DNA of 64,000 bases from Halovivax limisalsi (GTDB lineage: Archaea > Halobacteriota > Halobacteria > Halobacteriales > Natrialbaceae), in NCBI RefSeq assembly GCF_023093535.1, contig NZ_CP095757.1, positions 930,001 through 994,000 of the forward strand. Reading direction: 5' to 3'. Under the pieces are notes generated by a model. That model was not told where the DNA came from. It made no database searches and was given only the letters and a program-made list of their open reading frames with translations. This document shows, one piece after another, positions 1-64,000 of this stretch (positions are counted from its first letter, which is position 1; the number at the start of each line of letters is the position of its first letter). Made by a program: the position numbers and the translations under genes.

Positions 1-377
1 GTGCTCGTTGGGTCGAACTCGCCGCGTTTGAGTCCCTCGCGGACGGGGCCGTGTTCCTCGTCCGTCGGCGGCGGCGAGACGACGATGAACGCCTCCAGAC
101 GCGCGTCGTCGTCCGCCTTGATTCCGCGGTTCGTCTCGGCCTCGACGACGACCACGTCGCCCGGTTCGACGCGGTGTTCGGCCTCGCCGTCTCGGATCAC
201 ACCGGTTCCCGACCGGACGAAGATGGCGATATCGCTCGCTGGCGCGTGAACCGGGATGAACTGTCCGGGCTCGAAGAAGCCGCAGATGGTCTTCTGCCGA
301 TCGCTCCGGAACACCTCGACCGCCGAGAACCGGTCGTCGTCGTAGGTTCGCTCGGCGTCGAAGCTCGTCTTGCTCAT
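1..377 (-). CDS. Cupin-fold protein, C-terminus beyond window
   Basis: The complement reads from an ATG at 375-377 without a stop to the window edge (about 125 residues visible). It shows the two short beta-rich cupin segments: EPGQFIPVHAP, then GTGVIRDG and VEPGDVVVVEA. The usual first cupin metal motif (HxH plus a Glu) is only partly present (VHAP, no obvious Glu), so metal binding is uncertain. Small haloarchaeal cupins of this type are generally of unknown substrate. The visible end is hydrophilic and runs off the edge, so total length is unknown. The gene is divergent from the symporter pair that begins at 692. Confidence 0.72.
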   Translation of the reverse strand, partial: MSKTSFDAERTYDDDRFSAVEVFRSDRQKTICGFFEPGQFIPVHAPASDIAIFVRSGTGVIRDGEAEHRVEPGDVVVVEAETNRGIKADDDARLEAFIVVSPPPTDEEHGPVREGLKRGEFDPTS

Positions 378-691
378 CGGTTCCCCTCCGGCCGGCCTGA
401 TCGAATCGATCGAACGCGGGTCAGAGTGCGTGTCTGCATACGCGTACCGGAACGCGTCCGGCCCTGATGGGCGTTCGGCCGAACGTATCGGGGTACCGGG
501 GTGAGCGTCCATCATGACCGTCGGTCGACGCCGCGAGTCCGCCCGTTCCGCCGCCGGACGCACGACGACCGTGATGTAGCCCGGAAGACGGCACGGGAAC
601 CGACCGTCGACGATTGAAGACATTATCTCTTCGAATGGGCGAATTGGTGAGCATAAATACTTATCTGGGTGTAGGGGCGATACACGCGTCG
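378..691. promoter_or_regulatory. Divergent intergenic region with TATA box
   Basis: This stretch separates the cupin gene from the DUF3311 gene. I see no convincing gene. An AT-rich TATA-like box at about 653-664 (ATAAATACTTAT) lies roughly 34 bp before the ATG at 692, the spacing expected for a short-leader or leaderless haloarchaeal transcript of the DUF3311-symporter operon. The rest is GC-rich with no further motif that I can support. Confidence 0.5.
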
Positions 692-940
692 ATGAAGTCG
701 ATATCGCGTGCCGAACGGCTCCTGTGGGTGGCGGCCCTGACCGTCATCGTCGCGTTCACCGTACCGTGGTTCCTGTGGGGGTCGGATCGGCTCGTCGCCG
801 GCCTCCCGCTCTGGCTCTGGTGGTTCGTCGGCTGGATGCTCCTCTCCGCCGGTATCTTCGCCCTGTTCGCCAGGCGAGCCTGGGGACTCGGCATCACCGA
901 CGGCGTCGGTTCCGATCGACCGGCGGGTGAGCGGCCGTGA
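692..940 (+). CDS. DUF3311 small membrane protein, symporter partner
   Basis: An 82-residue protein with two hydrophobic segments (about residues 10-30 and 38-60) and a short charged C-terminus. DUF3311 proteins are small two-helix membrane proteins found directly upstream of sodium/solute symporters and are thought to be accessory subunits. Here the stop codon overlaps the GTG start of the symporter (GTGA at 937-940), so the two are translationally coupled. An in-frame upstream ATG at 614 exists, but the TATA box at about 653-664 lies downstream of it, which supports the start at 692. The family call rests on size, topology and context. Confidence 0.78.
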   Translation: MKSISRAERLLWVAALTVIVAFTVPWFLWGSDRLVAGLPLWLWWFVGWMLLSAGIFALFARRAWGLGITDGVGSDRPAGERP

Positions 941-2472
941 CGGTGGCCCTGCAGCTCGGGATCGTCGTCGGCTACCTCTGTCTGGCACTGGGCGTCGGAG
1001 CGATCGCCTACCGCGCCACCGACCGAACTGCCGAGGACTTCTACCTGGCGAGTCGGACCTTCGGCACGGTCGTCCTGCTGTTTACCGTCTTCGCGACGCT
1101 GCTGTCGGCGTTTACCTTCTTCGGCGGGCCGGACACCGCCTTCGCGCGCGGCCCGGAGTGGATCCTGGTCATGGGACTGATGGACGGCATCCTCTTCGCG
1201 CTGTTGTGGTACGTCGTCGGATACAAGCAGTGGTTGCTCGGCCAGCGCCACGGCTACGTCACGCTGGGCGAGATGCTCGGCGACCGCTTCGGCTCGAAGG
1301 GCGTCCGGGGGCTCGTCGCCGCCATCTCGCTGTTCTGGCTGTTCCCGTACGTGATGCTCCAGCAGATCGGGGCCGGCGGCGCGCTGGCGTCGCTGACCGA
1401 CGGCGCGATGACGTTCTGGATGGGCGCGACGCTCATCACGGCCTTTATGATCGCCTACGTCGTGCTCGCGGGGATGCGCGGCATCGCCTGGACCGACACG
1501 CTCCAGGGCGCGTTCATGCTCGTGATGGTCTGGGCCGCACTGCTGTGGGTGCTCGCCAGCGTCGACGGCGGCCTCGCGACGATCAACGCGGGCCTCGAGA
1601 CGAACGCGCCCGGCTACCTCGCACTCGGCAGCGAGTGGTACACGCCCCGGCGGATGCTCACCTTCGCGATCTCGATCGCGTTCGGCGTCGCCATGTTCCC
1701 GCAGGTCAACCAGCGCTTCTTCGCCGCGGCCTCCGAGCGCGTCCTGAAGCGGTCGTTCGCCCTCTGGCCGCTGCTCGTCCTCCTGCTGTTCGTCCCCGCG
1801 TTCCTGCTGGGCGCGTGGGCGGCCGGCCTCGGCCTGGAGGCCGACGTCGCCGCAGGGGAGTCGATCCTCCCGGTCGTCCTCGACGCCTACGCCCCGGGCT
1901 GGTTCGCGGCGCTGGTGATCGCCGGCGCCATCGCGGCGATGATGTCCTCGTCGGACTCGATGCTGCTCTCGGGCTCGTCGTACTTCACGCGGGACATCTA
2001 CCGGCCCTTCGTCGAGACGGCACTCTCCCAGCGTCGCGAGGACGCGCTCGGCCGCCTCGGCGTGGCCGTCTTCGCGATCCTCGCCCTCGCCGCGAGCATC
2101 TGGGTCGAGGAGGTCGGGGCGTTCGGCGCCGGACGGATCGGCTCGCTGCTGGTCGAGATCGGCGACCTCGCCTTCGGCGGCTTCGCCCAACTGGCACCGG
2201 CGGTCATCCTGGCGCTGTACTGGCGCGGGACGACGCGGACCGGGATGGTCGCGGGACTGGTCGTTCCGCAACTGGCCTACCTCGCGTTCAACTTTCTGCC
2301 CGCAACCGACGTCGGCGGCGTCACCGTCTTCGCCGGGGCGTACTTCGGGTGGGGCATCTCGCTCTACTGCATGCTCCTCGGCGCGCTCGTCACGGTGGGC
2401 GCGTCAGTGGTTTCCGGGCACGCACCCGGTGAGAACGATAGTCGGTACTTCGACGAACTCGCCGCCGATTGA
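937..2472 (+). CDS. Sodium/solute symporter (SSS family)
   Basis: A 511-residue integral membrane protein with about 13 hydrophobic helices, normal for the SSS (SLC5) family. It carries the N-terminal pattern after helix 1 (TAEDFYLASRTFG), a GVAMFPQVNQRFFAA-type segment, and an SSDSMLLSGSSYFTRDIYRP stretch typical of the sodium-site helix and the following loop. It should couple sodium entry to uptake of an organic solute; the substrate cannot be read from sequence. It starts at GTG and overlaps the DUF3311 gene by 4 bp, the usual two-gene arrangement. The C-terminus is short and charged (DSRYFDELAAD). Confidence 0.88.
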   Translation: MTVALQLGIVVGYLCLALGVGAIAYRATDRTAEDFYLASRTFGTVVLLFTVFATLLSAFTFFGGPDTAFARGPEWILVMGLMDGILFALLWYVVGYKQWLLGQRHGYVTLGEMLGDRFGSKGVRGLVAAISLFWLFPYVMLQQIGAGGALASLTDGAMTFWMGATLITAFMIAYVVLAGMRGIAWTDTLQGAFMLVMVWAALLWVLASVDGGLATINAGLETNAPGYLALGSEWYTPRRMLTFAISIAFGVAMFPQVNQRFFAAASERVLKRSFALWPLLVLLLFVPAFLLGAWAAGLGLEADVAAGESILPVVLDAYAPGWFAALVIAGAIAAMMSSSDSMLLSGSSYFTRDIYRPFVETALSQRREDALGRLGVAVFAILALAASIWVEEVGAFGAGRIGSLLVEIGDLAFGGFAQLAPAVILALYWRGTTRTGMVAGLVVPQLAYLAFNFLPATDVGGVTVFAGAYFGWGISLYCMLLGALVTVGASVVSGHAPGENDSRYFDELAAD

Positions 2473-2530
2473 GCGCGGCGCTCGAATCGATTACGGTCGG
2501 TCGGGCCCCGCCCGGGGCTGGACCGTCGAA

Positions 2531-2764
2531 TCAGGCGTGTCGGATCTCGACGTGCCAGACGTCGGGTTCGGGATTGCTCGCCTCGTAGGCGAAGCCGCGG
2601 TCTTCGAGGACGGTGTACAGCGGTTCCGGCTCGAAACTGTTGATCAAGAGCAGGGATTCGTCGGGGGATAGCTCGCCCAGCGCCGCCATGATGTCGCCGA
2701 ACGGTTCGCCGTCGATCTCGCGGACGTCGAGTTTGCGGTCGGCGCTTGTCGGATCGAGACTCAT
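2531..2764 (-). CDS. DUF2249 domain protein
   Basis: A 77-residue soluble protein with the features of DUF2249: LDVREIDGEPFGDIMAAL near the N-terminus, a SLLLINSFEPEPLY core and a C-terminal beta strand (DVWHVEIRHA). These small proteins have a SirA/TusA-like fold and in haloarchaea often occur near nitrite reductase or cupredoxin genes, where they are proposed to act in sulfur or redox metabolism. It contains no cysteine, so TusA-like sulfur transfer is unlikely. It is convergent with the symporter operon and is a single-gene unit. Confidence 0.75.
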   Translation of the reverse strand: MSLDPTSADRKLDVREIDGEPFGDIMAALGELSPDESLLLINSFEPEPLYTVLEDRGFAYEASNPEPDVWHVEIRHA

Positions 2765-3050
2765 ACGCTAGGGACCGTGTGGGCAGCCCTATGGGTTCTC
2801 CCGATCACGTTCGATCGATCTCCAGCCCCGGGTCGGATGGAACGGACGCGGTCGATCATCCGTCGATCGAACCTCGGATCTGCGCTGACGTGGTCGATCG
2901 GCCTCTCCCTGATACCTAGCCGGAGCTCAATCTTGTCCTCAAAACGACGCGATCGAGCAGCTCCGTGGCGAGAAGCGTCGCAACCGACCGGTCTCGCAGC
3001 GCCGCCTAGATGACGCGGTTCGTTCCGTTGATAGCCTCCGATCGTGTGTC
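2765..3050. other. Intergenic region, no gene seen
   Basis: Between the DUF2249 gene and the operator region of the mazE-like gene there is about 290 bp of mixed composition with several GATCGA words but no ORF with haloarchaeal codon bias. A spurious ORF at 2777-3013 has no recognisable features. Confidence 0.4.
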
Positions 3051-3101
3051 GTGGGCAATAGTGGGAAGCGTTATCTGCCTGTGGGCAATAGTGGGTACTA
3101 T
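3051..3101 (+). promoter_or_regulatory. Direct repeat plus inverted repeat before mazE-like gene
   Basis: The 15-mer GTGGGCAATAGTGGG occurs at 3051-3065 and again at 3081-3095, exactly 30 bp apart. The second copy runs into a perfect inverted repeat, ATAGT-GGGT-ACTAT, at 3088-3101, ending one base before the ATG at 3103. Repeats with this spacing (about three helical turns) in front of an antitoxin gene are what an autorepression operator looks like; that role is inferred. Confidence 0.55.
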
Positions 3102-3102
3102 C

Positions 3103-3339
3103 ATGAACGTGGACGCCAGAGAGCTCCAGACCAACGAAACTGACGACCGAGGCCGGATCTACCTCGGGACGGAGTACGCGAATAAGCGCGTGACGATCGC
3201 GGTGGTGGACGTCGAGAACGACCAGCCCGATGAACGTGACCTCGCAGCCGCCTATCGGGACGCGTCAGAGAGTGCGGAATCCCTGGCCGAGGAGTGGGGC
3301 GACACGTCGGAAGACGCGTGGAGTGAACTACCCGAATGA
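3103..3339 (+). CDS. Probable MazE/AbrB-like antitoxin
   Basis: A 78-residue acidic protein with an N-terminal beta-rich part (DRGRIYLGTEYANKRVTIAVV, residues 16-36) resembling the swapped-hairpin AbrB/MazE DNA-binding fold, followed by an acidic, probably disordered tail (ESAESLAEEWGDTSEDAWSE). That layout, DNA-binding head and toxin-binding tail, is standard for MazE antitoxins. The next gene is a MazF/PemK toxin overlapping by 4 bp (ATGA), which is the main support. The ATG at 3103 is preferred over the GTG/ATG sites upstream because the repeat operator lies immediately before it. Confidence 0.7.
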   Translation: MNVDARELQTNETDDRGRIYLGTEYANKRVTIAVVDVENDQPDERDLAAAYRDASESAESLAEEWGDTSEDAWSELPE

Positions 3340-3689
3340 GCGACCGGACGACCGTTCGGCGCGGTGACGTCGTCATCGTCAGGCTCGATCCCGCTGAAGG
3401 CCACGAGATGAAAAAGACCCGTCCGGCGGTCGTCGTGCAGAACGACGTCGGGAACGCGAATTCGGGGACGACCATCGTTGCACTCGCGACCGGTACGTAC
3501 CGCGAGTATCCGTTCGAGGTGCTGGTCGATGCGGACGGGTCACCGTTCGAGAAAGACTCCTCGATCCGTCTCGACCAGGTTCGAGTCGTCTCGATCGATC
3601 GCCGGATACACTCCGTCGCAGGGAGCCTCGGCGCGGAAACGATGCGCCGGATCGACGACGCATTGAAGCTGAGCCTCGGCCTCGACTGA
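3336..3689 (+). CDS. PemK/MazF family mRNA interferase toxin
   Basis: A 117-residue protein with the MazF hallmark: RRGDVVIVRLDP at residues 8-19, then an EMKKTRPAVVVQND strand, a TTIVALATG loop and a LDQVRVVSIDR strand near the C-terminus. MazF/PemK proteins are SH3-like-barrel ribonucleases that cut mRNA at short sequences and are held inactive by MazE. The conserved Arg (KTRPAV) and the Thr in IVALATG match the usual catalytic surface. Its ATG overlaps the antitoxin stop, so the pair is one operon. It is the standard length for the family, with no truncation. Confidence 0.88.
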   Translation: MSDRTTVRRGDVVIVRLDPAEGHEMKKTRPAVVVQNDVGNANSGTTIVALATGTYREYPFEVLVDADGSPFEKDSSIRLDQVRVVSIDRRIHSVAGSLGAETMRRIDDALKLSLGLD

Positions 3690-3817
3690 CCGGCGCTTGG
3701 CCACCGTCCACTGATGCGGTGACCCCTGGAAGAAAGCCGGTACAACCGGTCGTATCAGGAATCAGTGCGTTCCGGAACGAGGCGGGATCGTGTCCCGAGC
3801 GGGAGGCGCTTGGCGTT

Positions 3818-4207
3818 CTAGATGACGCGGTTCTGCAGGTAGTCGAGGTGCTTTGCGTTGTAGACGATCTTGACCTCGTCGGTCAGGGCGTGGCCGATGC
3901 AGGTCAGGCGAACCTGCTTCTCCTCGACCTCCTCGTCCGAGAGGATCTGCTGCATGTCCATCTCGATCTCGCCCTCTTTGAGGATGGCGGCGCAGTTCGC
4001 GCAGGCGCCGGCGCGACAGGAGAAGGGCCAGTCGTAGCCCTGGGCCTCGGCGGCCTCGAGGATGTACTCGCCTTCGTTGACCTCGAGCGTGCCGTAGTCC
4101 TCGTCGTCGAGGCCGGCGTCTGCGGCCTGTTCGAAGAGGTCGTCGTCGTCCATGTCCCAGCCGTGATCGTCCAGCACTTCGTAGTTGAGGTATTCTACCG
4201 TGGGCAT
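3818..4207 (-). CDS. Halobacterial-type [2Fe-2S] ferredoxin
   Basis: A 129-residue, very acidic protein whose N-terminus ([18 protein letters not shown]) is the classical halobacterial ferredoxin start, so the ATG at 4207 is chosen over one further upstream. It has the halophile-specific acidic insertion ([20 protein letters not shown]) and the plant-type cluster motif CRAGACANC with a fourth Cys in LTCIGH. These ferredoxins accept electrons from pyruvate and 2-oxoglutarate:ferredoxin oxidoreductases in the cytoplasm. It is a single-gene unit, convergent with the mazEF pair. Confidence 0.95.
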
Positions 4208-4423
4208 CAGCGGAGGCTTCGGCACGCGTCCTGTAATACCTTGCTGTTGCGACTTGGGTGGTTAATTGCGAGGAATTCCCCCGGCGAGATGGGTTTCGGT
4301 CGATCGAGCGGGGTCGCCAGCTGTGTTCGCCCGGTCGATGTTCCGTGGGCCGCTTGGCGTCCGTGACGGCCCAGCCGGTCCCCGACGACGAGCGGTCACG
4401 CGTCGTTGCAGGCGGCGGGTCGA

Positions 4424-5620
4424 TCAGAAGCCGAAGACGGGGATCCACCGGAAGGTGAGGTAGGCGCCGACGGTCGAGATGAGCGGGACGACGTTCTGCA
4501 TGATGATCACGCGCGCGGTCGTCGCCGGGTCGAAGAGATCGGAGGCTCGCGGGATGTCGGTCGGCTCTTCCTCGCCGATCTCCGGGACCGCCTCGCCTTC
4601 CTCCTCGGCGGTCAGCGCGCCGACGGAGACGCGCGTCTCCTCGCCGCGGGCGGCCTCGGAGATGCTCGTCGTCCGCGTCGCCCGGCCCCAGCCGAGCCCG
4701 ATGATGCTCATCGTCGCGATGACGACGAAGCTCGCGGGCACGCCGAGCGAGGAGAGGACGATGACGATGGTCGAACTGACGACCGCGACGATGATCGCGG
4801 CGGTCAGCGGCAGGTTGGTGATGTCGTTGCCGAGGGTATCGAGCGTGCGCCGGGCGATGGTGAAACAGCCGACGGTGACCGCGGCCGAGCCGAGCAGGAT
4901 CAGCGGGTACATGCCGACCTCGCCCGTGCCGTAGATCGGCGCGATCGCGTTCGCGACGTTGCTCGTCCCCGAGGAGAAGGCCATCAGACAGCCGATCGCG
5001 ACCACGACGACGGCACCGAAGGCCTCGCGGCGATCGCCGCCGCCTCGGAACCGAACCCGCGGGAGGAGCCCGTCGCGTTCGAAGCGGATCAGTAACTCGT
5101 CCTCGCTGCCTTCGATCGCGATCCAGGCGTTCAGCCGCGGGTAGAAGTAGCGACCGATGACACCGGAGACCCAGAAGCCCAGGATCGGGGCGACGATCCA
5201 CCAGCTCGCGATCGACCCCAGTTCGGCCCAGTTGAGTTCGCCGGTCGCGAATCCCAGCGCGGAGATCGCGCCGACGGCGGTCATCGACGTCGAGGCCGGA
5301 ACGCCCGCGTAGTTGCCGACGAAGAGCGCGCCGCCGATGAAGAAGAGGACGGCGACGTTCGCGCGCATGGTGAAGACGTCCGCGTTCTGCAGCAGCTGTC
5401 CGTCCCCGCCGAGCGTCTCGACGACCTGCGGCCCGATGGTGACGGCGCCGAGGAAGAAGAAGAACGACATCAGCGCCGCTGCGAGCACCTTCGAGATGAC
5501 GTTCGCGCCGACGGCGGGGCCGAACGCGGGGCCGGTCGTCGCGCCGCCGATGTTGTACCCCACGAAGACGGCGACGACCAGCCCGACGCCGAGGAGCGGT
5601 GAGAGCACGGTGGTCGTCAC
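4424..5620 (-). CDS. PiT-family inorganic anion (phosphate) permease 1
   Basis: A 398-residue membrane protein with the duplicated PiT signature: GYNIGGATTGPAFGPAVGANVIS in the first half and FSSGTSNVANAIAPI in the second. A cytosolic loop with SVGALTAEEEGEAVPEIGEEE precedes a final transmembrane segment. PiT proteins move phosphate (some move sulfate) with sodium or protons. It has a paralogue on the same strand at 7189-8367 that shares the GLGWGRATR and GALTAEE segments and the C-terminal helix. The substrate is inferred from the family only. Confidence 0.85.
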   Translation of the reverse strand: MTTTVLSPLLGVGLVVAVFVGYNIGGATTGPAFGPAVGANVISKVLAAALMSFFFFLGAVTIGPQVVETLGGDGQLLQNADVFTMRANVAVLFFIGGALFVGNYAGVPASTSMTAVGAISALGFATGELNWAELGSIASWWIVAPILGFWVSGVIGRYFYPRLNAWIAIEGSEDELLIRFERDGLLPRVRFRGGGDRREAFGAVVVVAIGCLMAFSSGTSNVANAIAPIYGTGEVGMYPLILLGSAAVTVGCFTIARRTLDTLGNDITNLPLTAAIIVAVVSSTIVIVLSSLGVPASFVVIATMSIIGLGWGRATRTTSISEAARGEETRVSVGALTAEEEGEAVPEIGEEEPTDIPRASDLFDPATTARVIIMQNVVPLISTVGAYLTFRWIPVFGF

Positions 5621-5899
5621 TACCCAGGCCGTCCCCGACTAAAAGGACGTTCATCTTCGACGACGGGTGCAGTCCGCCGCCACGGCCGACGATACCGGTC
5701 GTCTCACGGACGACGGGGCCAGACACCGTTTCTGACGGCTGGTGTGGGTCCCTCGGCGGACGGAACGGTCAGCGCGGCTCGGCGGCGACTCGACGCCGCC
5801 GTGGTTCGACCGGTGATCCCGACGGGTGAACGGTCGACCGGGGAAGCCGACGATCTCGAATCCAGAGGGTTTACCCGGGTTCGTGGCGAGTTCCGTCGT

Positions 5900-6673
5900 A
5901 TGAACCCGGTACGCGTCGACGCGATCGTCGATCTGACCTACGGGGCGCTGATCGTGCTCTCGATCGGCCTGATCGCCACGGCGAACACCAACATCGGACT
6001 GGCGTTCGGGATCGGCGTCTTCGCGTCCTACGTCGTCCACGTCGTCTGGAAGATGGCCCGCTTCGATCCGGACTGGATGACGACGGCCGTCCGCGAGTCC
6101 GTCGAGAAGGAGGTCGGCGAGACGATGGACGAGACGGTCGAGAAATCCGTCCAGGACACGATGGAGCAGACGGTCCAGGAGACGGTCGAGCAATCGGTGC
6201 AGGAGTCGGTCGACGAGACGGTGGGCGAAACCGTCGAGCAGACCGTCGGGGACACCGTGGCGGAAACGGTCGGGCCGACCGTCGAGCAGACCGTCAGCGA
6301 GACGGTCGAGGAGAAGGTCGGCGAGACGGTCGAAGAGACGGTCGGTGAGACGGTCGAGGAAAAAGTCGGCGAGACGGTCGAAGAGAAAGTGAGCGAGACC
6401 GTCGAGGAGACCGTCCCGGAAACCATCGAGGAAACCGTCGGCGAGCAACTGGAGGAGGTAACCGAGCGCGTCGAGTCGGTCGACGAGCGCGTCGACCGCC
6501 GCCCGCGCGAAGACGAGGTCGAGGAACTGATCGAGGAGACCGCCGGAGAGTCCGACGAGTCGGCGACCGGGACCGCCGATTCGACGGGCGAGGCGGACGA
6601 GTCGGAGCAGGAGGCCGACGAGTCGGGAGTCGCGAACGGCGGCTCGACGGGCGCGAACGCCGATTCGGCGTGA
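5900..6673 (+). CDS. Membrane-anchored helical protein with 29 four-residue repeats
   Basis: A 257-residue protein. Residues 10-50 form two hydrophobic helices; residues 67-182 are 29 uninterrupted tetrads of the pattern T-V-x-E (variants SVQD, KVGE, TMEQ, TIEE); the tail (about 195-257) is acidic and low in complexity. Val (or Met/Ile) is at every fourth position for 116 residues. That spacing differs from the heptad of a normal coiled coil and would give a strongly right-handed supercoil or an amphipathic helix lying on a surface. The ATG at 5900 is chosen because the hydrophobic anchor starts right after it. It is divergent from a PiT gene and convergent with uspA. Function unknown. Confidence 0.8.
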   Translation: MNPVRVDAIVDLTYGALIVLSIGLIATANTNIGLAFGIGVFASYVVHVVWKMARFDPDWMTTAVRESVEKEVGETMDETVEKSVQDTMEQTVQETVEQSVQESVDETVGETVEQTVGDTVAETVGPTVEQTVSETVEEKVGETVEETVGETVEEKVGETVEEKVSETVEETVPETIEETVGEQLEEVTERVESVDERVDRRPREDEVEELIEETAGESDESATGTADSTGEADESEQEADESGVANGGSTGANADSA

Positions 6674-6688
6674 CGTCGGCCGCCGTCG

Positions 6689-7117
6689 TCACCGCACCGA
6701 CGTGACCGGCACCGGCGAGCGGCGAAATACCTCTTTCGCGACGTTGCCGACCAGGAATCGTCGGGTGACGTCGCTGCTGTGGGCGCCGTGGCCGCCCATC
6801 ACGATCACGTCGTAGTCGTCGGCCTCGCGGACGATCACCCGGGTCGGGTGGCCCAGTCCGACCGCGGTGTCGATCTCGCGATCGCGATCCGCAGCGACCG
6901 CCTCGGCCCGCTCCAGGACGGGTTCGGCGTGATCTTCGGCCGCCGCCTCGACGTCGTCTTCGAGCGCGAGGCCGACGGCGTCGCCCATCAGCATGGATGG
7001 GACGCCGACGACGTGGAGGACGGTCACGGCGGCGTCGGGGTACGTCTCCAGCGCGAATTCGAGCGCGCGCTCGGCCATCTCCGAATCGTCCATCGGGACC
7101 AGGACGCGACCACTCAT
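6689..7117 (-). CDS. Universal stress protein (UspA family)
   Basis: A 142-residue protein with the UspA fold: VLVPMDDSEMAERALEFAL at the N-terminus, an AVTVLHVV strand, and the C-terminal nucleotide-binding pattern G-2x-G-9x-G (VMGGHGAHSS...RRFLVGNVAKEV) ending in SPVPVTSV. This ATP-binding motif marks the MJ0577-like subgroup. It lies between two PiT permease genes on the same strand; in haloarchaea UspA proteins are frequently encoded beside transporters and may modulate them. The start at 7117 aligns with the family start; upstream in-frame extension has no conservation pattern. Confidence 0.9.
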   Translation of the reverse strand: MSGRVLVPMDDSEMAERALEFALETYPDAAVTVLHVVGVPSMLMGDAVGLALEDDVEAAAEDHAEPVLERAEAVAADRDREIDTAVGLGHPTRVIVREADDYDVIVMGGHGAHSSDVTRRFLVGNVAKEVFRRSPVPVTSVR

Positions 7118-7188
7118 GACGGTCCGTACGCCGAATACGGCAATAAGGGCGGTGGTCCGACGGGTGCGTAGGTGACCGCATCGTCGAC

Positions 7189-8367
7189 TCAGGCGATGCC
7201 GGGCAGCAGCACGAAGAAGCCGTAGGCAAGCACCGTCGACATCGTCGGGCCGATGATCCACATCGAGACGTACTTGATGATGGCGCCCGGGTTGAACAGA
7301 TCGCGCGCGTCGAGCGCTTCCGGCCGTTCGGCCTCCCCGATCGGCTGGGCCTCGACGCCATCGGTCTCCTCGGCCGTCAGCGCCCCCATCGCGATCTCGG
7401 CGTCACCCGCCTCGCCGGCGACCGCCTTCCGGACCGTGATCGGCCGGGTCGCCCGGCCCCAGCCGAGTCCGACGATCGTCATCACCGAGGCCATGACGAG
7501 GCTGATCGGGATGCCCATCCACGAGAGGGTGGTCGTGATCGACGCGGCGGTTATCATGACGACCAGGGCCGCGAGCAGCGGGATATCGCTGAGCTCGCCG
7601 CCGACGGACTCCATCGTCCGGCGCGCGATCGTAAAGCCGCCCAGCCCGATCGCCAGCGTCGCGAGCAGAATCGCCTGATTCTCCGGCAGCGCGTCCGAGG
7701 CGACCAGCGGCGCGACCGCGTTCGGGACGTTGCTCGCCCCCGCGCTGAACGCCATGTAACAGCCGATCACGAAGACGACGATCGTACTGACGAACTCTCG
7801 CGGGGTCGTGTTCGGCCCGAAGCCCGGCGTCGGGAGCCCGCCGTCACTCCGATCGAGCGCGAGCAGCGGTCCCGGCGACTTTTCGATGCCGATCCGCCGG
7901 TTCAGCCCCGGGTAGACGTAGCGACCGATGAACGCGCCGATCCAGAACCCGATGATCGGCGTGACGATCCACCACGAGAGGATCCAGGCGATCGTGTCGT
8001 AGTTGAGCGTCTCCGTCGCCAGCCCGAGCCCGGCGATCGCGCCGACCGTCGTCATCGAGGTCGGTACCGGGACGCCGAAGACGTTCGCGACGAGGATCCC
8101 CGTCCCGATGAAGAAGAGGACGGCCACCCCAGCGGATAGCGAAATTTCGATCGAGATGATCTTCCCCGACAGCGTATCCATCACCTTCCGACCGACGGTC
8201 CACCCGCCGAGGAAGACGAAGAACGTCATCAGGCCGGCCGCCGCCGTCTTCGACAGCAACTTCGCGCCGACCGCGGGGCCCCACGCGATCCCGGTCGAGG
8301 AGCCGCCGATGTTGAACCCGACGAAGAGCGAGGCGACAACACCCACGACGAGCACCGTCTCTACCAT
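7189..8367 (-). CDS. PiT-family inorganic anion (phosphate) permease 2
   Basis: A 392-residue paralogue of the permease at 4424-5620. It has the first-half motif GFNIGGSSTGIAWGPAVGAK, the second-half motif FSAGASNVPNAVAPL, the GLGWGRATRPITVRKAV loop, an acidic loop (GALTAEETDGVEAQ) and a last hydrophobic helix. It probably imports phosphate or a related anion by cation coupling. It is followed on the same strand by uspA (72 bp away) and preceded by an SLC13-type transporter gene, so all may be one transcription unit. Duplicated permeases may differ in affinity; nothing in the sequence proves that. Confidence 0.85.
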   Translation of the reverse strand: MVETVLVVGVVASLFVGFNIGGSSTGIAWGPAVGAKLLSKTAAAGLMTFFVFLGGWTVGRKVMDTLSGKIISIEISLSAGVAVLFFIGTGILVANVFGVPVPTSMTTVGAIAGLGLATETLNYDTIAWILSWWIVTPIIGFWIGAFIGRYVYPGLNRRIGIEKSPGPLLALDRSDGGLPTPGFGPNTTPREFVSTIVVFVIGCYMAFSAGASNVPNAVAPLVASDALPENQAILLATLAIGLGGFTIARRTMESVGGELSDIPLLAALVVMITAASITTTLSWMGIPISLVMASVMTIVGLGWGRATRPITVRKAVAGEAGDAEIAMGALTAEETDGVEAQPIGEAERPEALDARDLFNPGAIIKYVSMWIIGPTMSTVLAYGFFVLLPGIA

Positions 8368-8466
8368 TAGGCCCTCGTTCCCCGCGTTTCCTCAAGAACG
8401 TACTGGAAGCGAGCCGTGCGTGCGAATCGACGCGACGCTGGTCGCCTCCGGGGGCCGCCCGGCCGC

Positions 8467-10356
8467 CTAAACGCCCCAGATCGCGACGATGCCGAGCGTC
8501 GTCACGACCGCGAGCAGCAGCTGCAGCGGCGCTCCCACGCGCGCAAAGTCCGTAAACTCGTAGCCGCCGGGGCCGTAGACCATCAGGTTCGTCTGGTAGC
8601 CCACCGGCGAGAGCAGCGGGGTCGAGCAGGCGAAGACGACCGCGAGGACGAACGCGTAGGGATCCGCGCCGATTCGCACGGCCACGTCGAAGCCGATCGG
8701 CAGCATCAGGACGACGCTCGCGTTGTTCGAGAGCAATTCGGTGAGCAGCGCCGTGAAGAGGTACAGCAGACCGAGCACGAGGACGACGTGTAGATCGCCG
8801 ACGGCGGCGACCGCCTGTCCGGCCAGGAAGGCCGCCGCGCCGGTTTCCTCCAGCGCGACGCCGAGCGGGATGAGGCCGGCGAGCAGGACGATCACGCTCC
8901 AGTCGACGCCGTCCCAGAGTTCCCGCGGTTCGAGGATCCCGGCGGCGACCATCGCGCCGGCGCCCGCGATCGCCGTCACGAGGATCGGCTGGATCTCCAG
9001 GGCGGCGAATCCGACGACGCCGGCGACGATGGCGAGCGCGAGCGGCAGTTTCGCCCGGCGGTAGGTCGGCCGGGTGTACTCCTGGGCGACGATGACGTTT
9101 CGATCGCGGCCCAGCCGGTCGAGCGCCTCGCGGCTCGCCTGGACGAGCAGCGTGTCGCCGCCGCGCAGCGGTCGCAGATCCATCCGCGTGTTGTGCACGT
9201 CCGGCCCGCGTCGCATCGCGAGGACGGTCGCGCCGTAGCGTCCGCGGAAGCTCGCCGTTTCGAGGGTCTCCCCGACGAGTTCCCCGTCGGGAGCGACGAT
9301 CACTTCCGCCAGCTGCAGATCGGTCGCGCCGCGGCCCCCGCCGGCAATTTCGAGGTCTTCCTCGTCGATTCCCACCCGAGGGCGATGTTCGAGCCCCTCG
9401 ACGGCGGCGAGGTCGATCACTTCTTCGCGGCCCGTTCGGACGATGAGGACGTCGTCGGGACGGAGTTCTTTCTCGTCGATGGAGGCACCGAACGCGTCGT
9501 CGCCCCGGAGCAGGGTAACCGCCTCCAGGTCGACGTCGACGGCTTCGAGCGCGTCCTGGACGGTCGTCTCGACGAGCGGGGAGCCGGCCGGGACGATCAC
9601 CTCGGTGAGGTAGCCCGAGACGTCGAACTCGTCGGTCAGCGCCTCGCTCGGCTCGATCCGCTCGGGCAGCAACGACGGCGCGACCAGCAACAGGTACGCG
9701 GACCCCGTCACCAGCACCAGCGCACCGAGGGCCGTGAACTCGAACATCGAGAACGGCCGGCCGAGGTACTCCTGGCGGGCGACGATCGAACTCGCGAGGA
9801 TGTTGGTCGAGGTGCCGATCAGCGTGAGCATGCCGCCGAGCATCGACGCGTACGAGAGCGGAATCAGGAGCCGCGAGGGCGAGGTGCCCGTCCGCTCGGC
9901 CAGGTCGATCACGACAGGGATCATGATCGCGACCACCGGCGTGTTGTTGACGAACCCGGCCGAGAGACCCGAGACGCCCACGATCGAGCCGAGCTGGCGC
10001 CGATCGCTGTCGCCCGCGAACGACGCCAGGCGCTCGCCCAGCAACTGCACCGCGCCCGTCCGACGGACGCCCTCGCTCAGGACGAACATCATCAAGACCG
10101 TGATCGTCGCCGGGCTGGCGAAGCCCGAGATGCCCTCTTCCGGCGAGATCGTCGTCCACGGTTCGAGGACGATCAGCGCCGCCATCACGCCGAGGGCGGT
10201 CACGTCGAGCGGGATCGGTTGCGTGACGAACAGAACGACCGCGACCACCACGATCGCGAAGACCACGAGCATCGACATCGACAGGGCCGGCGGATCGGCG
10301 GGCGTGGCGGCGAGGGACCGGGCGAACGCACCCGGCCGGAGGGGCGAATCGGCCAT
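8467..10356 (-). CDS. SLC13/DASS-type transporter with two RCK_C domains
   Basis: About 629 residues if started at the ATG at 10356. Hydrophobic helices at both ends (ArsB/DASS-type ion transporter halves; FVNNTPVVAIMIPVV and LLSNNASVVLMLPIG are the paired hairpin motifs) enclose a soluble centre with two TrkA-C/RCK_C-like domains (GYLTEVIVPAGSPLVE and LAEVIVAPDGELVGETL). Such proteins carry dicarboxylates, sulfate or other anions with sodium; the RCK_C pair may bind a ligand. The start is uncertain: ATGs at 10407, 10356 and 10278 are all in frame, and the last sits just before the first helix. It is divergent from purA. Confidence 0.85.
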   Translation of the reverse strand: MADSPLRPGAFARSLAATPADPPALSMSMLVVFAIVVVAVVLFVTQPIPLDVTALGVMAALIVLEPWTTISPEEGISGFASPATITVLMMFVLSEGVRRTGAVQLLGERLASFAGDSDRRQLGSIVGVSGLSAGFVNNTPVVAIMIPVVIDLAERTGTSPSRLLIPLSYASMLGGMLTLIGTSTNILASSIVARQEYLGRPFSMFEFTALGALVLVTGSAYLLLVAPSLLPERIEPSEALTDEFDVSGYLTEVIVPAGSPLVETTVQDALEAVDVDLEAVTLLRGDDAFGASIDEKELRPDDVLIVRTGREEVIDLAAVEGLEHRPRVGIDEEDLEIAGGGRGATDLQLAEVIVAPDGELVGETLETASFRGRYGATVLAMRRGPDVHNTRMDLRPLRGGDTLLVQASREALDRLGRDRNVIVAQEYTRPTYRRAKLPLALAIVAGVVGFAALEIQPILVTAIAGAGAMVAAGILEPRELWDGVDWSVIVLLAGLIPLGVALEETGAAAFLAGQAVAAVGDLHVVLVLGLLYLFTALLTELLSNNASVVLMLPIGFDVAVRIGADPYAFVLAVVFACSTPLLSPVGYQTNLMVYGPGGYEFTDFARVGAPLQLLLAVVTTLGIVAIWGV

Positions 10357-10498
10357 CGCGATGGAATTGGCGATAGCGCCTGGAACCGAACGTACGACCC
10401 GCGTCACGAGAGCCCGTCCCTACACCGTCACGGCCCATATACGTCCGTTTCACCGACCGTCGAGATCACGACCGGCGGAACGTCAGCCTGAATAGCTC

Positions 10499-10515
10499 GA
10501 CGGGCGTCGCCCGTC
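10499..10515. promoter_or_regulatory. Perfect inverted repeat between slc13-like gene and purA
   Basis: GACGGGC-GTC-GCCCGTC is a 7-bp perfect inverted repeat with a 3-base centre in the 286-bp divergent promoter region. It may be an operator or the 5' leader hairpin of the transporter transcript. No TATA box could be assigned with confidence. Confidence 0.35.
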
Positions 10516-10579
10516 ACTCGAGATAGCCCGACGTCGGTCGCTCGTCAGCCGGGATGTTCCGACGCGAATCGCTCCTTCC

Positions 10580-10618
10580 CGTGTGAATCACACGTCACCC
10601 AGGTGAATCGCGCTTCAC
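10580..10618. promoter_or_regulatory. Tandem inverted repeats upstream of purA
   Basis: Two dyads lie 25-63 bp before the purA ATG (10643): CGTGTGAATCACACG at 10580-10594, perfect around its central A, and GTGAATCGCGCTTCAC at 10603-10618, with GTGAA/TTCAC arms. Both contain GTGAATC, and the two copies of that word (10583 and 10603) are exactly 20 bp, two helical turns, apart. This looks like a double binding site for a dimeric regulator, probably of purine synthesis; the regulator is unknown. Confidence 0.55.
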
Positions 10619-10642
10619 AGAACGATTAGGTCCCGACCGGCC

Positions 10643-12076
10643 GTGGCTCCGTTCGTGAACGCAACTGTCATCGGCTCCCAGCTGGGGGACGAGGGGAAGG
10701 GCGGTATCGTCGACGTCTTCGCGGGCGACGCGGACGTCGTCGTCAGGTATCAGGGCGGCGCGAACGCCGGACACACGGTCGAACGCGACGGGGAGACGTA
10801 CGAACTCAGACTCCTTCCGAGCGGCGTCGTGCGGGGCGCCGTCGGCGTCATCGGAACCGGCTGCGTGGTCGATCCGGGGACCCTCTTTTCGGAACTCGAC
10901 GCGCTCCGCGAGCGCGGTCTCGACCCCGACCTCCGCGTCGACGCTCGCGCCCACGTCGTCCTCCCGCACCACCGCGCCCTCGACGGGATCGAGGAGGCCG
11001 CCAGGGACGAGGGCGGTGAGGCGGTCGGAACGACGGGGAACGGGATCGGACCAGCCTACGAGGACAAAGCCGGCCGCCGCGGCGTACGGATCGGCGACCT
11101 GACCGACCCCGACTCGCTCGACTCCCGGATCGAGTCGATCGTCTCGCGCAAGCGGCGGCTGGTCGAGCGCGTCTACGACGTCGACCCGGACGAACTGGGG
11201 GTCGAGGTCGGCGCCCCAGGCGCCCCCGGAGCGGAGCCGATCGACCCGTTCGACGCCGACGCGATCCGCGAAATCCTGCGCACGTGGGGCGACCGTCTCG
11301 AATCCGAGGGGATGGTCGTCGACGCCGGGGCCTACCTGACAGCGGCCGACCGCGAGGGGAAGCGAATCCTCTTCGAGGGGGCGCAGGGGACCCAGATCGA
11401 CGTCGATCACGGCACCTACCCGTACGTGACGTCGTCGAACCCGACCGTCGGCGGCGCGATTTCGGGCACAGGTGCGCCCCCGACCCTCGTCGCCGACGGC
11501 CACGTGATCGGCGTCGTGAAGGGCTACCTCACGCGCGTCGGCAACGGACCGATGCCCACCGAGTTGGCCGAGGATCACGCCGCGGCCGTCCGGGAGCGCG
11601 TCGGCGCGTTCGGCACTGTGACGGGTCGGGCCCGCCGGATCGGCTGGCTCGACCTGCCGATGCTTCGCCACGCGGCCCGCGTCAACGGCTTCACCGGCCT
11701 CGCGATCACGCACGTCGACACGCTCGCCGGGTTCGACGAGTTGCGACTCTGTACGGCGTACGACCTCGACGGCGAGCGCGTCGAAACCGTCCCCGCCACT
11801 CGCGCGGCCTGGGAGCGCTGCGAGCCGGTTTACGCGTCGATGGCGACCTGGTCCGCACCCGACTGGGGCGCCGTCGCCGACGCGGGATACGACGCGGTGC
11901 CCGAAGCGGCCCGCGAGTACGTCGAGACCGTCGCCGAGTCGCTCTCGGTCCCGATCGTCGCGGTCGGCGTCGGTCCCGGCCGCGAAGCGACCGTCGTCCG
12001 GACGAACCCGCTCGACCGTCGCGACGGCCGATCGGACGCCAGACCGATAACCCCTCGCGACCAATCGACTGACTGA
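10643..12076 (+). CDS. purA: Adenylosuccinate synthetase
   Basis: A 477-residue enzyme that joins IMP and aspartate using GTP, the first committed step to AMP, in the cytoplasm. The N-terminal GDEGKG phosphate-binding loop (residues 14-19), QGGANAGHTV, TTGNGIGPAYEDK, FEGAQGTQIDVDHGTYP and the C-terminal GVGPGREATV are all present and in order. The length is slightly above the bacterial average because of an acidic insertion (GAPGAPGAEPIDPFDADA) and a charged C-terminal tail. The start follows the tandem operator at 10580-10618. The next gene begins 3 bp after the stop, suggesting co-transcription with a regulator. Confidence 0.96.
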   Translation: MAPFVNATVIGSQLGDEGKGGIVDVFAGDADVVVRYQGGANAGHTVERDGETYELRLLPSGVVRGAVGVIGTGCVVDPGTLFSELDALRERGLDPDLRVDARAHVVLPHHRALDGIEEAARDEGGEAVGTTGNGIGPAYEDKAGRRGVRIGDLTDPDSLDSRIESIVSRKRRLVERVYDVDPDELGVEVGAPGAPGAEPIDPFDADAIREILRTWGDRLESEGMVVDAGAYLTAADREGKRILFEGAQGTQIDVDHGTYPYVTSSNPTVGGAISGTGAPPTLVADGHVIGVVKGYLTRVGNGPMPTELAEDHAAAVRERVGAFGTVTGRARRIGWLDLPMLRHAARVNGFTGLAITHVDTLAGFDELRLCTAYDLDGERVETVPATRAAWERCEPVYASMATWSAPDWGAVADAGYDAVPEAAREYVETVAESLSVPIVAVGVGPGREATVVRTNPLDRRDGRSDARPITPRDQSTD

Positions 12077-12079
12077 CCG

Positions 12080-13036
12080 ATGCCCGACGACGAACGGGGA
12101 GCGAACGAAGCCGAGGCGGACGGATCAGCCGGGGGCGCACTCGACGTCGAGACCGCGTTCGCCCTGCTGGCCGACGAGACGCGGGTCGCGATCGTCCGCG
12201 AACTCGGCGCGGCGACCGCCTCGCCAGAGACGGGCATCGCCCACCTCGGCTACGCCGACCTCCAGTCCCGCGCGGACATCCGCGACTCCGGCCGGTTCAA
12301 CTACCACCTCACGAAACTCCGGGGCAACTACGTCGCGAAGGAACCCGAGGGCTACCGGCTCCGCTGGCCCGGGATGGTGCTGTACCGGACGCTCGTCGCC
12401 GGCCGGCTCACCGACGATGCCGCGCCGTCGCTGGGGGACGTCGCCGTCGGGACCGACTGCCACCGCTGTGGCGCCCCCATCGAGGTGTCGCGCTACGAGA
12501 CCCTGGTCCGCGTCCGCTGTGGCACCTGCGACGCGAATTACACCGACATCTACCTCCCTTCCCACGGCCTGATCGACCGGGGCCGAGAATCCCTGCTGTC
12601 CACGATCCACCGGCGCAGTCGCTCGATCATGGATTCGATGACGGCCGGGCACTGTCCCTGGTGCGCCCGGGCGGTCGAACCGGAGGTTCACGACGACGAG
12701 GCGCTCCCGTCGCGCCACGACACGCGCGATCTCGACGCCTACGCCGTCTATCACTGCACGGAGTGCACCGGCTTCCAGTACGCCCCGATCGCGCAGACGC
12801 TGCTCTATCGGCCGGTCACGATCGCGTTCTTCCACGAGCGCGGACGCGATCTCACCGCGATCCCGCGCTGGGAACTCGACTGGGCGGTGACCGACCGAAC
12901 GACCGAGATTCTCGGACGCGATCCGTGGCGCTTTGCCGTCCGCGTGCCGTTCGAGGGATCGGAACTCGTCGTCGAACTCGACGAGCGCCTCGACGTCGTC
13001 GACTCGCGTGTAACGGCGTCTGAAAACCGGGAGTAA
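12080..13036 (+). CDS. ArsR-like winged-helix regulator with two zinc knuckle pairs
   Basis: A 318-residue protein. Residues 24-100 form a winged helix typical of haloarchaeal ArsR-like regulators (FALLADETRVAIVRELG... SGRFNYHLTKLRGNYV). The rest holds four CxxC knuckles: CHRCG and CGTC near residues 134-152, CPWC and CTEC near 194-233. This family is widespread and uncharacterised in haloarchaea. It begins 3 bp after purA, so it may be in the same transcript; a role as the regulator binding the purA dyads is possible but purely contextual. Confidence 0.82.
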   Translation: MPDDERGANEAEADGSAGGALDVETAFALLADETRVAIVRELGAATASPETGIAHLGYADLQSRADIRDSGRFNYHLTKLRGNYVAKEPEGYRLRWPGMVLYRTLVAGRLTDDAAPSLGDVAVGTDCHRCGAPIEVSRYETLVRVRCGTCDANYTDIYLPSHGLIDRGRESLLSTIHRRSRSIMDSMTAGHCPWCARAVEPEVHDDEALPSRHDTRDLDAYAVYHCTECTGFQYAPIAQTLLYRPVTIAFFHERGRDLTAIPRWELDWAVTDRTTEILGRDPWRFAVRVPFEGSELVVELDERLDVVDSRVTASENRE

Positions 13037-13084
13037 ACTCGAACCGTCGACCGCACCGAAGTCGAGCTACTGGGTCCGTTATAG

Positions 13085-13140
13085 AGGCCAAGGAGAATAC
13101 CCGCGCCCTGAGGCGCGGGATGAATCCGACACTCTGACCG
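13085..13140 (+). ncRNA. Orphan hairpin like the 3' end (omega/reRNA) of TnpB elements
   Basis: A stem CCCGCGCC/GGCGCGGG (13100-13107 / 13112-13119, loop CTGA) is followed by ATGAATCCGAC. Haloarchaeal IS200/IS605-type elements end, downstream of tnpB, with a very similar GC-rich hairpin and the words GGGATGAATCCGAC or close variants; this is the guide-RNA scaffold of TnpB. No tnpB or tnpA is present nearby, so this would be a leftover right end. The match is from memory of the motif, not a search. Confidence 0.45.
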
Positions 13141-13465
13141 CTAATCCACCGACGACACTCCAGCCGGATATGCAACGCCCGGTCGCCGGTCGCTCGCGGA
13201 GAGCGCAATGTTTTCCGCCTTTACTGAGCGATCTCTACCTTCGCGAATTGGACGAATGCTCGTGTCGCATTCGCGTTGTGTATCCATCACTGGTTGGTTC
13301 CAAATGTCCCTGTTCGATCCTGGCCCTCCCGGATTCAGCGAAGGCATTTGACCAGCTATCGATCACGACTCGACCGGGGGATTGCAGGGAGGACGACACT
13401 CGGCGCTCAGTGATCTCCGTTCGAAGGAAACACACCTTTCACCGCGTGGTGACAACCGATAGCCG
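13141..13465. other. Intergenic region with one hairpin
   Basis: About 325 bp between the possible TnpB-element end and the exchanger gene. It is less GC-rich than neighbouring genes and has no ORF I trust. An inverted repeat CGAATGC/GCATTCG (13253-13259 and 13267-13273, 7-base loop) is the only visible structure. The exchanger promoter must lie near 13420-13450, but no clear TATA box is seen. Confidence 0.4.
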
Positions 13466-14473
13466 ATGGTGGGACTGCTCGTCTCCCTCGGTCTCGTCGT
13501 TATCGCAACACTCGTTATCTGGAAGGGCAGCGAATACTTCGAGCGGTCCGCAGAGCGCCTCAGCAAATACTACGGGCTGCCTGTCGCCGTCCACGGCGCC
13601 ATCGTCGTTGCCGTCGGGTCGAGTTTCCCCGAAATCAGTTCCATCGTCATTAGTACGCTCGTCCACGGCGAGTTCTCCCTCGGCGTCGGTGCGATCGTCG
13701 GCAGTGCCATTTTCAATCTCCTGGTTATTCCGGCACTCTCAGCCTTCGCCAGCGAGGAATTGGGAGCGACCCGCGACATCGTTCACAAAGACGCGCAGTT
13801 TTACATCATCAGCGTTCTCGTCCTGTTCATCACGTTCGCACTTGGTGCGACGTACGTCCCCGGTGGGACGAATCGTGCCGCGATACTGACACCCACGCTG
13901 GCGCTGCTCCCGCTTGCCACGTACGGAATTTACGTCTTTCTCCACCAGCAGGACGCCAGCGAACACGTCGCTGACGATTCTCTCGACGTGCGCCCGGCCC
14001 GAGAGTGGGGACTGCTTGCGGTAGCTCTGGTCATCATCGCCGTCGGGGTCGAGGGCATCGTCCGTGCCGCTCTCTCACTGGGGGCAATCTTTGGGGCGTC
14101 GAGTTTCCTGTTGGGGTTGACCGTTATCGCCGCCGGAACGAGCCTCCCCGACGCGTTCGTCAGCGTTCGCGCCGCCCAAAACGACGACAGCGTCACGAGC
14201 CTCACGAACGTCCTCGGGAGCAACACGTTCAATCTCCTGGTTGCGATCCCAATCGGCGTCCTCTTGGCGGGGTCCGCGACCATCAACTTCCTCGCTGCAA
14301 TTCCGACGATGGGGTTCCTCGCGTTCGCTACGCTCGTTTTCGTCGTGTTTACACGCACGGACCTCGAACTCACCGACCACGAAGCATACGGCTTTCTCTG
14401 CCTATACGGATTGTTCCTCCTCTGGATGATTCTCGAATCGATGGGGATCATCGAGACTGTCCGTGGAATGTAA
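13466..14473 (+). CDS. Cation/calcium exchanger (CaCA, YrbG-like)
   Basis: A 335-residue membrane protein with ten or so hydrophobic helices and the two inverted alpha repeats of the CaCA superfamily: VAVGSSFPEISSIVIS with GSAIFNLLVIPAL in half one, AAGTSLPDAFVSVRAA with GSNTFNLLVAIPI in half two. The acidic residues in these repeats (FPE, LPD) form the Ca2+/Na+ site. The protein would export Ca2+ against sodium entry. Codon use is noticeably less GC-biased than in purA or hisA, which may reflect acquisition. No operon partner on either side. Confidence 0.9.
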   Translation: MVGLLVSLGLVVIATLVIWKGSEYFERSAERLSKYYGLPVAVHGAIVVAVGSSFPEISSIVISTLVHGEFSLGVGAIVGSAIFNLLVIPALSAFASEELGATRDIVHKDAQFYIISVLVLFITFALGATYVPGGTNRAAILTPTLALLPLATYGIYVFLHQQDASEHVADDSLDVRPAREWGLLAVALVIIAVGVEGIVRAALSLGAIFGASSFLLGLTVIAAGTSLPDAFVSVRAAQNDDSVTSLTNVLGSNTFNLLVAIPIGVLLAGSATINFLAAIPTMGFLAFATLVFVVFTRTDLELTDHEAYGFLCLYGLFLLWMILESMGIIETVRGM

Positions 14474-14673
14474 TCGATGGTTAGGATCGACTGCACTGAT
14501 GGATTTGCGCCCTGTGTTCAGCACGGCCGCTGAAACTCGTCACCGATCGAGGGTTTCAACGAGGTCAAACGCTTGGGAATCGACCGTATCTCTTCGTCGC
14601 GCTCGAAAGGGTATCCGTTGCGAACAGGCCACCGGATCAATACCGTTACTTTCCTTCCGTCGTTAGTGGATAC

Positions 14674-15405
14674 ATGAACATCTTCCCCACCTTCGAGGTG
14701 ATCCCCGCCGTCGACGTTCAGGACGGCGAGGTCGTCCAGCTCGTCCAGGGCGAACGCGGCACCGAGAAGCGCTACGGCGACCCCGTCGAGGCGGCCGAGC
14801 GCTGGATCGACGCCGGTGCGGAGTCGCTGCACCTGGTCGACCTCGACGGCGCGTTCGAGGGCCAGCGGGAAAACGCCGCCGCGATCGAGGCGGTCGTCGA
14901 GAGCGTCTCCGTCCCCGTCCAGCTCGGCGGCGGCATCCGCACCGCCGCGGACGCCCGGTCGCTGCTCGAGCGCGGCGTCGATCGCGTGATTCTGGGGACG
15001 GCGGCGGTCGAGACCCCCGATATCGTGGCCGAGATCAGCGAGACGCATCCCGACTCCGTGGTCGTGAGCCTCGACGCCAAGGACGGCGAGGTCGTCGTCG
15101 AGGGCTGGACCGAGGGGACCGGCCTCGCCCCGGCCGAGGCGGCCGCGCGCTACGCCGACCTCGGCGCCGGCGCGATCCTCTTTACGAACGTCGACGTCGA
15201 GGGTCGCCTCGAGGGCATCGACGCCGACCCGGTCCGCGACCTCGTCGCGGCCACGGACCTCCCCGTCGTCGCGAGCGGCGGGGTCGCGACGCTCGCGGAC
15301 GTCAGGGCGCTTCGCGAGGCCGGCGCGGCCGCCGTCGTCGTCGGGAGCGCGCTCTACGAGGGCCGATTCTCCCTCGAAGCGGCGTCGAAACTCGACGAGG
15401 AGTGA
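14674..15405 (+). CDS. hisA: Phosphoribosylformimino-5-aminoimidazole carboxamide ribotide isomerase
   Basis: A 243-residue TIM barrel that catalyses the fourth step of histidine synthesis (ProFAR to PRFAR). It has the N-terminal catalytic Asp strand (FEVIPAVDVQDGEVVQL), the first phosphate-binding GGGIRT segment (residues about 89-94), the second catalytic region (GWTEGTG) and the second phosphate site ASGGVATLADV. It distinguishes itself from HisF by the HisA-type GWTEGTG loop. Normal length. hisB lies 0.8 kb downstream on the same strand but separated by a divergent small gene, so the his genes are not in one tight operon here. Confidence 0.95.
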   Translation: MNIFPTFEVIPAVDVQDGEVVQLVQGERGTEKRYGDPVEAAERWIDAGAESLHLVDLDGAFEGQRENAAAIEAVVESVSVPVQLGGGIRTAADARSLLERGVDRVILGTAAVETPDIVAEISETHPDSVVVSLDAKDGEVVVEGWTEGTGLAPAEAAARYADLGAGAILFTNVDVEGRLEGIDADPVRDLVAATDLPVVASGGVATLADVRALREAGAAAVVVGSALYEGRFSLEAASKLDEE

Positions 15406-15483
15406 CGGACGGGCCGTAAGATGGAGCGAACCGACGATCGGAGCGGGGAAGCGGGCGGGAGCGGTGAATCGTCGGCTCGCGGG

Positions 15484-15744
15484 CTACTGGTTGTAGCCGT
15501 GGCCGACGTAGAGGGCGACGACGTTGAGCGCGAGCAATCCGACGAACAGCGTCACACTGGCGAGGCTTTCGAGCCCCTGCACGAGGAGCCCGAGGTGGGC
15601 GAACGGAAGGCCGATCGCTCCCCAGAACGAGAGGAACTGCAGCGGGGCCTTGATCGAACGGGCGATTCGGCTCGCGGCGGCGTCGGCCTCGCGGCCGAGC
15701 CGAGCGAGCGCGCGGGGTGCGAGGAGGGAGGACTTGGGTTGCAC
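15484..15744 (-). CDS. Small two-helix membrane protein, unknown function
   Basis: An 86-residue basic protein starting at GTG with a charged N-terminal half (residues 1-30) and two hydrophobic segments (about 36-55 and 60-80), ending GHGYNQ. I do not recognise the family. Codon use is fully haloarchaeal. It is convergent with hisA and its promoter region is shared with or close to that of hisB; a TATA-like TATAAT at 15786-15791 lies about 45 bp upstream of the start. Confidence 0.6.
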   Translation of the reverse strand: MQPKSSLLAPRALARLGREADAAASRIARSIKAPLQFLSFWGAIGLPFAHLGLLVQGLESLASVTLFVGLLALNVVALYVGHGYNQ

Positions 15745-16178
15745 GAGTGGTCACCTCGTATGAGTTCCTCTCGAACCGTACCGTCATATAATGTGACCAA
15801 TATTGGGGGATTTTCGATCCATTTTACCGCGGAATGGGACGTTTACCCTGGTTTCAAACTGACACAGATACCATTAGACGTTTTACAATCCAATTTGAGG
15901 GTGTTTCGGGGATAGTGATTGAAACCGCACACTTTCGCCCTCGAATTGGGTATTCGAACCGACGACTCGATCCGACCGGATCGGCAACCACCCGCGCTCG
16001 CGAGCCCGCCCCAACACGGTTCGCTCGACAGCGCGGCCGGAGTTGCCGATCGACCGGGCCGATGCGTTCGACGGGGGTATCCGATCAGGACCGGTCGATA
16101 CTCGCGCGGCGGCGTCGGTGCCGGCCCGACGCACGGAGAGGCGGAATCGCCTTGTACTCGCGGGCCCGTGACTTGGCC
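15745..16178. other. Divergent intergenic region before hisB
   Basis: The segment 15770-15960 is clearly richer in A/T than the rest of the neighbourhood (TATAAT, AATATT, GTTTTACAATCC), after which GC content rises again toward hisB. I find no gene: long ORFs here are only extensions of the hisB frame. It must hold the promoters of the small membrane protein and hisB. An inverted repeat CGAAT-TGGGT-ATTCG lies at about 15942-15956. Confidence 0.4.
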
Positions 16179-16769
16179 ATGAGCGATCGATCCGCGACGG
16201 TCACGCGCGAGACCGCCGAGACGACCATCGAGTGTTCGCTCGCGATCGACGGCGCGTGCGAGGCCGACGTCGAGACCGGCATCGGCTTTTTCGACCACAT
16301 GCTTACCGCCGTCGCGACCCACGGACTGTTCGACCTCGAGGTCGCCTGCGACGGCGACCTCCACGTCGACGACCACCACACGGTCGAGGACGTCGGCCTC
16401 TGTCTGGGGAGCGCGCTCGACGACGCCCTCGGCGACCGGAGCGGGATCGTCCGCTTCGCCGATCGCCGCGTGCCGCTCGACGAGGCCGTCGCGAGCGTCG
16501 TCGTCGACGTGAGCGGCCGACCGCTCTTCCAGTTCGACGGCGAGTTCTCTCAGGAGTCGGTCGGCGGACTGACCAGCCACATGGCCCGCCACTTCTGGCG
16601 CTCGGTCGCGACGACCGCCGGTCTCACCTTGCACGCCGAAATCGACGGCGAGAACGCCCACCACGAGATCGAGGCGCTGTTCAAGGCCGCCGCGCGCACC
16701 CTCGACGACGCGACGCGGGTCGACGACCGCCGCGCCGAGTCGACGCCGAGCACGAAGGGCGAACTGTAG
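16179..16769 (+). CDS. hisB: Imidazoleglycerol-phosphate dehydratase
   Basis: A 196-residue manganese enzyme of histidine synthesis (sixth step, IGP to imidazoleacetol phosphate). The two duplicated metal motifs are present: [14 protein letters not shown] with DDHHTVED in the first half, and [10 protein letters not shown] with [17 protein letters not shown] in the second. This is the monofunctional archaeal/plant type, with no N-terminal phosphatase domain. The ATG at 16179 gives the standard length; the open frame upstream to 15834 lacks family features. Confidence 0.96.
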
Positions 16770-16971
16770 GCGTCGCGGGCCGCGACCGAAATCGTCGACC
16801 CTTCGTCCTGCCCGGCCGCGAAACCGTTTTTCCCGTCCGGCACGGACTGGCTTCCATGTACCGCCGTTCCCGGCGACCGAGCCCCCATAGACTCTCGCAC
16901 CCCGAGACGTGCGAGCGACGGGGCCGGGGACGGCATCGTCCACATGTGGCCGTTCGCACCGGTGATCGGCC

Positions 16972-19569
16972 ATGACCGGCGGCCAGTGTACGCTGTGTGA
17001 CCTGCCGCTCGAGTCGACTGCCGTTACCGGCGAGGACGGCGATCGCTACTGCTGTCGGGGCTGCATGCACGTCGCGGAGACGCTGGACGGCGTCGCGGAC
17101 GAACCGGCCGACGTGACCGACGGCACCGACTCCGAGCCGGAGGAGCCGGCCCAGCCCGCGCCGGGCACCGAGCGGGCGTTCTTCCAGATCCAGGGAATGC
17201 ACTGTTCGACCTGCGAGGTGTTCATCGAGGGCGTTGGGAGCGACGCCGAGGGCGTCGAGGACGTGGCGGCCAGTTACGTGTCCGAAACCGTCCGCGTCGA
17301 CTACGATCCCGACGAGATCGATCCCGAGGCCGTCGCGGACGAACTGACCGGCCTCGGCTACACGGCCTACCCGCGCGAGGACGCCCTCGCCGGCCGGCGC
17401 GCAAAAGACTGGAACGAGGCGCGCCTGATCGCCGGCGCCCTCTTCGGCATGGTCGTGATGATGCAGTACCTGCTGCTGGTCTACCCGCTTCACGTCCGGC
17501 CGCCGTGGTACGACGAGCGGACCCACCAGTTCCTCGTCGAGATGGTGACCAGCGACGCCTCGGTGCCGTTCTTCCTCATCCTCTTCGCGATGACGAGCGT
17601 CGTCCTCTTCGTCACCGGCGGGCCCATCCTCCGCGGGGCGTACGTCAGCCTGCGGACCAGGAATCCCAATATGGACCTCCTGGTCGCGCTGGCCGCGAGC
17701 GCCGCGTACGTCTACAGCACGCTGGCCGTCGCGGTCGGCCGCGTCGACGTCTACTACGACGTGACGGTCGCGATCGTCCTCGTCGTCAGCGTCGGCGGCT
17801 ACTACGAAGGGAAGATCAAGCGCCGCGCGACCGAGAAACTGGCCGACCTCTCGACCGCGGGGGTCGAGACCGCGACGCGCTACGAACCGGACGGCTCGAC
17901 GACCGAGATCGACGTCGATGACCTCGAAGACGGCGACCGGGTCCTCGTCCGCGGGGGCGAACGGATTCCCGTCGACGGCATCGTCAGTGATGGCGAGGGG
18001 CGACCGAAGGGAGGCCCTCGGAATGGTGAGCGGCGAGAGCCGCGAGCGGGCAAAGGGGCCGTCGACGAGGCGGTGATCACGGGCGAGTCGCTGCCCGTGA
18101 CCAAACGCGCGGGCGATACGGTCGTGGGCGGCTCCATCCTGACCGAGGGCTCGCTCGTCGTCCAGATCGAGGGCGAGCCCACGAGCAGCGTCGACCGCAT
18201 CGCCGACCTAGTCTGGGACCTCCAGAGCGCGACCAGCGGCGTCCAGCAACTGGCCGACCGGTTGGCGACGATCTTCGTCCCGCTCGTCTCGACGATCGCC
18301 ATCATCGTCACGGGGGCCTACCTTCTCCTCGGCGCGTCCGCGCCCGACGCGATGCTCGTCGGACTGACGGTCCTGATCGTCTCCTGCCCGTGCGCGCTCG
18401 GGCTCGCGACGCCGCTGGCCGTCGCCTCGAGCGTCCGCGAGGCGCTCGACCGCGGCGTCGTCGTCTTCGACGAGACCGTCTTCGAGCGCATTCGCGACGT
18501 CGACGTCGTCGTCTTCGACAAGACGGGGACGCTCACGACGGGGACGATGGAGGTCCTGGACGCCCGGGCCCCCGACGATCTGCTCGAACGCGTCGCGATC
18601 CTGGAGCAGCGATCGGCCCACCCCGTCGCCGGCGCCATCGCCGACGCGTTCGGTCCGAACGCGTCGGCTACCGATGGCGAGGCCCCGTCGACGACGGGAC
18701 CGCACTCCAGCGCCGGAGCCGACCCGGCGACCGACGGCGGCGTCCCGGCCGGCGAATCAGCCGCGATGGATGCTGACGACACCGAGAACGCCGACGACAC
18801 GGCCGCAGATATCGCTGCCGACGACCGTCTGTCGGAGTTCACGTCGTACGCCACGGGAGTCGGCGGGACCGTCGACGGCGAGGACGTGCTGGTCGGCCAC
18901 CCGGATCTCTTCGCGGAGCGCGGCTGGACGGTCCCCGACGACCTGGCCGAATCTATCGCGACCGAGCGCGGGTTCGGCCGGGTGCCGGTCCTCGTCGGGC
19001 GCGAGGGTACAGCGGCGGGCCTCGTGGTGGTCGGCGACGAACCCCGCGAGGGCTGGGACGAGACGATCGCCGGACTGGCCGACCGCGGCGTGGCGGTCGT
19101 CGTCCTGACCGGTGACGACGAGGAAGCCGCCTCGTTCTTCCGGGCGCACGACGGCGTCGAGCGGGTCTTCGCGGGCGTCCCGCCCGAGGGGAAGGCCGAG
19201 ACGGTTCGGCGGCTCCGCTCGCGCGGAAAGACGGCGATGGTCGGCGACGGGACCAACGACGCGCCCGCGCTGGCGAGCGCGGACCTCGGGATCGCGCTGG
19301 GCGGCGGCACCGCCCTCGCCGCCGACGCCGCCGACGTCGCCATCGTCGACGACGACCTCTCCTCCCTCGAGACGGTCTTCGCGATTGCGACTGCGGCCCG
19401 ACGCCGCGTCAGGCAGAACATCGCCTGGGCGTTCGCCTACAACGCCATCGCGATCCCGGTCGTGATCGCCGGATTCCTCAACCCGCTGTTCGCCGCGCTC
19501 GCGATGGGCCTCTCGAGCGCGCTGGTCGTCACGAACTCCTCGCGAGCGCTGCTCGATGACGAGGAGTGA
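16972..19569 (+). CDS. CPx-type copper-translocating P-ATPase
   Basis: An 865-residue P1B-ATPase. In order: an N-terminal CTLC...CCRGC knuckle (residues 6-31, as in CcoI/FixI-type pumps), a heavy-metal domain with GMHCSTC, eight transmembrane helices, the actuator TGES, the ion-binding CPC (Cys472-Pro-Cys474), the phosphorylated Asp516 in DKTGT, the HP dipeptide of the nucleotide domain and GDGTNDAPAL. It should move Cu+ (or Ag+) across the membrane; the N-terminal knuckle suggests a role in cytochrome oxidase copper supply. Two oddities: a repeat-derived insertion next to the TGES loop (18001-18057) and a long acidic insertion (about residues 563-615) in the nucleotide domain. Confidence 0.92.
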   Translation: MTGGQCTLCDLPLESTAVTGEDGDRYCCRGCMHVAETLDGVADEPADVTDGTDSEPEEPAQPAPGTERAFFQIQGMHCSTCEVFIEGVGSDAEGVEDVAASYVSETVRVDYDPDEIDPEAVADELTGLGYTAYPREDALAGRRAKDWNEARLIAGALFGMVVMMQYLLLVYPLHVRPPWYDERTHQFLVEMVTSDASVPFFLILFAMTSVVLFVTGGPILRGAYVSLRTRNPNMDLLVALAASAAYVYSTLAVAVGRVDVYYDVTVAIVLVVSVGGYYEGKIKRRATEKLADLSTAGVETATRYEPDGSTTEIDVDDLEDGDRVLVRGGERIPVDGIVSDGEGRPKGGPRNGERREPRAGKGAVDEAVITGESLPVTKRAGDTVVGGSILTEGSLVVQIEGEPTSSVDRIADLVWDLQSATSGVQQLADRLATIFVPLVSTIAIIVTGAYLLLGASAPDAMLVGLTVLIVSCPCALGLATPLAVASSVREALDRGVVVFDETVFERIRDVDVVVFDKTGTLTTGTMEVLDARAPDDLLERVAILEQRSAHPVAGAIADAFGPNASATDGEAPSTTGPHSSAGADPATDGGVPAGESAAMDADDTENADDTAADIAADDRLSEFTSYATGVGGTVDGEDVLVGHPDLFAERGWTVPDDLAESIATERGFGRVPVLVGREGTAAGLVVVGDEPREGWDETIAGLADRGVAVVVLTGDDEEAASFFRAHDGVERVFAGVPPEGKAETVRRLRSRGKTAMVGDGTNDAPALASADLGIALGGGTALAADAADVAIVDDDLSSLETVFAIATAARRRVRQNIAWAFAYNAIAIPVVIAGFLNPLFAALAMGLSSALVVTNSSRALLDDEE
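18001..18057 (+). repeat. In-frame intergenic-repeat insertion inside the P-ATPase gene
   Basis: Residues about 344-362 of the ATPase (RPKGGPRNGERREPRAGKG) interrupt the normally short segment between the GIV-DGEG strand and the AVDEAVITGES loop. The DNA aligns with the repeats that flank the tandem array near upp (33947-34010 read on the minus strand): both contain GCGAGG.GCGA.CG.AG..., then CTCGGAATG, then GAGCGG. The insertion keeps the reading frame and all catalytic motifs. Confidence 0.6.
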
Positions 19570-19646
19570 CGGGGTCGCCTGGGTAGACCAGATACTCGGG
19601 CCGTCGCGGGCGCGCAGCTTTCCAGAACACCTATCGGTATGTTGTT

Positions 19647-19889
19647 TCAACGCCGTTCTCGACGCGCGTGGGCGTTCCACCGCTCGGAAAACGCCGACAG
19701 GTTCATCCCGGCCGCACAGTCCGCGCAGCAGTAGCGAATCGAGTCCGCGTATCGCTCCGAGAGCGACTCGGGCGGCGAGACGTCGATCCTGAAGAGCCGC
19801 GACGGCGCCACGTCACGATCGCACCGATAGCACCCGTAGTCGCGAGACGGACCGCGCGCTCCGGTGCCGGATCGCTCGACGGCCGTCAT
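19647..19889 (-). CDS. Small zinc-finger protein, copy A of a two-copy family
   Basis: An 80-residue protein with CYRCD near residue 23 and CCADC near 57, a four-cysteine zinc site, linked by RLFRIDVSPPESLSERYADSIRY and followed by AAGMNLSAFSERW. It is paralogous to the gene at 54119-54373 (shared CYRC, LFRIDV.PP..L.EKYADxxRYCCxxCAAGMNLS). Such small haloarchaeal zinc-finger proteins are largely uncharacterised. The ATG at 19889 gives an N-terminus like that of the paralogue (MTAVERSGTG versus MKSVERTTGG). It is divergent from a candidate structured RNA starting about 150 bp away, in the same arrangement as copy B. Confidence 0.8.
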   Translation of the reverse strand: MTAVERSGTGARGPSRDYGCYRCDRDVAPSRLFRIDVSPPESLSERYADSIRYCCADCAAGMNLSAFSERWNAHARRERR

Positions 19890-20001
19890 CCGCGCTCCCT
19901 CCGAACCGATAGCACCGATCGATCGGCGGACCTCGGCCCCCAACCCCCGAAAACGAAAGTGAGAGACGGATAGTGATTCGACTCTTCGGGCCACAGGTGT
20001 G

Positions 20002-20020
20002 CGAGACCTTTTTGTCTCGG
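20002..20020 (+). promoter_or_regulatory. Palindromic promoter-like element, copy A
   Basis: CGAGAC-CTTTTT-GTCTCGG, a perfect 6-bp inverted repeat around a T-rich centre. The same 19 bases occur at 54486-54504. The T-run centre is 27 bp before the ATGGC at 20038, where the conserved RNA fold begins, which matches the TATA-to-start distance of archaeal promoters. It could be a BRE/TATA with symmetrical flanks or a regulator site over the TATA box. Confidence 0.55.
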
Positions 20021-20037
20021 TGGTGTGTTGCGTAACA

Positions 20038-20141
20038 TGGCTGACCAAGCGGCTCGCTTGGAAGCCAGACGTCTCGGGTGTTGCCTCACCCGGGACTTTC
20101 TCTGCGCGGTCCCCCGCGACGGATGGAGACGCTGGCTTCCG
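20038..20141 (+). ncRNA. Candidate structured RNA, copy A (hairpin + three-way junction)
   Basis: Predicted fold: P0 CCAAGCG/CGCTTGG (20045-20051/20055-20061); P1 GGAAGCCAG/CTGGCTTCC (20060-20068/20132-20140) continued after a bulged A by CGTCTC/GAGACG (20070-20075/20126-20131); P2 GGGTG/CACCC (20076-20080/20087-20091); P3 GGGAC/GTCCC (20092-20096/20109-20113) with TTTCT in the loop. P0 and P1 share two G residues and so may alternate. The copy at 54521-54614 folds the same way with different bases in P0, P1 and P3. A 44-codon ORF starts at 20038, but its frame relative to the conserved bases differs from that of copy B, arguing against a peptide. No match known to me. Confidence 0.6.
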
Positions 20142-20425
20142 GCGGGAGCTACGGAACGCAATGTATTATAGCTACTGGAACGATCAGAAATTTATCCGTT
20201 TAGCTTCGGATGCGATTTCAGCTTGACCGTTGAAATGTTCGGCTACGATGGTTTCGAAAACGTGAGTACTGAGGCCTGTGCGTGTAATCGACCGGTATGA
20301 ACCGCGAGACGAATACGGGCAGTCGAAGGTCTCGGTGAATCGCGTGAACGACTTCTCCCGTTATAGATAGCTGGCGAACTGAACGACACGCTCGATCGCA
20401 AACGCCGGCGGCTTCGTTTTCGAAT
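20142..20425. other. Intergenic region, no gene seen
   Basis: About 280 bp between the candidate RNA and the 3' end of the nucleotidyltransferase gene. It is locally AT-rich at 20160-20225. A 21-codon ORF (20161-20226) is present but too short to support. No terminator T-run follows the RNA closely. Confidence 0.35.
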
Positions 20426-21130
20426 CTACCGCCTTCGTTCCAGTTGCCGTTCGAGGAACGAGAGGAGCGTTTCGATATCCTCGGTTGCGGCCGACGATTG
20501 ACCGAACATGCTCTTGAACCGGTGATCCAGACCGCCGTTTTCGATGAATGCGTGGGCGTCGCTCAACTGTTCTCGAAGCGCTGCAGCATCGCCACGATGC
20601 AGATGCATTTCGACCGAATTCAGGTCGATCGACGGAATCGCGGCGAGAACGTCGGCGAGATCCGTCTTCCGGCCACTATGGAGTTTCGCAGCGACGAGAA
20701 CTTCCCCATCGGCTGCTCGCGCCGTCGTAGATCGTGTCCCTCCCGAGATCGTGGTCGGGGAACTATGCGTACGTAGATACTCGAATGACCATTCCGCTTC
20801 GGTCTGTCTGCAGCCGAGACCGTTTACGAGGATGTCCACGCCCACCGGGTGAACCAACCCCTCGGTGCGCTCGAAGCATTCGATCTCGCGGTTGTAGATA
20901 GTCTCCGATGAGGGGACCTCGAGATCGGCCTGCCGTTCGAAACCGCGCGCCTCGAGGAACGCCACTATTTCGTCGTAGTCGTCCGGAGAAATGACGAGGT
21001 CCAGATCGGTGGAGAAGCGCGTCTCGAACTGGCTGATCGCGTAGCCACCGACGAGGACGAACCCGATGGCCGACTGCTCCAGTGTTTCGAGCACTTCGAT
21101 GAGTGCCTCGCTGCGGCCTTCTTGACTCAT
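20426..21130 (-). CDS. Nucleotidyltransferase (AbiEii/Type IV toxin-like)
   Basis: A 234-residue protein with the nucleotidyltransferase core: FVLVGGYAISQF (residues 23-34), then TRFSTDLDLVIS containing the Dx D metal pair (S-T-D-L-D), and a third acidic region at GVDILVNGL. It ends in a helical, basic tail. It is the second gene of a pair with an HTH protein (4-bp overlap), the layout of AbiE-type systems, in which the nucleotidyltransferase is a toxin that modifies tRNA 3' ends and the HTH protein is antitoxin and repressor. A plain regulatory or DNA-repair role cannot be excluded. Confidence 0.75.
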   Translation of the reverse strand: MSQEGRSEALIEVLETLEQSAIGFVLVGGYAISQFETRFSTDLDLVISPDDYDEIVAFLEARGFERQADLEVPSSETIYNREIECFERTEGLVHPVGVDILVNGLGCRQTEAEWSFEYLRTHSSPTTISGGTRSTTARAADGEVLVAAKLHSGRKTDLADVLAAIPSIDLNSVEMHLHRGDAAALREQLSDAHAFIENGGLDHRFKSMFGQSSAATEDIETLLSFLERQLERRR

Positions 21131-21798
21131 GATCGGGCTGGCTCGGTCCGGTAGCTCGAGTCACTATCGACGTCGTCGTACATTCGGGCGAGCATGTCGA
21201 GCGCCGATTCGAACGTCGCGTAGTGGTCGGTTGCGAACGCCACGGTCTCCTGGAGTGAAACGACTGGCCGTCCGTCGACCGTCGCCGCTTCGATCGTTGC
21301 CCCTGGCTCGAGAACGACCTGTATGGGGCCGTCGATCGCTTCGACGGGTTGCCGGTCCCGCGAGACCGGGATCTCGAATCGATCAAAGAAGTCAATCCAC
21401 GCGTCGAGATCGGATTCGCGCACGGCGATGAACAGCGGATAGTCGTTCGGGCTGCGCGCGACCTGGTAGCCACCGTGCGTCCAGACGTAGACCGCATCGA
21501 TGGCGGTGAACGCGTACTCCATCCCTGCAAACTGTGGCAGGACGTACGCCTCCGTAATCGACGGGGGCGAAACGTCCGCCGTCGTCGTCAGGAATTCGAG
21601 CCCGGCGTCCCGGATCGATCGATCTACGAGCCGTAGCCCGTCATCGTACGCGACGTATCCCGCCTCCTCGATACGGTTTACAACGCGACGGATCGTCTCC
21701 CGGTTTTCGTCGATCTTCCGTGCGACTCCCGAGATGGTATCTCCCGGGTCGAGCGCGAGTAACACCTTGAGTTCCTTCTCCCCACACACTTCGTACAT
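21127..21798 (-). CDS. HTH protein, probable antitoxin partner (AbiEi-like)
   Basis: A 223-residue protein. Residues 5-65 form a winged helix (ELKVLLALDPGDTISGVARKI, ENRETIRRVVNRIEEAGYV). The rest is alpha/beta and recalls the C-terminal part of AbiEi-like antitoxins. It precedes and overlaps the nucleotidyltransferase gene (ATGA at 21127-21130). The ATG at 21798 is preferred to the upstream Met because the promoter (AT-rich box at 21826-21840) and dyad sit just before it. Pairs like this are common in haloarchaeal accessory regions. Confidence 0.72.
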   Translation of the reverse strand: MYEVCGEKELKVLLALDPGDTISGVARKIDENRETIRRVVNRIEEAGYVAYDDGLRLVDRSIRDAGLEFLTTTADVSPPSITEAYVLPQFAGMEYAFTAIDAVYVWTHGGYQVARSPNDYPLFIAVRESDLDAWIDFFDRFEIPVSRDRQPVEAIDGPIQVVLEPGATIEAATVDGRPVVSLQETVAFATDHYATFESALDMLARMYDDVDSDSSYRTEPARS

Positions 21799-21806
21799 TC
21801 TATAGT

Positions 21807-21840
21807 TGCACAATCGTGTGCATTAGTTAAAATATTTACT
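21807..21840 (-). promoter_or_regulatory. TATA box and operator dyad of the HTH/nucleotidyltransferase pair
   Basis: Read on the complement, an AT-rich box (AGTAAATATTTTAAC, 21826-21840) is followed by the inverted repeat TGCACA-CGAT-TGTGCA (21807-21822), 9 bp before the ATG at 21798. The dyad lies between the TATA box and the start codon, a position where a bound dimer would block transcription; autorepression by the HTH protein is the obvious model. Confidence 0.55.
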
Positions 21841-21997
21841 ACTGATCCGCCCCTGCGTCCCGGTGACGTTCGAACCCGGTGCACGATGTATCGACGCTCC
21901 CCCTGACAATTAGTCCGCGCTCCCATCGCCAGGGAGTTCATCGGGGCACTGCGCGAGAGTTTGGGGCGACCGATCTCGATCAGTGGGTCGACGGATG

Positions 21998-22705
21998 TCA
22001 CCCCAGCCGAATCTGGCGGCCGTCCTCGATCAGGTCGCCGCGCTCGATCGCGCGATCGAGGATCGCCTCGACCTGGTGTGACTCGAGGTCGTACGCGCCG
22101 GCGGCAAGGCCCTCGACGTCCGAGCGGGCCATCGGGAGGTCCCGGTTGCGAAGGAGTCTGAGCACCTTGCCGTACGACTGCGGCGCCGTCGATTCCGCCG
22201 CGGCGCCGGCCGACGCGTCGGGGGCTGCGGGTGATTCGCCGTCGTTTCCTGCGTCTGCCGTCCCCCGGTCATCGGACGCTCTGCCGTCCGCGGCGTCTGG
22301 TGCATCCGCGCTACCGGCATCACCGGTTGGGCCGGACTCCTCGAGTCCGTCGGCGTCGGACGACCCGGATTCAGTGCCCGCAGCGTCCCCGTGACGTTCG
22401 TCACCCCCGGTATCGAGCGCGCCGGACTCGGACGGTGGTCCGGAGGACGATGCAGCCTCGGCCGTCCCGAATTTCTCGTCCCGATTTGCGTCGGCCGGGT
22501 GCGCCGGTCCCGCGTCACCCTCGATCGACTCGCCGCGGGCGCGGGCGAGCAGGGGTTCGAGCAGCTCGGAGAGGGTCGCTCGGCAGGCCTCACAGAGCAC
22601 GACGCGGCGCTGTTCGGCCTCGGTCGGGGACAGCTCCGGCGGGACGATCTCGTACGTCCCGCGGGGGTCGTCGCCACAGAAGTCGCAGGTCCGCAGTTCT
22701 CGCAT
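21998..22705 (-). CDS. Zinc-finger protein with acidic linker and C-terminal winged helix
   Basis: A 235-residue protein in three parts: an N-terminal CDFCG...CEAC zinc site (residues 6-40), a long low-complexity Ala/Asp/Ser/Gly linker (about 60-165), and a C-terminal helical domain (YGKVLRLLRNRDLPMARSDVEG... VEAILDRAIERGDLIED) that looks like a winged helix. Probably a DNA-binding protein; I do not recognise a named family. The ATG at 22705 directly precedes the zinc site. It is divergent from the ACT-domain gene. Confidence 0.72.
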   Translation of the reverse strand: MRELRTCDFCGDDPRGTYEIVPPELSPTEAEQRRVVLCEACRATLSELLEPLLARARGESIEGDAGPAHPADANRDEKFGTAEAASSSGPPSESGALDTGGDERHGDAAGTESGSSDADGLEESGPTGDAGSADAPDAADGRASDDRGTADAGNDGESPAAPDASAGAAAESTAPQSYGKVLRLLRNRDLPMARSDVEGLAAGAYDLESHQVEAILDRAIERGDLIEDGRQIRLG

Positions 22706-22836
22706 GCGCTCTGGTTGACGTGGCCCGACCAAAAAACCGACCGTCGCCGGGTCGACCCGATCGGTGCGTCACTCCGACGCGACGGATGGCGCCGTCGTTC
22801 GGGAGGAATTTGTAGGTGGGACGGGTATCACCGCCC

Positions 22837-23340
22837 ATGTTCGACGAGATCATGGAGAAGTTCGAGGGCTCTCCCAGCCAGCAGGCGGTGATCCGGCTGC
22901 TGCTCGAACGCGGCTTCTCCGTGAACGACGAGGGGCGGGTGGTCTCGGGCGGCATCGAGATCCCGAACACGGGCATCGCCCGCGAGATCGGCGTCGATCG
23001 CCGCGTCGTCGACTCCACGACCGACGTCATCCTCGAAGACGACGAACTCAGGCGCATCTTCCAGAACATCTCACAGACGCCGAGCCTGATGGACCTCGCA
23101 CCCGTCCTCGACCTGACGGTGCTCACGGTCGCCGTCGACGACCCGGATCAGGAGGGCATCGTCGCGACGGTCACCGGCCTCGTCGCGGACAACGGCGTCT
23201 CGATCCGCCAGACCATCAGCGAGGACCCCGAGTTCACCGACGAGCCCCGGCTCTACCTCGTCACCGACGAAGATCTCCCCGGCGAGTTGATCACGCAACT
23301 GCGCAATCTGGACTTCGTCCGGAAACTCGAACTGCAGTGA
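22837..23340 (+). CDS. ACT-domain protein, predicted amino-acid metabolism regulator
   Basis: A 167-residue protein. The N-terminal 80 residues contain a helix-turn-helix-like part (QQAVIRLLLERGFSVN, TGIAREIGVDRRVVDSTTDVIL); the C-terminal half is an ACT domain (LTVAVDDPDQEGIVATVTGLVADNGVSIRQ). ACT domains bind amino acids, and this combination is the archaeal 'regulator of amino acid metabolism' family. It may sense an amino acid and control transcription; the ligand is unknown. The internal ATG at 22837 is used as start because the family begins MFDE. The YigZ gene follows 59 bp later. Confidence 0.85.
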   Translation: MFDEIMEKFEGSPSQQAVIRLLLERGFSVNDEGRVVSGGIEIPNTGIAREIGVDRRVVDSTTDVILEDDELRRIFQNISQTPSLMDLAPVLDLTVLTVAVDDPDQEGIVATVTGLVADNGVSIRQTISEDPEFTDEPRLYLVTDEDLPGELITQLRNLDFVRKLELQ

Positions 23341-23399
23341 CGGCCGTGCGTCCCGACCGTTCGGCCGTTGACCACCCGATACCCACTCCCATCTGACCG

Positions 23400-24008
23400 A
23401 TGACCGACGCCTACGCGACCGTCGCCGACGCCGCCACCGCCTCCTTCGAGGTGCAGGGCTCGGAATTTCTGGGTCACGTCCGCCCCGTCGAGTCGGTCGA
23501 GGCGGCCGAGGCGTTCGTCGATCGCGTCCGTGAGAACTACGCCGACGCGACTCATAACGTCCCTGCCTACCGGGTTCGGACCGACCCGGACGGCGAGTTC
23601 CTGCGCGAGTACTCCAGCGACGACGGCGAACCCTCGGGATCGGCGGGGAAACCGGCGCTCTCCGTCCTCGAGGGCCAGGATCTCGAAAACGTCGCCGTCG
23701 TCATCACCCGCTACTACGGCGGGACGAACCTCGGCGTCGGCGGGCTCGTCCGCGCGTACTCCCGGGCCGTGAAAGACGCCGTCGAGGCCGCCGGCGTCGC
23801 GGAGCGCGAACCGCACGAGCGCGTCGCGATCGACGTCGCCTACGACGACTCGGGCACCGTCCGCTCCATCCTCGAGAGCGAGGGCCACGAGTTCGAGGCG
23901 AGCTACGATGAGGCGGTCGCGTTCGAGGTGTCCGTGCCGGTCGCGGCGGCCGAGGCGCTCCGCGATCGGATTCGGAGCGCGACGAGCGGCCGGGCCGAGA
24001 TCGAGTAG
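23400..24008 (+). CDS. YigZ/IMPACT family protein
   Basis: A 202-residue protein with the UPF0029/IMPACT N-terminal domain: SEFLGHVRPVES, ATHNVPAYRV, SSDDGEPSGSAGKP, VVITRYYGGTNLGVGGLVRAYS, followed by a smaller C-terminal ferredoxin-like domain (VAIDVAYDDSGTVRSILE). Conserved from bacteria to eukaryotes; the eukaryotic member competes with Gcn2 for Gcn1, the bacterial role is unclear, possibly ribosome-linked. Complete and of normal length. It is close behind the ACT-domain gene and may be co-transcribed. Confidence 0.9.
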   Translation: MTDAYATVADAATASFEVQGSEFLGHVRPVESVEAAEAFVDRVRENYADATHNVPAYRVRTDPDGEFLREYSSDDGEPSGSAGKPALSVLEGQDLENVAVVITRYYGGTNLGVGGLVRAYSRAVKDAVEAAGVAEREPHERVAIDVAYDDSGTVRSILESEGHEFEASYDEAVAFEVSVPVAAAEALRDRIRSATSGRAEIE

Positions 24009-24053
24009 GTCGACGAGGATCTATCGACGACCGACCGGTCACTGTCGTTTCGA

Positions 24054-24896
24054 TTATCCCGCCGGCAAAACCGTCCCCGGCGACGCCCGTTCGATCGACG
24101 CGACGAGACCGTCGGGGTCGCCGAGTTCGTCGCGGTCGAATCGCACGTCACGGATGCCGCGATCGAGGACGAGTTCGCCGTCTTTGAGGCGGACGTGGCG
24201 AACGTCGTCCCAGGGGACGAACGACCGCGTGAACGGTCGCTGGACGACCAGGCCCGCGTCGTGGACTCGGATCTCGGGCGACGTTGCGGCGCGGAGGGGA
24301 ACGACGCGGGCCTCGATCACCGACGCGATGGCCCGCGAGACCGCGAACCCGACACTGAGGATCGCGATCGACCGGTCGCCGTCGACCGTGTTCGCCGCGG
24401 CGACGAACAGACCGATGCCGACCAGGGCGAGATCAGCGGTGACCGATCCCGGCGGCTCCCAGGGGACCGTCAGGATCGGCTCGTCGGGCACGGTCGCGGT
24501 CACGTACACCGCTCGGGCGAGGGCGGCGACGACCCAGCCGACGAGGAGGAGCGCCACGGCGGCTCCGAGAGCGATTTCGCCGCTCCACCGAATCGCGTTC
24601 GCGGTGGCCGACCGGAGCCACAGCGCGGCGAACGCGACGACCGGCAGCCCGAGCGACCAGCGGCGACGCCTATTTCGGCCGATTCGAACGGCTAATTCGT
24701 CGATTCGATCGGCCAGATGGACGCCCACCGAACCGCCGATCGCGAACCCGATCGCGCAACCGAGGACCGCCGCTACGACGGCGGGCGAACGGATCGACGC
24801 CACGACCCCGCCCATTCCCCCGGCGAGGGCGCCGACGTACGCACTTACTGCGAGACGCCAGTCCGCCCTTGCCGACGACGGATCGGTGTCGACCAT
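24054..24896 (-). CDS. Membrane protein with C-terminal PH-like domain, unknown function
   Basis: A 280-residue protein with about six hydrophobic segments (residues 18-60, 75-100, 108-130, 155-190) and a soluble C-terminal part (about 205-280) of alternating beta strands (IRVHDAGLVVQRPFTRSFVPWDDVRHVRLKDGELVL) that resembles bacterial PH-type domains. No enzyme motif is visible. It is divergent from the S9 peptidase gene with about 145 bp between starts. The family is not one I can name with confidence. Confidence 0.68.
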   Translation of the reverse strand: MVDTDPSSARADWRLAVSAYVGALAGGMGGVVASIRSPAVVAAVLGCAIGFAIGGSVGVHLADRIDELAVRIGRNRRRRWSLGLPVVAFAALWLRSATANAIRWSGEIALGAAVALLLVGWVVAALARAVYVTATVPDEPILTVPWEPPGSVTADLALVGIGLFVAAANTVDGDRSIAILSVGFAVSRAIASVIEARVVPLRAATSPEIRVHDAGLVVQRPFTRSFVPWDDVRHVRLKDGELVLDRGIRDVRFDRDELGDPDGLVASIERASPGTVLPAG

Positions 24897-25042
24897 GCTA
24901 TTTCATCCGACATATCGAACGAAAAATCTACTGCCTTACAGCGAGTAACTTCCTTGTCGGAGCGGGCATCGCCGAACCGAAGACGGCTGACTTTCACCTT
25001 CGAATCGAAACAATTAATCGGGGCCCGACGGTGAACCGGTGT

Positions 25043-27154
25043 ATGCAGCCGATTCGTGCGGCCGATTACCACGACCTCGTCTTCGTTCGAGAGCCCCGGC
25101 TCGCGCCCGACGGCGAGCGCGTCGCGTTCGTCCGTAGCGTCGCCGAGGACGACGAATCGAGGCGCGGAACGATCCACGTCGTCCCGACCGACGGCGGCGA
25201 GCCGCGCCAGTTCACCGTCGACGAAGGGGTCGACAGCGAGCCGCGCTGGAGTCCCGACGGCGAGTACCTGGCGTTCGTGAGTACTCGCGGGGCGGACGAC
25301 GACCGGCCGCAGCTGTGGCTCCTTCCTACCGCGGGCGGCGAGGCCCGCCAGGTGACCGAGGTCGCCGGCGGCGTCTCCGGTATCGAGTGGAGTCCCGACG
25401 GCTCGCGCATCGTCTTCACGCAGGCCTCGACCCCGGAGGATCGCGACGAGGGTCGCGACATGTCCGTCGACCCCGACTACGAGTTCGAGTCGCCGGATCC
25501 GCGCGTTATCGATCGGCTCAACTACCGGTCGATGCAGCGGTATTTCGACGGCGAGCGCAGCCACGTCTACGTCCTCGACGTCGAGACCGCCATGGCGGCC
25601 GCGGAAGCGGCGGGCGGCGAACCCTCGCGCGCGGACGCTCTCGACCGGCTCACCGACGGCGACGCGGACTACGTCGGGCCCGCGTGGGGCGACGCGGAGA
25701 CGGTCTACTACGCCAGCAAACCCGCCGACGAGCCGCTGCCCGACGATTCGGTCGAACTCGACATCCACGCGCACCCCCTCGCCGAGGACGCCGAGCCGGA
25801 GATCCTCACGCGGACGACCGGCTGGGGCGGAGCGATCGAGGCGACGACCGACGGCCTCGTCGCGTTCCCGCGGACGCCGGAAGCGCGCATGACCATGCGC
25901 CAGGTCGACATCGTCGTCCACGACGTCGAGACCGGCGAGGAGGTGGTTCCGACGGACTCGCTCGACCGGACGCTCTCCCAGGCCGGCTTCCAGTGGGGCC
26001 CCGACGAGGAACACCTGTTCTTCGCGACGCCGGACGAAGGTCGGGTTCGCGTCTGGTCGGCACCCGGCGACGCGAGCGCCGATCCGGAGTCGGTCTACGA
26101 CGACGGCGCCACCGTCGAGGCGTTCTCCGTCGGCGAGGAGCGCGTCGCGGTCGCCCAGAGCGAGTGGGATCACCCCGGCGACGTCTTCCTCGCCGGCCGA
26201 TCCGGCGGCGACCCGACCCGCCTCACGGACGTCAACGCCGACTACTTCGCCGACCGAACGGTCGCCGAACCCGAGGAGCTGTGGTTCGAGAGCGACGGTG
26301 GGGAGTGTCAGGGCTGGCTGCTGACGCCGCCGGACGTCGACGAGTCGGGAGGTATCGCGGGCGAGGAACCCTTCCCGCTCGTCGTCGAGATCCACGGCGG
26401 GCCGCACGTCCAGTGGACGACGTCGGGCACGATGTGGCACGAGTTCCAGACCCTGGCCGCCAGCGGCTACGCCGTCTTCTGGTCGAACCCGCGGGGCTCG
26501 ACGGGCTACGGCGAGGACCACGCGACGGCCACCTACCGGGATTGGGGCGATACGACCCTGTCGGACGTCCTCGCGGGCGCCGACGCGGTGAGCGAGCGCC
26601 CGGCGATCGACGCCGACGAGCAGTACGTCACCGGCGGCAGCTTCGGCGGCTACGTGACCGCCTGGGCCGTCGGGCGCACCGACCGCTTCACCGCCGCCGT
26701 CGCCCAGCGCGGCGTCTACGACCTCACCGGCTTCTACGGCTCGACCGACGGCGCGTACAAGCTCGTCGAGTACGACTTCGGCACCACGCCCTGGGCGGAA
26801 CCGGAGTTCCTCTGGGAGCACTCGCCGGTCTCGCTCGTCCCCGAGGTCGACACGCCCACCCTGCTCGTCCACTCGGATCGCGACTACCGGACGCCCGCCA
26901 ACGGCGCCGAACTCTACTACACCGGCCTGAAGAAACACGGCGTCGACGCGCGCCTGGTCAGGTACCCCCGTGAGGGCCACGAACTCTCGCGCTCGGGCGA
27001 ACCGGCCCACGTCGTCGATCGCATCGAGCGGATCGTCCGCTGGTTCGACGGCTACTCCGACGGGACGGACGTCCCGCCGGCGCTCGAACGCGACCCGAAC
27101 GACGGGCTGTCGGCGGACGAGCCCGACGGGGACGAGGTATCGGACGAAGAGTGA
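25043..27154 (+). CDS. S9 family prolyl oligopeptidase-like serine peptidase
   Basis: A 703-residue cytoplasmic peptidase: residues 1-430 form a beta-propeller with TolB/DPP-like blades (WSPDGEYLAFVS, WSPDGSRIVFTQ, WGPDEEHLFFAT), and the C-terminal alpha/beta hydrolase holds the triad Ser533 (GGSFGGYV), Asp614 (HSDRDYRTP) and His646 (EGHELSRSG). It is likely an acylaminoacyl-peptidase or oligopeptidase that trims short peptides. The ATG at 25043 (MQPIRAADYHDL) is preferred to the longer frame because the propeller begins there and an AATTAAT-like box lies about 28 bp upstream. The C-terminal tail is acidic. Confidence 0.92.
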   Translation: MQPIRAADYHDLVFVREPRLAPDGERVAFVRSVAEDDESRRGTIHVVPTDGGEPRQFTVDEGVDSEPRWSPDGEYLAFVSTRGADDDRPQLWLLPTAGGEARQVTEVAGGVSGIEWSPDGSRIVFTQASTPEDRDEGRDMSVDPDYEFESPDPRVIDRLNYRSMQRYFDGERSHVYVLDVETAMAAAEAAGGEPSRADALDRLTDGDADYVGPAWGDAETVYYASKPADEPLPDDSVELDIHAHPLAEDAEPEILTRTTGWGGAIEATTDGLVAFPRTPEARMTMRQVDIVVHDVETGEEVVPTDSLDRTLSQAGFQWGPDEEHLFFATPDEGRVRVWSAPGDASADPESVYDDGATVEAFSVGEERVAVAQSEWDHPGDVFLAGRSGGDPTRLTDVNADYFADRTVAEPEELWFESDGGECQGWLLTPPDVDESGGIAGEEPFPLVVEIHGGPHVQWTTSGTMWHEFQTLAASGYAVFWSNPRGSTGYGEDHATATYRDWGDTTLSDVLAGADAVSERPAIDADEQYVTGGSFGGYVTAWAVGRTDRFTAAVAQRGVYDLTGFYGSTDGAYKLVEYDFGTTPWAEPEFLWEHSPVSLVPEVDTPTLLVHSDRDYRTPANGAELYYTGLKKHGVDARLVRYPREGHELSRSGEPAHVVDRIERIVRWFDGYSDGTDVPPALERDPNDGLSADEPDGDEVSDEE

Positions 27155-27181
27155 CGGTCCCACCGCAGCTACCCGACGGTT

Positions 27182-27388
27182 TCACTCCGAGGTCACCACG
27201 TACGTGAGCGCGATGAGGATCACCGCCATCGCCCCGACCTGCTCCCAGGCGAACGTGGTGACGTTGGCCAGGTCCGAGGCGTAGATGAGGATAGACGCGA
27301 ACGAGACGGAAAACGCCACGTTGAGGACCAGCAGGACGACCGGGTGCCCCGGCGAGCCGTCGATACCATCCGCGAGATCCTCGCTCAT
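27182..27388 (-). CDS. Small two-helix membrane protein
   Basis: A 68-residue protein with a short acidic N-terminus and two hydrophobic helices (residues 17-38 and 46-66). Unknown family. The start at 27388 is chosen because the longer frame is non-hydrophobic and arginine-rich. It is convergent with the peptidase gene. A nine-residue match (YASDxANVT) to its first loop occurs in non-coding sequence at about 32570-32602, possibly a decayed relative. Confidence 0.6.
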   Translation of the reverse strand: MSEDLADGIDGSPGHPVVLLVLNVAFSVSFASILIYASDLANVTTFAWEQVGAMAVILIALTYVVTSE

Positions 27389-27715
27389 GGGGGTGCAATC
27401 GCGCCGCCGGCACCTAACACCTTCCGTACCAGCTGCGGCCGCCGGTCGAGACGCGGAGCCGGGCCGCTGCAATCGAAGCGAGCGAGCCGGACGAACCACG
27501 TGCGTCGGCCCGACACCGGCCGTAACGGGTGTCCGCCGTTTCGCACTCACCGGCGTTCGATCGCTTGTCGCAACTCGGAACCCGTCGGGGCGCGTACCGG
27601 GTGGCGACGCCCTCTCCGTATCGCACGGGGACGGACGCCTGCCCGTTGTGGGATCGGGAGACGGACGGTCACCAGCGGCGGTACACTTTTATTCTGACGT
27701 CAGAGAGTAATTACT
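27389..27715 (+). promoter_or_regulatory. Promoter region with TATA box and TGACGTCA dyad
   Basis: No gene is seen in most of this 327-bp stretch; it holds an inverted repeat GACACC/GGTGTC near 27510-27530. At its right end a TATA-like CTTTTATT (27686-27693) is centred about 27 bp before the ATG at 27716, so the transcript is probably leaderless, and the perfect 8-bp palindrome TGACGTCA (27695-27702) lies between the TATA box and the start. A repressor could act there. Confidence 0.5.
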
Positions 27716-28051
27716 ATGGGCACGGCCGAGCGGATCGCGTCGTATCGGGATGCCGTCGTGCGCTGGATCCGGGCTCGGTTCGGCGGATCCCGGGTCGCGG
27801 AGTGGGCCCACGGCCTCTATCACGGGATGGTAGTACACCCGGCCGCGGAGAAGCTCGAACAGGAGGCGGAGGACCTCGAGGACGCGTTCATGGTTGCCTG
27901 TTTCCCCGACGCGTTCGGTATCCCGTCGCCCGTCTCCTATTACGCGGCCGAGTTGCTCCCCTTCCTCGGGACGGAGTTTACCGCCTGGGAACGGCGCATG
28001 TGGGATCGATCGACGCTGATCGAACGCAAGGGACGACAGTATCACTTCTAG
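27716..28051 (+). CDS. Haloarchaeal conserved hypothetical protein upstream of arsA-like gene
   Basis: A 111-residue soluble protein, mainly helical (RYRDAVVRWIRARFGG-like start, EKLEQEAEDLEDAFMVACFPDAFGIPSP), ending in a basic segment (WDRSTLIERKGRQYHF). I do not recognise a fold. It ends 25 bp before the ArsA-type ATPase start, so the two are probably one operon, and the pair may act together, for example as ATPase and adaptor. Codon use is typical. Confidence 0.65.
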   Translation: MGTAERIASYRDAVVRWIRARFGGSRVAEWAHGLYHGMVVHPAAEKLEQEAEDLEDAFMVACFPDAFGIPSPVSYYAAELLPFLGTEFTAWERRMWDRSTLIERKGRQYHF

Positions 28052-28076
28052 CCGCCGGCAGTTGTACCCGCGATCG

Positions 28077-29048
28077 ATGTCGAACCCTCAATTCGTCTTC
28101 GTCGGCGGCAAAGGTGGCGTCGGAAAGACCACGATCTCGAGCGCCTACGCCCTGCGAGACAGTCGGGCCGGCCGGGAGACCCTGCTCGTCTCGACCGATC
28201 CGGCCCACAGCGTCGGCGACGTGTTCGACCAGGAGTTCGCTGACGAACCCGAGCCGGTGAGCGGCCAGGACCGGCTCTCGGTCCTCGAGATCGATCCCGA
28301 TGCGGCAGTCGAGGCCCATCGTCAGCGGCTCGAGCGTGAACTCGGGACCCAGCTGAGCGCCGCGGTGGTCAACGAGGTCGACCGGCAACTGGAGCTGGCA
28401 CACCGGGCCCCCGGCGCCTACGAGGCCGCTCTCTTCGATCGGTTCGTCGACGTGATGCGGTCGGCCGAGGCCTACGACCGCGTCATCTTCGATACCGCCC
28501 CGACCGGGGGCACGCTCAGGATGCTCGCCCTGCCGGACCTGCTCGCGGACTGGATCGACCGGCTGCTCGCCAAGCGCCGCCGGAGCGTCGACCGCTACGA
28601 GAAAGCTGCGATCGGCAACCGGCAACCCCGTCGGCAACTGGAGGGCGACCCGATCATCGCGCGACTCGAGGACCGTCGCGACCGGTTCGCGTTCGCCCGC
28701 GAGACGCTCCGGACCGACGCGACCGTCTACCTGGTCATGAACCCGGATACGCTCTCGCTTCGGGAAACCGAACGCGCGGTCGAGACGCTCCGGTCGCACG
28801 ACCTCGCGGTCGACGGGGCCGTGATGAACCGCGTGACGCCGGAACCGGCCGCCCACGAGGACGGTCCCGGCGCTCGCTACCTCCGCCAGCGGTGTGCGAC
28901 CGAGCGCGAGCGCATCGAGACGGCCAGGGAGAGGCTTCCGATCCCCATCGTCGCGACGATCGAGTCGCGAATTGCCGACGTGCGCGGTGACTTGCTCCGG
29001 GAATTGGCGGCCGAACTCGACGATCCGGCTGGCCCCGAGTGTCCGTGA
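28077..29048 (+). CDS. ArsA/Get3 family ATPase
   Basis: A 323-residue P-loop ATPase of the SIMIBI class with the deviant Walker A GGKGGVGKTT (residues 9-18), the switch I segment STDPAHSVGDVFD, the switch II region IFDTAPTGGTLRML, and a nucleotide-specificity NPDTLSL-type loop near residue 222. Family members either insert tail-anchored proteins into membranes (Get3/TRC40) or drive arsenite export with ArsB; no ArsB or ArsR gene is nearby, which favours a targeting or chaperone role. The start at 28077 (MSNPQFVFVGGKGG) is chosen over an ATG 15 bp upstream. Confidence 0.88.
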   Translation: MSNPQFVFVGGKGGVGKTTISSAYALRDSRAGRETLLVSTDPAHSVGDVFDQEFADEPEPVSGQDRLSVLEIDPDAAVEAHRQRLERELGTQLSAAVVNEVDRQLELAHRAPGAYEAALFDRFVDVMRSAEAYDRVIFDTAPTGGTLRMLALPDLLADWIDRLLAKRRRSVDRYEKAAIGNRQPRRQLEGDPIIARLEDRRDRFAFARETLRTDATVYLVMNPDTLSLRETERAVETLRSHDLAVDGAVMNRVTPEPAAHEDGPGARYLRQRCATERERIETARERLPIPIVATIESRIADVRGDLLRELAAELDDPAGPECP

Positions 29049-29232
29049 GTTCACCAGTGATCGAGCGTTCGTCTCCGGCGATCGTCGAATCCCCGCGACC
29101 GGCGTCCCGATTCAGCGCGCGCCGGCTCGATACCGGCGAGAAATGAACGGTTGTACCGCCGTCGTCGGTCCACCGGTGCCGAAACGACTCGTTTACCGAG
29201 TTGAAATCCCGAACTGTCGGTAAATTATGACC

Positions 29233-29271
29233 GTATTTAATACTGGTAACTACCGTGTGCGAACTACCGTG
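29233..29271 (+). promoter_or_regulatory. cstA promoter with direct repeat
   Basis: A TATA-like GTATTTAATAC at 29233-29243 is followed by two copies of AACTACCGTG (29248-29257 and 29262-29271) spaced 14 bp, ending 5 bp before the ATG at 29277. The second copy overlaps the expected transcription start. A regulator binding a direct repeat is possible. Confidence 0.45.
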
Positions 29272-29276
29272 ATACG

Positions 29277-31262
29277 ATGCAAGTCATCTGGTTCGTGGTC
29301 ATCGTGCTCGCGACGTTCACGGCCGGCTACGTCGGGTACTCGACGTACCTGGCGAGGGAGCTGACCGAACTCGACGACGAGCGCGAGACCCCCGCACACA
29401 GGTACGCGGACGGCCAGGAGTACGTGCCATCGAAGAAACCGGTCCTGCTCGGGCACCACTTCTCCAGCGTGGCCGGCGGCGCGCCGATCGCGGGCCCGCT
29501 GACGGCGGTCGCGGCGTTCGGCTGGGCGCCAGCGCTGCTGTGGGTGGCGATCGGAAACCCACTCTTCGGCGCGGTCCACGACTTCATGGCGCTGGTTTCG
29601 AGCGTCCGCCACGAGGGGAAGTCGATCGGCTACATCGTCGGCGAGTACGTCGGCGAGCGAGGCAAGAACATGCTGCTGTGGTTCGCGTTCCTGCTCATCC
29701 TCCTCGTCGTCGCGGCGTTCGTGTTCCTGATCGCGCAGGTGTTCAACGCCTACCCCGGCGCGGCGACGGCCAGCTTGCTCTACATCGCGCTCGCGCTCGG
29801 ATTCGGCGTCTACCTCTACCAGTTGAACGGTCCCTTCCTTCCAGGGGCGGCGCTGTTCGTCGCCGGCATCTTCGCCGGGGTCTGGGCCGGGTACGAGTAC
29901 CCGATCGCGCTCGTCGAAACGGGCGCCCTCCCCGACGGCACGATCGTCCTCTTCGGCGACCTGGCGGCGGCGGAGCTGTTGCCGCTCGCCGAGGCGCAGA
30001 ATCCGAACTTCGCCGCGTGGGCGCTCGTCACGGTGCTGTACTCGTTCCTGGCCGCGACACTCCCGGTCTGGGTACTGCTGCAGCCGCGTGACTTCCTCAC
30101 GTCGTCGCTTCTGTACACCGGCATCGGGGCGATGCTCGTCGGCGTCGTCGTGGGGACGATCCGTCCGTTCGAACCCGTCGACATTCCCGTCTCCGGGGTC
30201 GAGGGCCTCAACAGCGTGACGATCGACAGTCTCGAAGCGTCCGTTCCCGCGTTCGAGGGCTTCGTCCACCCCTCGCTGGGGCCATTGGTTCCGTTCCTGT
30301 TCCTCACGATCGCGTGCGGGACGATCAGTGGCTTTCACTCGCTGGTCTCCTCGGGGACGACGGCAAAGCAATTGAACAGGGAATCGGACGCCCGAACGAT
30401 CGGCTACGGCGCGATGCTCGGCGAGGGGCTGCTTGCGCTGACCGCGATCATCGCGGTTTCGATCGCCGCCGCGACGGTCGCGTCCGGTACCCTCGCGTCG
30501 GCCATCGCCGTCTTCCCGGCTGGTGGCGGTGCGCTCGTCTCGACGCTCGGGATTCCGGCCGGTCTGGCGTCGATCTTCATCGCGCTCGTGTTCGCGAGCT
30601 TCCTGCTTACGAGCACCGACACCGCGACGCGGCTCGGTCGCTACATGGTCGAGGAACTCGTCGGGACGCCGGAAACGAGTCTCCAGGAGACGCTGACCAA
30701 CCGGTACGCCAACGCCGGCGTAACCGTTGTCGCCGGCTACCTGCTGGTCGCCTCGGGCAGCTGGGGGAACCTCTGGCTGTTGTTCGGCGGCGCGAACCAG
30801 CTCCTCGCGGCGCTTGCGCTACTGGTTGCCACCATCTGGCTCGCAAACTGGAGCGACACGAAACAGCTCGTCAGTACCGGTGTCCCCCTCGCGTTCATGG
30901 TGACCGTCACCGTGCTGGGCCTTCTCTGGGTCGCACTCTTGCGCTTTCCGGCGACCATCATCGAGCCGGCCGTGGTTTCGGATCCCGCCGTCACCGAGTG
31001 GGACGTCTGGGGTGACGTGGTATCCGATCCAGGAACGCTCGCGCAGGTCGAGGCCTCGATGCACACGCTCTCGTTCGCGCTTCTGACCGTCCTGGCGCTC
31101 GTGCTCGTCTCGCTGGCGATCAGGCTGCTTCGGTTGGGGATCGACAACATCTCCGACGCCCGGGCCGGGCTCGCCACGGCTGCGGTCACCGACGGCGGCG
31201 AACACGTCCCGGAACCCGACGGCACGGCAGAAGCGGACGACGTGGGCGCTGACGACGAGTGA
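29277..31262 (+). CDS. cstA: Carbon starvation protein CstA family transporter
   Basis: A 661-residue membrane protein with about 16 helices. The N-terminal CstA domain shows HHFSSVAGGAPIAGP, GNPLFGAVHDFMALVSSVRHEGKSIG and, further on, IACGTISGFHSLVSSGTTAKQL, all hallmarks of CstA/BtsT peptide and pyruvate transporters. The likely role is uptake of peptides or pyruvate with cations when carbon is scarce. The C-terminal tail is acidic (GGEHVPEPDGTAEADD). The gene stands alone with its own promoter; the next gene is convergent. Confidence 0.93.
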   Translation: MQVIWFVVIVLATFTAGYVGYSTYLARELTELDDERETPAHRYADGQEYVPSKKPVLLGHHFSSVAGGAPIAGPLTAVAAFGWAPALLWVAIGNPLFGAVHDFMALVSSVRHEGKSIGYIVGEYVGERGKNMLLWFAFLLILLVVAAFVFLIAQVFNAYPGAATASLLYIALALGFGVYLYQLNGPFLPGAALFVAGIFAGVWAGYEYPIALVETGALPDGTIVLFGDLAAAELLPLAEAQNPNFAAWALVTVLYSFLAATLPVWVLLQPRDFLTSSLLYTGIGAMLVGVVVGTIRPFEPVDIPVSGVEGLNSVTIDSLEASVPAFEGFVHPSLGPLVPFLFLTIACGTISGFHSLVSSGTTAKQLNRESDARTIGYGAMLGEGLLALTAIIAVSIAAATVASGTLASAIAVFPAGGGALVSTLGIPAGLASIFIALVFASFLLTSTDTATRLGRYMVEELVGTPETSLQETLTNRYANAGVTVVAGYLLVASGSWGNLWLLFGGANQLLAALALLVATIWLANWSDTKQLVSTGVPLAFMVTVTVLGLLWVALLRFPATIIEPAVVSDPAVTEWDVWGDVVSDPGTLAQVEASMHTLSFALLTVLALVLVSLAIRLLRLGIDNISDARAGLATAAVTDGGEHVPEPDGTAEADDVGADDE

Positions 31263-31271
31263 CGCCTACCC

Positions 31272-31979
31272 TCACCGGGCTACCCAGCTCAGCACGCGAC
31301 CGAGCAACCCCGGCTCGTCCGGGTCGATCGATTCCCAGACCCGAAACGCCTGCTCGACGTCGGCCGAGGCACTCGCGACGCTCGTCTCGGCGTCGGGGAC
31401 GACCGCGATCAGATTCACTTCCGTGTGGCCGCGCAAACCGCCGCGCAGCAGCGTTCTGTTCGAGTATCCCTCGACGAAGTCGGCGACGTCGTCGGCGATC
31501 GCGTCGGCGACGATCGCGAACGTGAAGTCCGTGCTGTAGTGATCCTCGTCGGCATCGACCCGGTCGGCGGCCAGTCGATCGCCGAGCGCGCCCAGCGCCG
31601 TCAGGTCTCCGACGGTCGGTCGGTCGATCTCGCAGACGAAGACGTGCTCCTGCGTCCGGTGTTCGGCGAACGTCACCGACGGGTGCAGGACGTGCCGTTG
31701 GTGCTGGATGCGCAACTCCCCGTACATCGGGAATCGTTCGCCGTCGACCGCGTAATCGCGCTCCAGATCGTAGTGGGGAGCGAGCCGTCGCGCCACGCGA
31801 TTCAGGTACTCGTCGTCCCAGCGCGGCAGTTCGTCCGGCCAGTCGTCGGCCGGCAGGGCACCGCCTTCGGCCTCGATGGGCCCGGTCGAGTCGGGCGCGG
31901 TGGCCGACCCGGACGGCGCCTCGCCGATCGACCCGTTCGCACCGTCGGTCTCCTCGTTCGCACCGGTCACGCGTACCAC
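31272..31979 (-). CDS. Conserved haloarchaeal protein, unknown function
   Basis: About 235 residues starting at a GTG (31979) or a second GTG at 31970. The N-terminal 45 residues are low-complexity and acidic; the remainder is a mixed alpha/beta domain (EYLNRVARRLAPHYDLERDYAVDGERFPMYGEL, HVFVCEIDRPTVGDLTALGALGDRL, FTFAIVADAIADDVADFVEGY). Secondary structure suggests a soluble, possibly nucleotide- or protein-binding domain. I cannot name a function. It is convergent with cstA (10 bp). Confidence 0.65.
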   Translation of the reverse strand: MVRVTGANEETDGANGSIGEAPSGSATAPDSTGPIEAEGGALPADDWPDELPRWDDEYLNRVARRLAPHYDLERDYAVDGERFPMYGELRIQHQRHVLHPSVTFAEHRTQEHVFVCEIDRPTVGDLTALGALGDRLAADRVDADEDHYSTDFTFAIVADAIADDVADFVEGYSNRTLLRGGLRGHTEVNLIAVVPDAETSVASASADVEQAFRVWESIDPDEPGLLGRVLSWVAR

Positions 31980-32630
31980 CCCGCGTCCATGTCGTCGTGA
32001 TGCCGATACGCCCGTAAATACGTTGACTCTCGGTCGCCGTACTCGCGTGATTGTCGGTCGGCTTCACCGTCGTACCCGAATTCCGCACGTCGACCCGGGA
32101 ACGACTCGGGTGTCCGGATCCTGTAGCCGCCGTAGCGGCTTCACGCTCGTCGAGACCACCAGGCTCGAGGGACGGGGACCGACCTCCGTGCCGACGGCTC
32201 GGCCCGGGTCCGGGGTTGCACCTGAACCGGACGGCCCTCCCCGCGCCGTCCCGCAGCCGGAACGGAGCGAACCGTCGGCGACCTCGATCGATCGCTTCGC
32301 GTCGTTCCCGCGCTGGCACCGCTGGGCGTCGGCCATCGCCGTCGCGACTCGACGCCGGGAGCGCTCGCGTTCCTCGCCGGGAGCGACCCGCAGGCGGCGG
32401 CGGTCGTCGGTCGCTGTCCGGTGAACTCGGCGTTCGGAATCGATGCCAGCCCGTCGTGCCCACGGTCGATACCGTCCATTCGCGGCCGCGTGGCGGGGTC
32501 CCCGCGATCACCGCGTCCCCGAACCCGACGAGACCACCGCGAGCGCACCGGTTTATCGGGGGATCGAGGTGACGTTCGCCACGTCCGAGGCGTAGCTGAC
32601 GGTCGGGCCGGACGCTCCCGGCGACCGCGG
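31980..32630. other. 651-bp region without a supportable gene
   Basis: All ORFs here are arginine/serine-rich frames without haloarchaeal codon bias. Visible pieces: a hairpin AGCCGC-CGTA-GCGGCT at 32125-32140, and at 32570-32602 a minus-strand stretch that would encode YASDVANVTSIPR then stop, resembling the small membrane protein at 27182-27388. The region may contain decayed genes. Confidence 0.35.
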
Positions 32631-33419
32631 TCAGAACTCGCAGTCCTCTGTCTCCACGCACTGCTCGACCCAGTCCGGCGGCTCGAGGGTCGTCGGCTCC
32701 GGTTCGGGGTCGTACTCGTACTCGACGCTGATTGAGCCGTCCGGTTCGCGTTGCAAGAGGTACTCACCGTAGGACGATGTGTGGCTCAGGGAGACCTCGA
32801 GCGACGCCGACCTGAGGACGTCCGTCTCCGGATCGGTCCGAACGGAGCCCCGTTCGGGATCGACGCGGGTCAACGAGCGGTCCGCTGTTACCCACGCCGG
32901 CGAGGGTTCGTACACGGCGTACGCTCCGTCGGTCCCGTCCGCGACCCGCTCGTAGGCCGGGAGATTCAGGGGCCGGAGGATCATCGCGCGGGTGGAGCGA
33001 AGGTGGCCGCCGTCGTACGTCCCCTGGCCTTCCGCGACGAGGACCACGCGGTCGCCGTGGTGTCCGTAGTGAACGACTTCGCCGTCGGTCGCGAGCGACG
33101 ACCGGATCGACTCGCGATCCTCGTCGGCGGTCGTCGTGTACTTCGTGTACACCCGACCGTCCTCGTAGACGTACTCGATCGTCGTCCGTTCGTACTCGAA
33201 CGTGAGGTGCGCGGCGTCGGGCCCGAGGACCGTCGCCTCGTGGCCGACCAACAGCGTTCCGTCGACGTTGACCGCTCCCGAGGAGGCGAACCGTTCGGAA
33301 TCGCCGTGCTCGAATGGCGCCTCCGTTGGCGTCGGGCCTAGCGGAAAGCAGAACAGCGCCCCGACCCCGACGACGAGGAGCACGCCGATCACCCCGGCGA
33401 CGAGGTATTTACGTTTCAT
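32631..33419 (-). CDS. Membrane-anchored or secreted protein, unknown function
   Basis: A 262-residue protein with an N-terminal signal anchor (MKRKYLVAGVIGVLLVVGVG) followed by an extracellular domain rich in beta strands (TFEYERTTIEYVYEDGRVYTKYTTT, VVLVAEGQGTYDGG). The acidic C-terminus has two cysteines in the pattern CVETEDC. The signal has no lipobox, but FCF after the helix may be relevant. No family recognised. It may be a haloarchaeal surface protein. Upstream lies the intergenic repeat array. Confidence 0.62.
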   Translation of the reverse strand: MKRKYLVAGVIGVLLVVGVGALFCFPLGPTPTEAPFEHGDSERFASSGAVNVDGTLLVGHEATVLGPDAAHLTFEYERTTIEYVYEDGRVYTKYTTTADEDRESIRSSLATDGEVVHYGHHGDRVVLVAEGQGTYDGGHLRSTRAMILRPLNLPAYERVADGTDGAYAVYEPSPAWVTADRSLTRVDPERGSVRTDPETDVLRSASLEVSLSHTSSYGEYLLQREPDGSISVEYEYDPEPEPTTLEPPDWVEQCVETEDCEF

Positions 33420-33496
33420 CGGAATTGCTTTTGACGCAGACAGATTAATTGTTTCGCCGGTCGAGGCCCGGATTTACACGTAAAATATAAATTACC

Positions 33497-34010
33497 GTTG
33501 CAGTCTCGCTCCGCTCACCGCTCGGAATTCCCGGCCGCCTCGCTCCGCTCGCCGTCTCGCACCTCGCGGCTCCGCCGCTCGGTCTCCCGCGGTTCTCGCC
33601 CACTTCGTTCGCTCCGAACCGCGCTCCTCGCGGCTCCGCCGCTCGGTCTCCCGCGGTTCTCGCCCACTTCGTTCGCTCCGAACCGCGCTCCTCGCGGCTC
33701 CGCCGCTCGGTCTCCCGCGGTTCTCGCCCACTTCGTTCGCTCCGAACCGCGCTCCTCGCGGCTCCGCCGCTCGGTCTCCCGCGGTTCTCGCCCACTTCGT
33801 TCGCTCCGAACCGCGCTCCTCGCGGCTCCGCCGCTCGGTCTCCCGCGGTTCTCGCCCACTTCGTTCGCTCCGAACCGCGCTCCTCGCGGCTCCGCCGCTC
33901 GGTCTCCCGCGGTTCTCGCCCACTTCGTTCGCTCCGAACCGCGCTCCTCGCGGGTCACTGCGTTCTCCGCTCGGCATTCCGAGGCGCTTACTCCGTTCGC
34001 GCCTCGCTCA
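33497..34010. repeat. Intergenic repeat block between upp and the secreted protein gene
   Basis: The block begins at the upp stop codon (its TGA is inside TGAGCGAGGCG on the minus strand) and ends about 80 bp before the secreted-protein ATG. Its flanks carry single copies of a GCGAGG...CTCGGAATTCCGAGCGG-like palindrome-rich repeat; its centre is the 64-bp tandem array. All six frames across it give only compositionally biased ORFs, because 64 is not a multiple of three. Confidence 0.8.
33563..33946. repeat. Six perfect 64-bp tandem repeats
   Basis: Units start at 33563, 33627, 33691, 33755, 33819 and 33883, each beginning CTCGCGGCTCCGCCGCTCGG and ending in CCGAACCGCGCTC; a seventh copy is cut after 7 bases. 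The copies appear identical. Each unit contains the word CTTCGTTCGCTCCG, typical of the short GC-rich repeats found after haloarchaeal genes. Perfect identity indicates recent expansion by slippage or recombination; copy number may be an assembly estimate. Confidence 0.9.
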
Positions 34011-34685
34011 CGTCGTCCGGAACGCCCGATCCCCCGCGTCGCCCAGGCCGGGGACGATGTAGCCGTCCTCGTCGAGGTGGTCGTCGATCGAGACGGTGAG
34101 GAGATCGGCCTCGGGGAACGCCTCGCCGACGCGGAGGAGCCCCTCCGGCGCGGAGACGGCCGAGAGCACGATGAGGTGTTCCGGGTTCGGGGCGCTGTCG
34201 ACGACGCGGTCGAGGACGGCGTTCATCGTCGACCCCGTCGCGAGCATCGGGTCCGCGACGATCACCGTATCTTCCTCGCGGATCTCGGGGAGTTTGACGT
34301 AGTCGACCGTGATCGGGAACGAGCCGTCGTCGGTTCGGCCACCCGCCTCGTCCCGGCTGGCGCTGATGACGCCCTGCCGGGCGCGCGGAAACGCCTTCAA
34401 CAGCCCCTCGACGAACGGCGTCGCCGCGCGCAACACGTTGACGATGACGACGTCCTCGAGCCCCTTGACGCGCTCGCCCATCGTGGCCTCGAGCGGCGTC
34501 TCGATCTCGACGTACTCGGTCTCCATGCGCCCGTCGATGATCTCGTAGCCGCAGATGCGTCCGAGTTTGACGAGCCCCTTCCTGAAGCTCACCTGTTCCG
34601 TCTCGACCGACCGGAGCCGAGAGAGCGTATCCCTGGCCAGCGCGTGCGTGACGAGGTACGCGTCGCCGCGATCTTCGATCGCCAT
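34008..34685 (-). CDS. upp: Uracil phosphoribosyltransferase
   Basis: A 225-residue enzyme that salvages uracil with PRPP to give UMP. It has the UPRT signatures [19 protein letters not shown], the PRPP loop [17 protein letters not shown] (residues about 148-164) and the uracil-binding C-terminus [14 protein letters not shown]. The ATG at 34685 ([11 protein letters not shown]) is the usual haloarchaeal start; the frame is open 25 codons further up. The stop codon lies inside the first repeat of the downstream array. Confidence 0.94.
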
Positions 34686-34827
34686 CTCGACTTCCCCTTC
34701 CGGCGCGTCGCTGTATAAGCTATCGATTCCTCGCAACGTCGGCTCGATCGTCGCGGCCACTGTCCGCTCACGCGTGATACGCGGACCCGGTCCGATCGAT
34801 TTCGCCCGGCGGGCTCCGGCGAGGAAG

Positions 34828-34858
34828 TTTATAACCCCGGCCCGCTTAGGACCGGGCC
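34828..34858 (+). promoter_or_regulatory. TATA box and inverted repeat before DUF5828 gene
   Basis: TTTATAAC at 34828-34835 is about 34 bp before the ATG at 34865. Just after it, GGCCCG-CTTAGGAC-CGGGCC forms a 6-bp inverted repeat (34839-34844/34853-34858), mostly between the TATA box and the expected start site. Confidence 0.45.
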
Positions 34859-34864
34859 AGTCGG

Positions 34865-35584
34865 ATGGAAGAGAGTATCTCCGGGTTCAAGGTCCGCGGC
34901 GACTGGAGCACGGTCGTCGAGCACGGCGAACGGATAACCGCGGCCCTGCGAGACGCAGGCGCTCACGACCCAACGACCGAGGCCGGCGAGCAATACGCCG
35001 AACACTTCGAGGAGTGGGACGACTGGCGCCCGAAGTCCCACGAACGACTCGAAACCGACGTCAACGAGAAGACGGCCGAGCAGGCCCGCCTCAACGAGGG
35101 CAAGGGAGAGAAGGCGGGGAAAGGACCGGACGAAGATATCAAGACCGCCGGCGAGAAGCTCTCGGAGTCCTACGCGGCGCTCGAATCGGACGACGCCGAC
35201 GAGGCCGTCACCAACTGGCGCGAGTCGATCGATTACGTGGCGCGCGCGGCCGACTCGGCGAGCCGCAAGGCGATCCGGCGCGTCGAGGACACTGTCTACC
35301 AGCGCGTGATGACCCAGCTCGCGCCCTACTACTTCGACAACGAACTCGTCAGCGCGAACGTCCAGCAATCCGGCGGGGCCAACGGCGCCGACGAGTTCAC
35401 CTTCGAGGTCAACGTCAACGACGACGACCTCAAAGCGCGCGTCTCCGAGACGCTGGCCGACCTCGACGACGAGATCGACCGCTGGCACGTCGAGACGGAG
35501 AAGGACACCGCGGCCGCGGAGGCGATCGAGGGCGCCGAACCGCCGCCGGAGCCCGAAGATCCCTCGAAGTCGACGACGACGTAG
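34865..35584 (+). CDS. DUF5828 family haloarchaeal protein
   Basis: A 239-residue, highly acidic, largely helical protein beginning [21 protein letters not shown], with a lysine-containing centre ([20 protein letters not shown]) and a conserved [22 protein letters not shown] region. This set of features is that of DUF5828, a haloarchaea-specific family of unknown function. The tail is Pro/Ser/Thr-rich. It is divergent from upp and followed on the same strand by a PiT-like permease. Confidence 0.75.
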
Positions 35585-35768
35585 CGACCTCCTCGTCGCC
35601 GCGCGTTTCGCCTCGCCGACCGGGCTGATCGCCGGCCCCGCCGCGACGACCGACCCGGTGTCGCGCCTCGGTGTCGACCCGCCGTCGGCGACGACCGCCA
35701 CCGGGGACTGGACTGGAACGGGCGGCGGTCGGCAGGCACTTGTACTCACCGCCAGTACGGCCCGGTAA

Positions 35769-36953
35769 ATGGTCGAGATCGCGACGCTCGCGACCTTCGT
35801 CGTCGCCGCCGGGGCGAGTCTCTTCATGGCGTGGTCGATCGGCGCCGGCTCCAGCGGGTCGACGCCGTTCGCCCCGGCCGTCGGCGCCAACGCGATCTCG
35901 GTGATGCGGGCGGGCTTTCTCGTCGGCCTCCTCGGCCTGGCCGGCGCCTTGCTCCAGGGCCAGAACGTCTCCCAGGCGATGGGCAGAGAGCTCATCGCGA
36001 ACGTCTCGCTGACGCCCGGCGCGGCCACCCTCGCGCTCTCGATCGCCGCGGTGCTCGTGGCGACCGGCGTCTTCGCGGGCTACCCGATCGCGACGGCGTT
36101 CACGTCGACGGGCGCCGTCATCGGCGTCGGGCTCGCCCTCGGGGGCGATCCCGCGTGGGCGAAGTACGGCGAGATCGCCACCATGTGGACGCTGACGCCG
36201 TTCGTCGGCGGGTTCGTCGCCTACCTGATCGCTCGCGCGCTGCGCGACGAACCGCTACCCGAGCGGGTCATCGTGATCGGCCTGGCGGGCCTCGTCGGCG
36301 TCGTCGTCGCGAACATCGAGTTCGCAATCCTGGCCAGCGGGGACGGGAGCGCCTCGATCGCCGCGGCGGGCGCCGCGTTCCTTCCGGGTCCGGCCCTCGC
36401 CGGGTCGGCGGCCGTCACCGCGCTGGTCGTGCTGGGCTGGATCGGTCCCACGGCGGTCGGGATGCGCGGCGCACCCCTCCGCACCGAGCGTCGCTTCCTC
36501 CTCGTGATGGGCGGGCTCGTCGCGTTCTCGGCCGGCGGCAGCCAGGTCGGCCTGGCGGTCGGTCCGCTCGTCCCCCTCGGCGAAAACGTCGGGGTTCCGC
36601 TCGCGGCCCTGCTCGTCGGCGGCGGCGTCGGACTGCTCGTCGGCTCCTGGACCGGCGCGCCGCGGATGATCAAGGCGATCTCGCAGGATTACTCCTCGCT
36701 CGGCCCCCGCCGCTCGATCGCGGCGCTCATCCCGTCCTTCGCCCTCGCGCAGGCCGCCGTCCTCTTCGGCATCCCCGTCTCGTTCAACGAGATCGTCGTC
36801 AGCTCGATCATCGGTAGCGGCTACGCGGCGAGTTCCGGCGGGGTCAGCGGCCGCAAGATGGGCTACACCGTCCTCGCCTGGATCGGCTCCTTCGTCGTCG
36901 CCTTCGTCGCCAGCTTCGTCGGTTTCACCGCGGTGCAGGCGCTCCTGGGATGA
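35769..36953 (+). CDS. PiT-family inorganic anion permease 3
   Basis: A 394-residue membrane protein with PiT motifs in both halves: GAGSSGSTPFAPAVGANAIS and FSAGGSQVGLAVGPLVPL, plus the late SSIIGSGYAASSGGVSGRK segment. It differs from the other two permeases of the window in lacking the GLGWGRATR/GALTAEE loop and in the second motif (GGSQVGLAVGPL instead of G.SNV.NA.AP), so it may carry another anion. It is a family member by fold; substrate unknown. Confidence 0.82.
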   Translation: MVEIATLATFVVAAGASLFMAWSIGAGSSGSTPFAPAVGANAISVMRAGFLVGLLGLAGALLQGQNVSQAMGRELIANVSLTPGAATLALSIAAVLVATGVFAGYPIATAFTSTGAVIGVGLALGGDPAWAKYGEIATMWTLTPFVGGFVAYLIARALRDEPLPERVIVIGLAGLVGVVVANIEFAILASGDGSASIAAAGAAFLPGPALAGSAAVTALVVLGWIGPTAVGMRGAPLRTERRFLLVMGGLVAFSAGGSQVGLAVGPLVPLGENVGVPLAALLVGGGVGLLVGSWTGAPRMIKAISQDYSSLGPRRSIAALIPSFALAQAAVLFGIPVSFNEIVVSSIIGSGYAASSGGVSGRKMGYTVLAWIGSFVVAFVASFVGFTAVQALLG

Positions 36954-37041
36954 GTCCGGTGGCGAGGCTGGTTCGGTTCGGCGCGACTGGGGCCGTCGAT
37001 ATCGAACGGCCTAATTGGTTCGACCGCCGACGATGGCGTAC

Positions 37042-37686
37042 ATGACCGACTCCTCGCGCGTCGAGTGGCACCGTGACGCCGACACCTCGCTCGCGATCCG
37101 GCTCCCCTGGGCCCTCGGCGTCGGCTCGCTGCTGGCGGCGATCTCGCTCGTCGTCTTCGGCCGGGTCTTCGGTCTCGCCACCCAGATCGGCGGCCAAAAG
37201 GCCGTCATCGGCCTCCTGTTCGTCGTCGGCGGGGCCGTCCTCGCGGGCGCGTTCGTCCGGACCCGTCGGGCGTCGGCGGGCAGCGATGGCGGCCCGTCCG
37301 TGCAGTTTCACCGCGGCGTCGACGCGGCCGTCGGCGCCGTCGCGATGGGGGCCGTGATCTTCGGGCTCGATACCTACGTCGAGGGGAGCGTCGGCGAGCT
37401 GCTCGCCGCCGCGACGATCCCGATCGGACTCGGCCTGCTGGTGCTCGCGATCTTCCTGCGCTCGACCGGCATCTACGATCGCGAGGCGGAGGTCATCTAC
37501 CTCTACGATCCCGAAGAGGCGATCGACCTCGACGACCTCGAGTCGGTCTCGGCGCGTCACCTGGGCGCCTCGGCCTACACCCGACTCCGGTACCGGACGC
37601 CCGACGGGGAGTACGTCCCCGGTCCGCGCCGACTGATCCTCCCCTCGGCCGTCGCGCGCGAGCTCGAGGCGACGCTCGCCGGCTGA
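37042..37686 (+). CDS. Membrane protein, unknown function
   Basis: A 214-residue protein with about five hydrophobic helices (residues 20-70, 85-145) and a soluble C-terminal domain (EVIYLYDPEEAIDLDDLESVSARHLGASAY...YRTPDGEYVPGPRRLILP) that may be a PH-like or small beta domain. Start: ATGs at 37033 and 37042 are both possible; the later one fits better with an AATTG box about 28 bp before it. No family recognised. It is convergent with the CNNM gene. Confidence 0.6.
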   Translation: MTDSSRVEWHRDADTSLAIRLPWALGVGSLLAAISLVVFGRVFGLATQIGGQKAVIGLLFVVGGAVLAGAFVRTRRASAGSDGGPSVQFHRGVDAAVGAVAMGAVIFGLDTYVEGSVGELLAAATIPIGLGLLVLAIFLRSTGIYDREAEVIYLYDPEEAIDLDDLESVSARHLGASAYTRLRYRTPDGEYVPGPRRLILPSAVARELEATLAG

Positions 37687-37768
37687 AGCCACCGACGGGA
37701 CGTACCGCCGGTCAGGACGGTGTCGCGGACCCGCTGCAAGTCGCCCGACACGAAACGGGCCGTGGTTC

Positions 37769-39148
37769 TCACTCCTCGATCTTCTCCGCCTGCGGCGGCT
37801 CCTCGGCTTCGCTCGGCTCCGGCTTTTCGAGTCTCGCTTTCATGATGCGGGTGTTCTCGACGCGTTCGACCCGGATCTCGATGCCGTCGAAGTGAATCGA
37901 TTCGCCCTCCTCGACGAGGCGACCGGCGCGGTTGAAGATGAAGCCGGCGATGGTCTCGAACTCCTCCCCCTCGGGCAGGTCGATGTCGAGGGCCTCGTTG
38001 ACGTCTTCGATGTTCACCTCGCCGCGGACGACCATCGTCCGCTCGTCGATCGTCTCGATGGGTTCGTCCTCGCCGCCCTCCAGGATCTCGCCGACGATCT
38101 CCTCGACCATGTCCTCCATCGTCACGAGTCCCTCGGTGGTGCCGAATTCGTCGATGACGATGGCCATGTGCATGCGGTTCTCCCGCATCTCGGCCAGCAG
38201 TTCGTCGACGTTCTTCGACTCGGGCACGTGCAGCGTCGGCTGGATGACGTCGTCGATCTCCAGGTCGCCGTCTTCGGTCTCGCCGTAGTTTCGATCGCGG
38301 ACCAGGTCGCGGATGTTGACGACGCCGAGGATGTTGTCGAGGCTGTTCTCGTAGACGGGGATGCGGGCGTGCCCGCTCTGGATGCAGGTCTCGATCGCCT
38401 CGTCGACGCTCTCGTCGACGGCGACGGCGGTCACGTCGAGGCGCGGGGTCATCACCTCCTTGACGATGGTGTTGTTGAAGCGGAAGATCCGCTGGAGCAT
38501 CTCGTGTTCCTCCTCCTCGAGGACGCCCTCGCGCTCGCCCGACTCGATCATCTCCTGGATCTCGTCGCGCGTGACGTAGGGCGACTCGATCTGGCCGGAG
38601 GAGCCGGTCAGCCGGTTGACCTGGCGGGTGAGGTAGTCGAACAGGACGACCAGCGGCAACAGGAGGTACTCCGAGGCTTTGAGCGGGCCGGCGACGCGGA
38701 TCGACCACGACTCGGTGTTCTCGACCGCGTAGGACTTCGGCGCGCTCTCGCCGAACAGCAAGACGATGGCCGTGATTCCGAACGTCGCCATGAAGACACC
38801 GACCAGCCCGCCGAAGTGAAGCGACAGCACCGCCGTCGCGATCGACGACATCGCGATGTTGACGATGTTGTTTCCGACGAGGATCGTCACGAGCAGTCGG
38901 TGCGGGTCCTGCTTGAGCGTCTTGACCCGATCCGCTCCCGGGACGCCCTCCTCGACGAGCCCGTCGATCCGGTGTTTCGGCAGCGAGAACAGCGCGATCT
39001 CCGAGGAGGAGAAAAAGGCAGAGAGCAGTAACAGGATGACGATGGCGACGCTCCCGAGGATCGTCACCGTCGATTGTGCGAGCCTGATGCCGGTGAACGG
39101 GATCTCGTAGGCGGCGAGGACCCAGCCAGTCATCGTCGAGTGCACCAT
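37769..39148 (-). CDS. CNNM/HlyC-CorC type transporter (DUF21 + CBS pair)
   Basis: A 459-residue protein with four domains: an N-terminal signal and DUF21 membrane domain (residues 30-190, SSEIALFSLPKHRI, LVGNNIVNIAMSS, ESAPKSYAVEN), a CBS pair (about 215-335, VMTPRLDVTAVAV, ARIPVYENSLDNILGVV), and a C-terminal CorC_HlyC domain (MVVRGEVNIEDVNEALDIDLP). Family members export Mg2+ or other divalent cations and are regulated by nucleotide binding to the CBS module. Complete and of the expected length; acidic C-terminus. Confidence 0.92.
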   Translation of the reverse strand: MVHSTMTGWVLAAYEIPFTGIRLAQSTVTILGSVAIVILLLLSAFFSSSEIALFSLPKHRIDGLVEEGVPGADRVKTLKQDPHRLLVTILVGNNIVNIAMSSIATAVLSLHFGGLVGVFMATFGITAIVLLFGESAPKSYAVENTESWSIRVAGPLKASEYLLLPLVVLFDYLTRQVNRLTGSSGQIESPYVTRDEIQEMIESGEREGVLEEEEHEMLQRIFRFNNTIVKEVMTPRLDVTAVAVDESVDEAIETCIQSGHARIPVYENSLDNILGVVNIRDLVRDRNYGETEDGDLEIDDVIQPTLHVPESKNVDELLAEMRENRMHMAIVIDEFGTTEGLVTMEDMVEEIVGEILEGGEDEPIETIDERTMVVRGEVNIEDVNEALDIDLPEGEEFETIAGFIFNRAGRLVEEGESIHFDGIEIRVERVENTRIMKARLEKPEPSEAEEPPQAEKIEE

Positions 39149-39367
39149 TGACTGGCTGACGTTTGTACTCGCCCGGATTAACGTTTGCCATGTCGGAAAC
39201 CAACCGTCTCACCCGACGAGGCCGCCGTACATTCCGATTAGACCGGATTGAGGGCCCCGGCGAGCCGAGCGTTCGGTCGTCCCGGCACCCGCGACCGCGA
39301 ACGTCCCCTCCCGGCGACCGGTGCCGCAACCGGGCCGTTTTCGGCGCTTCGGTCCGTAGGGGGTTCC

Positions 39368-39691
39368 ATGTCGTCCGACGCGATTGCCTCGACCACCGAA
39401 ACCCCGTCGATAACGCTCTACCGGCTCCAGGGCTGTCCGTACTGCGAGCGCGTCGTCAGAGTCCTCGACGAGCTGGACCTCGCGTACCACTCCCGCTTCG
39501 TCGAACCGCTTCACTCCCGACGAAACGCCGTCAAACGCGTCGCCGGCACCCGAACGGTCCCCGTCGTCGTCGACGAGCGGACCGGGGTGACGATGGCCGA
39601 GAGCGCGAACATCGTCTCGTACCTGGAGACGACCTACGGGGAGTCGGCGACCGACGAGGTGTCAGCCGTCGCGGCCGGAGGTGAAGACTGA
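39368..39691 (+). CDS. Glutaredoxin/GST N-terminal domain protein
   Basis: A 107-residue thioredoxin-fold protein with the active motif GCPYCERV (CxxC) near residue 23 and the cis-Pro loop TRTVPVVVDE, then SANIVSYLE typical of the GST N-terminal domain. It probably reduces disulfides or low-molecular thiols. The stop codon TGA (39689-39691) is directly followed by the GTG start of the next gene, so the two are coupled. The ATG at 39368 is used; the upstream frame is arginine-rich. Confidence 0.85.
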   Translation: MSSDAIASTTETPSITLYRLQGCPYCERVVRVLDELDLAYHSRFVEPLHSRRNAVKRVAGTRTVPVVVDERTGVTMAESANIVSYLETTYGESATDEVSAVAAGGED

Positions 39692-40261
39692 GTGGTCGAC
39701 TTCGACGTCGTCGACCTCGGCCCGACCGATCACGTCGCCGTCGGCGAGACGGCGCCCGACTTCACCCGCCCGCTCGCGACCGCCGAGGAGTGGGCCGACC
39801 GCTCGCTCGCGTCGATCGCCGACGACGGTCCCACCGTCCTGGTCTTCACGACGATGGCCGGCGCCTTCCTCGCGAAGTACACGCTGACCGAGCTTCGCGA
39901 TCGCGGCGTCGGGATCGCGGATCCCGTCCACGGCGCCGACGCCGACGATGCCGTCGCCGCGACCGATCCCGGGTCCGACGCGGCGACCGTCGTCGCCGTC
40001 TCCATCTCGAGTCCGTACGAACTCGTCCGCTTTCTCGACGAGAACGAGTTGCCCTACGGCGTCTTCTCGGATCCCGCGAACGAGGTTGCCGAGGCCTACG
40101 GCGTCGTCCACGACCTCGACGGCATGGCGGCCATCGCGGAACCCCGGCCGGCGATCTTCGTTCTCGACGACGAGCGGACGATCGAGTACGCCTGGGTGGC
40201 CGAGGAGTGGCCCGACACGCCGCCGTACGACGACGTCGAAGCCGCGATCGACGATCTGTAA
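39692..40261 (+). CDS. Peroxiredoxin-fold protein without cysteine
   Basis: A 189-residue protein with the AhpC/TSA fold pattern: GETAPDFTRPLA at the N-terminus, VLVFTTMAGAFLAKYTLTELRD where the peroxidatic Cys should be, AVSISSPYELVRFLDENELPYGVFSDP, and PAIFVLDDERTIEYAWVAEEWPD. There is no cysteine at all in the sequence, so it cannot work as a classical peroxiredoxin; it may be a structural partner of the glutaredoxin-like protein upstream. GTG start immediately after that gene. Confidence 0.8.
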   Translation: MVDFDVVDLGPTDHVAVGETAPDFTRPLATAEEWADRSLASIADDGPTVLVFTTMAGAFLAKYTLTELRDRGVGIADPVHGADADDAVAATDPGSDAATVVAVSISSPYELVRFLDENELPYGVFSDPANEVAEAYGVVHDLDGMAAIAEPRPAIFVLDDERTIEYAWVAEEWPDTPPYDDVEAAIDDL

Positions 40262-40318
40262 CCGATCCCGACCGATTCGAACGCTACGTTTTTTCTCCCC
40301 GATTCCCCACTATCGAGT

Positions 40319-40903
40319 ATGAGTGCGATCCGCGAGGCGGCCGAGGCCGTCGCCGACGGCGAGCTGGTCGTCTACCCGACCGAAACCGTCTACGGCCTCG
40401 GCGCGGACGCGACGAATCCGGCGGCGGTCGAGCGCGTCTTCGAGGCGAAGGGCCGCGACCGCTCGAACCCGATCTCGCTCGCGGTGCCGTCGGTGCCCGC
40501 CGCGCTCGAACACGTCCACGCGAGCGACCGGGAACGCCGATTCATGGCGACGTTCCTGCCGGGCCCCGTCACGGTACTCTGTCGCCGCCGCGATAGCGTC
40601 CCGGACGTGTTGACGTCCGGTCGCGAGCGCGTCGGCGTTCGCGTCCCGGATCACCCGCTCGCGTTGCGACTCTGCGAGCGGGCCGAGCGCCCGATCACGG
40701 CGACCAGCGCGAACGTCAGCGGCAATCCGAGCGCCCGGACGGCGAGGGACGTCGACCCCGCGATCCGCGAGGCGGCCGCGGTCGTCCTCGACGGCGGCGA
40801 GACCGGCGGCACCGAGAGCACCGTCGTCGACGTCTCGACGGAGACGATTCACCGCCGCGGCGCGGACGCCGAGCGGATCGAACGCTGGCTCGCGGCGAAC
40901 TGA
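40319..40903 (+). CDS. L-threonylcarbamoyladenylate synthase (Sua5/YciO/YrdC family)
   Basis: A 194-residue enzyme that makes threonylcarbamoyl-AMP from threonine, bicarbonate and ATP for the tRNA t6A37 modification. It has YPTETVYGLGADATN (residues 20-34), the KGRDRSNPISL loop, FLPGPVTVL and the SANVSGNPSARTARDV segment with the STVVDVS C-terminal strand. It is the short form without the Sua5 C-terminal domain. An ATG at 40319 follows an AT-rich TTTTTT box at about 40290, about 28 bp upstream. Confidence 0.9.
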   Translation: MSAIREAAEAVADGELVVYPTETVYGLGADATNPAAVERVFEAKGRDRSNPISLAVPSVPAALEHVHASDRERRFMATFLPGPVTVLCRRRDSVPDVLTSGRERVGVRVPDHPLALRLCERAERPITATSANVSGNPSARTARDVDPAIREAAAVVLDGGETGGTESTVVDVSTETIHRRGADAERIERWLAAN

Positions 40904-40933
40904 GTCGGGGGCTCGCGTCGAAGCGACGGTCGG

Positions 40934-41605
40934 TTATCCGCGACGACGCTCAAGCCGCGAGCGAAGGGTTCGCGTCCGGACACCGCACCGGGGCGCGTAG
41001 GTGCAGGTCTCGCACTTCGAACGGTCGTCGATCCGCGGCGGCGGACCGTCGATCTCACGGACCGTACGAAGCGTGCGGCGGTAGGCGGCTTTTCGTCGCG
41101 TCGTCAGGTCGATCCGTCGGACGACGCCGTGGGCCGGGTACTCCACGGTGGCCGTCTCGACCGGCTCCCCGTTGGCCCAGGCCAGCGCCTTCGCGGCGGC
41201 GACGGCCGTGACCGAGTGGGTCTCCCAGACGCCGCGGTCGGGCGGCGCGCCGGTCGCGACGACGGCGGGTTCGAGCGGCGAATCGAGCACCTTGTCGACG
41301 ATGCCGCGACAGTCCCGCCCCGCGACGAGGACCTCGCGGTCGGCGGGCGAACAGAGGTCGTCCCACCGGTCGTTCGTCGTCCGCGCGCGGTTGAGCCGCG
41401 CCTGGTAGGTCGCCGGATCGACCGCGATCGGCGCCGACGCGAGCGATTCGTGATCGGCGGTGAGGGAGTCCGCGTACCGGAAGGCCAGCTCGCGGATCCG
41501 CTCGACGCGCGGCGGCGGTTCCCGGCCGTCGGCGACGCGATCGTAGTAACACTGGCGAGGACAGTACGCGGCCGACCGTAACTCGCTGAACGTGACGAGT
41601 GACAC
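40934..41605 (-). CDS. Cas4-like protein with four cluster cysteines but no CRISPR
   Basis: A 223-residue protein with the Cas4/RecB-type layout: an N-terminal CPRQCYYDR, a central GRDCRGIVDKVL carrying the motif II Asp, and a C-terminal CETCTYAPRCG, so Cys residues that could hold a 4Fe-4S cluster are present. Where active Cas4 nucleases have the E-x-K motif, this protein reads EPAVVATGAP, so the catalytic pair seems lost. No cas genes or repeats are in the window. A TATATAAA box (41626-41637, minus-strand reading) lies about 26 bp before the ATG, suggesting a leaderless transcript. Confidence 0.72.
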   Translation of the reverse strand: MSLVTFSELRSAAYCPRQCYYDRVADGREPPPRVERIRELAFRYADSLTADHESLASAPIAVDPATYQARLNRARTTNDRWDDLCSPADREVLVAGRDCRGIVDKVLDSPLEPAVVATGAPPDRGVWETHSVTAVAAAKALAWANGEPVETATVEYPAHGVVRRIDLTTRRKAAYRRTLRTVREIDGPPPRIDDRSKCETCTYAPRCGVRTRTLRSRLERRRG

Positions 41606-41654
41606 GGGGCCTCTCGCCCGCCGTTAGTATATAAACCTTCGAACGAGAAGAGCG

Positions 41655-42242
41655 TCAGAACGAGACGTCGGTCTCCATCCCCTCGGTCGCGTCCTCGAGG
41701 CCGTCCTCGCGGGCGTCGGCGGCCATGCGCGTGGTGAGGTCGGCGTCGGCCAGCAGGCTGTCGAACTCGTCGCGGTAGCGGTCGTTCGCCGCGCGCGATT
41801 CGGCCTGCGCCGCCGCGATGGCGCGATAGCGTTCGATCTCGTCGACGGAGACGTCGTACTCCGTCGCCAGCGTTGCCTCGTCAGCCTCGCGCTCCCGTAG
41901 CGCGCCGAGATCGATCTCGGGGACCTCGTCCTCGTCGATCAGGTGCAAGGCCATGCGCGCCTGGAACACGTCGGTCGCGTCGACGCCGAGTTCGTCGGCG
42001 ATCGCCGCGTCCGAGTGTCCCTCGTAGAACTCGTAGGCGACGGCGACCAGCTCCGACGTCGAGAGCGACGTCTCGAATCCGTATCGGTCCTGCATCTGTT
42101 CGACGACGCCCTCGACGCGCTCTTCGACCGTCCGATCGTCCTGGTCGAGCGACCCGCGCTCGTCCTCCTGGGACTCGGTGACCGTCTCCTCGTCGGTCAC
42201 GCTCGTGAAGATATCGCGCAATTCCTCCGTCTTCTCGTCCAT
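41655..42242 (-). CDS. Conditioned medium-induced protein 4 (Cmi4) family
   Basis: A 195-residue acidic, mostly helical protein of the haloarchaeal family annotated as 'conditioned medium-induced protein 4', found next to mcm in many haloarchaea. It has a STSELVAVAYEFYEGHSDAAIADELGVD segment that resembles a helix-turn-helix and a second SVDEIERYRAIAAAQ helix. The likely role is regulatory or DNA-associated; unproven. A TATA-like TTAAATAC (minus reading, 42266-42275) lies 26 bp before the ATG. Divergent from mcm. Confidence 0.75.
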   Translation of the reverse strand: MDEKTEELRDIFTSVTDEETVTESQEDERGSLDQDDRTVEERVEGVVEQMQDRYGFETSLSTSELVAVAYEFYEGHSDAAIADELGVDATDVFQARMALHLIDEDEVPEIDLGALREREADEATLATEYDVSVDEIERYRAIAAAQAESRAANDRYRDEFDSLLADADLTTRMAADAREDGLEDATEGMETDVSF

Positions 42243-42494
42243 GCGTGGGTACTCCCGACGGGCGGGTATTTAAGGCTGTTGCCAGGTGGCGGCGGTCGGG
42301 ACGCGGTCACACGCCTGCTCGGCAGTCGGCCCGAGTCGGCCACCGGGCCCAGTCCATCGGGCGATCGATCGGGAGACTGCGGGTCTGGTGGCGTACCGAA
42401 CGCCCGTCTCCGTCACCGGCGCTGACAGTGCGGCGCTCTAGTACCACTCGGATGTACGCGGGTTTATACGGGATGACCGCCCTAGGCGAGTGCA

Positions 42495-44597
42495 ATGGCG
42501 CAAGCGGGGAACGAAGAACTCATCGACTCGTTCGATCGGTTCTTCCGCGACTACTACGACGGGGCGATCAAGGAACTCGCCCAGCGCTATCCGACGGAAC
42601 AGCGCTCGCTCGCGGTCGACTGGGACGATCTCTATCGCTACGACCCGGATCTGGCCGACGACTACCTGGCCCAGCCCGAACAGCTCCAGCGCTACGCCGA
42701 GGAGGCGCTGCGGCTCTACGACCTCCCGATCGACGTCAGCCTCGGGCGCGCGCACGTCAGGATTCGCAACCTCCCGGAGACGGAGTCGCCCGAGATCCGC
42801 GAGATCCGCGCCGAGCACATGAACCGCCTCGTCGAGGTTCGCGGCATCGTTCGCAAGGCGACGGACGTCCGCCCGAAGGTCGAGGAGGCCGCCTTCGAGT
42901 GCCAGCTCTGTGGCACCCTCACGCGCATCCCGCAGTCGACGAGCGACTTCCAGGAGCCCCACGAGTGTCAGGGCTGCGAGCGACAGGGTCCCTTCCAGGT
43001 CAATTTCGACCAGTCGGAGTTCGTCGACTCCCAGAAGCTGCGCATTCAGGAGAGTCCCGAGGGCCTGCGCGGCGGCGAGACGCCGCAGGCGATCGACATC
43101 CACATCGAGGACGACATCACCGGCGAGGTCACGCCGGGCGATCACGTCTCCGCGACGGGCGTCCTCCGGCTCGAACAGCAGGGCACCGACCAGGAGAAGT
43201 CGCCCGTCTTCGACTTCTACATGGAGGGCGTCTCCGTCGAGATCGACGAGGAACAGTTCGAGGACATGGACATCACCGAGGACGACAAGGCCGAGATCGT
43301 CCGCCTCTCCGAGCGCGAGGACATCTACGAGCGGATGGTCGACTCCATCGCCCCCTCGATCTACGGCTACGAGCAGGAGAAGCTCTCGATGATGCTCCAG
43401 CTCTTCTCCGGCGTCACCAAGCACCTCCCCGACGGCTCCCGGATCCGCGGTGACCTCCACATGTTGCTGATCGGTGATCCCGGTACGGGTAAATCGCAGC
43501 TCTTATCATATATACAAAATATCGCGCCCCGGTCGGTCTACACCTCCGGGAAGGGCAGCAGTAGCGCTGGGCTTACCGCTGCTGCTGTGAGGGACGACTT
43601 CGGCGACGGCCAGCAGTGGTCGCTCGAAGCCGGTGCCCTCGTCCTCGCCGACCAGGGGATCGCCGCCGTCGACGAGCTCGACAAGATGGCGCCGGACGAT
43701 CGCTCGGCCATGCACGAAGCGCTCGAGCAGCAGAAGATTTCGGTGTCCAAGGCCGGCATCAACGCGACTCTCAAGTCTCGCTGTTCGCTGCTGGGCGCGG
43801 CGAACCCGAAGTACGGTCGCTTCGACCAGTACGAACCCATCGGCGAGCAGATCGACCTCGAACCGGCCCTCATCTCGCGATTCGACCTCATCTTCACGGT
43901 CACGGACCAGCCCGACGAGGAGAAGGACGCCAACCTCGCAGAGCACATCCTGCGGACGAATTACGCCGGCGAGCTGACCACCCAGCGCGAGGAGATGACC
44001 TCGCACGACGTCACCACCGACGAGATCGAGGAGATGACCGAGACCGTGGACCCGGCGATCGACGCCGACCTCCTCCGGAAGTACGTCGCCTACGCCAAGC
44101 AGAACTGCCACCCGCGGATGACGGAAGACGCCCGCGAGGCGATCCAGGACTTCTACGTCGACCTGCGTTCGAAGGGCGTCGACGAGGACGCACCGGTCCC
44201 GGTCACCGCCCGTCAGCTCGAAGCATTAGTGCGCCTGGCGGAAGCCAGCGCCCGCATCCGCCTCTCCGATACCGTCAGTCGCGAGGACGCAGAGCGTATC
44301 ATCGAGATCACGCGCGCCTGCCTCCAGGACATCGGCGTCGACCCGGAGACGGGCGAGTTCGACGCCGACATCGTCGAGGCCGGCACCTCGAAGTCCCAGC
44401 GCGACCGCATCAAGAACATCAAGGCGCTCATCGCCGACGTCGAGGAGGAGTACGACGAGGGCGCGCCGACCGATGTCGTCCTCGAACGCGCCGGCGAGAT
44501 CGGCATGGACGAGTCGAAAGCCGAACACGAGATCGAGAAGCTCAAACAGAAGGGCGAGGTCTACGAACCGAAGACGGATCACTTGCGGACTACTTAG
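42495..44597 (+). CDS. mcm: Replicative DNA helicase MCM
   Basis: A 700-residue MCM: an N-terminal domain with a zinc site (CQLC...CQGC, residues 136-159), an OB-fold region (DITGEVTPGDHVSATG), then the AAA+ core with Walker A GDPGTGKS (residues 327-334), Walker B AAVDELDKM, sensor 1 LLGAANPKYGRF and the arginine finger SRFDLIF, and a C-terminal winged helix. It is the hexameric replication helicase moving 3' to 5'. No intein is present, but two codon patches at known intein insertion sites (43473-43523, 43548-43592) are AT-rich or atypical. Divergent from the cmi4-like gene. Confidence 0.97.
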   Translation: MAQAGNEELIDSFDRFFRDYYDGAIKELAQRYPTEQRSLAVDWDDLYRYDPDLADDYLAQPEQLQRYAEEALRLYDLPIDVSLGRAHVRIRNLPETESPEIREIRAEHMNRLVEVRGIVRKATDVRPKVEEAAFECQLCGTLTRIPQSTSDFQEPHECQGCERQGPFQVNFDQSEFVDSQKLRIQESPEGLRGGETPQAIDIHIEDDITGEVTPGDHVSATGVLRLEQQGTDQEKSPVFDFYMEGVSVEIDEEQFEDMDITEDDKAEIVRLSEREDIYERMVDSIAPSIYGYEQEKLSMMLQLFSGVTKHLPDGSRIRGDLHMLLIGDPGTGKSQLLSYIQNIAPRSVYTSGKGSSSAGLTAAAVRDDFGDGQQWSLEAGALVLADQGIAAVDELDKMAPDDRSAMHEALEQQKISVSKAGINATLKSRCSLLGAANPKYGRFDQYEPIGEQIDLEPALISRFDLIFTVTDQPDEEKDANLAEHILRTNYAGELTTQREEMTSHDVTTDEIEEMTETVDPAIDADLLRKYVAYAKQNCHPRMTEDAREAIQDFYVDLRSKGVDEDAPVPVTARQLEALVRLAEASARIRLSDTVSREDAERIIEITRACLQDIGVDPETGEFDADIVEAGTSKSQRDRIKNIKALIADVEEEYDEGAPTDVVLERAGEIGMDESKAEHEIEKLKQKGEVYEPKTDHLRTT

Positions 44598-44823
44598 GTT
44601 GTGTATTTTGGTTCGAAATTGGTGTCCTGTGGATAATTAATTGCGGTGCCTGTGAATGCTAGGGGAGAAGAATTCGTTTCCCATTGTAACCGTTATAATA
44701 ATTATAATATCCTGTCAGTATTTTATATGTGGGGATATTTCTCTGCTGATCACCGGAAAGGGGTGGCTTTATCAGTTTGAACTAAGCGAATTGAAGCGGG
44801 AAATTCTGGATAATTCTTGACCT
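44598..44823. other. AT-rich junction after mcm
   Basis: The sequence becomes AT-rich immediately after the mcm stop codon (TTATAATAATTATAATATCC near 44693), unlike all preceding DNA. No gene seen. It is probably the left flank of an acquired segment that ends near 46760. Confidence 0.5.
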
Positions 44824-45562
44824 GGCACCGTCTAGTTAGGGTGGTTTGAGAAGTGAGCAGGTCTAGAGTTGAGTTGGAACAATGCTCGCAGACCTGATCA
44901 GCAAGAGTTACGCGGCGGAATTTGATGAATGTTGGGAGCGAGAGCGGACGGCGACGCCCGTCAGGATGTTCGCCGTCCGGCTCCAAGCGACCGGTTGTTC
45001 ACTCAGAGAAACACAACCAATTCTCCGTTTGATCGGCGTAGGACGACCTTACCAGGCAATCTGGCACTGGGTGCATCGGCTGGCTGACAGCGTGCCAGAC
45101 CCGCCGACGGCGACGCCGTCGGCGGGTCGCGGTCGACGAGACCGCTGTCAAGATTAACGGCGACTGGTCTTGGTATACGCTGCAATCGACCTCGACTCGC
45201 GGCTGATTCTCGATGTCGCGTTGTTCGGACGACGTGGCACCGATCCAGCTGCTGCGTTCCTGCATCGATTAACTGAGAAACACGATCTCTCCCAAGCACG
45301 GTTTCTCGTCGATTGATACGGGTATCTGACTGCCCTCGCTCGATTAGGATTGAGCAGTCGGCTCGACTACGCCGAGCAAAACCTGATCGAAAAGCGGTTC
45401 CATACGCTGAAAATGCGCGTTGACCGCTTCCATAATTCGTGGGTGGGTAGTCGGACCAGCATCAGAGAGTGCCTTGAACAGTTTGTCCACTATAACATAC
45501 AACGACCGCAACAATCGCTCGACGACCAGCGGCCAGCGGAGGTGTTAAACTAGACGGTGACC
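44824..45562 (+). mobile_element. Decayed IS6-type insertion sequence (about 0.74 kb)
   Basis: Terminal inverted repeats: GGCACCGTCTAGTT (44824-44837) and, read on the minus strand, GGTCACCGTCTAGTT (45548-45562). The 7-bp direct repeat CTTGACC flanks the element (44816-44822 and 45562-45568) and may be the target duplication (IS6 elements normally make 8 bp). The only gene inside is a broken DDE transposase. The size fits IS6-family elements of haloarchaea. Confidence 0.75.
44882..45553 (+). pseudogene. IS6-family transposase pseudogene
   Basis: The frame from ATG 44882 encodes MLADLISKSYAAEFDECWER... and AIWHWVHRLADSVPDPPTATP, then shifts to another frame just before 45126 to give RVAVDETAVKINGDW, and back at about 45174 to YAAIDLDSRLILDV. 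An in-frame TGA interrupts VD*YGY at 45314-45316. The end (NLIEKRFHTLKMRVDRFHN...RPQQSLDDQRPAEVLN) is in the original frame. The catalytic D, D, E positions fall in VDET, VD*YG and LIEK. Two compensating indels plus a stop make it inactive. Confidence 0.8.
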
Positions 45563-45988
45563 TTGACCAAAATTTACCGCATTACTTGATAAGTGATGAC
45601 GATGGTTCGAAATAGCGTTGGTTAACAAGGTGGACCCACTGTTCACAAGGTGACGGGTTCGGCAACTACGTCGTCTTTTCGCTGCTATGTCTGCGGATAT
45701 TCTTGCAGAAGTGTTACCGCGAACCGCTTGATCTCCTGTGTGAGACACCACTAATACTGCCGGAGGTTATCCTTTTTTATGCCACCTCTTTTCTCTTAAC
45801 CTCGGTATGGGTGTTCGTTAGGGACGAAATGTATAGTTCCTGCCCCTCTACCATTCATCAAAAGAGCTGTTAGCAGTGCCAGGTTCCAATTATATTATTG
45901 TGTAGTATATATCTATATTATTCTATTAACTATACATTAGATAAATCTAGATCGAAATATTTATACCACCTTCCGATGATTGTTGGGT
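45563..45988 (+). promoter_or_regulatory. AT-rich spacer with TATA box for Tat protein gene
   Basis: About 425 bp, strongly AT-rich at 45880-45960. No gene supported. At the right end CGAAATATTTATA (about 45953-45965) forms a good BRE/TATA centred about 28 bp before the ATG at 45989, so the Tat protein gene is likely expressed as a leaderless mRNA. Confidence 0.55.
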
Positions 45989-46474
45989 ATGGTTAGAGAC
46001 CATAAAGATGGCTTGTCGCGTCGATCGCTTCTTCGAAAAAGTACATTGTTGGCTGCGGCCGGTTCTATTGGAACGACGGCGTCAGCTATTGGGTCGGCTA
46101 ATTCATATTGTGAGGACCATGGATTTGGATGGATACATCGAAAGTGTGACGACTGGCCCCCAGAATGGGCTCATTTAAAATTCACTATTGATCTTGATCC
46201 ATATAATGCGCCAGAACAGTCAGCGTCATTTCAAAACGGGATAAACTCAGGCGGTGATGATGGTTTCTATGACACAAACTCTTTGGGACAGATTGAACTT
46301 GTTTCGGGTTATGGAAGGATGTGGGATCTCACATATGAAGAGGGTGACACTCGACCTTCCACCGAGATATGGTACTTTGGCGATGTTGTTTCGGACATCA
46401 TTCTTATGCATACTGATTCTGGCATGTGGAAGAATATAGATCCTAGAAACGACATTAATTATGAGTGGCTTTGA
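45989..46474 (+). CDS. Tat-secreted protein of unknown function, low GC
   Basis: A 161-residue protein with a twin-arginine signal (LSRRSLLRKSTLLAAAGSIG, residues 9-28) and a mature part rich in aromatic and acidic residues (CEDHGFGWIHRKCDDWPPEW, YDTNSLGQIELVSGYGRMW). Two cysteines could form a disulfide. Codons are AT-rich (ATA, AAA, TTT, GAA in excess), completely unlike the surrounding chromosome. It lies between two decayed insertion sequences in inverted orientation, as expected for recently acquired cargo. No homologue recognised. An in-frame TTG nine bases upstream exists but the ATG is preferred. Confidence 0.7.
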   Translation: MVRDHKDGLSRRSLLRKSTLLAAAGSIGTTASAIGSANSYCEDHGFGWIHRKCDDWPPEWAHLKFTIDLDPYNAPEQSASFQNGINSGGDDGFYDTNSLGQIELVSGYGRMWDLTYEEGDTRPSTEIWYFGDVVSDIILMHTDSGMWKNIDPRNDINYEWL

Positions 46475-46541
46475 GGGTGGTATTCAGATAGATATTTGAA
46501 TAAGTGAGGAGGTGGCGATTTCGAGTGTAAAGATAGAAAAC

Positions 46542-46759
46542 GGCATTGTACAGTTAAGCGCCTCCTCGGCCGGCGTTCGGCCATTGGGCGCTTGATTCGG
46601 TCGATCTGGGTTATAGAGGTGTCGAAACTATCTGAGCCAGCGGAGTGCACTGGCTGGACTCCCCCGCCAGAAGGAGCGAAGGCGGTCGATCCACATAGAG
46701 GCGGTCTGGAACTACTTCTCAACGTGGTTTCCCTCGTGGTAGTCGAGTTGATAGATGTA
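46542..46759 (-). pseudogene. C-terminal fragment of a second IS6-type transposase
   Basis: Read on the complement from 46759: YIYQLDYHEGNHVEK, stop, FQTASMWIDRLRSFW, RGSPASALRWLR, stop, FRHLYNPDRPNQAPNGRTPAEEALN. This is the C-terminal third of a DDE transposase (catalytic Glu in HVEK; final PNGRTPAEEALN corresponds to DDQRPAEVLN of the first copy). Two in-frame stops kill it, and the N-terminal two thirds are missing. The end has an IR-like GGCATTGTACAGTT at 46542-46555, matching the first element's terminal repeat at 10 of 14 positions, in inverted orientation. Confidence 0.7.
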
Positions 46760-46780
46760 GCTTCTCGCGAGCGAGGGCAC

Positions 46781-47152
46781 TCACTCGTACTCGCGCTCTC
46801 GACCGCCGACCCGCGACTCGGGTTCGTCCGGGTCCGTCTCGAGCAACTCGTCGACGCGGCGCTCGAATTCGGCCTCGCCGATCTCGCCGCGAGCGTAGCG
46901 TTCGCGCAGGGTCTCGAGCGGATCGGATTCGTTCGCGGCCGCGTCGCGGTCGCTCACCCGCTCGCGTTCGTCGTCCTCGATGACTCCCGCCAGGATCGCG
47001 AGCGTCGGCACGACGAGGAACCAGCCGAGGACGAAGACGGCCGTTCCGAGTTGCCAGCCGATGAAGAGCGTCGCGAGGATGCCGAGCGGAAGCGTCGCGA
47101 CGGCCGTCACCGCGACGAGCGCGCCGAGCAGCTCAGACGTCGAACGGCCCAT
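46781..47152 (-). CDS. SHOCT domain membrane protein
   Basis: A 123-residue protein with two hydrophobic helices (residues 8-32 and 36-58) and a C-terminal SHOCT motif (DPLETLRERYARGEIGEAEFERRVDELLE, residues about 78-106). SHOCT is a short helical domain found at the ends of many bacterial and archaeal membrane proteins, thought to mediate oligomerisation. Function unknown. Same strand as the downstream tfb gene but with its own start; typical codon bias, which marks the right limit of the low-GC insertion. Confidence 0.85.
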   Translation of the reverse strand: MGRSTSELLGALVAVTAVATLPLGILATLFIGWQLGTAVFVLGWFLVVPTLAILAGVIEDDERERVSDRDAAANESDPLETLRERYARGEIGEAEFERRVDELLETDPDEPESRVGGREREYE

Positions 47153-47209
47153 ACCACTGACTGCTGACGGGACCGAAAAAGCCGTTGTGGTCCAACGCCG
47201 CCCCCTTTC

Positions 47210-48082
47210 TCAGGCGAGTTCGCGAACCCGCCGCACGGTCGACCTGATCGTGACCGGCGAGACGCCGGCTACCTCGCCGGCCTCGACCTGCGTCACGTCA
47301 CAGCCGCGTTCGGTTGCCGCCCGGTAGAGACAGGCCGCGGCGACGCCGCCGGGGTTGCTGGCCCCGATCGCGTCGTTCGCCGAGAGCGTCGCGAGGTACC
47401 GCCTGGCCTGGCGCTCGACGTCGGCGTCGAGATCGAGTTCCGAGGCGAACCGCGGCAGGTACGTCGCCGGGTCGATCGGGCCCGTCGGCAGGCCGAGTTC
47501 GCGGTTCATCGCCGCGTAGGCCGTCTTGAGTTCGCTCGCCTCGGCCCGCGCCTCGTCGAGAACTTCCGTCATCGTCCGCGGCAGGTCGATCGAGCGCGCG
47601 GTGGCGTAGACGCAGGCCGCGGCGAATCCCTCGACCGATCGGCCCGGCAGGAGCCCCGCCGTCTGTGCGGTCTCGAAGAGTCGACAGGCCTCCTCGCGGG
47701 CGTCGCCTGGCAGCGAGAGGTCGCCGACGAGCCGTCCGATTTCGGTGTAGCCGCTGACCTGATTTTGTTTCGCCGTCGTCGAAATCCTCGCTCGCGCGTG
47801 TTCCCGTCGCATGCGCGATAGTTGCGTTCGTTTCCGGCCGGTGATCCGCCCCGCCGCCCGGTAACCGATCTCCGTCGAGAGGCCGCGATCGTGACGCGAT
47901 CTGGTCAGCGGCGCGCCGGTTCGTCGCCGCGTCTCCGCCTCGAACGAGCGCCACTCCGGGCCGCGGTCGATCGGGTCCCCGTCGACGACGAGTCCGCACT
48001 CTTCACAGAACCGTTCCGTCCCCGAGGGGCGGAGCCGCCCGGCACACTCAGGGCAGCACCACCCGTCACCTCCGTCTCCCAT
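47210..48082 (-). CDS. tfb: Transcription initiation factor IIB (TFB)
   Basis: A 290-residue TFB: an N-terminal zinc ribbon (CPEC...CEEC, residues 11-31), an arginine-rich linker (GAPLTRSRHDRGLSTEIG), and two cyclin folds (residues about 103-190 and 200-288) ending TIRSTVRRVRELA. TFB bridges TBP at the TATA box to RNA polymerase. Haloarchaea have several TFBs with different promoter preference; this one is near the short end of the family (usually 300-330). ATG at 48082 chosen; a GTG one codon earlier is equivalent. It is divergent from the VOC gene. Confidence 0.93.
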   Translation of the reverse strand: MGDGGDGWCCPECAGRLRPSGTERFCEECGLVVDGDPIDRGPEWRSFEAETRRRTGAPLTRSRHDRGLSTEIGYRAAGRITGRKRTQLSRMRREHARARISTTAKQNQVSGYTEIGRLVGDLSLPGDAREEACRLFETAQTAGLLPGRSVEGFAAACVYATARSIDLPRTMTEVLDEARAEASELKTAYAAMNRELGLPTGPIDPATYLPRFASELDLDADVERQARRYLATLSANDAIGASNPGGVAAACLYRAATERGCDVTQVEAGEVAGVSPVTIRSTVRRVRELA

Positions 48083-48243
48083 CACTAATTTCCTGATGAT
48101 GTCGCTACAGCATAAAGTTGTTGAACATATTTGATTACAATAAATTAATCCTGGCGGTCACGTCGGACCGGTCGCTAGTGGTGTCTTCGAACGAACATTT
48201 ATCGACCCGAATTGCTATTGCCCGCAACGTTCGAATCTTCGGT

Positions 48244-48648
48244 ATGAACGGGGCCGTCGTCGACCTGGACCACGCGGCGATTCGCGTCGCCGATCTCGAC
48301 CGCGCGCTCGAATTCTACCACGGCTTACTCGGCATGCCCGTGCGCGATCGCGATCGGTACGAGAGCGGCGAGGTCCCCTACGTCGCGGTCGCGGCGGGCG
48401 GGCGCCACGTCCACCTCGTCCCGACCGACGAGGCGATCGACGTCGGCGGCGAACACCTCTGTCTCCTGCTCCGCTCGAGCGAGACCGACTCGCGCGAGGA
48501 ACTCGAGGCGTTCCTCGCGGACCTTCGCGAGGCGGGCGTCGAGGTCGAGGACGGCGAACCGTACGAACGATACGGCGCCTACGGTCGAGCCTGGGCGGCG
48601 TACGTCCGCGATCCGGACGGCCGTCGGGTGGAGCTGAAGGTCCACTGA
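48244..48648 (+). CDS. VOC/glyoxalase family protein
   Basis: A 134-residue protein with the vicinal oxygen chelate fold: DLDHAAIRVADLDRALEFYHGLLGMPV at the N-terminus, YVAVAAGGRHVHLVPTDE and the C-terminal YVRDPDGRRVELKV. Metal ligands would be His (DHAAIRV), a second-strand His and the final Glu (VELKV). It may be a glyoxalase or dioxygenase; the substrate is not evident. The ATG at 48244 follows an AT-rich TTTATCG box at about 48199, 45 bp upstream, so the exact start is likely but not certain. Confidence 0.85.
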   Translation: MNGAVVDLDHAAIRVADLDRALEFYHGLLGMPVRDRDRYESGEVPYVAVAAGGRHVHLVPTDEAIDVGGEHLCLLLRSSETDSREELEAFLADLREAGVEVEDGEPYERYGAYGRAWAAYVRDPDGRRVELKVH

Positions 48649-48765
48649 GGCGGCTCCCTGAGCCGCGAGGGGACCATCCGCCGGTTTCCGGCCGTCATCG
48701 TATCGGTCGCGAAACACAAATACACTTCCGCGAGCGCTTTTACCGGCTCGCGGTCAGCGTCGCCT

Positions 48766-49728
48766 ATGGAGCGAATCGCCATCGTCACCGGCGAGGACGC
48801 GCCGGATCTGACGGACGACGGACGGCGACTGCTCGCCGCGCTCGAACGCCGCGGGTACGACGCGGCGAGCGTCCGCTGGTCGGATTCGACGGTCGACTGG
48901 GCGCACTACGACGCGGCCGTGTTACGGTCCTGCTGGAAGTACTACCTCGACCCGTCGCGGTTTCGCGACTGGCTTTCCGACCTCGAGCGGGCGGGCGTCG
49001 TGGTCCGGAACCCGCCAGACGTGGTCCGCTGGAATATGCACAAGTCCTACCTGCTCGAACTCGCCGAGGCGGGCGTCGCCGTCGTCCCGTCCGTCCTAGT
49101 CGAAGACACGCGCGAACGCGACCTCGCCGCGATCCTCGAGCGTAGCGGCTGGGAGCGGGCGATCGTCAAGCCGACGATCGGGACCAGCGCGGCGGGGGCG
49201 TGGACGACCACGCGCGAGACGGCGCCGGACGACCAGCGTCGCTTCGAACGCAGGTTTCGCGGCGCCCGTCAGCACGGGAGGACGGCATCTGACGGCGACG
49301 ACGGCCCGCGTCTCTCACGCCGGGGTGCCCTCGTCCAGGCGTTCCTCCCCGAGGTGGCGAACGGCGAACGGTCGCTCGTCTTCTTCGGCGGCGAGTACAG
49401 CCACGCGTGGCGCGACCTTCGAACGCCCGACTCGTTCGGCGTCGAGGCGAATTTCGACGCCGAAGCCGAGTACGCGCCGGCGAGCACGACGATCGGCTGG
49501 GCGAGGGACGTCCTCCGTGCGGCGGTGGGGCGTCTCGGAATCGAACCCCACTCGCTCCCGTACGCCCGGGTCGATTGCGTGATGCGCGACGACGGCCCCG
49601 TGCTGCTGGAACTCGAACTGATCGAACCCTACCTGTCGTTCGCGGACGGTGACGGCGTGGCCGATCGCCTCGCGTCGACGATCGTCGACTCGCTCGACGC
49701 CGAGCCGCCGGGACAGAACAATAAGTAA
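48766..49728 (+). CDS. ATP-grasp domain protein (RimK-like)
   Basis: A 320-residue protein with an N-terminal pre-grasp region (RIAIVTGEDAPDLTDDGRRLLAALERRGYD, DAAVLRSCWKYYLDP), the ATP-grasp core (RWNMHKSYLLELAEAGVAVVPSVLVED, RAIVKPTIGTSAAG) and the metal-binding C-terminal stretch YARVDCVMRDDGPVLLELELIEPYLSF. It belongs to the group that includes RimK and DcsG, which ligate amino acids or form peptide-like bonds with ATP. The substrate is unknown. Arg-rich insertion (RRFERRFRGARQHG) at residues 157-172. Next gene starts 65 bp later on the same strand. Confidence 0.82.
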   Translation: MERIAIVTGEDAPDLTDDGRRLLAALERRGYDAASVRWSDSTVDWAHYDAAVLRSCWKYYLDPSRFRDWLSDLERAGVVVRNPPDVVRWNMHKSYLLELAEAGVAVVPSVLVEDTRERDLAAILERSGWERAIVKPTIGTSAAGAWTTTRETAPDDQRRFERRFRGARQHGRTASDGDDGPRLSRRGALVQAFLPEVANGERSLVFFGGEYSHAWRDLRTPDSFGVEANFDAEAEYAPASTTIGWARDVLRAAVGRLGIEPHSLPYARVDCVMRDDGPVLLELELIEPYLSFADGDGVADRLASTIVDSLDAEPPGQNNK

Positions 49729-49793
49729 TCCAACAATAACTGGTTTCCGCGAGCCTATATGCGGATTCGACGCGGACGAACGAGTACGCGATC

Positions 49794-50372
49794 ATGGCAC
49801 GGACGACCCACATCGTCGCGATCTGCGGGAGCCTGGCCGAGGACAGCGCGACGCGCGTCTCGCTGCGCGTCGCGCTCGAGGCCGCCGAAGGGGCCGGTGC
49901 GGACACGACGCTGGTTGATCTACGCGAGTACGACCTGCCGCCGTACGATTCGGACCATCACGAAGCCGGTGACGCCGATCGGCTCAGACGCGTGATCGGT
50001 TCCGGCGACGCCATTCTGCTCGGGACGCCCCTGTATCACGGTACGTTCAGCTCGGCGCTGAAGACGGCGCTCGATTACTGTCGCATCGACCAGTTCGAGG
50101 GCGCGACGGTCGGGCTGCTCTGCGTCGCCGGCGGCGACTTCCCGACGCCCGCGCTCTCCCACCTGCGCGCGGTCGCCCGCTCGTTGCACGCCTGGACGCT
50201 GCCGCTCGAGGTCGCGATTCCGAACTCGGGACGCGCCGTGGCGGACGGCGAACTCGACGCCGATCTCGCGGATCGCGTCCGAGAACTCGGCACCGAACTC
50301 GTCGCGTACGCCGGCGTCGAGTCCGCTCCCGAACGCGCGGCCGACCGGGAGCAAGCCGCCCTGGCTGAATGA
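49794..50372 (+). CDS. NADPH-dependent FMN reductase family protein
   Basis: A 192-residue flavodoxin-fold protein. HIVAICGSLAEDSATRVSLRVALEAAE holds the FMN phosphate loop (GSLAEDSATR), GDAILLGTPLYHGTFSSALKTALDYC is the second FMN contact and GLLCVAGGDFPTPALSHLRAV a later strand. It probably reduces FMN or quinones with NAD(P)H. It is on the same strand as the ATP-grasp gene and the beta-propeller gene; the three may be one unit. Confidence 0.87.
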   Translation: MARTTHIVAICGSLAEDSATRVSLRVALEAAEGAGADTTLVDLREYDLPPYDSDHHEAGDADRLRRVIGSGDAILLGTPLYHGTFSSALKTALDYCRIDQFEGATVGLLCVAGGDFPTPALSHLRAVARSLHAWTLPLEVAIPNSGRAVADGELDADLADRVRELGTELVAYAGVESAPERAADREQAALAE

Positions 50373-50478
50373 CCAGTCGGTTCCCTGGGGGCCTATCCGT
50401 CGGCCGGACTCCCGTCAACGGGGCTACAAAATATCAGTTCCGCGAAGGTTTACCCCGCGTCCGGTTCGAGTCCGTCGT

Positions 50479-51468
50479 ATGTTGTACGCTGGAAGCACGG
50501 ACGGCGTCTATCGGATCACCGGCATCGCCGACGGAGCATCGGTCGCGACCGATCGCGTTCTCGCCTCCGGGTCGGTGTATCGGCTCGCATCGGTCGCCTT
50601 CGACGGACGCCGGGGGCTGCTCGCGGCCGGGGAGTCCGGCCTCGTTCACTCCTGGAACGGCCGCGAGTGGACGGAACTACCGGTTCCCCGGGACGCAGTC
50701 TACGCCGTCGCCGTTTCGCCGTCGGGCGGGCGGCTCTACGCCGGCACGCGCCCGAGCGGTTGCTTCGTCGCTGACGTCGACTCGAGCCTGCCGACCGACG
50801 CGGCCGACTGGGATCCGGTCGCGGGCTTTCGCCGACTCGCCGAGCGCGAGGACTGGGGGATCCCGCGCCACGACGGCATCTCGCAGGTCCGCAGCCTCGA
50901 AACTCACCCCGATGCGCCGAACCGACTGATCGCCGGGGTCGAGGTGGGCGGCGTCCACGTCAGCGAAGACGGCGGCGAGACCTGGACGGCCCGCCGTATC
51001 GATGGTTTCGACGCTCCCCACACGGACGACGTCCACCACCTCGCGCCGGCCGACGCCGAGACGATCGTCGCCTCGACGGGCAGCGGACTCTTTCGTTCGA
51101 CCGACGTCGGACGGACGTGGACCCGGCTGGATACCGGCGTCTCCCAGCGCTACGCGCGCGAATCGATCGTCCACGAGGGCGCCGTCTACGCGGGTCTCGC
51201 GCCGAGTTCCTCCACCTCGTGGAACGAAGACGACGGTCACGGTCTGTTCGTCGCCCGCGACGGTAGCGACTCGCTGGAGCCGATCGACGCGCCCGCGGCT
51301 GACGAGGTGGTCGTCGGCTGGGGCGTCGTCGACGGCGACTTGCTGGCGGCCACCCACCAGGGGACGCTGCTGGCTCGCCGAGCCGGCGACTGGTCGATCG
51401 CGGGGCAGCTTCCGACGCCCGACGCGGCGCTGGCGCGGTACCTCCCGCTCGCGGACCATCCGGCGTGA
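50479..51468 (+). CDS. Beta-propeller protein with BNR/sialidase-like repeats
   Basis: A 329-residue protein of repeated short beta blades: LYAGSTDGVYRI, LAAGESGLVHSWN, LYAGTRPSGCFVA, IAGVEVGGVHVSEDGGETW, IVASTGSGLFRSTDVGRTW, VYAGLAP. The S-x-D-x-G-x-T-W Asp-box is present twice. No signal peptide, so it is likely cytoplasmic. Asp-box propellers are structural and occur in glycosidases, photosystem assembly factors and sensors; no catalytic Arg triad of sialidases is evident. The function is unknown. Confidence 0.82.
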   Translation: MLYAGSTDGVYRITGIADGASVATDRVLASGSVYRLASVAFDGRRGLLAAGESGLVHSWNGREWTELPVPRDAVYAVAVSPSGGRLYAGTRPSGCFVADVDSSLPTDAADWDPVAGFRRLAEREDWGIPRHDGISQVRSLETHPDAPNRLIAGVEVGGVHVSEDGGETWTARRIDGFDAPHTDDVHHLAPADAETIVASTGSGLFRSTDVGRTWTRLDTGVSQRYARESIVHEGAVYAGLAPSSSTSWNEDDGHGLFVARDGSDSLEPIDAPAADEVVVGWGVVDGDLLAATHQGTLLARRAGDWSIAGQLPTPDAALARYLPLADHPA

Positions 51469-51524
51469 GAGCATGCTGCGGTTCTGCGGCCGCGAAGACG
51501 ACGTCGACGAAGTGAACGGTCGCC

Positions 51525-54050
51525 TTACCCCGCGTAGTCGCTGCCGACGACCTCGCGAATCCGCTCGGCGGTGACGGGCCCGACGCCCTCGACCCCGAGC
51601 AGGTCGTCCTTCCGCGCTGTCATGACGGCCTCGACCGTGCCGAACTCCTCGAGGAGCGCACGCGCCGTCACGGGCCCGATCTCGGCGATCGATGCGACGA
51701 CGTACTCCTGCTGTTCGCCGAGGGTCTTGTCCTGTTTCTCGCCGTGGACGGAGATTTCCCGATCCGAGACCTCCTGTTCGCGGCCGGCGATGACCTCCAG
51801 GAGGTCCGTCGTGTCGGCTTCGCTCTCGGTGCGGAGCACGCTCGCGTCGAAGTCGACCGCGAGACTCGACAGGGCCCCGCGGATCGCGTTCGGGTGCAGA
51901 TCCCGTTGCTCGTAGAGCCCCTCGCCCTCGATCACGACCACCGGTCGACTGTAGTGGCGCGCCATCGCCCCGACCTGCTCGAAGACCGACCGCTCCCCGC
52001 CGACCAGCGAGTCGACGAAGTCCGCCGTCGACTTGCGCTCGACGACGACGCGGTCCGAGCAGACGTAGTCGCCGACGTCTAACGTCTCCAGTCGAACCGA
52101 CACGTCCTCGCGCTTCGAGAGGTCGCGAGCGATGGTGGCGTCCATCTCCCGCTGATCGGCGACGATTTCGATTGCGCCGGAATCGCCCGATGGCGCCGGG
52201 GTGCCCGTCTCGTCTCCACCCGAAACGGAGGGGTTGTCGTCGGCATCGTCGCTGGTTTCGCCGGCGAAATCCTGGAGCCCGGGCTGTCCGCCGACCCCTC
52301 CGTTTCGACTGGAACCGGCGCCGGCGGCCTCCGCCGACGTCGTCGCGCCGCCCGTCGCGGTCCCACCCTCGCCGGCCCCGTCCGCTGCCGTCCCGGCGCT
52401 CTCCGATCCGGATCCGGCCGGCTCGTCCGCTTCTCCCGGCTCCGCCGATTCGCTCGCGTCGAAATCGGCCAGGGACTGCTGGGCGTCGTCGAGTTCGTCG
52501 GCGAGGTCGTCGGCCATGCGCTTGAGCTGGCGTAGCTCCGATTCCATCTCCTTCTCCCGGCGTCGCGAGATCCAGAAGTAGACCTCGTCGCGGGTGTCCT
52601 CGGCCATCAGCACGACGACGCGCCCCTCCGACTGGCGGCCCGTCCGGCCCTTGCGCTGGATCGACCGGATAGCCGTGGGGACGGGTTCGTAGAAGAGCAC
52701 GAGGTCGACCTCGGGAACGTCGAGTCCCTCCTCGGCGACCGAGGTCGAGACCAGTACCTCGAACTCGCCGGCGCGGAAGTCCTCGAGGACGGCCTGCTGT
52801 TCGGTCTGGGTCATGCCGTCCGAGCCCTCGCGGTCGCCCTGGCCGACGAACCGGCGCGCGTCGAAGCTCTCCGAGAGGAAGTCCGTCAGCGCCTCCGCGG
52901 TGTCCCGCGACTCGGTGAAGACGATGACGCGCTCGCCGTCCTCCAGACCGAGGGTTTCGGCGAGCAGCATCCGCGCCTTGCTGTACTTCGGGTGGAGTTC
53001 GTCGAAGTTCTCGGCCTTGCGCATCGCCTCGCGGACGCGCGGATCCGAGACCATGCGCTGACTGGCCTTCGACGCCCCCGACGATCGCGCCTGGTTGCGC
53101 TGGCGCTCGAAGTAGCGCCGCAGCGCCTCCACGCTCTGGGTCTCGACCAGCGTCACCGCCTGGCGGAGCTTCATCACCTCCGCGTGGGCGGACATCCCTT
53201 TGTACCCTTCCGACTGGTCGTTGTTGATCAGCTTCTGCAGCTCCGCGCGCATCTCGTTGAGGTCCTTCTGGGACTGGTCGGGCTGGGTGGAGGAGGCGAC
53301 GCCGAGTTCTTTGAGCTTCTCCAGGCGGTCGGTGATCACCTCGTTCAGCGCGTCGCGGATCTCCAGAACCTCGTCGGGAAGGTCGATCCGCTCCCACTCG
53401 ACGTCGGTGTCGTGGGTGAATTCCTCGACGTCGGCGTCCTCCCGGGTCATCACCGCGACGTCGCGCAGGCCGAGGTTGTCACAGACCTCGAGGATCGCCT
53501 CCTCGTCGCCGCCCGGCGAGGCCGACATGCCGGTGACGAGGGGATCCGCCGCGTCGGCGTGGTAGCGCTCGGCGATGTAGTTGTAGGCGTACTCGCCCGT
53601 CGCGCGGTGGCACTCGTCGAAGGTGAGGTGCGTGACATCGGAAAGCGAGATGCGCCCGCCGACGAGGTCGTTCTCGATCACCTGCGGCGTGGCCATCACG
53701 ACCGTCGCCTCCGCCCACAGCGCCGACCGATCGTCCGGACTGACTTCGCCCGTGAAGACGACGATCTCCTCGTCGGGAATCTGAAGGGCTTCGCGGTAGA
53801 AGTCGGCGTGCTGCTGGACGAGCGGCTTCGTCGGCGCGAGCATCAGGGCGGTGCCGCCGACCTCGTCGAGCCGCCGCGCGGTCACCAGCAGGCTCACGGT
53901 CGTCTTGCCGAGCCCGGTGGGGAGACAGACGAGCGTGTGGTCGTCGGCGGCGGTCCCCGCAAGCTGGAGCTGGTAGCGTCGCCGCTCTAGGAAGTCGGAC
54001 TCCAGCAGGGGATGTTCGATGGAGGGGACCTCCTCGTCCGTCGCTGCCAT
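51525..54050 (-). CDS. hef: Hef-type DNA helicase/nuclease
   Basis: An 841-residue protein: an N-terminal SF2 helicase with Walker A PTGLGKTT (residues about 46-53), DECH box, SMS(A)SPGG motif III and the C-terminal RecA domain ending QRKGRTGRQSEGRV; an acidic low-complexity linker (about 555-655); an ERCC4-type nuclease with VERKSTADF; and tandem helix-hairpin-helix motifs (IGPVTARALLEEFGTVEA, VEGVGPVTAERIREVVG). It is the archaeal FANCM/XPF relative that processes stalled forks and is linked to homologous recombination. The ATG at 54050 is chosen; the frame extends upstream without support. Confidence 0.95.
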   Translation of the reverse strand: MAATDEEVPSIEHPLLESDFLERRRYQLQLAGTAADDHTLVCLPTGLGKTTVSLLVTARRLDEVGGTALMLAPTKPLVQQHADFYREALQIPDEEIVVFTGEVSPDDRSALWAEATVVMATPQVIENDLVGGRISLSDVTHLTFDECHRATGEYAYNYIAERYHADAADPLVTGMSASPGGDEEAILEVCDNLGLRDVAVMTREDADVEEFTHDTDVEWERIDLPDEVLEIRDALNEVITDRLEKLKELGVASSTQPDQSQKDLNEMRAELQKLINNDQSEGYKGMSAHAEVMKLRQAVTLVETQSVEALRRYFERQRNQARSSGASKASQRMVSDPRVREAMRKAENFDELHPKYSKARMLLAETLGLEDGERVIVFTESRDTAEALTDFLSESFDARRFVGQGDREGSDGMTQTEQQAVLEDFRAGEFEVLVSTSVAEEGLDVPEVDLVLFYEPVPTAIRSIQRKGRTGRQSEGRVVVLMAEDTRDEVYFWISRRREKEMESELRQLKRMADDLADELDDAQQSLADFDASESAEPGEADEPAGSGSESAGTAADGAGEGGTATGGATTSAEAAGAGSSRNGGVGGQPGLQDFAGETSDDADDNPSVSGGDETGTPAPSGDSGAIEIVADQREMDATIARDLSKREDVSVRLETLDVGDYVCSDRVVVERKSTADFVDSLVGGERSVFEQVGAMARHYSRPVVVIEGEGLYEQRDLHPNAIRGALSSLAVDFDASVLRTESEADTTDLLEVIAGREQEVSDREISVHGEKQDKTLGEQQEYVVASIAEIGPVTARALLEEFGTVEAVMTARKDDLLGVEGVGPVTAERIREVVGSDYAG

Positions 54051-54118
54051 TGGCCGGACTTCGTCGCCGGTTCGGTTAAGGATTGAGATAGCGAGGTGGA
54101 AGTGGATTTCCAATGTGG

Positions 54119-54373
54119 TTATTCGTCCGACGGTTCGGCTCCCCGGCGAGCGCTCGCCGTCCACCGTCGGGAGACGTCGGACAGATTCATCCCGGCCGCA
54201 CACCCCTCGCAGCAGTATCGCACCGCGTCCGCGTACTTCTCCACGAGCGCGGCCGGCGGTGCGACGTCGATTCTGAAGAGTGCGGGTGGCGCCACGGTGC
54301 GACCACACCGGTAGCACGTGCCGTTTCGAGGCGTCTCCCCCGTACCGCCGGTCGTTCGCTCGACGGATTTCAT
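54119..54373 (-). CDS. Small zinc-finger protein, copy B of a two-copy family
   Basis: An 84-residue protein paralogous to 19647-19889. It has CYRCG near residue 20 and CCEGC near residue 51 as the zinc site, the linker ALFRIDVAPPAALVEKYADAVRY, and AAGMNLSDVSRRW after it. The start at 54373 (MKSVERTTGG) matches the paralogue's. About 148 bp upstream on the opposite strand begins the second copy of the candidate structured RNA; the intergenic part also shares GACGGATAGcGATTCGACTCT with copy A. Confidence 0.8.
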   Translation of the reverse strand: MKSVERTTGGTGETPRNGTCYRCGRTVAPPALFRIDVAPPAALVEKYADAVRYCCEGCAAGMNLSDVSRRWTASARRGAEPSDE

Positions 54374-54485
54374 CCGAGATCACCGCGGTAGTGGCCCGAA
54401 GACCGTCCGGTGGATCTCGGCTCCCGATTTCCGAAATCTGAAGTCGACGACGGATAGCGATTCGACTCTCCGTACCGCGAGCGTG

Positions 54486-54504
54486 CGAGACCTTTTTGTC
54501 TCGG
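54486..54504 (+). promoter_or_regulatory. Palindromic promoter-like element, copy B
   Basis: CGAGAC-CTTTTT-GTCTCGG, identical to 20002-20020. The T-rich centre is 26 bp before the ATGGC at 54521 that begins the conserved RNA fold. Identity of the palindrome in both copies, while neighbouring bases differ, suggests it is under selection. Confidence 0.55.
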
Positions 54505-54520
54505 AGGTGTGTACGCAATC

Positions 54521-54614
54521 ATGGCAACCAAAACCCCTGGAAGGGTTCTTGGAAGCCACGTCTCGGGTGTCCCAGCACCCGGGGCATTTCTACCCCTCGG
54601 AGCGCGTGGCTTCC
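54521..54614 (+). ncRNA. Candidate structured RNA, copy B (hairpin + three-way junction)
   Basis: Predicted fold: P0 CCAA + AACCC / GGGTT + TTGG (54528-54536 / 54543-54552, one bulged C); P1 GGAAGCCACG / CGTGGCTTCC (54551-54560 / 54605-54614); P2 CGGGTG / CACCCG (54564-54569 / 54576-54581); P3 GGGG / CCCC (54581-54584 / 54593-54596) with TTTCT in the loop. Compared with copy A, P0 and P3 have different bases that still pair, and P1 changes from CCAG/CTGG to CCACG/CGTGG. The ORF from the ATG at 54521 (35 codons) reads the conserved segment in another frame than copy A does. Confidence 0.6.
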
Positions 54615-54764
54615 GTTCTGATAGTTGACTCGATGGGTAATATAGTACTAGTCATTAGGTGAAACTAACGTCGGGTACCGGGTAGCGGAGGTCGCTTCGT
54701 GCGGCCGACGCCTCCAATACTGCGCTACGACGATGGCCCTACCGATTCGGCCGCGGGACGCTCG

Positions 54765-55155
54765 TTCGCCGCCTCGCCAACCGCTTTGTAGCCGCGGGCG
54801 CTACCCACGACGATGCCCGACCACGACGTCGCCGATCTCTCACCGCGCGAACGGGGACGTATCATCAAGACGGCCGTCTCGCCGCGACCGATCGCCTGGA
54901 TCTCGACGCGCGGTCCCGACGGCGTGGACAATCTCGCGCCCTTCTCGGCGTACAACTGCGTCTCCTCGGCCGAACCGGTCGTCTCGTTCAGCGTCCCGGC
55001 CGGCGACCGCGACGAGCTGAAGGACACGCCGCGAAACGTCCTCGAGACGGGCGAGTTCGCGGTCAACGTCGCGACCGAGGCGCTGGTCGAGGAGATGGAC
55101 GCCACCTCGGCGTCGCTTTCGGCCGACGAGAGCGGGTTCGACTTCGCCGGGGTCG
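54765..55155 (+). repeat. 391-bp duplicated segment, left copy
   Basis: It matches 58302-58693 nearly base for base (a one-base indel before the start codon and scattered substitutions). It spans the promoter and the first about 114 codons of a flavin reductase gene. The match ends abruptly 14 bp before the trkH stop codon. Confidence 0.85.
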
Positions 55156-55178
55156 CGCGCCTCGTGAGTCACGTATAG
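54813..55178 (+). pseudogene. Truncated duplicate of flavin reductase
   Basis: A 121-codon ORF starting MPDHDVADLSPRERGRIIKTAV that is almost identical to the first 114 residues of the gene at 58351. After FDFAGV it runs into unrelated sequence (ARLVSHV) and stops inside the 3' end of trkH. The C-terminal half of the flavin-binding domain is missing, so it should not be functional. The start region with its promoter is retained, so it may still be transcribed into trkH antisense. Confidence 0.85.
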
Positions 55179-56716
55179 CCATCGAGCCGCCGTAACACGG
55201 CCCCCAACAGCACGGCAACGGGGATAATTTCCAGCCTCCCGATCCACATATTGAAAATCAACATTGTCTTCGCCGCGGTCGGCATTGCGGGTCCAGTGAT
55301 ACCCGCGTCGAGGCCGACGGTGCTCTGTGCGCTCATCACCTCGAAGATAATGTACTCCACGGGGTAGGCCGATGGGAGCGTCCACAGAAATACGGCAACG
55401 CCAGCCATAAGAAAGAGGATCCAGAGGACGAACACGACCGCCGCCTCCGTGTACTCCTTCTCGACCTGATTCTGTTCGAGCGTCCGTTTGCCCAGCCGGA
55501 GGTGTCGGACTGCACTCGTTGGGACGAAGACGCTTCTGATCTGCCACGCCGTGCCCTTGAGCAGGATGAGGACGCGGATGAGTTTGAGACCGCCGACGGT
55601 GGATCCTGCCGCCGCGCCGGTGAGCATCCCGAGACAGAGCAGCAACGTCGACCCGGCTGACCAGACCTGTTCGGTTCCATCGCCGATCGTCGTCGTCCCG
55701 AAGCCGGCATTCGACGTCGCGGAGACGAACTGGAACAGCGCGATCCTGAACGTCTCTTCGAACGTGGCGTACTGACCGGTTGACGAGAGAAGCGCCGTCA
55801 GTACGATGGTTCCGACGGTAAACCAGATGAACACCCACCGGGTCTGTATGTCTGCGTAGAAATTCCGCACTTCACCTTTGAGAATCAGGTAGTGGATCGG
55901 GAACGCGATACTCCCGGCGACCATCACCGGGACGACCGCGTACTCGACGAGCGGGCTGTCATAGTGGCCGATCGAATCCGCGTGAACCGAGAACCCGCCG
56001 GTGGAAATTCCGGTCATCGCGTGATTGATCGCGTCCCAGGGCCCCATTCCGGCCAGGATAAAGAGCAGAATGCCGGCGATCGTGATCCCGAGGTAAATCT
56101 TCCAGATCTCGGTGACCGTCGAGACGACGCTCGGGTGAATCTTCTTCGACCGTGCCTCGCTCTCGTACAGCGTCAGCGATCCGCTGCCCGGTCGAGCGAG
56201 AATCGCGACGGTGAGGACGATGACGCCGACGCCGCCGATCCACTCCGTGAACGACCGCCACCACTGGAGCGATCGCGGGAGTTCCCCCTCGACCGATGCC
56301 ATCGTCAAACCCGTGCTGGTGAACCCGCTCGTACTCTCGAAGACCCCGTTCAGCGGCTGACGGAAGACGGCCACCGTGTCGGCGATCGGTGGCGTGTTTG
56401 CCCACGCCGGAAACGGATCCACCGTGATCGTCCACGCAAGGAGCCAGAACGGAAGGCCGCCGAGCAGGCCGACCGCACCCCACGCGGTCGCCGCCGTCAC
56501 CATCGCCTCGAGCTTTCCCGAGTCCGGAGCCGCCCGACACTTCCGGGTGAGCGCGAAACCGACGCCGCCGACCGCGGCGGCGGAGATGGCGAAGGTCGGC
56601 ATCGCGTAGAATTCGCCGTTGATTCCGGCGACGCCGATCGAAACGAGCAGCATGAGCGAGACGACCTGCAAAATTCGGCCGAGATCACGGCCGACGGTCC
56701 GATAGTGGACTCTCAT
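55169..56716 (-). CDS. trkH: TrkH family potassium uptake membrane subunit
   Basis: A 515-residue membrane protein with the four-fold pore arrangement of TrkH/KtrB: filter-like segments FESTSGFTSTGLT, AMTGISTGGFSVH, ATSNAGFGTT and MSAQSTVGLDAG, and WIGGVGVIVLTVAIL. It forms the K+ channel gated by the TrkA ring. The start at 56716 overlaps the trkA stop by 4 bp (trkA is upstream on the same strand), so the two are coupled. The end is 14 bp from the duplicated flavin reductase piece, marking the left boundary of an inserted block. Confidence 0.93.
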   Translation of the reverse strand: MRVHYRTVGRDLGRILQVVSLMLLVSIGVAGINGEFYAMPTFAISAAAVGGVGFALTRKCRAAPDSGKLEAMVTAATAWGAVGLLGGLPFWLLAWTITVDPFPAWANTPPIADTVAVFRQPLNGVFESTSGFTSTGLTMASVEGELPRSLQWWRSFTEWIGGVGVIVLTVAILARPGSGSLTLYESEARSKKIHPSVVSTVTEIWKIYLGITIAGILLFILAGMGPWDAINHAMTGISTGGFSVHADSIGHYDSPLVEYAVVPVMVAGSIAFPIHYLILKGEVRNFYADIQTRWVFIWFTVGTIVLTALLSSTGQYATFEETFRIALFQFVSATSNAGFGTTTIGDGTEQVWSAGSTLLLCLGMLTGAAAGSTVGGLKLIRVLILLKGTAWQIRSVFVPTSAVRHLRLGKRTLEQNQVEKEYTEAAVVFVLWILFLMAGVAVFLWTLPSAYPVEYIIFEVMSAQSTVGLDAGITGPAMPTAAKTMLIFNMWIGRLEIIPVAVLLGAVLRRLDGYT

Positions 56717-57384
56717 GGATGTTCGCCGGTAAACGCCGCCACCGCATCGGCCAACGTCGCATCGTCGGTAAATACCGTCACCTCGTCGCCCGCCCGGACT
56801 TTCGTGTCGCCGCTCGGCGCCTGGATCGTCCCGTTGCGTTCGAGTGCGACCACGAGCGCCCCTTCGGGGAGCGCTCCCGACTCGAGGGCCGTGTTGAGAC
56901 GGACGCCGCTCATCGGTGCGTCCTCGGTGACGGTCAGCTCGATAAGTTCGGTGGTCGGGTCGAGTTCGATGAAGTCGCTGACGTTCGGGTACCGAACGGA
57001 GTGATAGAGGTGGTCCGCGATTAGATGCTGCGGGTTCTCGATCAGCGTCGCACCGATCTTCTCGAAGACGGGCAGGTTGTCGGGATCGTGAACGACGCTC
57101 ACGAGGTTCGGGACGCCGTGCTCTTCGGCGAGCAACATGACCATGATGTTCGTCGCGTCGATGTCCGTCGTGGAGATGACGGCGTCGGCGCGGTCGATAT
57201 CCGCATCTTTGAGCGTGTCGTGGTTTCTCGCGTCGTCGTGCAGCACGAGACAATCGTACTCCGCCGACGCTCGATTCGCTCGTTCTTCGTCCTGTTCGAT
57301 AACGACGACGTCGTTCCCGTCCTCAATCGCGCGTCCGATCAGGTGCGAGCCGATGTCCCCGGCGCCGATGACGATGAGATACAT
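56713..57384 (-). CDS. trkA: TrkA family potassium uptake regulator
   Basis: A 223-residue protein with an N-terminal RCK/Rossmann domain (MYLIVIGAGDIGSHLIGRAIEDGNDVVVIEQDEER; the GAGDIGS loop binds nucleotide), STTDIDATNIMVMLLAEEHG and a C-terminal TrkA-C domain (IELTVTEDAPMSGVRLNTAL...DEVTVFTDD). It forms the gating ring of TrkH and responds to ATP/NADH. It is the first gene of the trkA-trkH operon. Complete. Confidence 0.94.
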   Translation of the reverse strand: MYLIVIGAGDIGSHLIGRAIEDGNDVVVIEQDEERANRASAEYDCLVLHDDARNHDTLKDADIDRADAVISTTDIDATNIMVMLLAEEHGVPNLVSVVHDPDNLPVFEKIGATLIENPQHLIADHLYHSVRYPNVSDFIELDPTTELIELTVTEDAPMSGVRLNTALESGALPEGALVVALERNGTIQAPSGDTKVRAGDEVTVFTDDATLADAVAAFTGEHP

Positions 57385-57478
57385 GGTCCCCTCCCAGCTC
57401 TTTCGGAAGTCGAGACTGGGCTTTCAAAACACTTCTCATGCTCAGCGGGGGGAGCGCGGTAGCCGGGGAGACCAGAAC

Positions 57479-57493
57479 GGGGGCGCAACCCCC
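57479..57493. promoter_or_regulatory. GC hairpin upstream of the 57555 gene
   Basis: GGGGG-CGCAA-CCCCC, a perfect 5-bp stem in the 170-bp divergent region between trkA and the next gene. It may be an operator or leader hairpin; a tRNA arm was considered and rejected. Confidence 0.35.
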
Positions 57494-57554
57494 GAAAACC
57501 AGCCGGTCGGAGTCACCAACATGAATTATAGGCATTCGGTGCCGATAGCCATTC

Positions 57555-57911
57555 ATGAGCACAGATCCGGCCGAACCCACTCCTCCAGAGGGATTACCGG
57601 AGGAGATCGCCACCGCCTTACACCAGTTACGTGCCGAAGAGCTCCGGAAAACGATAATCCACGCCCAGGAGCTTCTCAATTACGACGATGAAAACCCCTC
57701 TCCCGTGGAGCCCAACCCTGGAGACGACATCCTCAGGATTATCGAACACGACGGATACACTGAAGTCGTCAAGTACGTAACCGAGACGGTGAACGGAAAG
57801 CAACATCGGATGGGCCCCTTCCACTATCACGTCACCGAGGAACGCCATCCAGACGGTTCGAGAAAGCCGTACTGGAAGTTTATTGGCGAAATCGATATCG
57901 ATGACGAATGA
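57555..57911 (+). CDS. Conserved haloarchaeal hypothetical protein
   Basis: A 118-residue protein: Pro-rich N-terminus (STDPAEPTPPEGLPEEIATALHQL), a helix (LRAEELRKTIIHAQELLNYDDE), then a beta-rich part (VVKYVTETVNGKQHRMGPFHYHVTEERHPDGSRKPYWKFIGEIDID). The helical front is like small proteins of haloarchaeal plasmids and proviruses, but I cannot name a family. Its codons are less GC-biased than those of trkH. It lies in the block between the two flavin reductase copies. Function unknown. Confidence 0.65.
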   Translation: MSTDPAEPTPPEGLPEEIATALHQLRAEELRKTIIHAQELLNYDDENPSPVEPNPGDDILRIIEHDGYTEVVKYVTETVNGKQHRMGPFHYHVTEERHPDGSRKPYWKFIGEIDIDDE

Positions 57912-58301
57912 TGGGTAACAGATTGATTTGATTGTCGGCTGCACCAACCTACGATACTACGTATTTCCTCCGTTTACCGTAAGGAACGTCCAACTGAATC
58001 TCCGCAGGTAGATCTTTTCGCCGGCGTTTCCGCACAAGTTGCAAATGGGACCGATTCGCTGGTCAGTGCGATCGAACGAGGAGCTGCGTCTGAACTCCGC
58101 ACGGAACGACGGACATCCACCGGACGACATCGGGACGGTCTCTCTCGAAGTGGGACACCGAGCGAGCACTCGGATCAGCTGTCGATGAGAAAGAAACCGA
58201 TCGAACGGGAGCGATTTCCACCTCAAGGACACTCGAACCGGTTCGGCACGACGGAGCTCTGCTGCACCGACCTCGGCGGCGCATCATCGTCCCTGGCAGC
58301 G
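57912..58301. other. Region without a supportable gene
   Basis: About 390 bp of average composition. A minus-strand frame at 57957-58232 encodes a Cys-x-x-Cys (RIGPICNLCGNAGEKIYLRRF) near its end and might be a decayed small zinc-finger gene, but codon bias is poor. No clear promoter for the flavin reductase lies here; that promoter is within the duplicated segment. Confidence 0.35.
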
Positions 58302-58693
58302 CTTCGCCGCCTCGCCAACGGCTTTGTAGCCGCGGCGGCTAGCCACGACGATGTCCGACCACGACGTTTCCGACCTCTCGCCGCGCGAACGGGGGCGCAT
58401 CATCAAGACGGCCGTCTCGCCGCGGCCGATCGCCTGGATCTCGACGCGCGGTCCCGACGGCGTGGACAATCTCGCGCCCTTCTCGGCGTACAACTACGTC
58501 TCCTCGGCCGAACCGGTCGTCTCGTTCAGCGTCCCGGCCGGCGACCGCGACGAGCTGAAGGACACGCCGCGAAACGTCCTCGAGACGGGCGAGTTCGCGG
58601 TCAACGTCGCGACCGAGGCGCTGGCCGAGGAGATGGACGCCACCTCGGCGTCGCTTTCGGCCGACGAGAGCGAGTTCGACTTCGCCGGGGTCG
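58302..58693 (+). repeat. 391-bp duplicated segment, right copy
   Basis: This is the intact-locus copy of the segment at 54765-55155; it holds the 5' half of the complete flavin reductase gene and about 50 bp upstream. Confidence 0.85.
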
Positions 58694-58944
58694 AGCGCGC
58701 GCCGTGTGCGACGATCGACGCGTCGCGCGTCGCTGGTGCAGCGGTCACGATGGAGTGTACGCTCTACGGAACGATGACCGTCCACGACCGCCTGCTGACG
58801 CTTGGCGACGTTCGCCACGTCCACGTCGACGAGTCGGTCCAAACCGACGGGAAGATCGACGCGACGAAGCTCGAAACCGTGGGCCGACTCGGCGGCCCGT
58901 ACTACACCGACAGCGACCCGATCGAACTCGAGCGCCAGTTCTGA
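58351..58944 (+). CDS. Flavin reductase family protein (FMN-binding split barrel)
   Basis: A 197-residue protein with the split-barrel flavin-binding features: PRPIAWISTRGPDGVDNLAPFSAYN (residues 25-49), SSAEPVVSFSV, KDTPRNVLETGEFAVNV and the C-terminal HVHVDESVQTDGKID and GRLGGPYYTDSD. Members reduce FMN with NAD(P)H, or are assembly proteins for flavin monooxygenases, or bind flavin only. This is the complete copy; its 5' half is duplicated 3.5 kb upstream. Start at 58351 aligned with the duplicate. Confidence 0.88.
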   Translation: MSDHDVSDLSPRERGRIIKTAVSPRPIAWISTRGPDGVDNLAPFSAYNYVSSAEPVVSFSVPAGDRDELKDTPRNVLETGEFAVNVATEALAEEMDATSASLSADESEFDFAGVERAPCATIDASRVAGAAVTMECTLYGTMTVHDRLLTLGDVRHVHVDESVQTDGKIDATKLETVGRLGGPYYTDSDPIELERQF

Positions 58945-59052
58945 TCGCGACAACTGTCGGCGCGCTACGGACGAGCTTCGCGTCCGGATCTCGCGGCCCT
59001 GCCTCGCAACGCCTGGACCGCGACCGGCCGAGTGCGGTTAGCGCAGTGCGGG

Positions 59053-59310
59053 TCAGTTCGGCGGCGCGGCGTCGACGTGGACGTCGGCCGCTTCGTCGAT
59101 GCGAACCGCGTGGCCCTCGTACTGGAAGGTGATGCTGACGTCCGCCGTCTCCCGCTCGGCGAACAGGGCGCTGAGGGCTTCGGGATCGATCGTCTCGTAC
59201 AGCGGTTCGAGTTCGAACGGCTCCCGTCCGGTCGCGTCGGCGATCGCGTCGGTGATCGCCACGACCAGATCGCGATCGCGGGGGCCGTGATTCGTCGTGG
59301 AGGTCGGCAT
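59053..59310 (-). CDS. HalOD1 output-domain protein
   Basis: An 85-residue protein that is a stand-alone HalOD1 domain: DLVVAITDAIADATGREPFELEPLYETIDPEALSALF (residues 14-50), then a beta strand (DVSITFQYEGHAVRIDEAADVHV). HalOD1 is usually the C-terminal output part of haloarchaeal two-component and sensor proteins, and stand-alone copies occur in large numbers. Exact role unknown. The start at 59310 leaves no extension. Confidence 0.82.
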   Translation of the reverse strand: MPTSTTNHGPRDRDLVVAITDAIADATGREPFELEPLYETIDPEALSALFAERETADVSITFQYEGHAVRIDEAADVHVDAAPPN

Positions 59311-59510
59311 ACGCCTTCGACCTCGCGGAGCCCCAATACGGTGGCCGTTCAGTGAGACACCCATTTAAGCCCGGTTTCCTGCTCGCGGCCCGGCTGCCGA
59401 GGTGGCCACGAATCGGCGACTCGGTCGGCGAGCGCTCACGTCCGAGACGGCAGTCGAGCGGATCGGCCGACACCACCGGATTACGTGAGTGGGGCGCGTC
59501 GGGTACCCCC

Positions 59511-60026
59511 ATGCGGGAACGCGCTCGCTCGCGGCGACGCCCGCTCGACCGGCGAGCCCTCGCGCAGCTCGTCGGCTTCGTCGTCGGCGTCAATTTCGTC
59601 GGCGGCGTGCCGGGCGTTCTCTTCGGCCTGGATACCGCCTGGTTTCGCGACCTGACGAAACCGTGGTTCTACCCGCCGTCGATCGCGTTCCCGATCGTCT
59701 GGACGCTCCTGTTCACGCTGCTGGGCGTCGCGCTCTGGCTCGTCTGGCGAGCCGGGGACCCCGAAATCGCGGAGGCGCGCACGCTCGCGCTCGGCCTCTT
59801 CGCCGTCCAGTTCGCGTGTAACGTTGCCTGGACGCCGGCCTTCTTCGGGCTGCGGTCGATCGTCGCCGGCCTCGCGGTACTCGTCGTCCTCTGGCCGCTC
59901 GCGCTGGCGACGGTGCCGGCGTTCGCCCGCGTCGACCGCCGAGCCGGGGTGCTCTTGCTCCCGTACGTTCTGTGGGTGACGTTCGCGCTGGCGTTGACCG
60001 CGGACTTCTGGCGGTTGAACGGGTGA
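59511..60026 (+). CDS. TspO/MBR family protein
   Basis: A 171-residue membrane protein of five helices with the TspO motif set: a basic N-terminus, LTKPWFYPPSIAFPIVWTLLFTLLGVALWLVW (helix 2), FACNVAWTPAFFGLRS (helix 3-4 boundary) and ALATVPAFARVDRRAGVLLLPYVLWVTFALAL. TspO binds porphyrins and cholesterol and takes part in tetrapyrrole stress response. ATG at 59511; a longer open frame upstream is basic and unsupported. Confidence 0.9.
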   Translation: MRERARSRRRPLDRRALAQLVGFVVGVNFVGGVPGVLFGLDTAWFRDLTKPWFYPPSIAFPIVWTLLFTLLGVALWLVWRAGDPEIAEARTLALGLFAVQFACNVAWTPAFFGLRSIVAGLAVLVVLWPLALATVPAFARVDRRAGVLLLPYVLWVTFALALTADFWRLNG

Positions 60027-60047
60027 GGCAGCCGGCGGCCGACCGCA

Positions 60048-60638
60048 TCAGACCGGCACGAACTCGACTGCGATCCAGGCCAGCACGCCGGCGTAGATGG
60101 GGATCGTCAGGTTGTCGTCGAGGACGAAGTCGCCGCGTTTGACGGTCACGCCGTCGGCGACCGTGGCGCCCAGCGCCGCGGCGATCGCGGCCAGCGGGTA
60201 TTCGTAGAGAAACGGGATCGCGAGCAGGGCGCAGACGGCGAACATGCCGGCCAGCACGGCCGGGCGCTTGACCCGCCTGAGCGAATCGGCCGAGATCCAG
60301 CCGCTGACCGGGTCGCCGATAGAGAGCATCAACATCGCGGGCAGGGCGATCCGCCAGTCGAACGCGAGCACGACGAGCGCCATGCTCACCATGTACCAGC
60401 CGTAGCCGGCGAACTGGTCCTGCTCGTACTCGCGAGTGAGCTTGTCGTAGAGCCACCACTCCAGCCCGCCCCGCAACCGGAGGTACTCGAGGCCGATCGT
60501 TCCCGCCGCGAGGACGACCATCAGCAGGCGAAAGCGCTGCCAGGTGAGCCCGATATCGAGAGACCGCGCGAGGAGAAAGAGTGCGACCAGTCCGGACCCG
60601 CTCGCGTGGACCAGCCGCCGCTTCAGTTCGTCCGCCAT
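60048..60638 (-). CDS. CTP-dependent dolichol kinase-like membrane protein (SEC59/DGK1 type)
   Basis: A 196-residue membrane protein of about six helices with the phosphatidate cytidylyltransferase-like kinase pattern: ELKRRLVHASGSGLVALFLL, ALPAMLMLSIGDPVSGWI (polar GDP segment on helix 4) and LAAIAAALGATVADGVTVKRGDFVLDDNLTIPIY. The GDP, GAT...D and DDNLTIP motifs are typical of dolichol/phytol kinases. In archaea it could phosphorylate dolichol or another polyprenol for glycosylation or lipid recycling. ATG at 60638; a GTG two codons earlier is in frame. Confidence 0.78.
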   Translation of the reverse strand: MADELKRRLVHASGSGLVALFLLARSLDIGLTWQRFRLLMVVLAAGTIGLEYLRLRGGLEWWLYDKLTREYEQDQFAGYGWYMVSMALVVLAFDWRIALPAMLMLSIGDPVSGWISADSLRRVKRPAVLAGMFAVCALLAIPFLYEYPLAAIAAALGATVADGVTVKRGDFVLDDNLTIPIYAGVLAWIAVEFVPV

Positions 60639-60798
60639 CGTCACGTCGCTCGGCCGGTGGCACCTTCAGTACGTCGATTGGCACCGGCCGTTGGCGGGGG
60701 TCGACGGTCGCTCTCGGGGCGGCGCCGACCGTTCGCGGCGATCCGACGGACGACCGACGGTCGCCAGTGCGAGCGGCCGGGGGACGGCGACGGTCGCG

Positions 60799-62667
60799 CT
60801 AGCCCTCGAGCTCGTCGAACGCGAGGTCGCCGGCGCGAAGCGCCGACAGCGTCTCCGGGAGGTCCGCGACGGCGACCCGCGTCTGTGCGGTCGAGTCGCG
60901 TTCGCGCACGGTGACGGTTGCCGGGTCGTTCTCGATGGTTTCGAAGTCGACGGTGACGCAGAAGGGCGTGCCGACCTCGTCCTGGCGGCGGTAGCGCCGG
61001 CCGATGTTGCCCGAGTCGTCGTAGGTGACCGACAGGCCGGCCGCGCGCAACTCGCTCGCGATCTCGCGGGCCTCCGACTCGAGCGCGTCGTCGGACTGCA
61101 GCGGGAAGACGCCGACGAAGGTGGGTGCGATCTCGGGATCGAGCGCGAGATACGTCCGTTCCTCGCCGTCGACCTCGTCCTCGCGGTAGGCGTGGTGGCA
61201 GACGGTGTAAACCAGCCGGTCGACGCCGAAGGAGGGCTCGATCACGTGCGGGATCAGGTGCTCGCCCGACTCGGTCTGTTCCTCGACGGCGAAACCGGTT
61301 TTCTCGACGGGGATCTCGTGGGTCTCGCCGTCGAGGTCGATCTCGACCGACTCGCCGTCTCGCGGCTCCGAGTCGTCGCCGCTCGACCGTTCCGCGGCCG
61401 TATCGGCCGCGCTCTCGAATGCGGCCCGGTCGCGCTCCGCTTTGGTTTCGAGCGCCTCGACGACTCGGTCGGCATCGGCGCCGAACTCGGGACCGAGGTA
61501 GCTCATGTCGGGATCGACGACGGTCCGCTCGACGGTCCTGGGTTCGTCGTAGGGCTGGAATATCGAGTAGCGATCCTCGGAGTGGGCGTCGTGCTTCGAG
61601 AGGTCGTAATCGCCCCGGTCGGAGAAGCCGGCGAGTTCGATCCAGTTGCCGTCGAGTTCGGCCTCGGCGTCCCAGCAATCGCTGGCGTAGTGTGAGCGCT
61701 CGCCCGCGAGGTGCTGGCGGAAGCGGAATCGCTCCATGTCGACGCCGAGCGAGGCGTACCACTCGCGGGCGACGCCGAGGTAGTAGGCGATCCACGGCTG
61801 CAGCGTCCCGTCGTCGACGGCCGCGCCGACGGTGGTCTCGACGAGGTCGCCGTCGTCTCGTTCCTGTTCGCTCGCCGGGTAGAGCGTCAGGTCGACGTCG
61901 GTGACGGAAGCGAGGTCCGGCTCGTCGGTTTCGGGGTCGATGAACAGCTCGAGTTCGGCCTGGGTGAACTCCCGGGTTCGGATGATCGACCGGCGGGGGC
62001 TGATCTCGTTGCGGTAGGCGCGACCGATCTGGGTGACGCCGAAGGGAAGCTGGTTGCGCGCGTACTCCTTCAGGCGGGGGAACTCGACGAAGATGCCCTG
62101 GGCGGTCTCCGGGCGGAGGTAGCCCGGCTGGGCGTCGCCGGGGCCGATGTTCGTCGCGAACATGAGGTTGAAGTCCTCGACGGCCTGGCCCGCCAGGCCC
62201 GCGCCGCAGGTCGGACAGACGAGTTCGTACTCCGCGACGATCTCCTCGACCTCGGGGATCGGCAGGCCCTCGGCGTCCTCGTACTCGGTCTCGTCCTCGA
62301 CGACGTGGTCGGCGCGGTGGCTCTCGCCGCAGTCGGGACACTCGACGAGCATGTCGTCGAAGGTGTCGAGATGGCCCGAGGCCTCGAAGACGGGTTCGGG
62401 CATGATCGTCGGCGCGTCCACCTCGACGTTGCCCTCGGCGACGGCGAAGCGTTCGCGCCAGGCGTCCTCGACGTTTTGTTTCAGGGCCGCCCCCTGCGGA
62501 CCGAACGTGTAAAACCCGCCGACGCCGCCGTAAGCACCCGCCGACTGGAAGAAGTAGCCGCGGCGCTTGGCGAGTTCGACGAGTTTCTCGCCCGTTCGGT
62601 CGTCGGTCCTCGCCTCATTCGGTCGGTCGTCCGAGCCCGTCGGGTCGTCGGTCATCTCAGTCGTCAT
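60799..62667 (-). CDS. glyS: Glycyl-tRNA synthetase
   Basis: A 622-residue class IIa enzyme of the alpha2 type. Motif 1 region (YFFQSAGAYGGVGGFYTFGPQG), zinc-ribbon insertion (CPDC...CPTC), motif 2 (PRRSIIRTREFTQAELELF) and the C-terminal motif 3 (EPSFGVDRLVYTVCHHAY), with an anticodon-binding domain (YDDSGNIGRRYRRQDEVGTPFCVTVD). It charges tRNA-Gly. An acidic insertion lies at about residues 440-460. The Met at 62667 overlaps the upstream CBS gene stop by 11 bp; another Met at 62655 would not overlap, so the start is uncertain by four codons. Confidence 0.96.
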   Translation of the reverse strand: MTTEMTDDPTGSDDRPNEARTDDRTGEKLVELAKRRGYFFQSAGAYGGVGGFYTFGPQGAALKQNVEDAWRERFAVAEGNVEVDAPTIMPEPVFEASGHLDTFDDMLVECPDCGESHRADHVVEDETEYEDAEGLPIPEVEEIVAEYELVCPTCGAGLAGQAVEDFNLMFATNIGPGDAQPGYLRPETAQGIFVEFPRLKEYARNQLPFGVTQIGRAYRNEISPRRSIIRTREFTQAELELFIDPETDEPDLASVTDVDLTLYPASEQERDDGDLVETTVGAAVDDGTLQPWIAYYLGVAREWYASLGVDMERFRFRQHLAGERSHYASDCWDAEAELDGNWIELAGFSDRGDYDLSKHDAHSEDRYSIFQPYDEPRTVERTVVDPDMSYLGPEFGADADRVVEALETKAERDRAAFESAADTAAERSSGDDSEPRDGESVEIDLDGETHEIPVEKTGFAVEEQTESGEHLIPHVIEPSFGVDRLVYTVCHHAYREDEVDGEERTYLALDPEIAPTFVGVFPLQSDDALESEAREIASELRAAGLSVTYDDSGNIGRRYRRQDEVGTPFCVTVDFETIENDPATVTVRERDSTAQTRVAVADLPETLSALRAGDLAFDELEG

Positions 62668-63511
62668 AGAGCGCCCTCAGTAGGTCGACGTCGCGGACGA
62701 TGCCGACGAGGCGCTCGCCCGTGACGAGCGGGATCTGTTCGATGTCGTTGCTGATCATGTCCTGGGCGGCTTCCTCGACCGACCGGGACCGCGTGACCGT
62801 CACCACGTCGTCGGACATGAACTCCCGGACGGGACCGTTCGGCAGTTCGATGTCCCGGGTCGTAAACGTCCGGCTTCCGACGGCCTTGACGCCCTCCCAG
62901 GACCACTCGGAGTCCTGATCCGGGAAGTTGTCCCCCGTCGATTCCTCGCCCTCGACGATGCGGGCGACGTCGAGGATGTCGACTTCCGTGAGGACGCCGG
63001 CCATCGTCCCTTCGTCGTCGAGGACGACGGTGTAGGGGACGTCGGCGTAGGAGAGTTCGGCCTCCGCGACGAGCAGCGGCGTCTCCGCGTAGGTGGTGTT
63101 GATTGCGTCGGTCGCGCAGTCGCCGACCTCGGTGTCGGCGGCGACGTTCCCCCTGGCGATGGCGTGGACGACGTCGGTCACCGTCACGATCCCTTCGAAC
63201 TCCCCGTCGACGACCGGGACCCGCCGGGCGCCCTCCTCGACCATCAGGCGCGCGACGGCCTCGATATCCGTTTCGGCCGTGGTCGTCGGGACGTCCTCCA
63301 TCAGCATCACCAGCTGGTCCTCGTCGGGCTGGTCGATGAGCGACTGCCGGGAGATCAGTCCGCGGTACTCCGGCCCGTTATCGCCCTCCGCGATCACCGG
63401 TACGGAGGAGAACGATCGCTCCTGGAGGTACTCGAGAACGTCGCTGCGCGTCCCCGGCAGCATCGCCGTCACCACCTCGTCGCGAGGGGTCATCGCGTCG
63501 GCTACCTTCAT
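62657..63511 (-). CDS. CBS domain protein (two CBS pairs)
   Basis: A 284-residue protein made of four CBS motifs in two Bateman modules: MTPRDEVVTAMLPGTRSDVLEYL at the N-terminus, EARRVPVVDGEFEGIVTVTDVVHAI, the centre ALTEVDIL-like (GVLTEVDILDVARIV) and the C-terminal VREFMSDDVVTVTRSRSVEEAAQDM...GIVRDVDLLRALY. CBS pairs bind adenosine nucleotides. It overlaps or abuts glyS, so the two are co-transcribed; a link to energy-sensing of translation is only a guess. A conserved DSEWSWEG insertion separates the modules. Confidence 0.88.
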   Translation of the reverse strand: MKVADAMTPRDEVVTAMLPGTRSDVLEYLQERSFSSVPVIAEGDNGPEYRGLISRQSLIDQPDEDQLVMLMEDVPTTTAETDIEAVARLMVEEGARRVPVVDGEFEGIVTVTDVVHAIARGNVAADTEVGDCATDAINTTYAETPLLVAEAELSYADVPYTVVLDDEGTMAGVLTEVDILDVARIVEGEESTGDNFPDQDSEWSWEGVKAVGSRTFTTRDIELPNGPVREFMSDDVVTVTRSRSVEEAAQDMISNDIEQIPLVTGERLVGIVRDVDLLRALYDD

Positions 63512-63603
63512 GTCGACCGGCTACGGCCAAAACCCGTATAAAGCCAGTGTTTCTCGCGTGTACGCGCCCCGCGCCGGGCGACGATCGGGATCGCTTCGAC
63601 GAC

Positions 63604-63609
63604 TTTATA
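63604..63609 (+). promoter_or_regulatory. TATA box of the small gene at 63634
   Basis: TTTATA at 63604-63609 centred 27 bp before the ATG, preceded by a GC-rich BRE-like CGACGAC. A leaderless mRNA is predicted. Confidence 0.5.
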
Positions 63610-63633
63610 CGTATCCGAGTGAGAGTGTCTATC

Positions 63634-63798
63634 ATGGTGGCGAGCCACGTTCACGGATCGGCCTCGACGGAGACCGTCGTCGCCTCGATCGATTCGGACA
63701 CCGGCGGTGACGAGTACGTCATCGCCGACATCTCCACGGACGACGCCTGGCTCTCGATGGCCGCCGACGCGGCCCCGACACTCGACTCCTGGCGATAG
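63634..63798 (+). CDS. DUF7556-type small haloarchaeal protein
   Basis: A 54-residue acidic protein (MVASHVHGSASTETVVASID, DEYVIADISTDDAWLSMAAD) of the size and pattern of a conserved haloarchaeal small-protein family; I use the DUF number with caution. Good codon bias and a leaderless promoter support a real gene. No function known. Confidence 0.65.
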   Translation: MVASHVHGSASTETVVASIDSDTGGDEYVIADISTDDAWLSMAADAAPTLDSWR

Positions 63799-63843
63799 GC
63801 GCCCGTCACGAGCGCGCTCGACCCTTTTCTCCCGTCGCCACGC

Positions 63844-64000
63844 ATGAACTCGACCACCGGACCTGACGTCGAACGCGCCGCGAGGTCGCCGGGCGGCGTC
63901 GTCACGCGCGGCCTCGGCGCCCTGGTGCCGACGGCGATCGCGCGCCGTTCGATCGACGTCTCGATCGGGATCGAGCGCCGTGTCTACGAGCGCGGCGAGC
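63844..64000 (+). CDS. Partial CDS, unknown protein
   Basis: An open frame begins at ATG 63844 and runs off the window (52 residues visible): MNSTTGPDVERAARS..., then GVVTRGLGALVPTAIARRSIDVS and IERRVYERGE. The arginine content and codon bias are typical; the visible part is too short to classify. The ATG lies 45 bp after the previous stop codon, on the same strand. Confidence 0.55.
   Translation, partial: MNSTTGPDVERAARSPGGVVTRGLGALVPTAIARRSIDVSIGIERRVYERGE

Follow-up and report, generated by a model that had tools for sequence, protein, structure and literature searches.

Copy number of plasmid R1 (IncFII) is controlled by the CopA/CopT-tap-repA system, and YUNR is the U-turn motif that occurs in known pairs of antisense RNA and target. 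IncK relatives of the CopA/CopT system are the subject of PMC10724649. The locus presented here resembles this system in several respects: a structured leader precedes a short ORF on the predicted target mRNA, the stop of the leader ORF overlaps the start of the putatively regulated gene in 69 of 79 copies, a variable recognition loop carrying the YUNR motif would act as a compatibility group, and a putative countertranscript, here deduced from the sequence, would cover the leader. It differs in that the target would be a small zinc-finger protein and not a replication initiator, and in that the element is chromosomal and archaeal, with about 29 copies per cell. The product encoded downstream is of the same general kind as the haloarchaeal CPxCG or C(P)XCG zinc-finger micro-proteins (PMC6562870, PMC11241148), for which the abstracts and literature searched mentioned neither a common structured leader nor coupled translation. 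Small non-coding or antisense transcripts are likewise represented in haloarchaea by sRNA132 (PMC6560208) and by the antisense transcriptome (PMC6523106).

A family of structured elements

The window, a stretch of 64,000 nucleotides, is part of the 3.9-Mb chromosome of the haloarchaeon Halovivax limisalsi. A preliminary description of this DNA had reported a structured RNA in two copies. Both copies are real, but DNA and covariance-model searches show that they belong to a family of 29 copies in the genome. Copy B was correctly placed at 54521-54614, whereas copy A was one base off (20038-20141, against 20037-20140 with the model). The parts of the two copies are as follows.

20037-20140, minus strand: copy A structured element (leader; its plus side is the RNA described earlier), 70.9 bits with the covariance model
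20164-20178, minus strand: copy A leader TATA-like motif CCAGTAGCTATAATA (read on the minus strand), about 24 nt before GGAAG
20126-20140, minus strand: copy A P1 arm forming the leader 5' end, GGAAGCCAGCGTCTC on the minus strand; covariation, with a pairing bias favouring this strand
20060-20075, minus strand: copy A P1 arm, partner strand; covariation
20076-20091: copy A P2 hairpin GGGTG-TTGCCT-CACCC, hypervariable loop at 20081-20086
20092-20113: copy A P3, GGGAC (20092-20096) and GTCCC (20109-20113); covariation
20045-20061: copy A P0; doubly changed pairs
19886-20038, minus strand: copy A ORF1, 50 codons (MLRNTPPRQKGLAHLW...RERG), stop overlapping the zinc-finger ATG
19647-19889, minus strand: copy A zinc-finger gene (MTAVERSG...CYRC...CCADC...)
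20002-20019, plus strand: copy A palindrome CGAGAC-CTTTTT-GTCTCG, TATA-like box 24-28 nt before the plus-strand RNA start
54521-54614, minus strand: copy B structured element, 78.7 bits with the covariance model
54638-54651, minus strand: copy B leader TATA-like motif CTAGTACTATATTA (read on the minus strand)
54370-54522, minus strand: copy B ORF1, 50 codons (MIAYTPPRQKGLARSR...GDLG), ATGA overlap with the zinc-finger gene
54119-54373, minus strand: copy B zinc-finger gene (MKSVERTTGG...CYRC...CCEGC...)
54486-54503, plus strand: copy B palindrome CGAGAC-CTTTTT-GTCTCG with TATA-like box

All the stems proposed earlier (P0, P1, P2 and P3) are present in both copies.

P0: CCAAGCG/CGCTTGG in copy A, CCAAAACCC/GGGTTCTTGG in copy B
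P1: GGAAGCCAG../CTGGCTTCC in copy A, GGAAGCCACG/CGTGGCTTCC in copy B
P2: GGGTG/CACCC
P3: GGGAC/GTCCC in copy A, GGGG/CCCC in copy B

Upon folding, copies A and B beat all of 200 dinucleotide shuffles (z of -4.2 and -3.3, respectively). The covarying homologues anticipated in the preliminary description were found in number with the covariance model, and covariation was evaluated on an alignment of 100 copies from many genera. In this alignment, whose fitting to the structure favours the score, the covariation score was reached by none of 500 shuffles. Pairing was observed in 92.5% of the pair cells, against 31-58% when the partner was slid by 1-3 columns, and 14 pairs had both partners changed, where shuffles gave 7.8. 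Stems P0, P1 and P3 covary across the 100 copies, all five pairs of P0 being doubly changed and P3 alternating between GGGAC/GTCCC and GGGGC/GCCCC. The sequence of P2 is invariant in these copies; it never varies in Natrialbaceae and therefore yields no covariation signal there. With distant relatives added, a further helix that is absent from the model used for the alignment (P2ext, GUCUC/GGGRC) is paired in 99% of cells and displays four doubly changed pairs.

Several of these strands have more than one possible partner. For GGAAGCC the candidates are the 3' arm (P1) and the bases around +1. The outer part of the P1 partner strand (20060-20075) can also pair near the ORF1 start codon, with the bases that surround it, and GGGRC can pair with GUCUC or GYCCC. 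The structural switch envisaged previously is plausible, since strands compete for pairing. The alternative pairings are conserved; a riboswitch, which would combine alternative folds with an invariant ligand-binding core, is a conceivable reading. In genus g52, which belongs to another family, the GGAAGCC-type competition persists although its sequence has changed (AUGGUCUUC / GGAAGACC / GGUCUUCC), which supports the prediction of a real switch. Part of the copies also display a possible fourth helix around the C-rich P3 strand. Two copies (L067, around 3002 on the minus strand, and L236 in genome G003) have a P3 loop enlarged by 50-60 nt that contain two perfect hairpins, a type of copy kept in two species.

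The element occurs in 24-32 copies per genome across five Halovivax genomes. Almost every named relative that a pattern search recovered belongs to the Natrialbaceae. The covariance model was later widened with distant relatives before a class-wide search of 391 sampled genomes, which gave matches in 63 genomes of the family to which Halovivax belongs and in 12 from other families; one further family has the element in 12 of 28 genomes, with at most 15 copies each. The element is present in most sampled Natrialbaceae and sparse in other haloarchaeal families. The earlier statement that no named family corresponds to it held: the window has no Rfam match at gathering level, and the two elements have no credible match at E up to 10. 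Literature searches found no multicopy covarying haloarchaeal RNA family with this architecture. This appears to be a large unrecognised element family that nobody seems to have described. A phage collection gave no match, and a pattern search of IMG/VR returned two matches, of which L202 was dismissed by eye as a homologue and L201 scores with the covariance model. On this viral contig the leader copy (L201:8514-8602, minus strand) precedes a 154-codon ORF without obvious zinc motif, and its 5' strand still matches GGAUGCC through a compensating change; a virus may have borrowed the switch.

Leader strand, ORF1 and zinc-finger neighbours

The +1 bases read CAT on the plus strand, that is ATG on the minus strand, and a minus-strand start codon stands at the end of the element as ATG in 96 of 100 copies and as GTG in one more. 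The possibility that ATGG on the plus strand serves as a leaderless start codon was rejected: some copies (L103, L162 and L195) have a broken ATGG with the minus-strand start codon kept, and the frame differs between copies. The ORF opened on the minus strand, ORF1, is 28-65 codons long in most copies. The ATG of the zinc-finger gene overlaps the ORF1 stop by 1-20 nt in the 69 copies mentioned above, 40 of them exactly as ATGA, whereas a control in which the ORF1 stop was moved in frame by 33-150 nt gave a mean of 0.7 overlaps and a maximum of 5. A Shine-Dalgarno-like motif lies ahead of the zinc-finger start in 46 of the 69 overlapping copies. In the window, the overlaps are located at 19886-19889 (copy A) and 54370-54373 (copy B). 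Substitutions in ORF1 are equal at all three codon positions, and the idea that ORF1 encodes a conserved peptide was rejected on this ground. Its role is for this reason taken to be coupling rather than a peptide; equal substitution is what is expected of a pure coupling ORF and is no proof of translation.

On the minus strand, a TATA-like motif, CAGTAG(A/T)TATAAG, precedes GGAAG by about 24 nt in nearly all copies; in 90 of 100, it starts at an offset of 22-24 beyond the helix. Of 99 cases in which the two strands differ in stability over the P1-P2-P3 part, 71 favour this strand (71:28, p = 4e-6, uncorrected for relatedness). The 5'-end/P0 part is more stable on the plus strand in 78 of 98 (78:20, p = 8e-11, also uncorrected). 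The G-U bias of P0 alone is neutral and was left out of account. In g52, several copies have a clearer, canonical-looking TATA ahead of GGAAG, and the leader is followed immediately by an ORF that shows, by eye, a SWIM-like zinc motif and has no Pfam match.

The adjacency to zinc-finger genes, also anticipated in the preliminary description, was borne out. A divergent small ORF of CxxC type lies upstream in 138 of 165 copies, against 1, 1 and 5 at three control positions; in about one sixth of the copies, no zinc-finger ORF was found by the pattern used. Within the genome, 23 of the 29 copies adjoin a gene of the zinc-finger family seen in the window, and nearly all genes of this family adjoin a copy of the element. 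The proteins are of the form CYRC...CCxxC in the window and at most Halovivax copies and CPxCG...PCGC in many other genera, while in Halostagnicola the zinc finger is fused to a weakly HalOD1-like part. Sequence searches of Pfam, NCBIfam and PDB gave no credible match for the family of the window. A second gene of the same family (G000:C1:2964778-2964945) lies about 1 kb from copy c10 and has no element of its own. Also next to copy A, at 20426-21813 on the minus strand, a nucleotidyltransferase-like ORF overlaps an upstream helix-turn-helix-like ORF by a few bases; the two resemble, by eye only, defence or toxin-antitoxin pairs.

This evidence strongly supports reading the element as the structured 5' leader of an mRNA, presumably transcribed from the minus strand, in which translation of the zinc-finger gene is coupled to that of ORF1.

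P2 loops and the putative countertranscript

The P2 loop, 6-7 nt in length, is hypervariable on an invariant stem. YUNR stands at the loop start on one strand in about 50% of loops, against 12% in shuffled loops. Identical loops were observed in 1 of 1853 within-genome pairs, about what random loops would give, and in 40 of 8503 between-genome non-orthologous pairs; between-genome identity is nine times as frequent (Fisher p = 0.003), a contrast that undetected orthologues may inflate. Two tandem copies 1.1 kb apart (L318, G001:C1:2400252-2401493) are identical over the 5' 75 nt and carry unrelated loops, CTCTGA and TGTCAG; their P3 side also differs. In the syntenic Halovivax orthologues L217 and L239, the loop is exactly inverted (GACCTAG / CTAGGTC) and the stem unchanged, and the loops of two further orthologue pairs look inverted with one mismatch. 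Template switching in hairpins gives loop inversion, and the inverted P2 loops suggest mutations of this type. Taken together, apical loops that are hypervariable, rich in YUNR and hardly ever repeated within a genome suggest CopA/CopT-like control with separate addresses.

The plus strand displays a TATA-like box of its own at -28 to -24 from the RNA start, inside a palindrome with covarying arms. Its spacing is fixed (-28), and it overlaps codons 8-13 of ORF1, the palindrome of copy A also encoding PRQKGLA in that frame. The genome has 24 near-matches to the Halovivax palindrome, every one of them at an element copy, with none in the control; as it is present only there, its use as a generic promoter was rejected. 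The box is compatible with a promoter whose countertranscript would begin opposite the start codon of ORF1; the same bases could instead owe their conservation to an RNA hairpin, a DNA operator or the ORF1 codons. The plus-strand box is absent from g52, and a countertranscript would for this reason not be universal.

These observations are best accommodated by a minus-strand leader with a coupled ORF1-zinc-finger gene that would be repressed by a plus-strand countertranscript acting through the P2 loops, a reading to which we assign a probability of about 0.55. The proposed minus-strand mRNA would comprise, in order, the promoter, a leader of about 100 nt, the ORF1 start codon and the zinc-finger gene. 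In the leader, P1, P2 and P3 would meet in a three-way junction, with hairpin P0 after it, and the zinc-finger protein would be made only if ORF1 is translated. The countertranscript would start opposite the ORF1 start codon, from its TATA-like box in the palindrome, and form two hairpins, one of the 5' end with P0 and one of the extended P2. Its first contact with the leader would be made by the P2 loops, which are hypervariable and complementary; it would then block initiation at ORF1, hence synthesis of the zinc-finger protein, in the manner of CopA on CopT-tap-repA. Differences among the loops of the 29 copies would allow each pair to recognise its own partner only. More tentatively, and at somewhat less than even odds, a haloarchaeal chromosome may hold about 29 paralogous, mutually insulated antisense-RNA switches. 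Each would be a pair of leader and countertranscript that has a loop address of its own and gates a coupled leader ORF with its small zinc-finger gene, and the loops would have been re-addressed after duplication, partly by hairpin inversion.

Competing explanations and significance

The strongest competitor, which we nevertheless consider rather unlikely, is a leader acting only in cis, with no countertranscript. Such a leader would alternate between P1, with the start codon free, and a 5'-end helix trapping the ORF1 start codon, under the control of a ligand, zinc, temperature or the zinc-finger protein itself. It draws on the same evidence for leader and coupling (conserved start codon, ORF1/zinc-finger overlap) and on the competition of three strands for GGAAGCC, which is kept in g52 where the plus-strand TATA is not seen. 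It leaves unexplained the YUNR-rich hypervariable loops that are distinct within a genome, the plus-strand TATA-like palindrome of fixed spacing found only at copies, and the greater plus-strand stability of the 5' part.

A stand-alone small RNA of the plus strand, the reading of the preliminary description, would have its own promoter and would act on other targets or as partner of the zinc-finger protein. Covariation, the promoter-like box at -28 and the zinc-finger neighbours would all suit such an RNA. We judge it improbable, as it ignores the conserved start codon and the ORF1/zinc-finger overlap of the opposite strand, the promoter motif at fixed spacing on that strand and the bias of P1/P3 towards it. 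These features favour the minus strand, which probably carries the main transcript; the plus-strand RNA may exist as the countertranscript.

An element operating at the DNA level (MITE, attachment or recombination site, operator palindrome) would suit the palindromic, dispersed and multicopy nature of the copies and the P2 loops inverted between orthologues, but this explanation is disfavoured and very improbable given that, in one Halovivax genome, 20 of 24 copies are matched by a syntenic copy in a second genome, that pairing is biased towards G-U on defined strands, that start codon, ORF overlap and promoter spacing are all kept, and that loop inversion is the outcome of template switching in a hairpin.

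If the countertranscript reading is true, this RNA family, absent from Rfam, would constitute a large chromosomal archaeal family of structured leaders in which a leader ORF of neutral sequence mediates the coupling. One cell would naturally contain dozens of RNA switches orthogonal to each other, and how RNA-RNA specificity evolves once genes have been duplicated would become directly testable. The haloarchaeal zinc-finger micro-proteins would then share a common regulatory logic.
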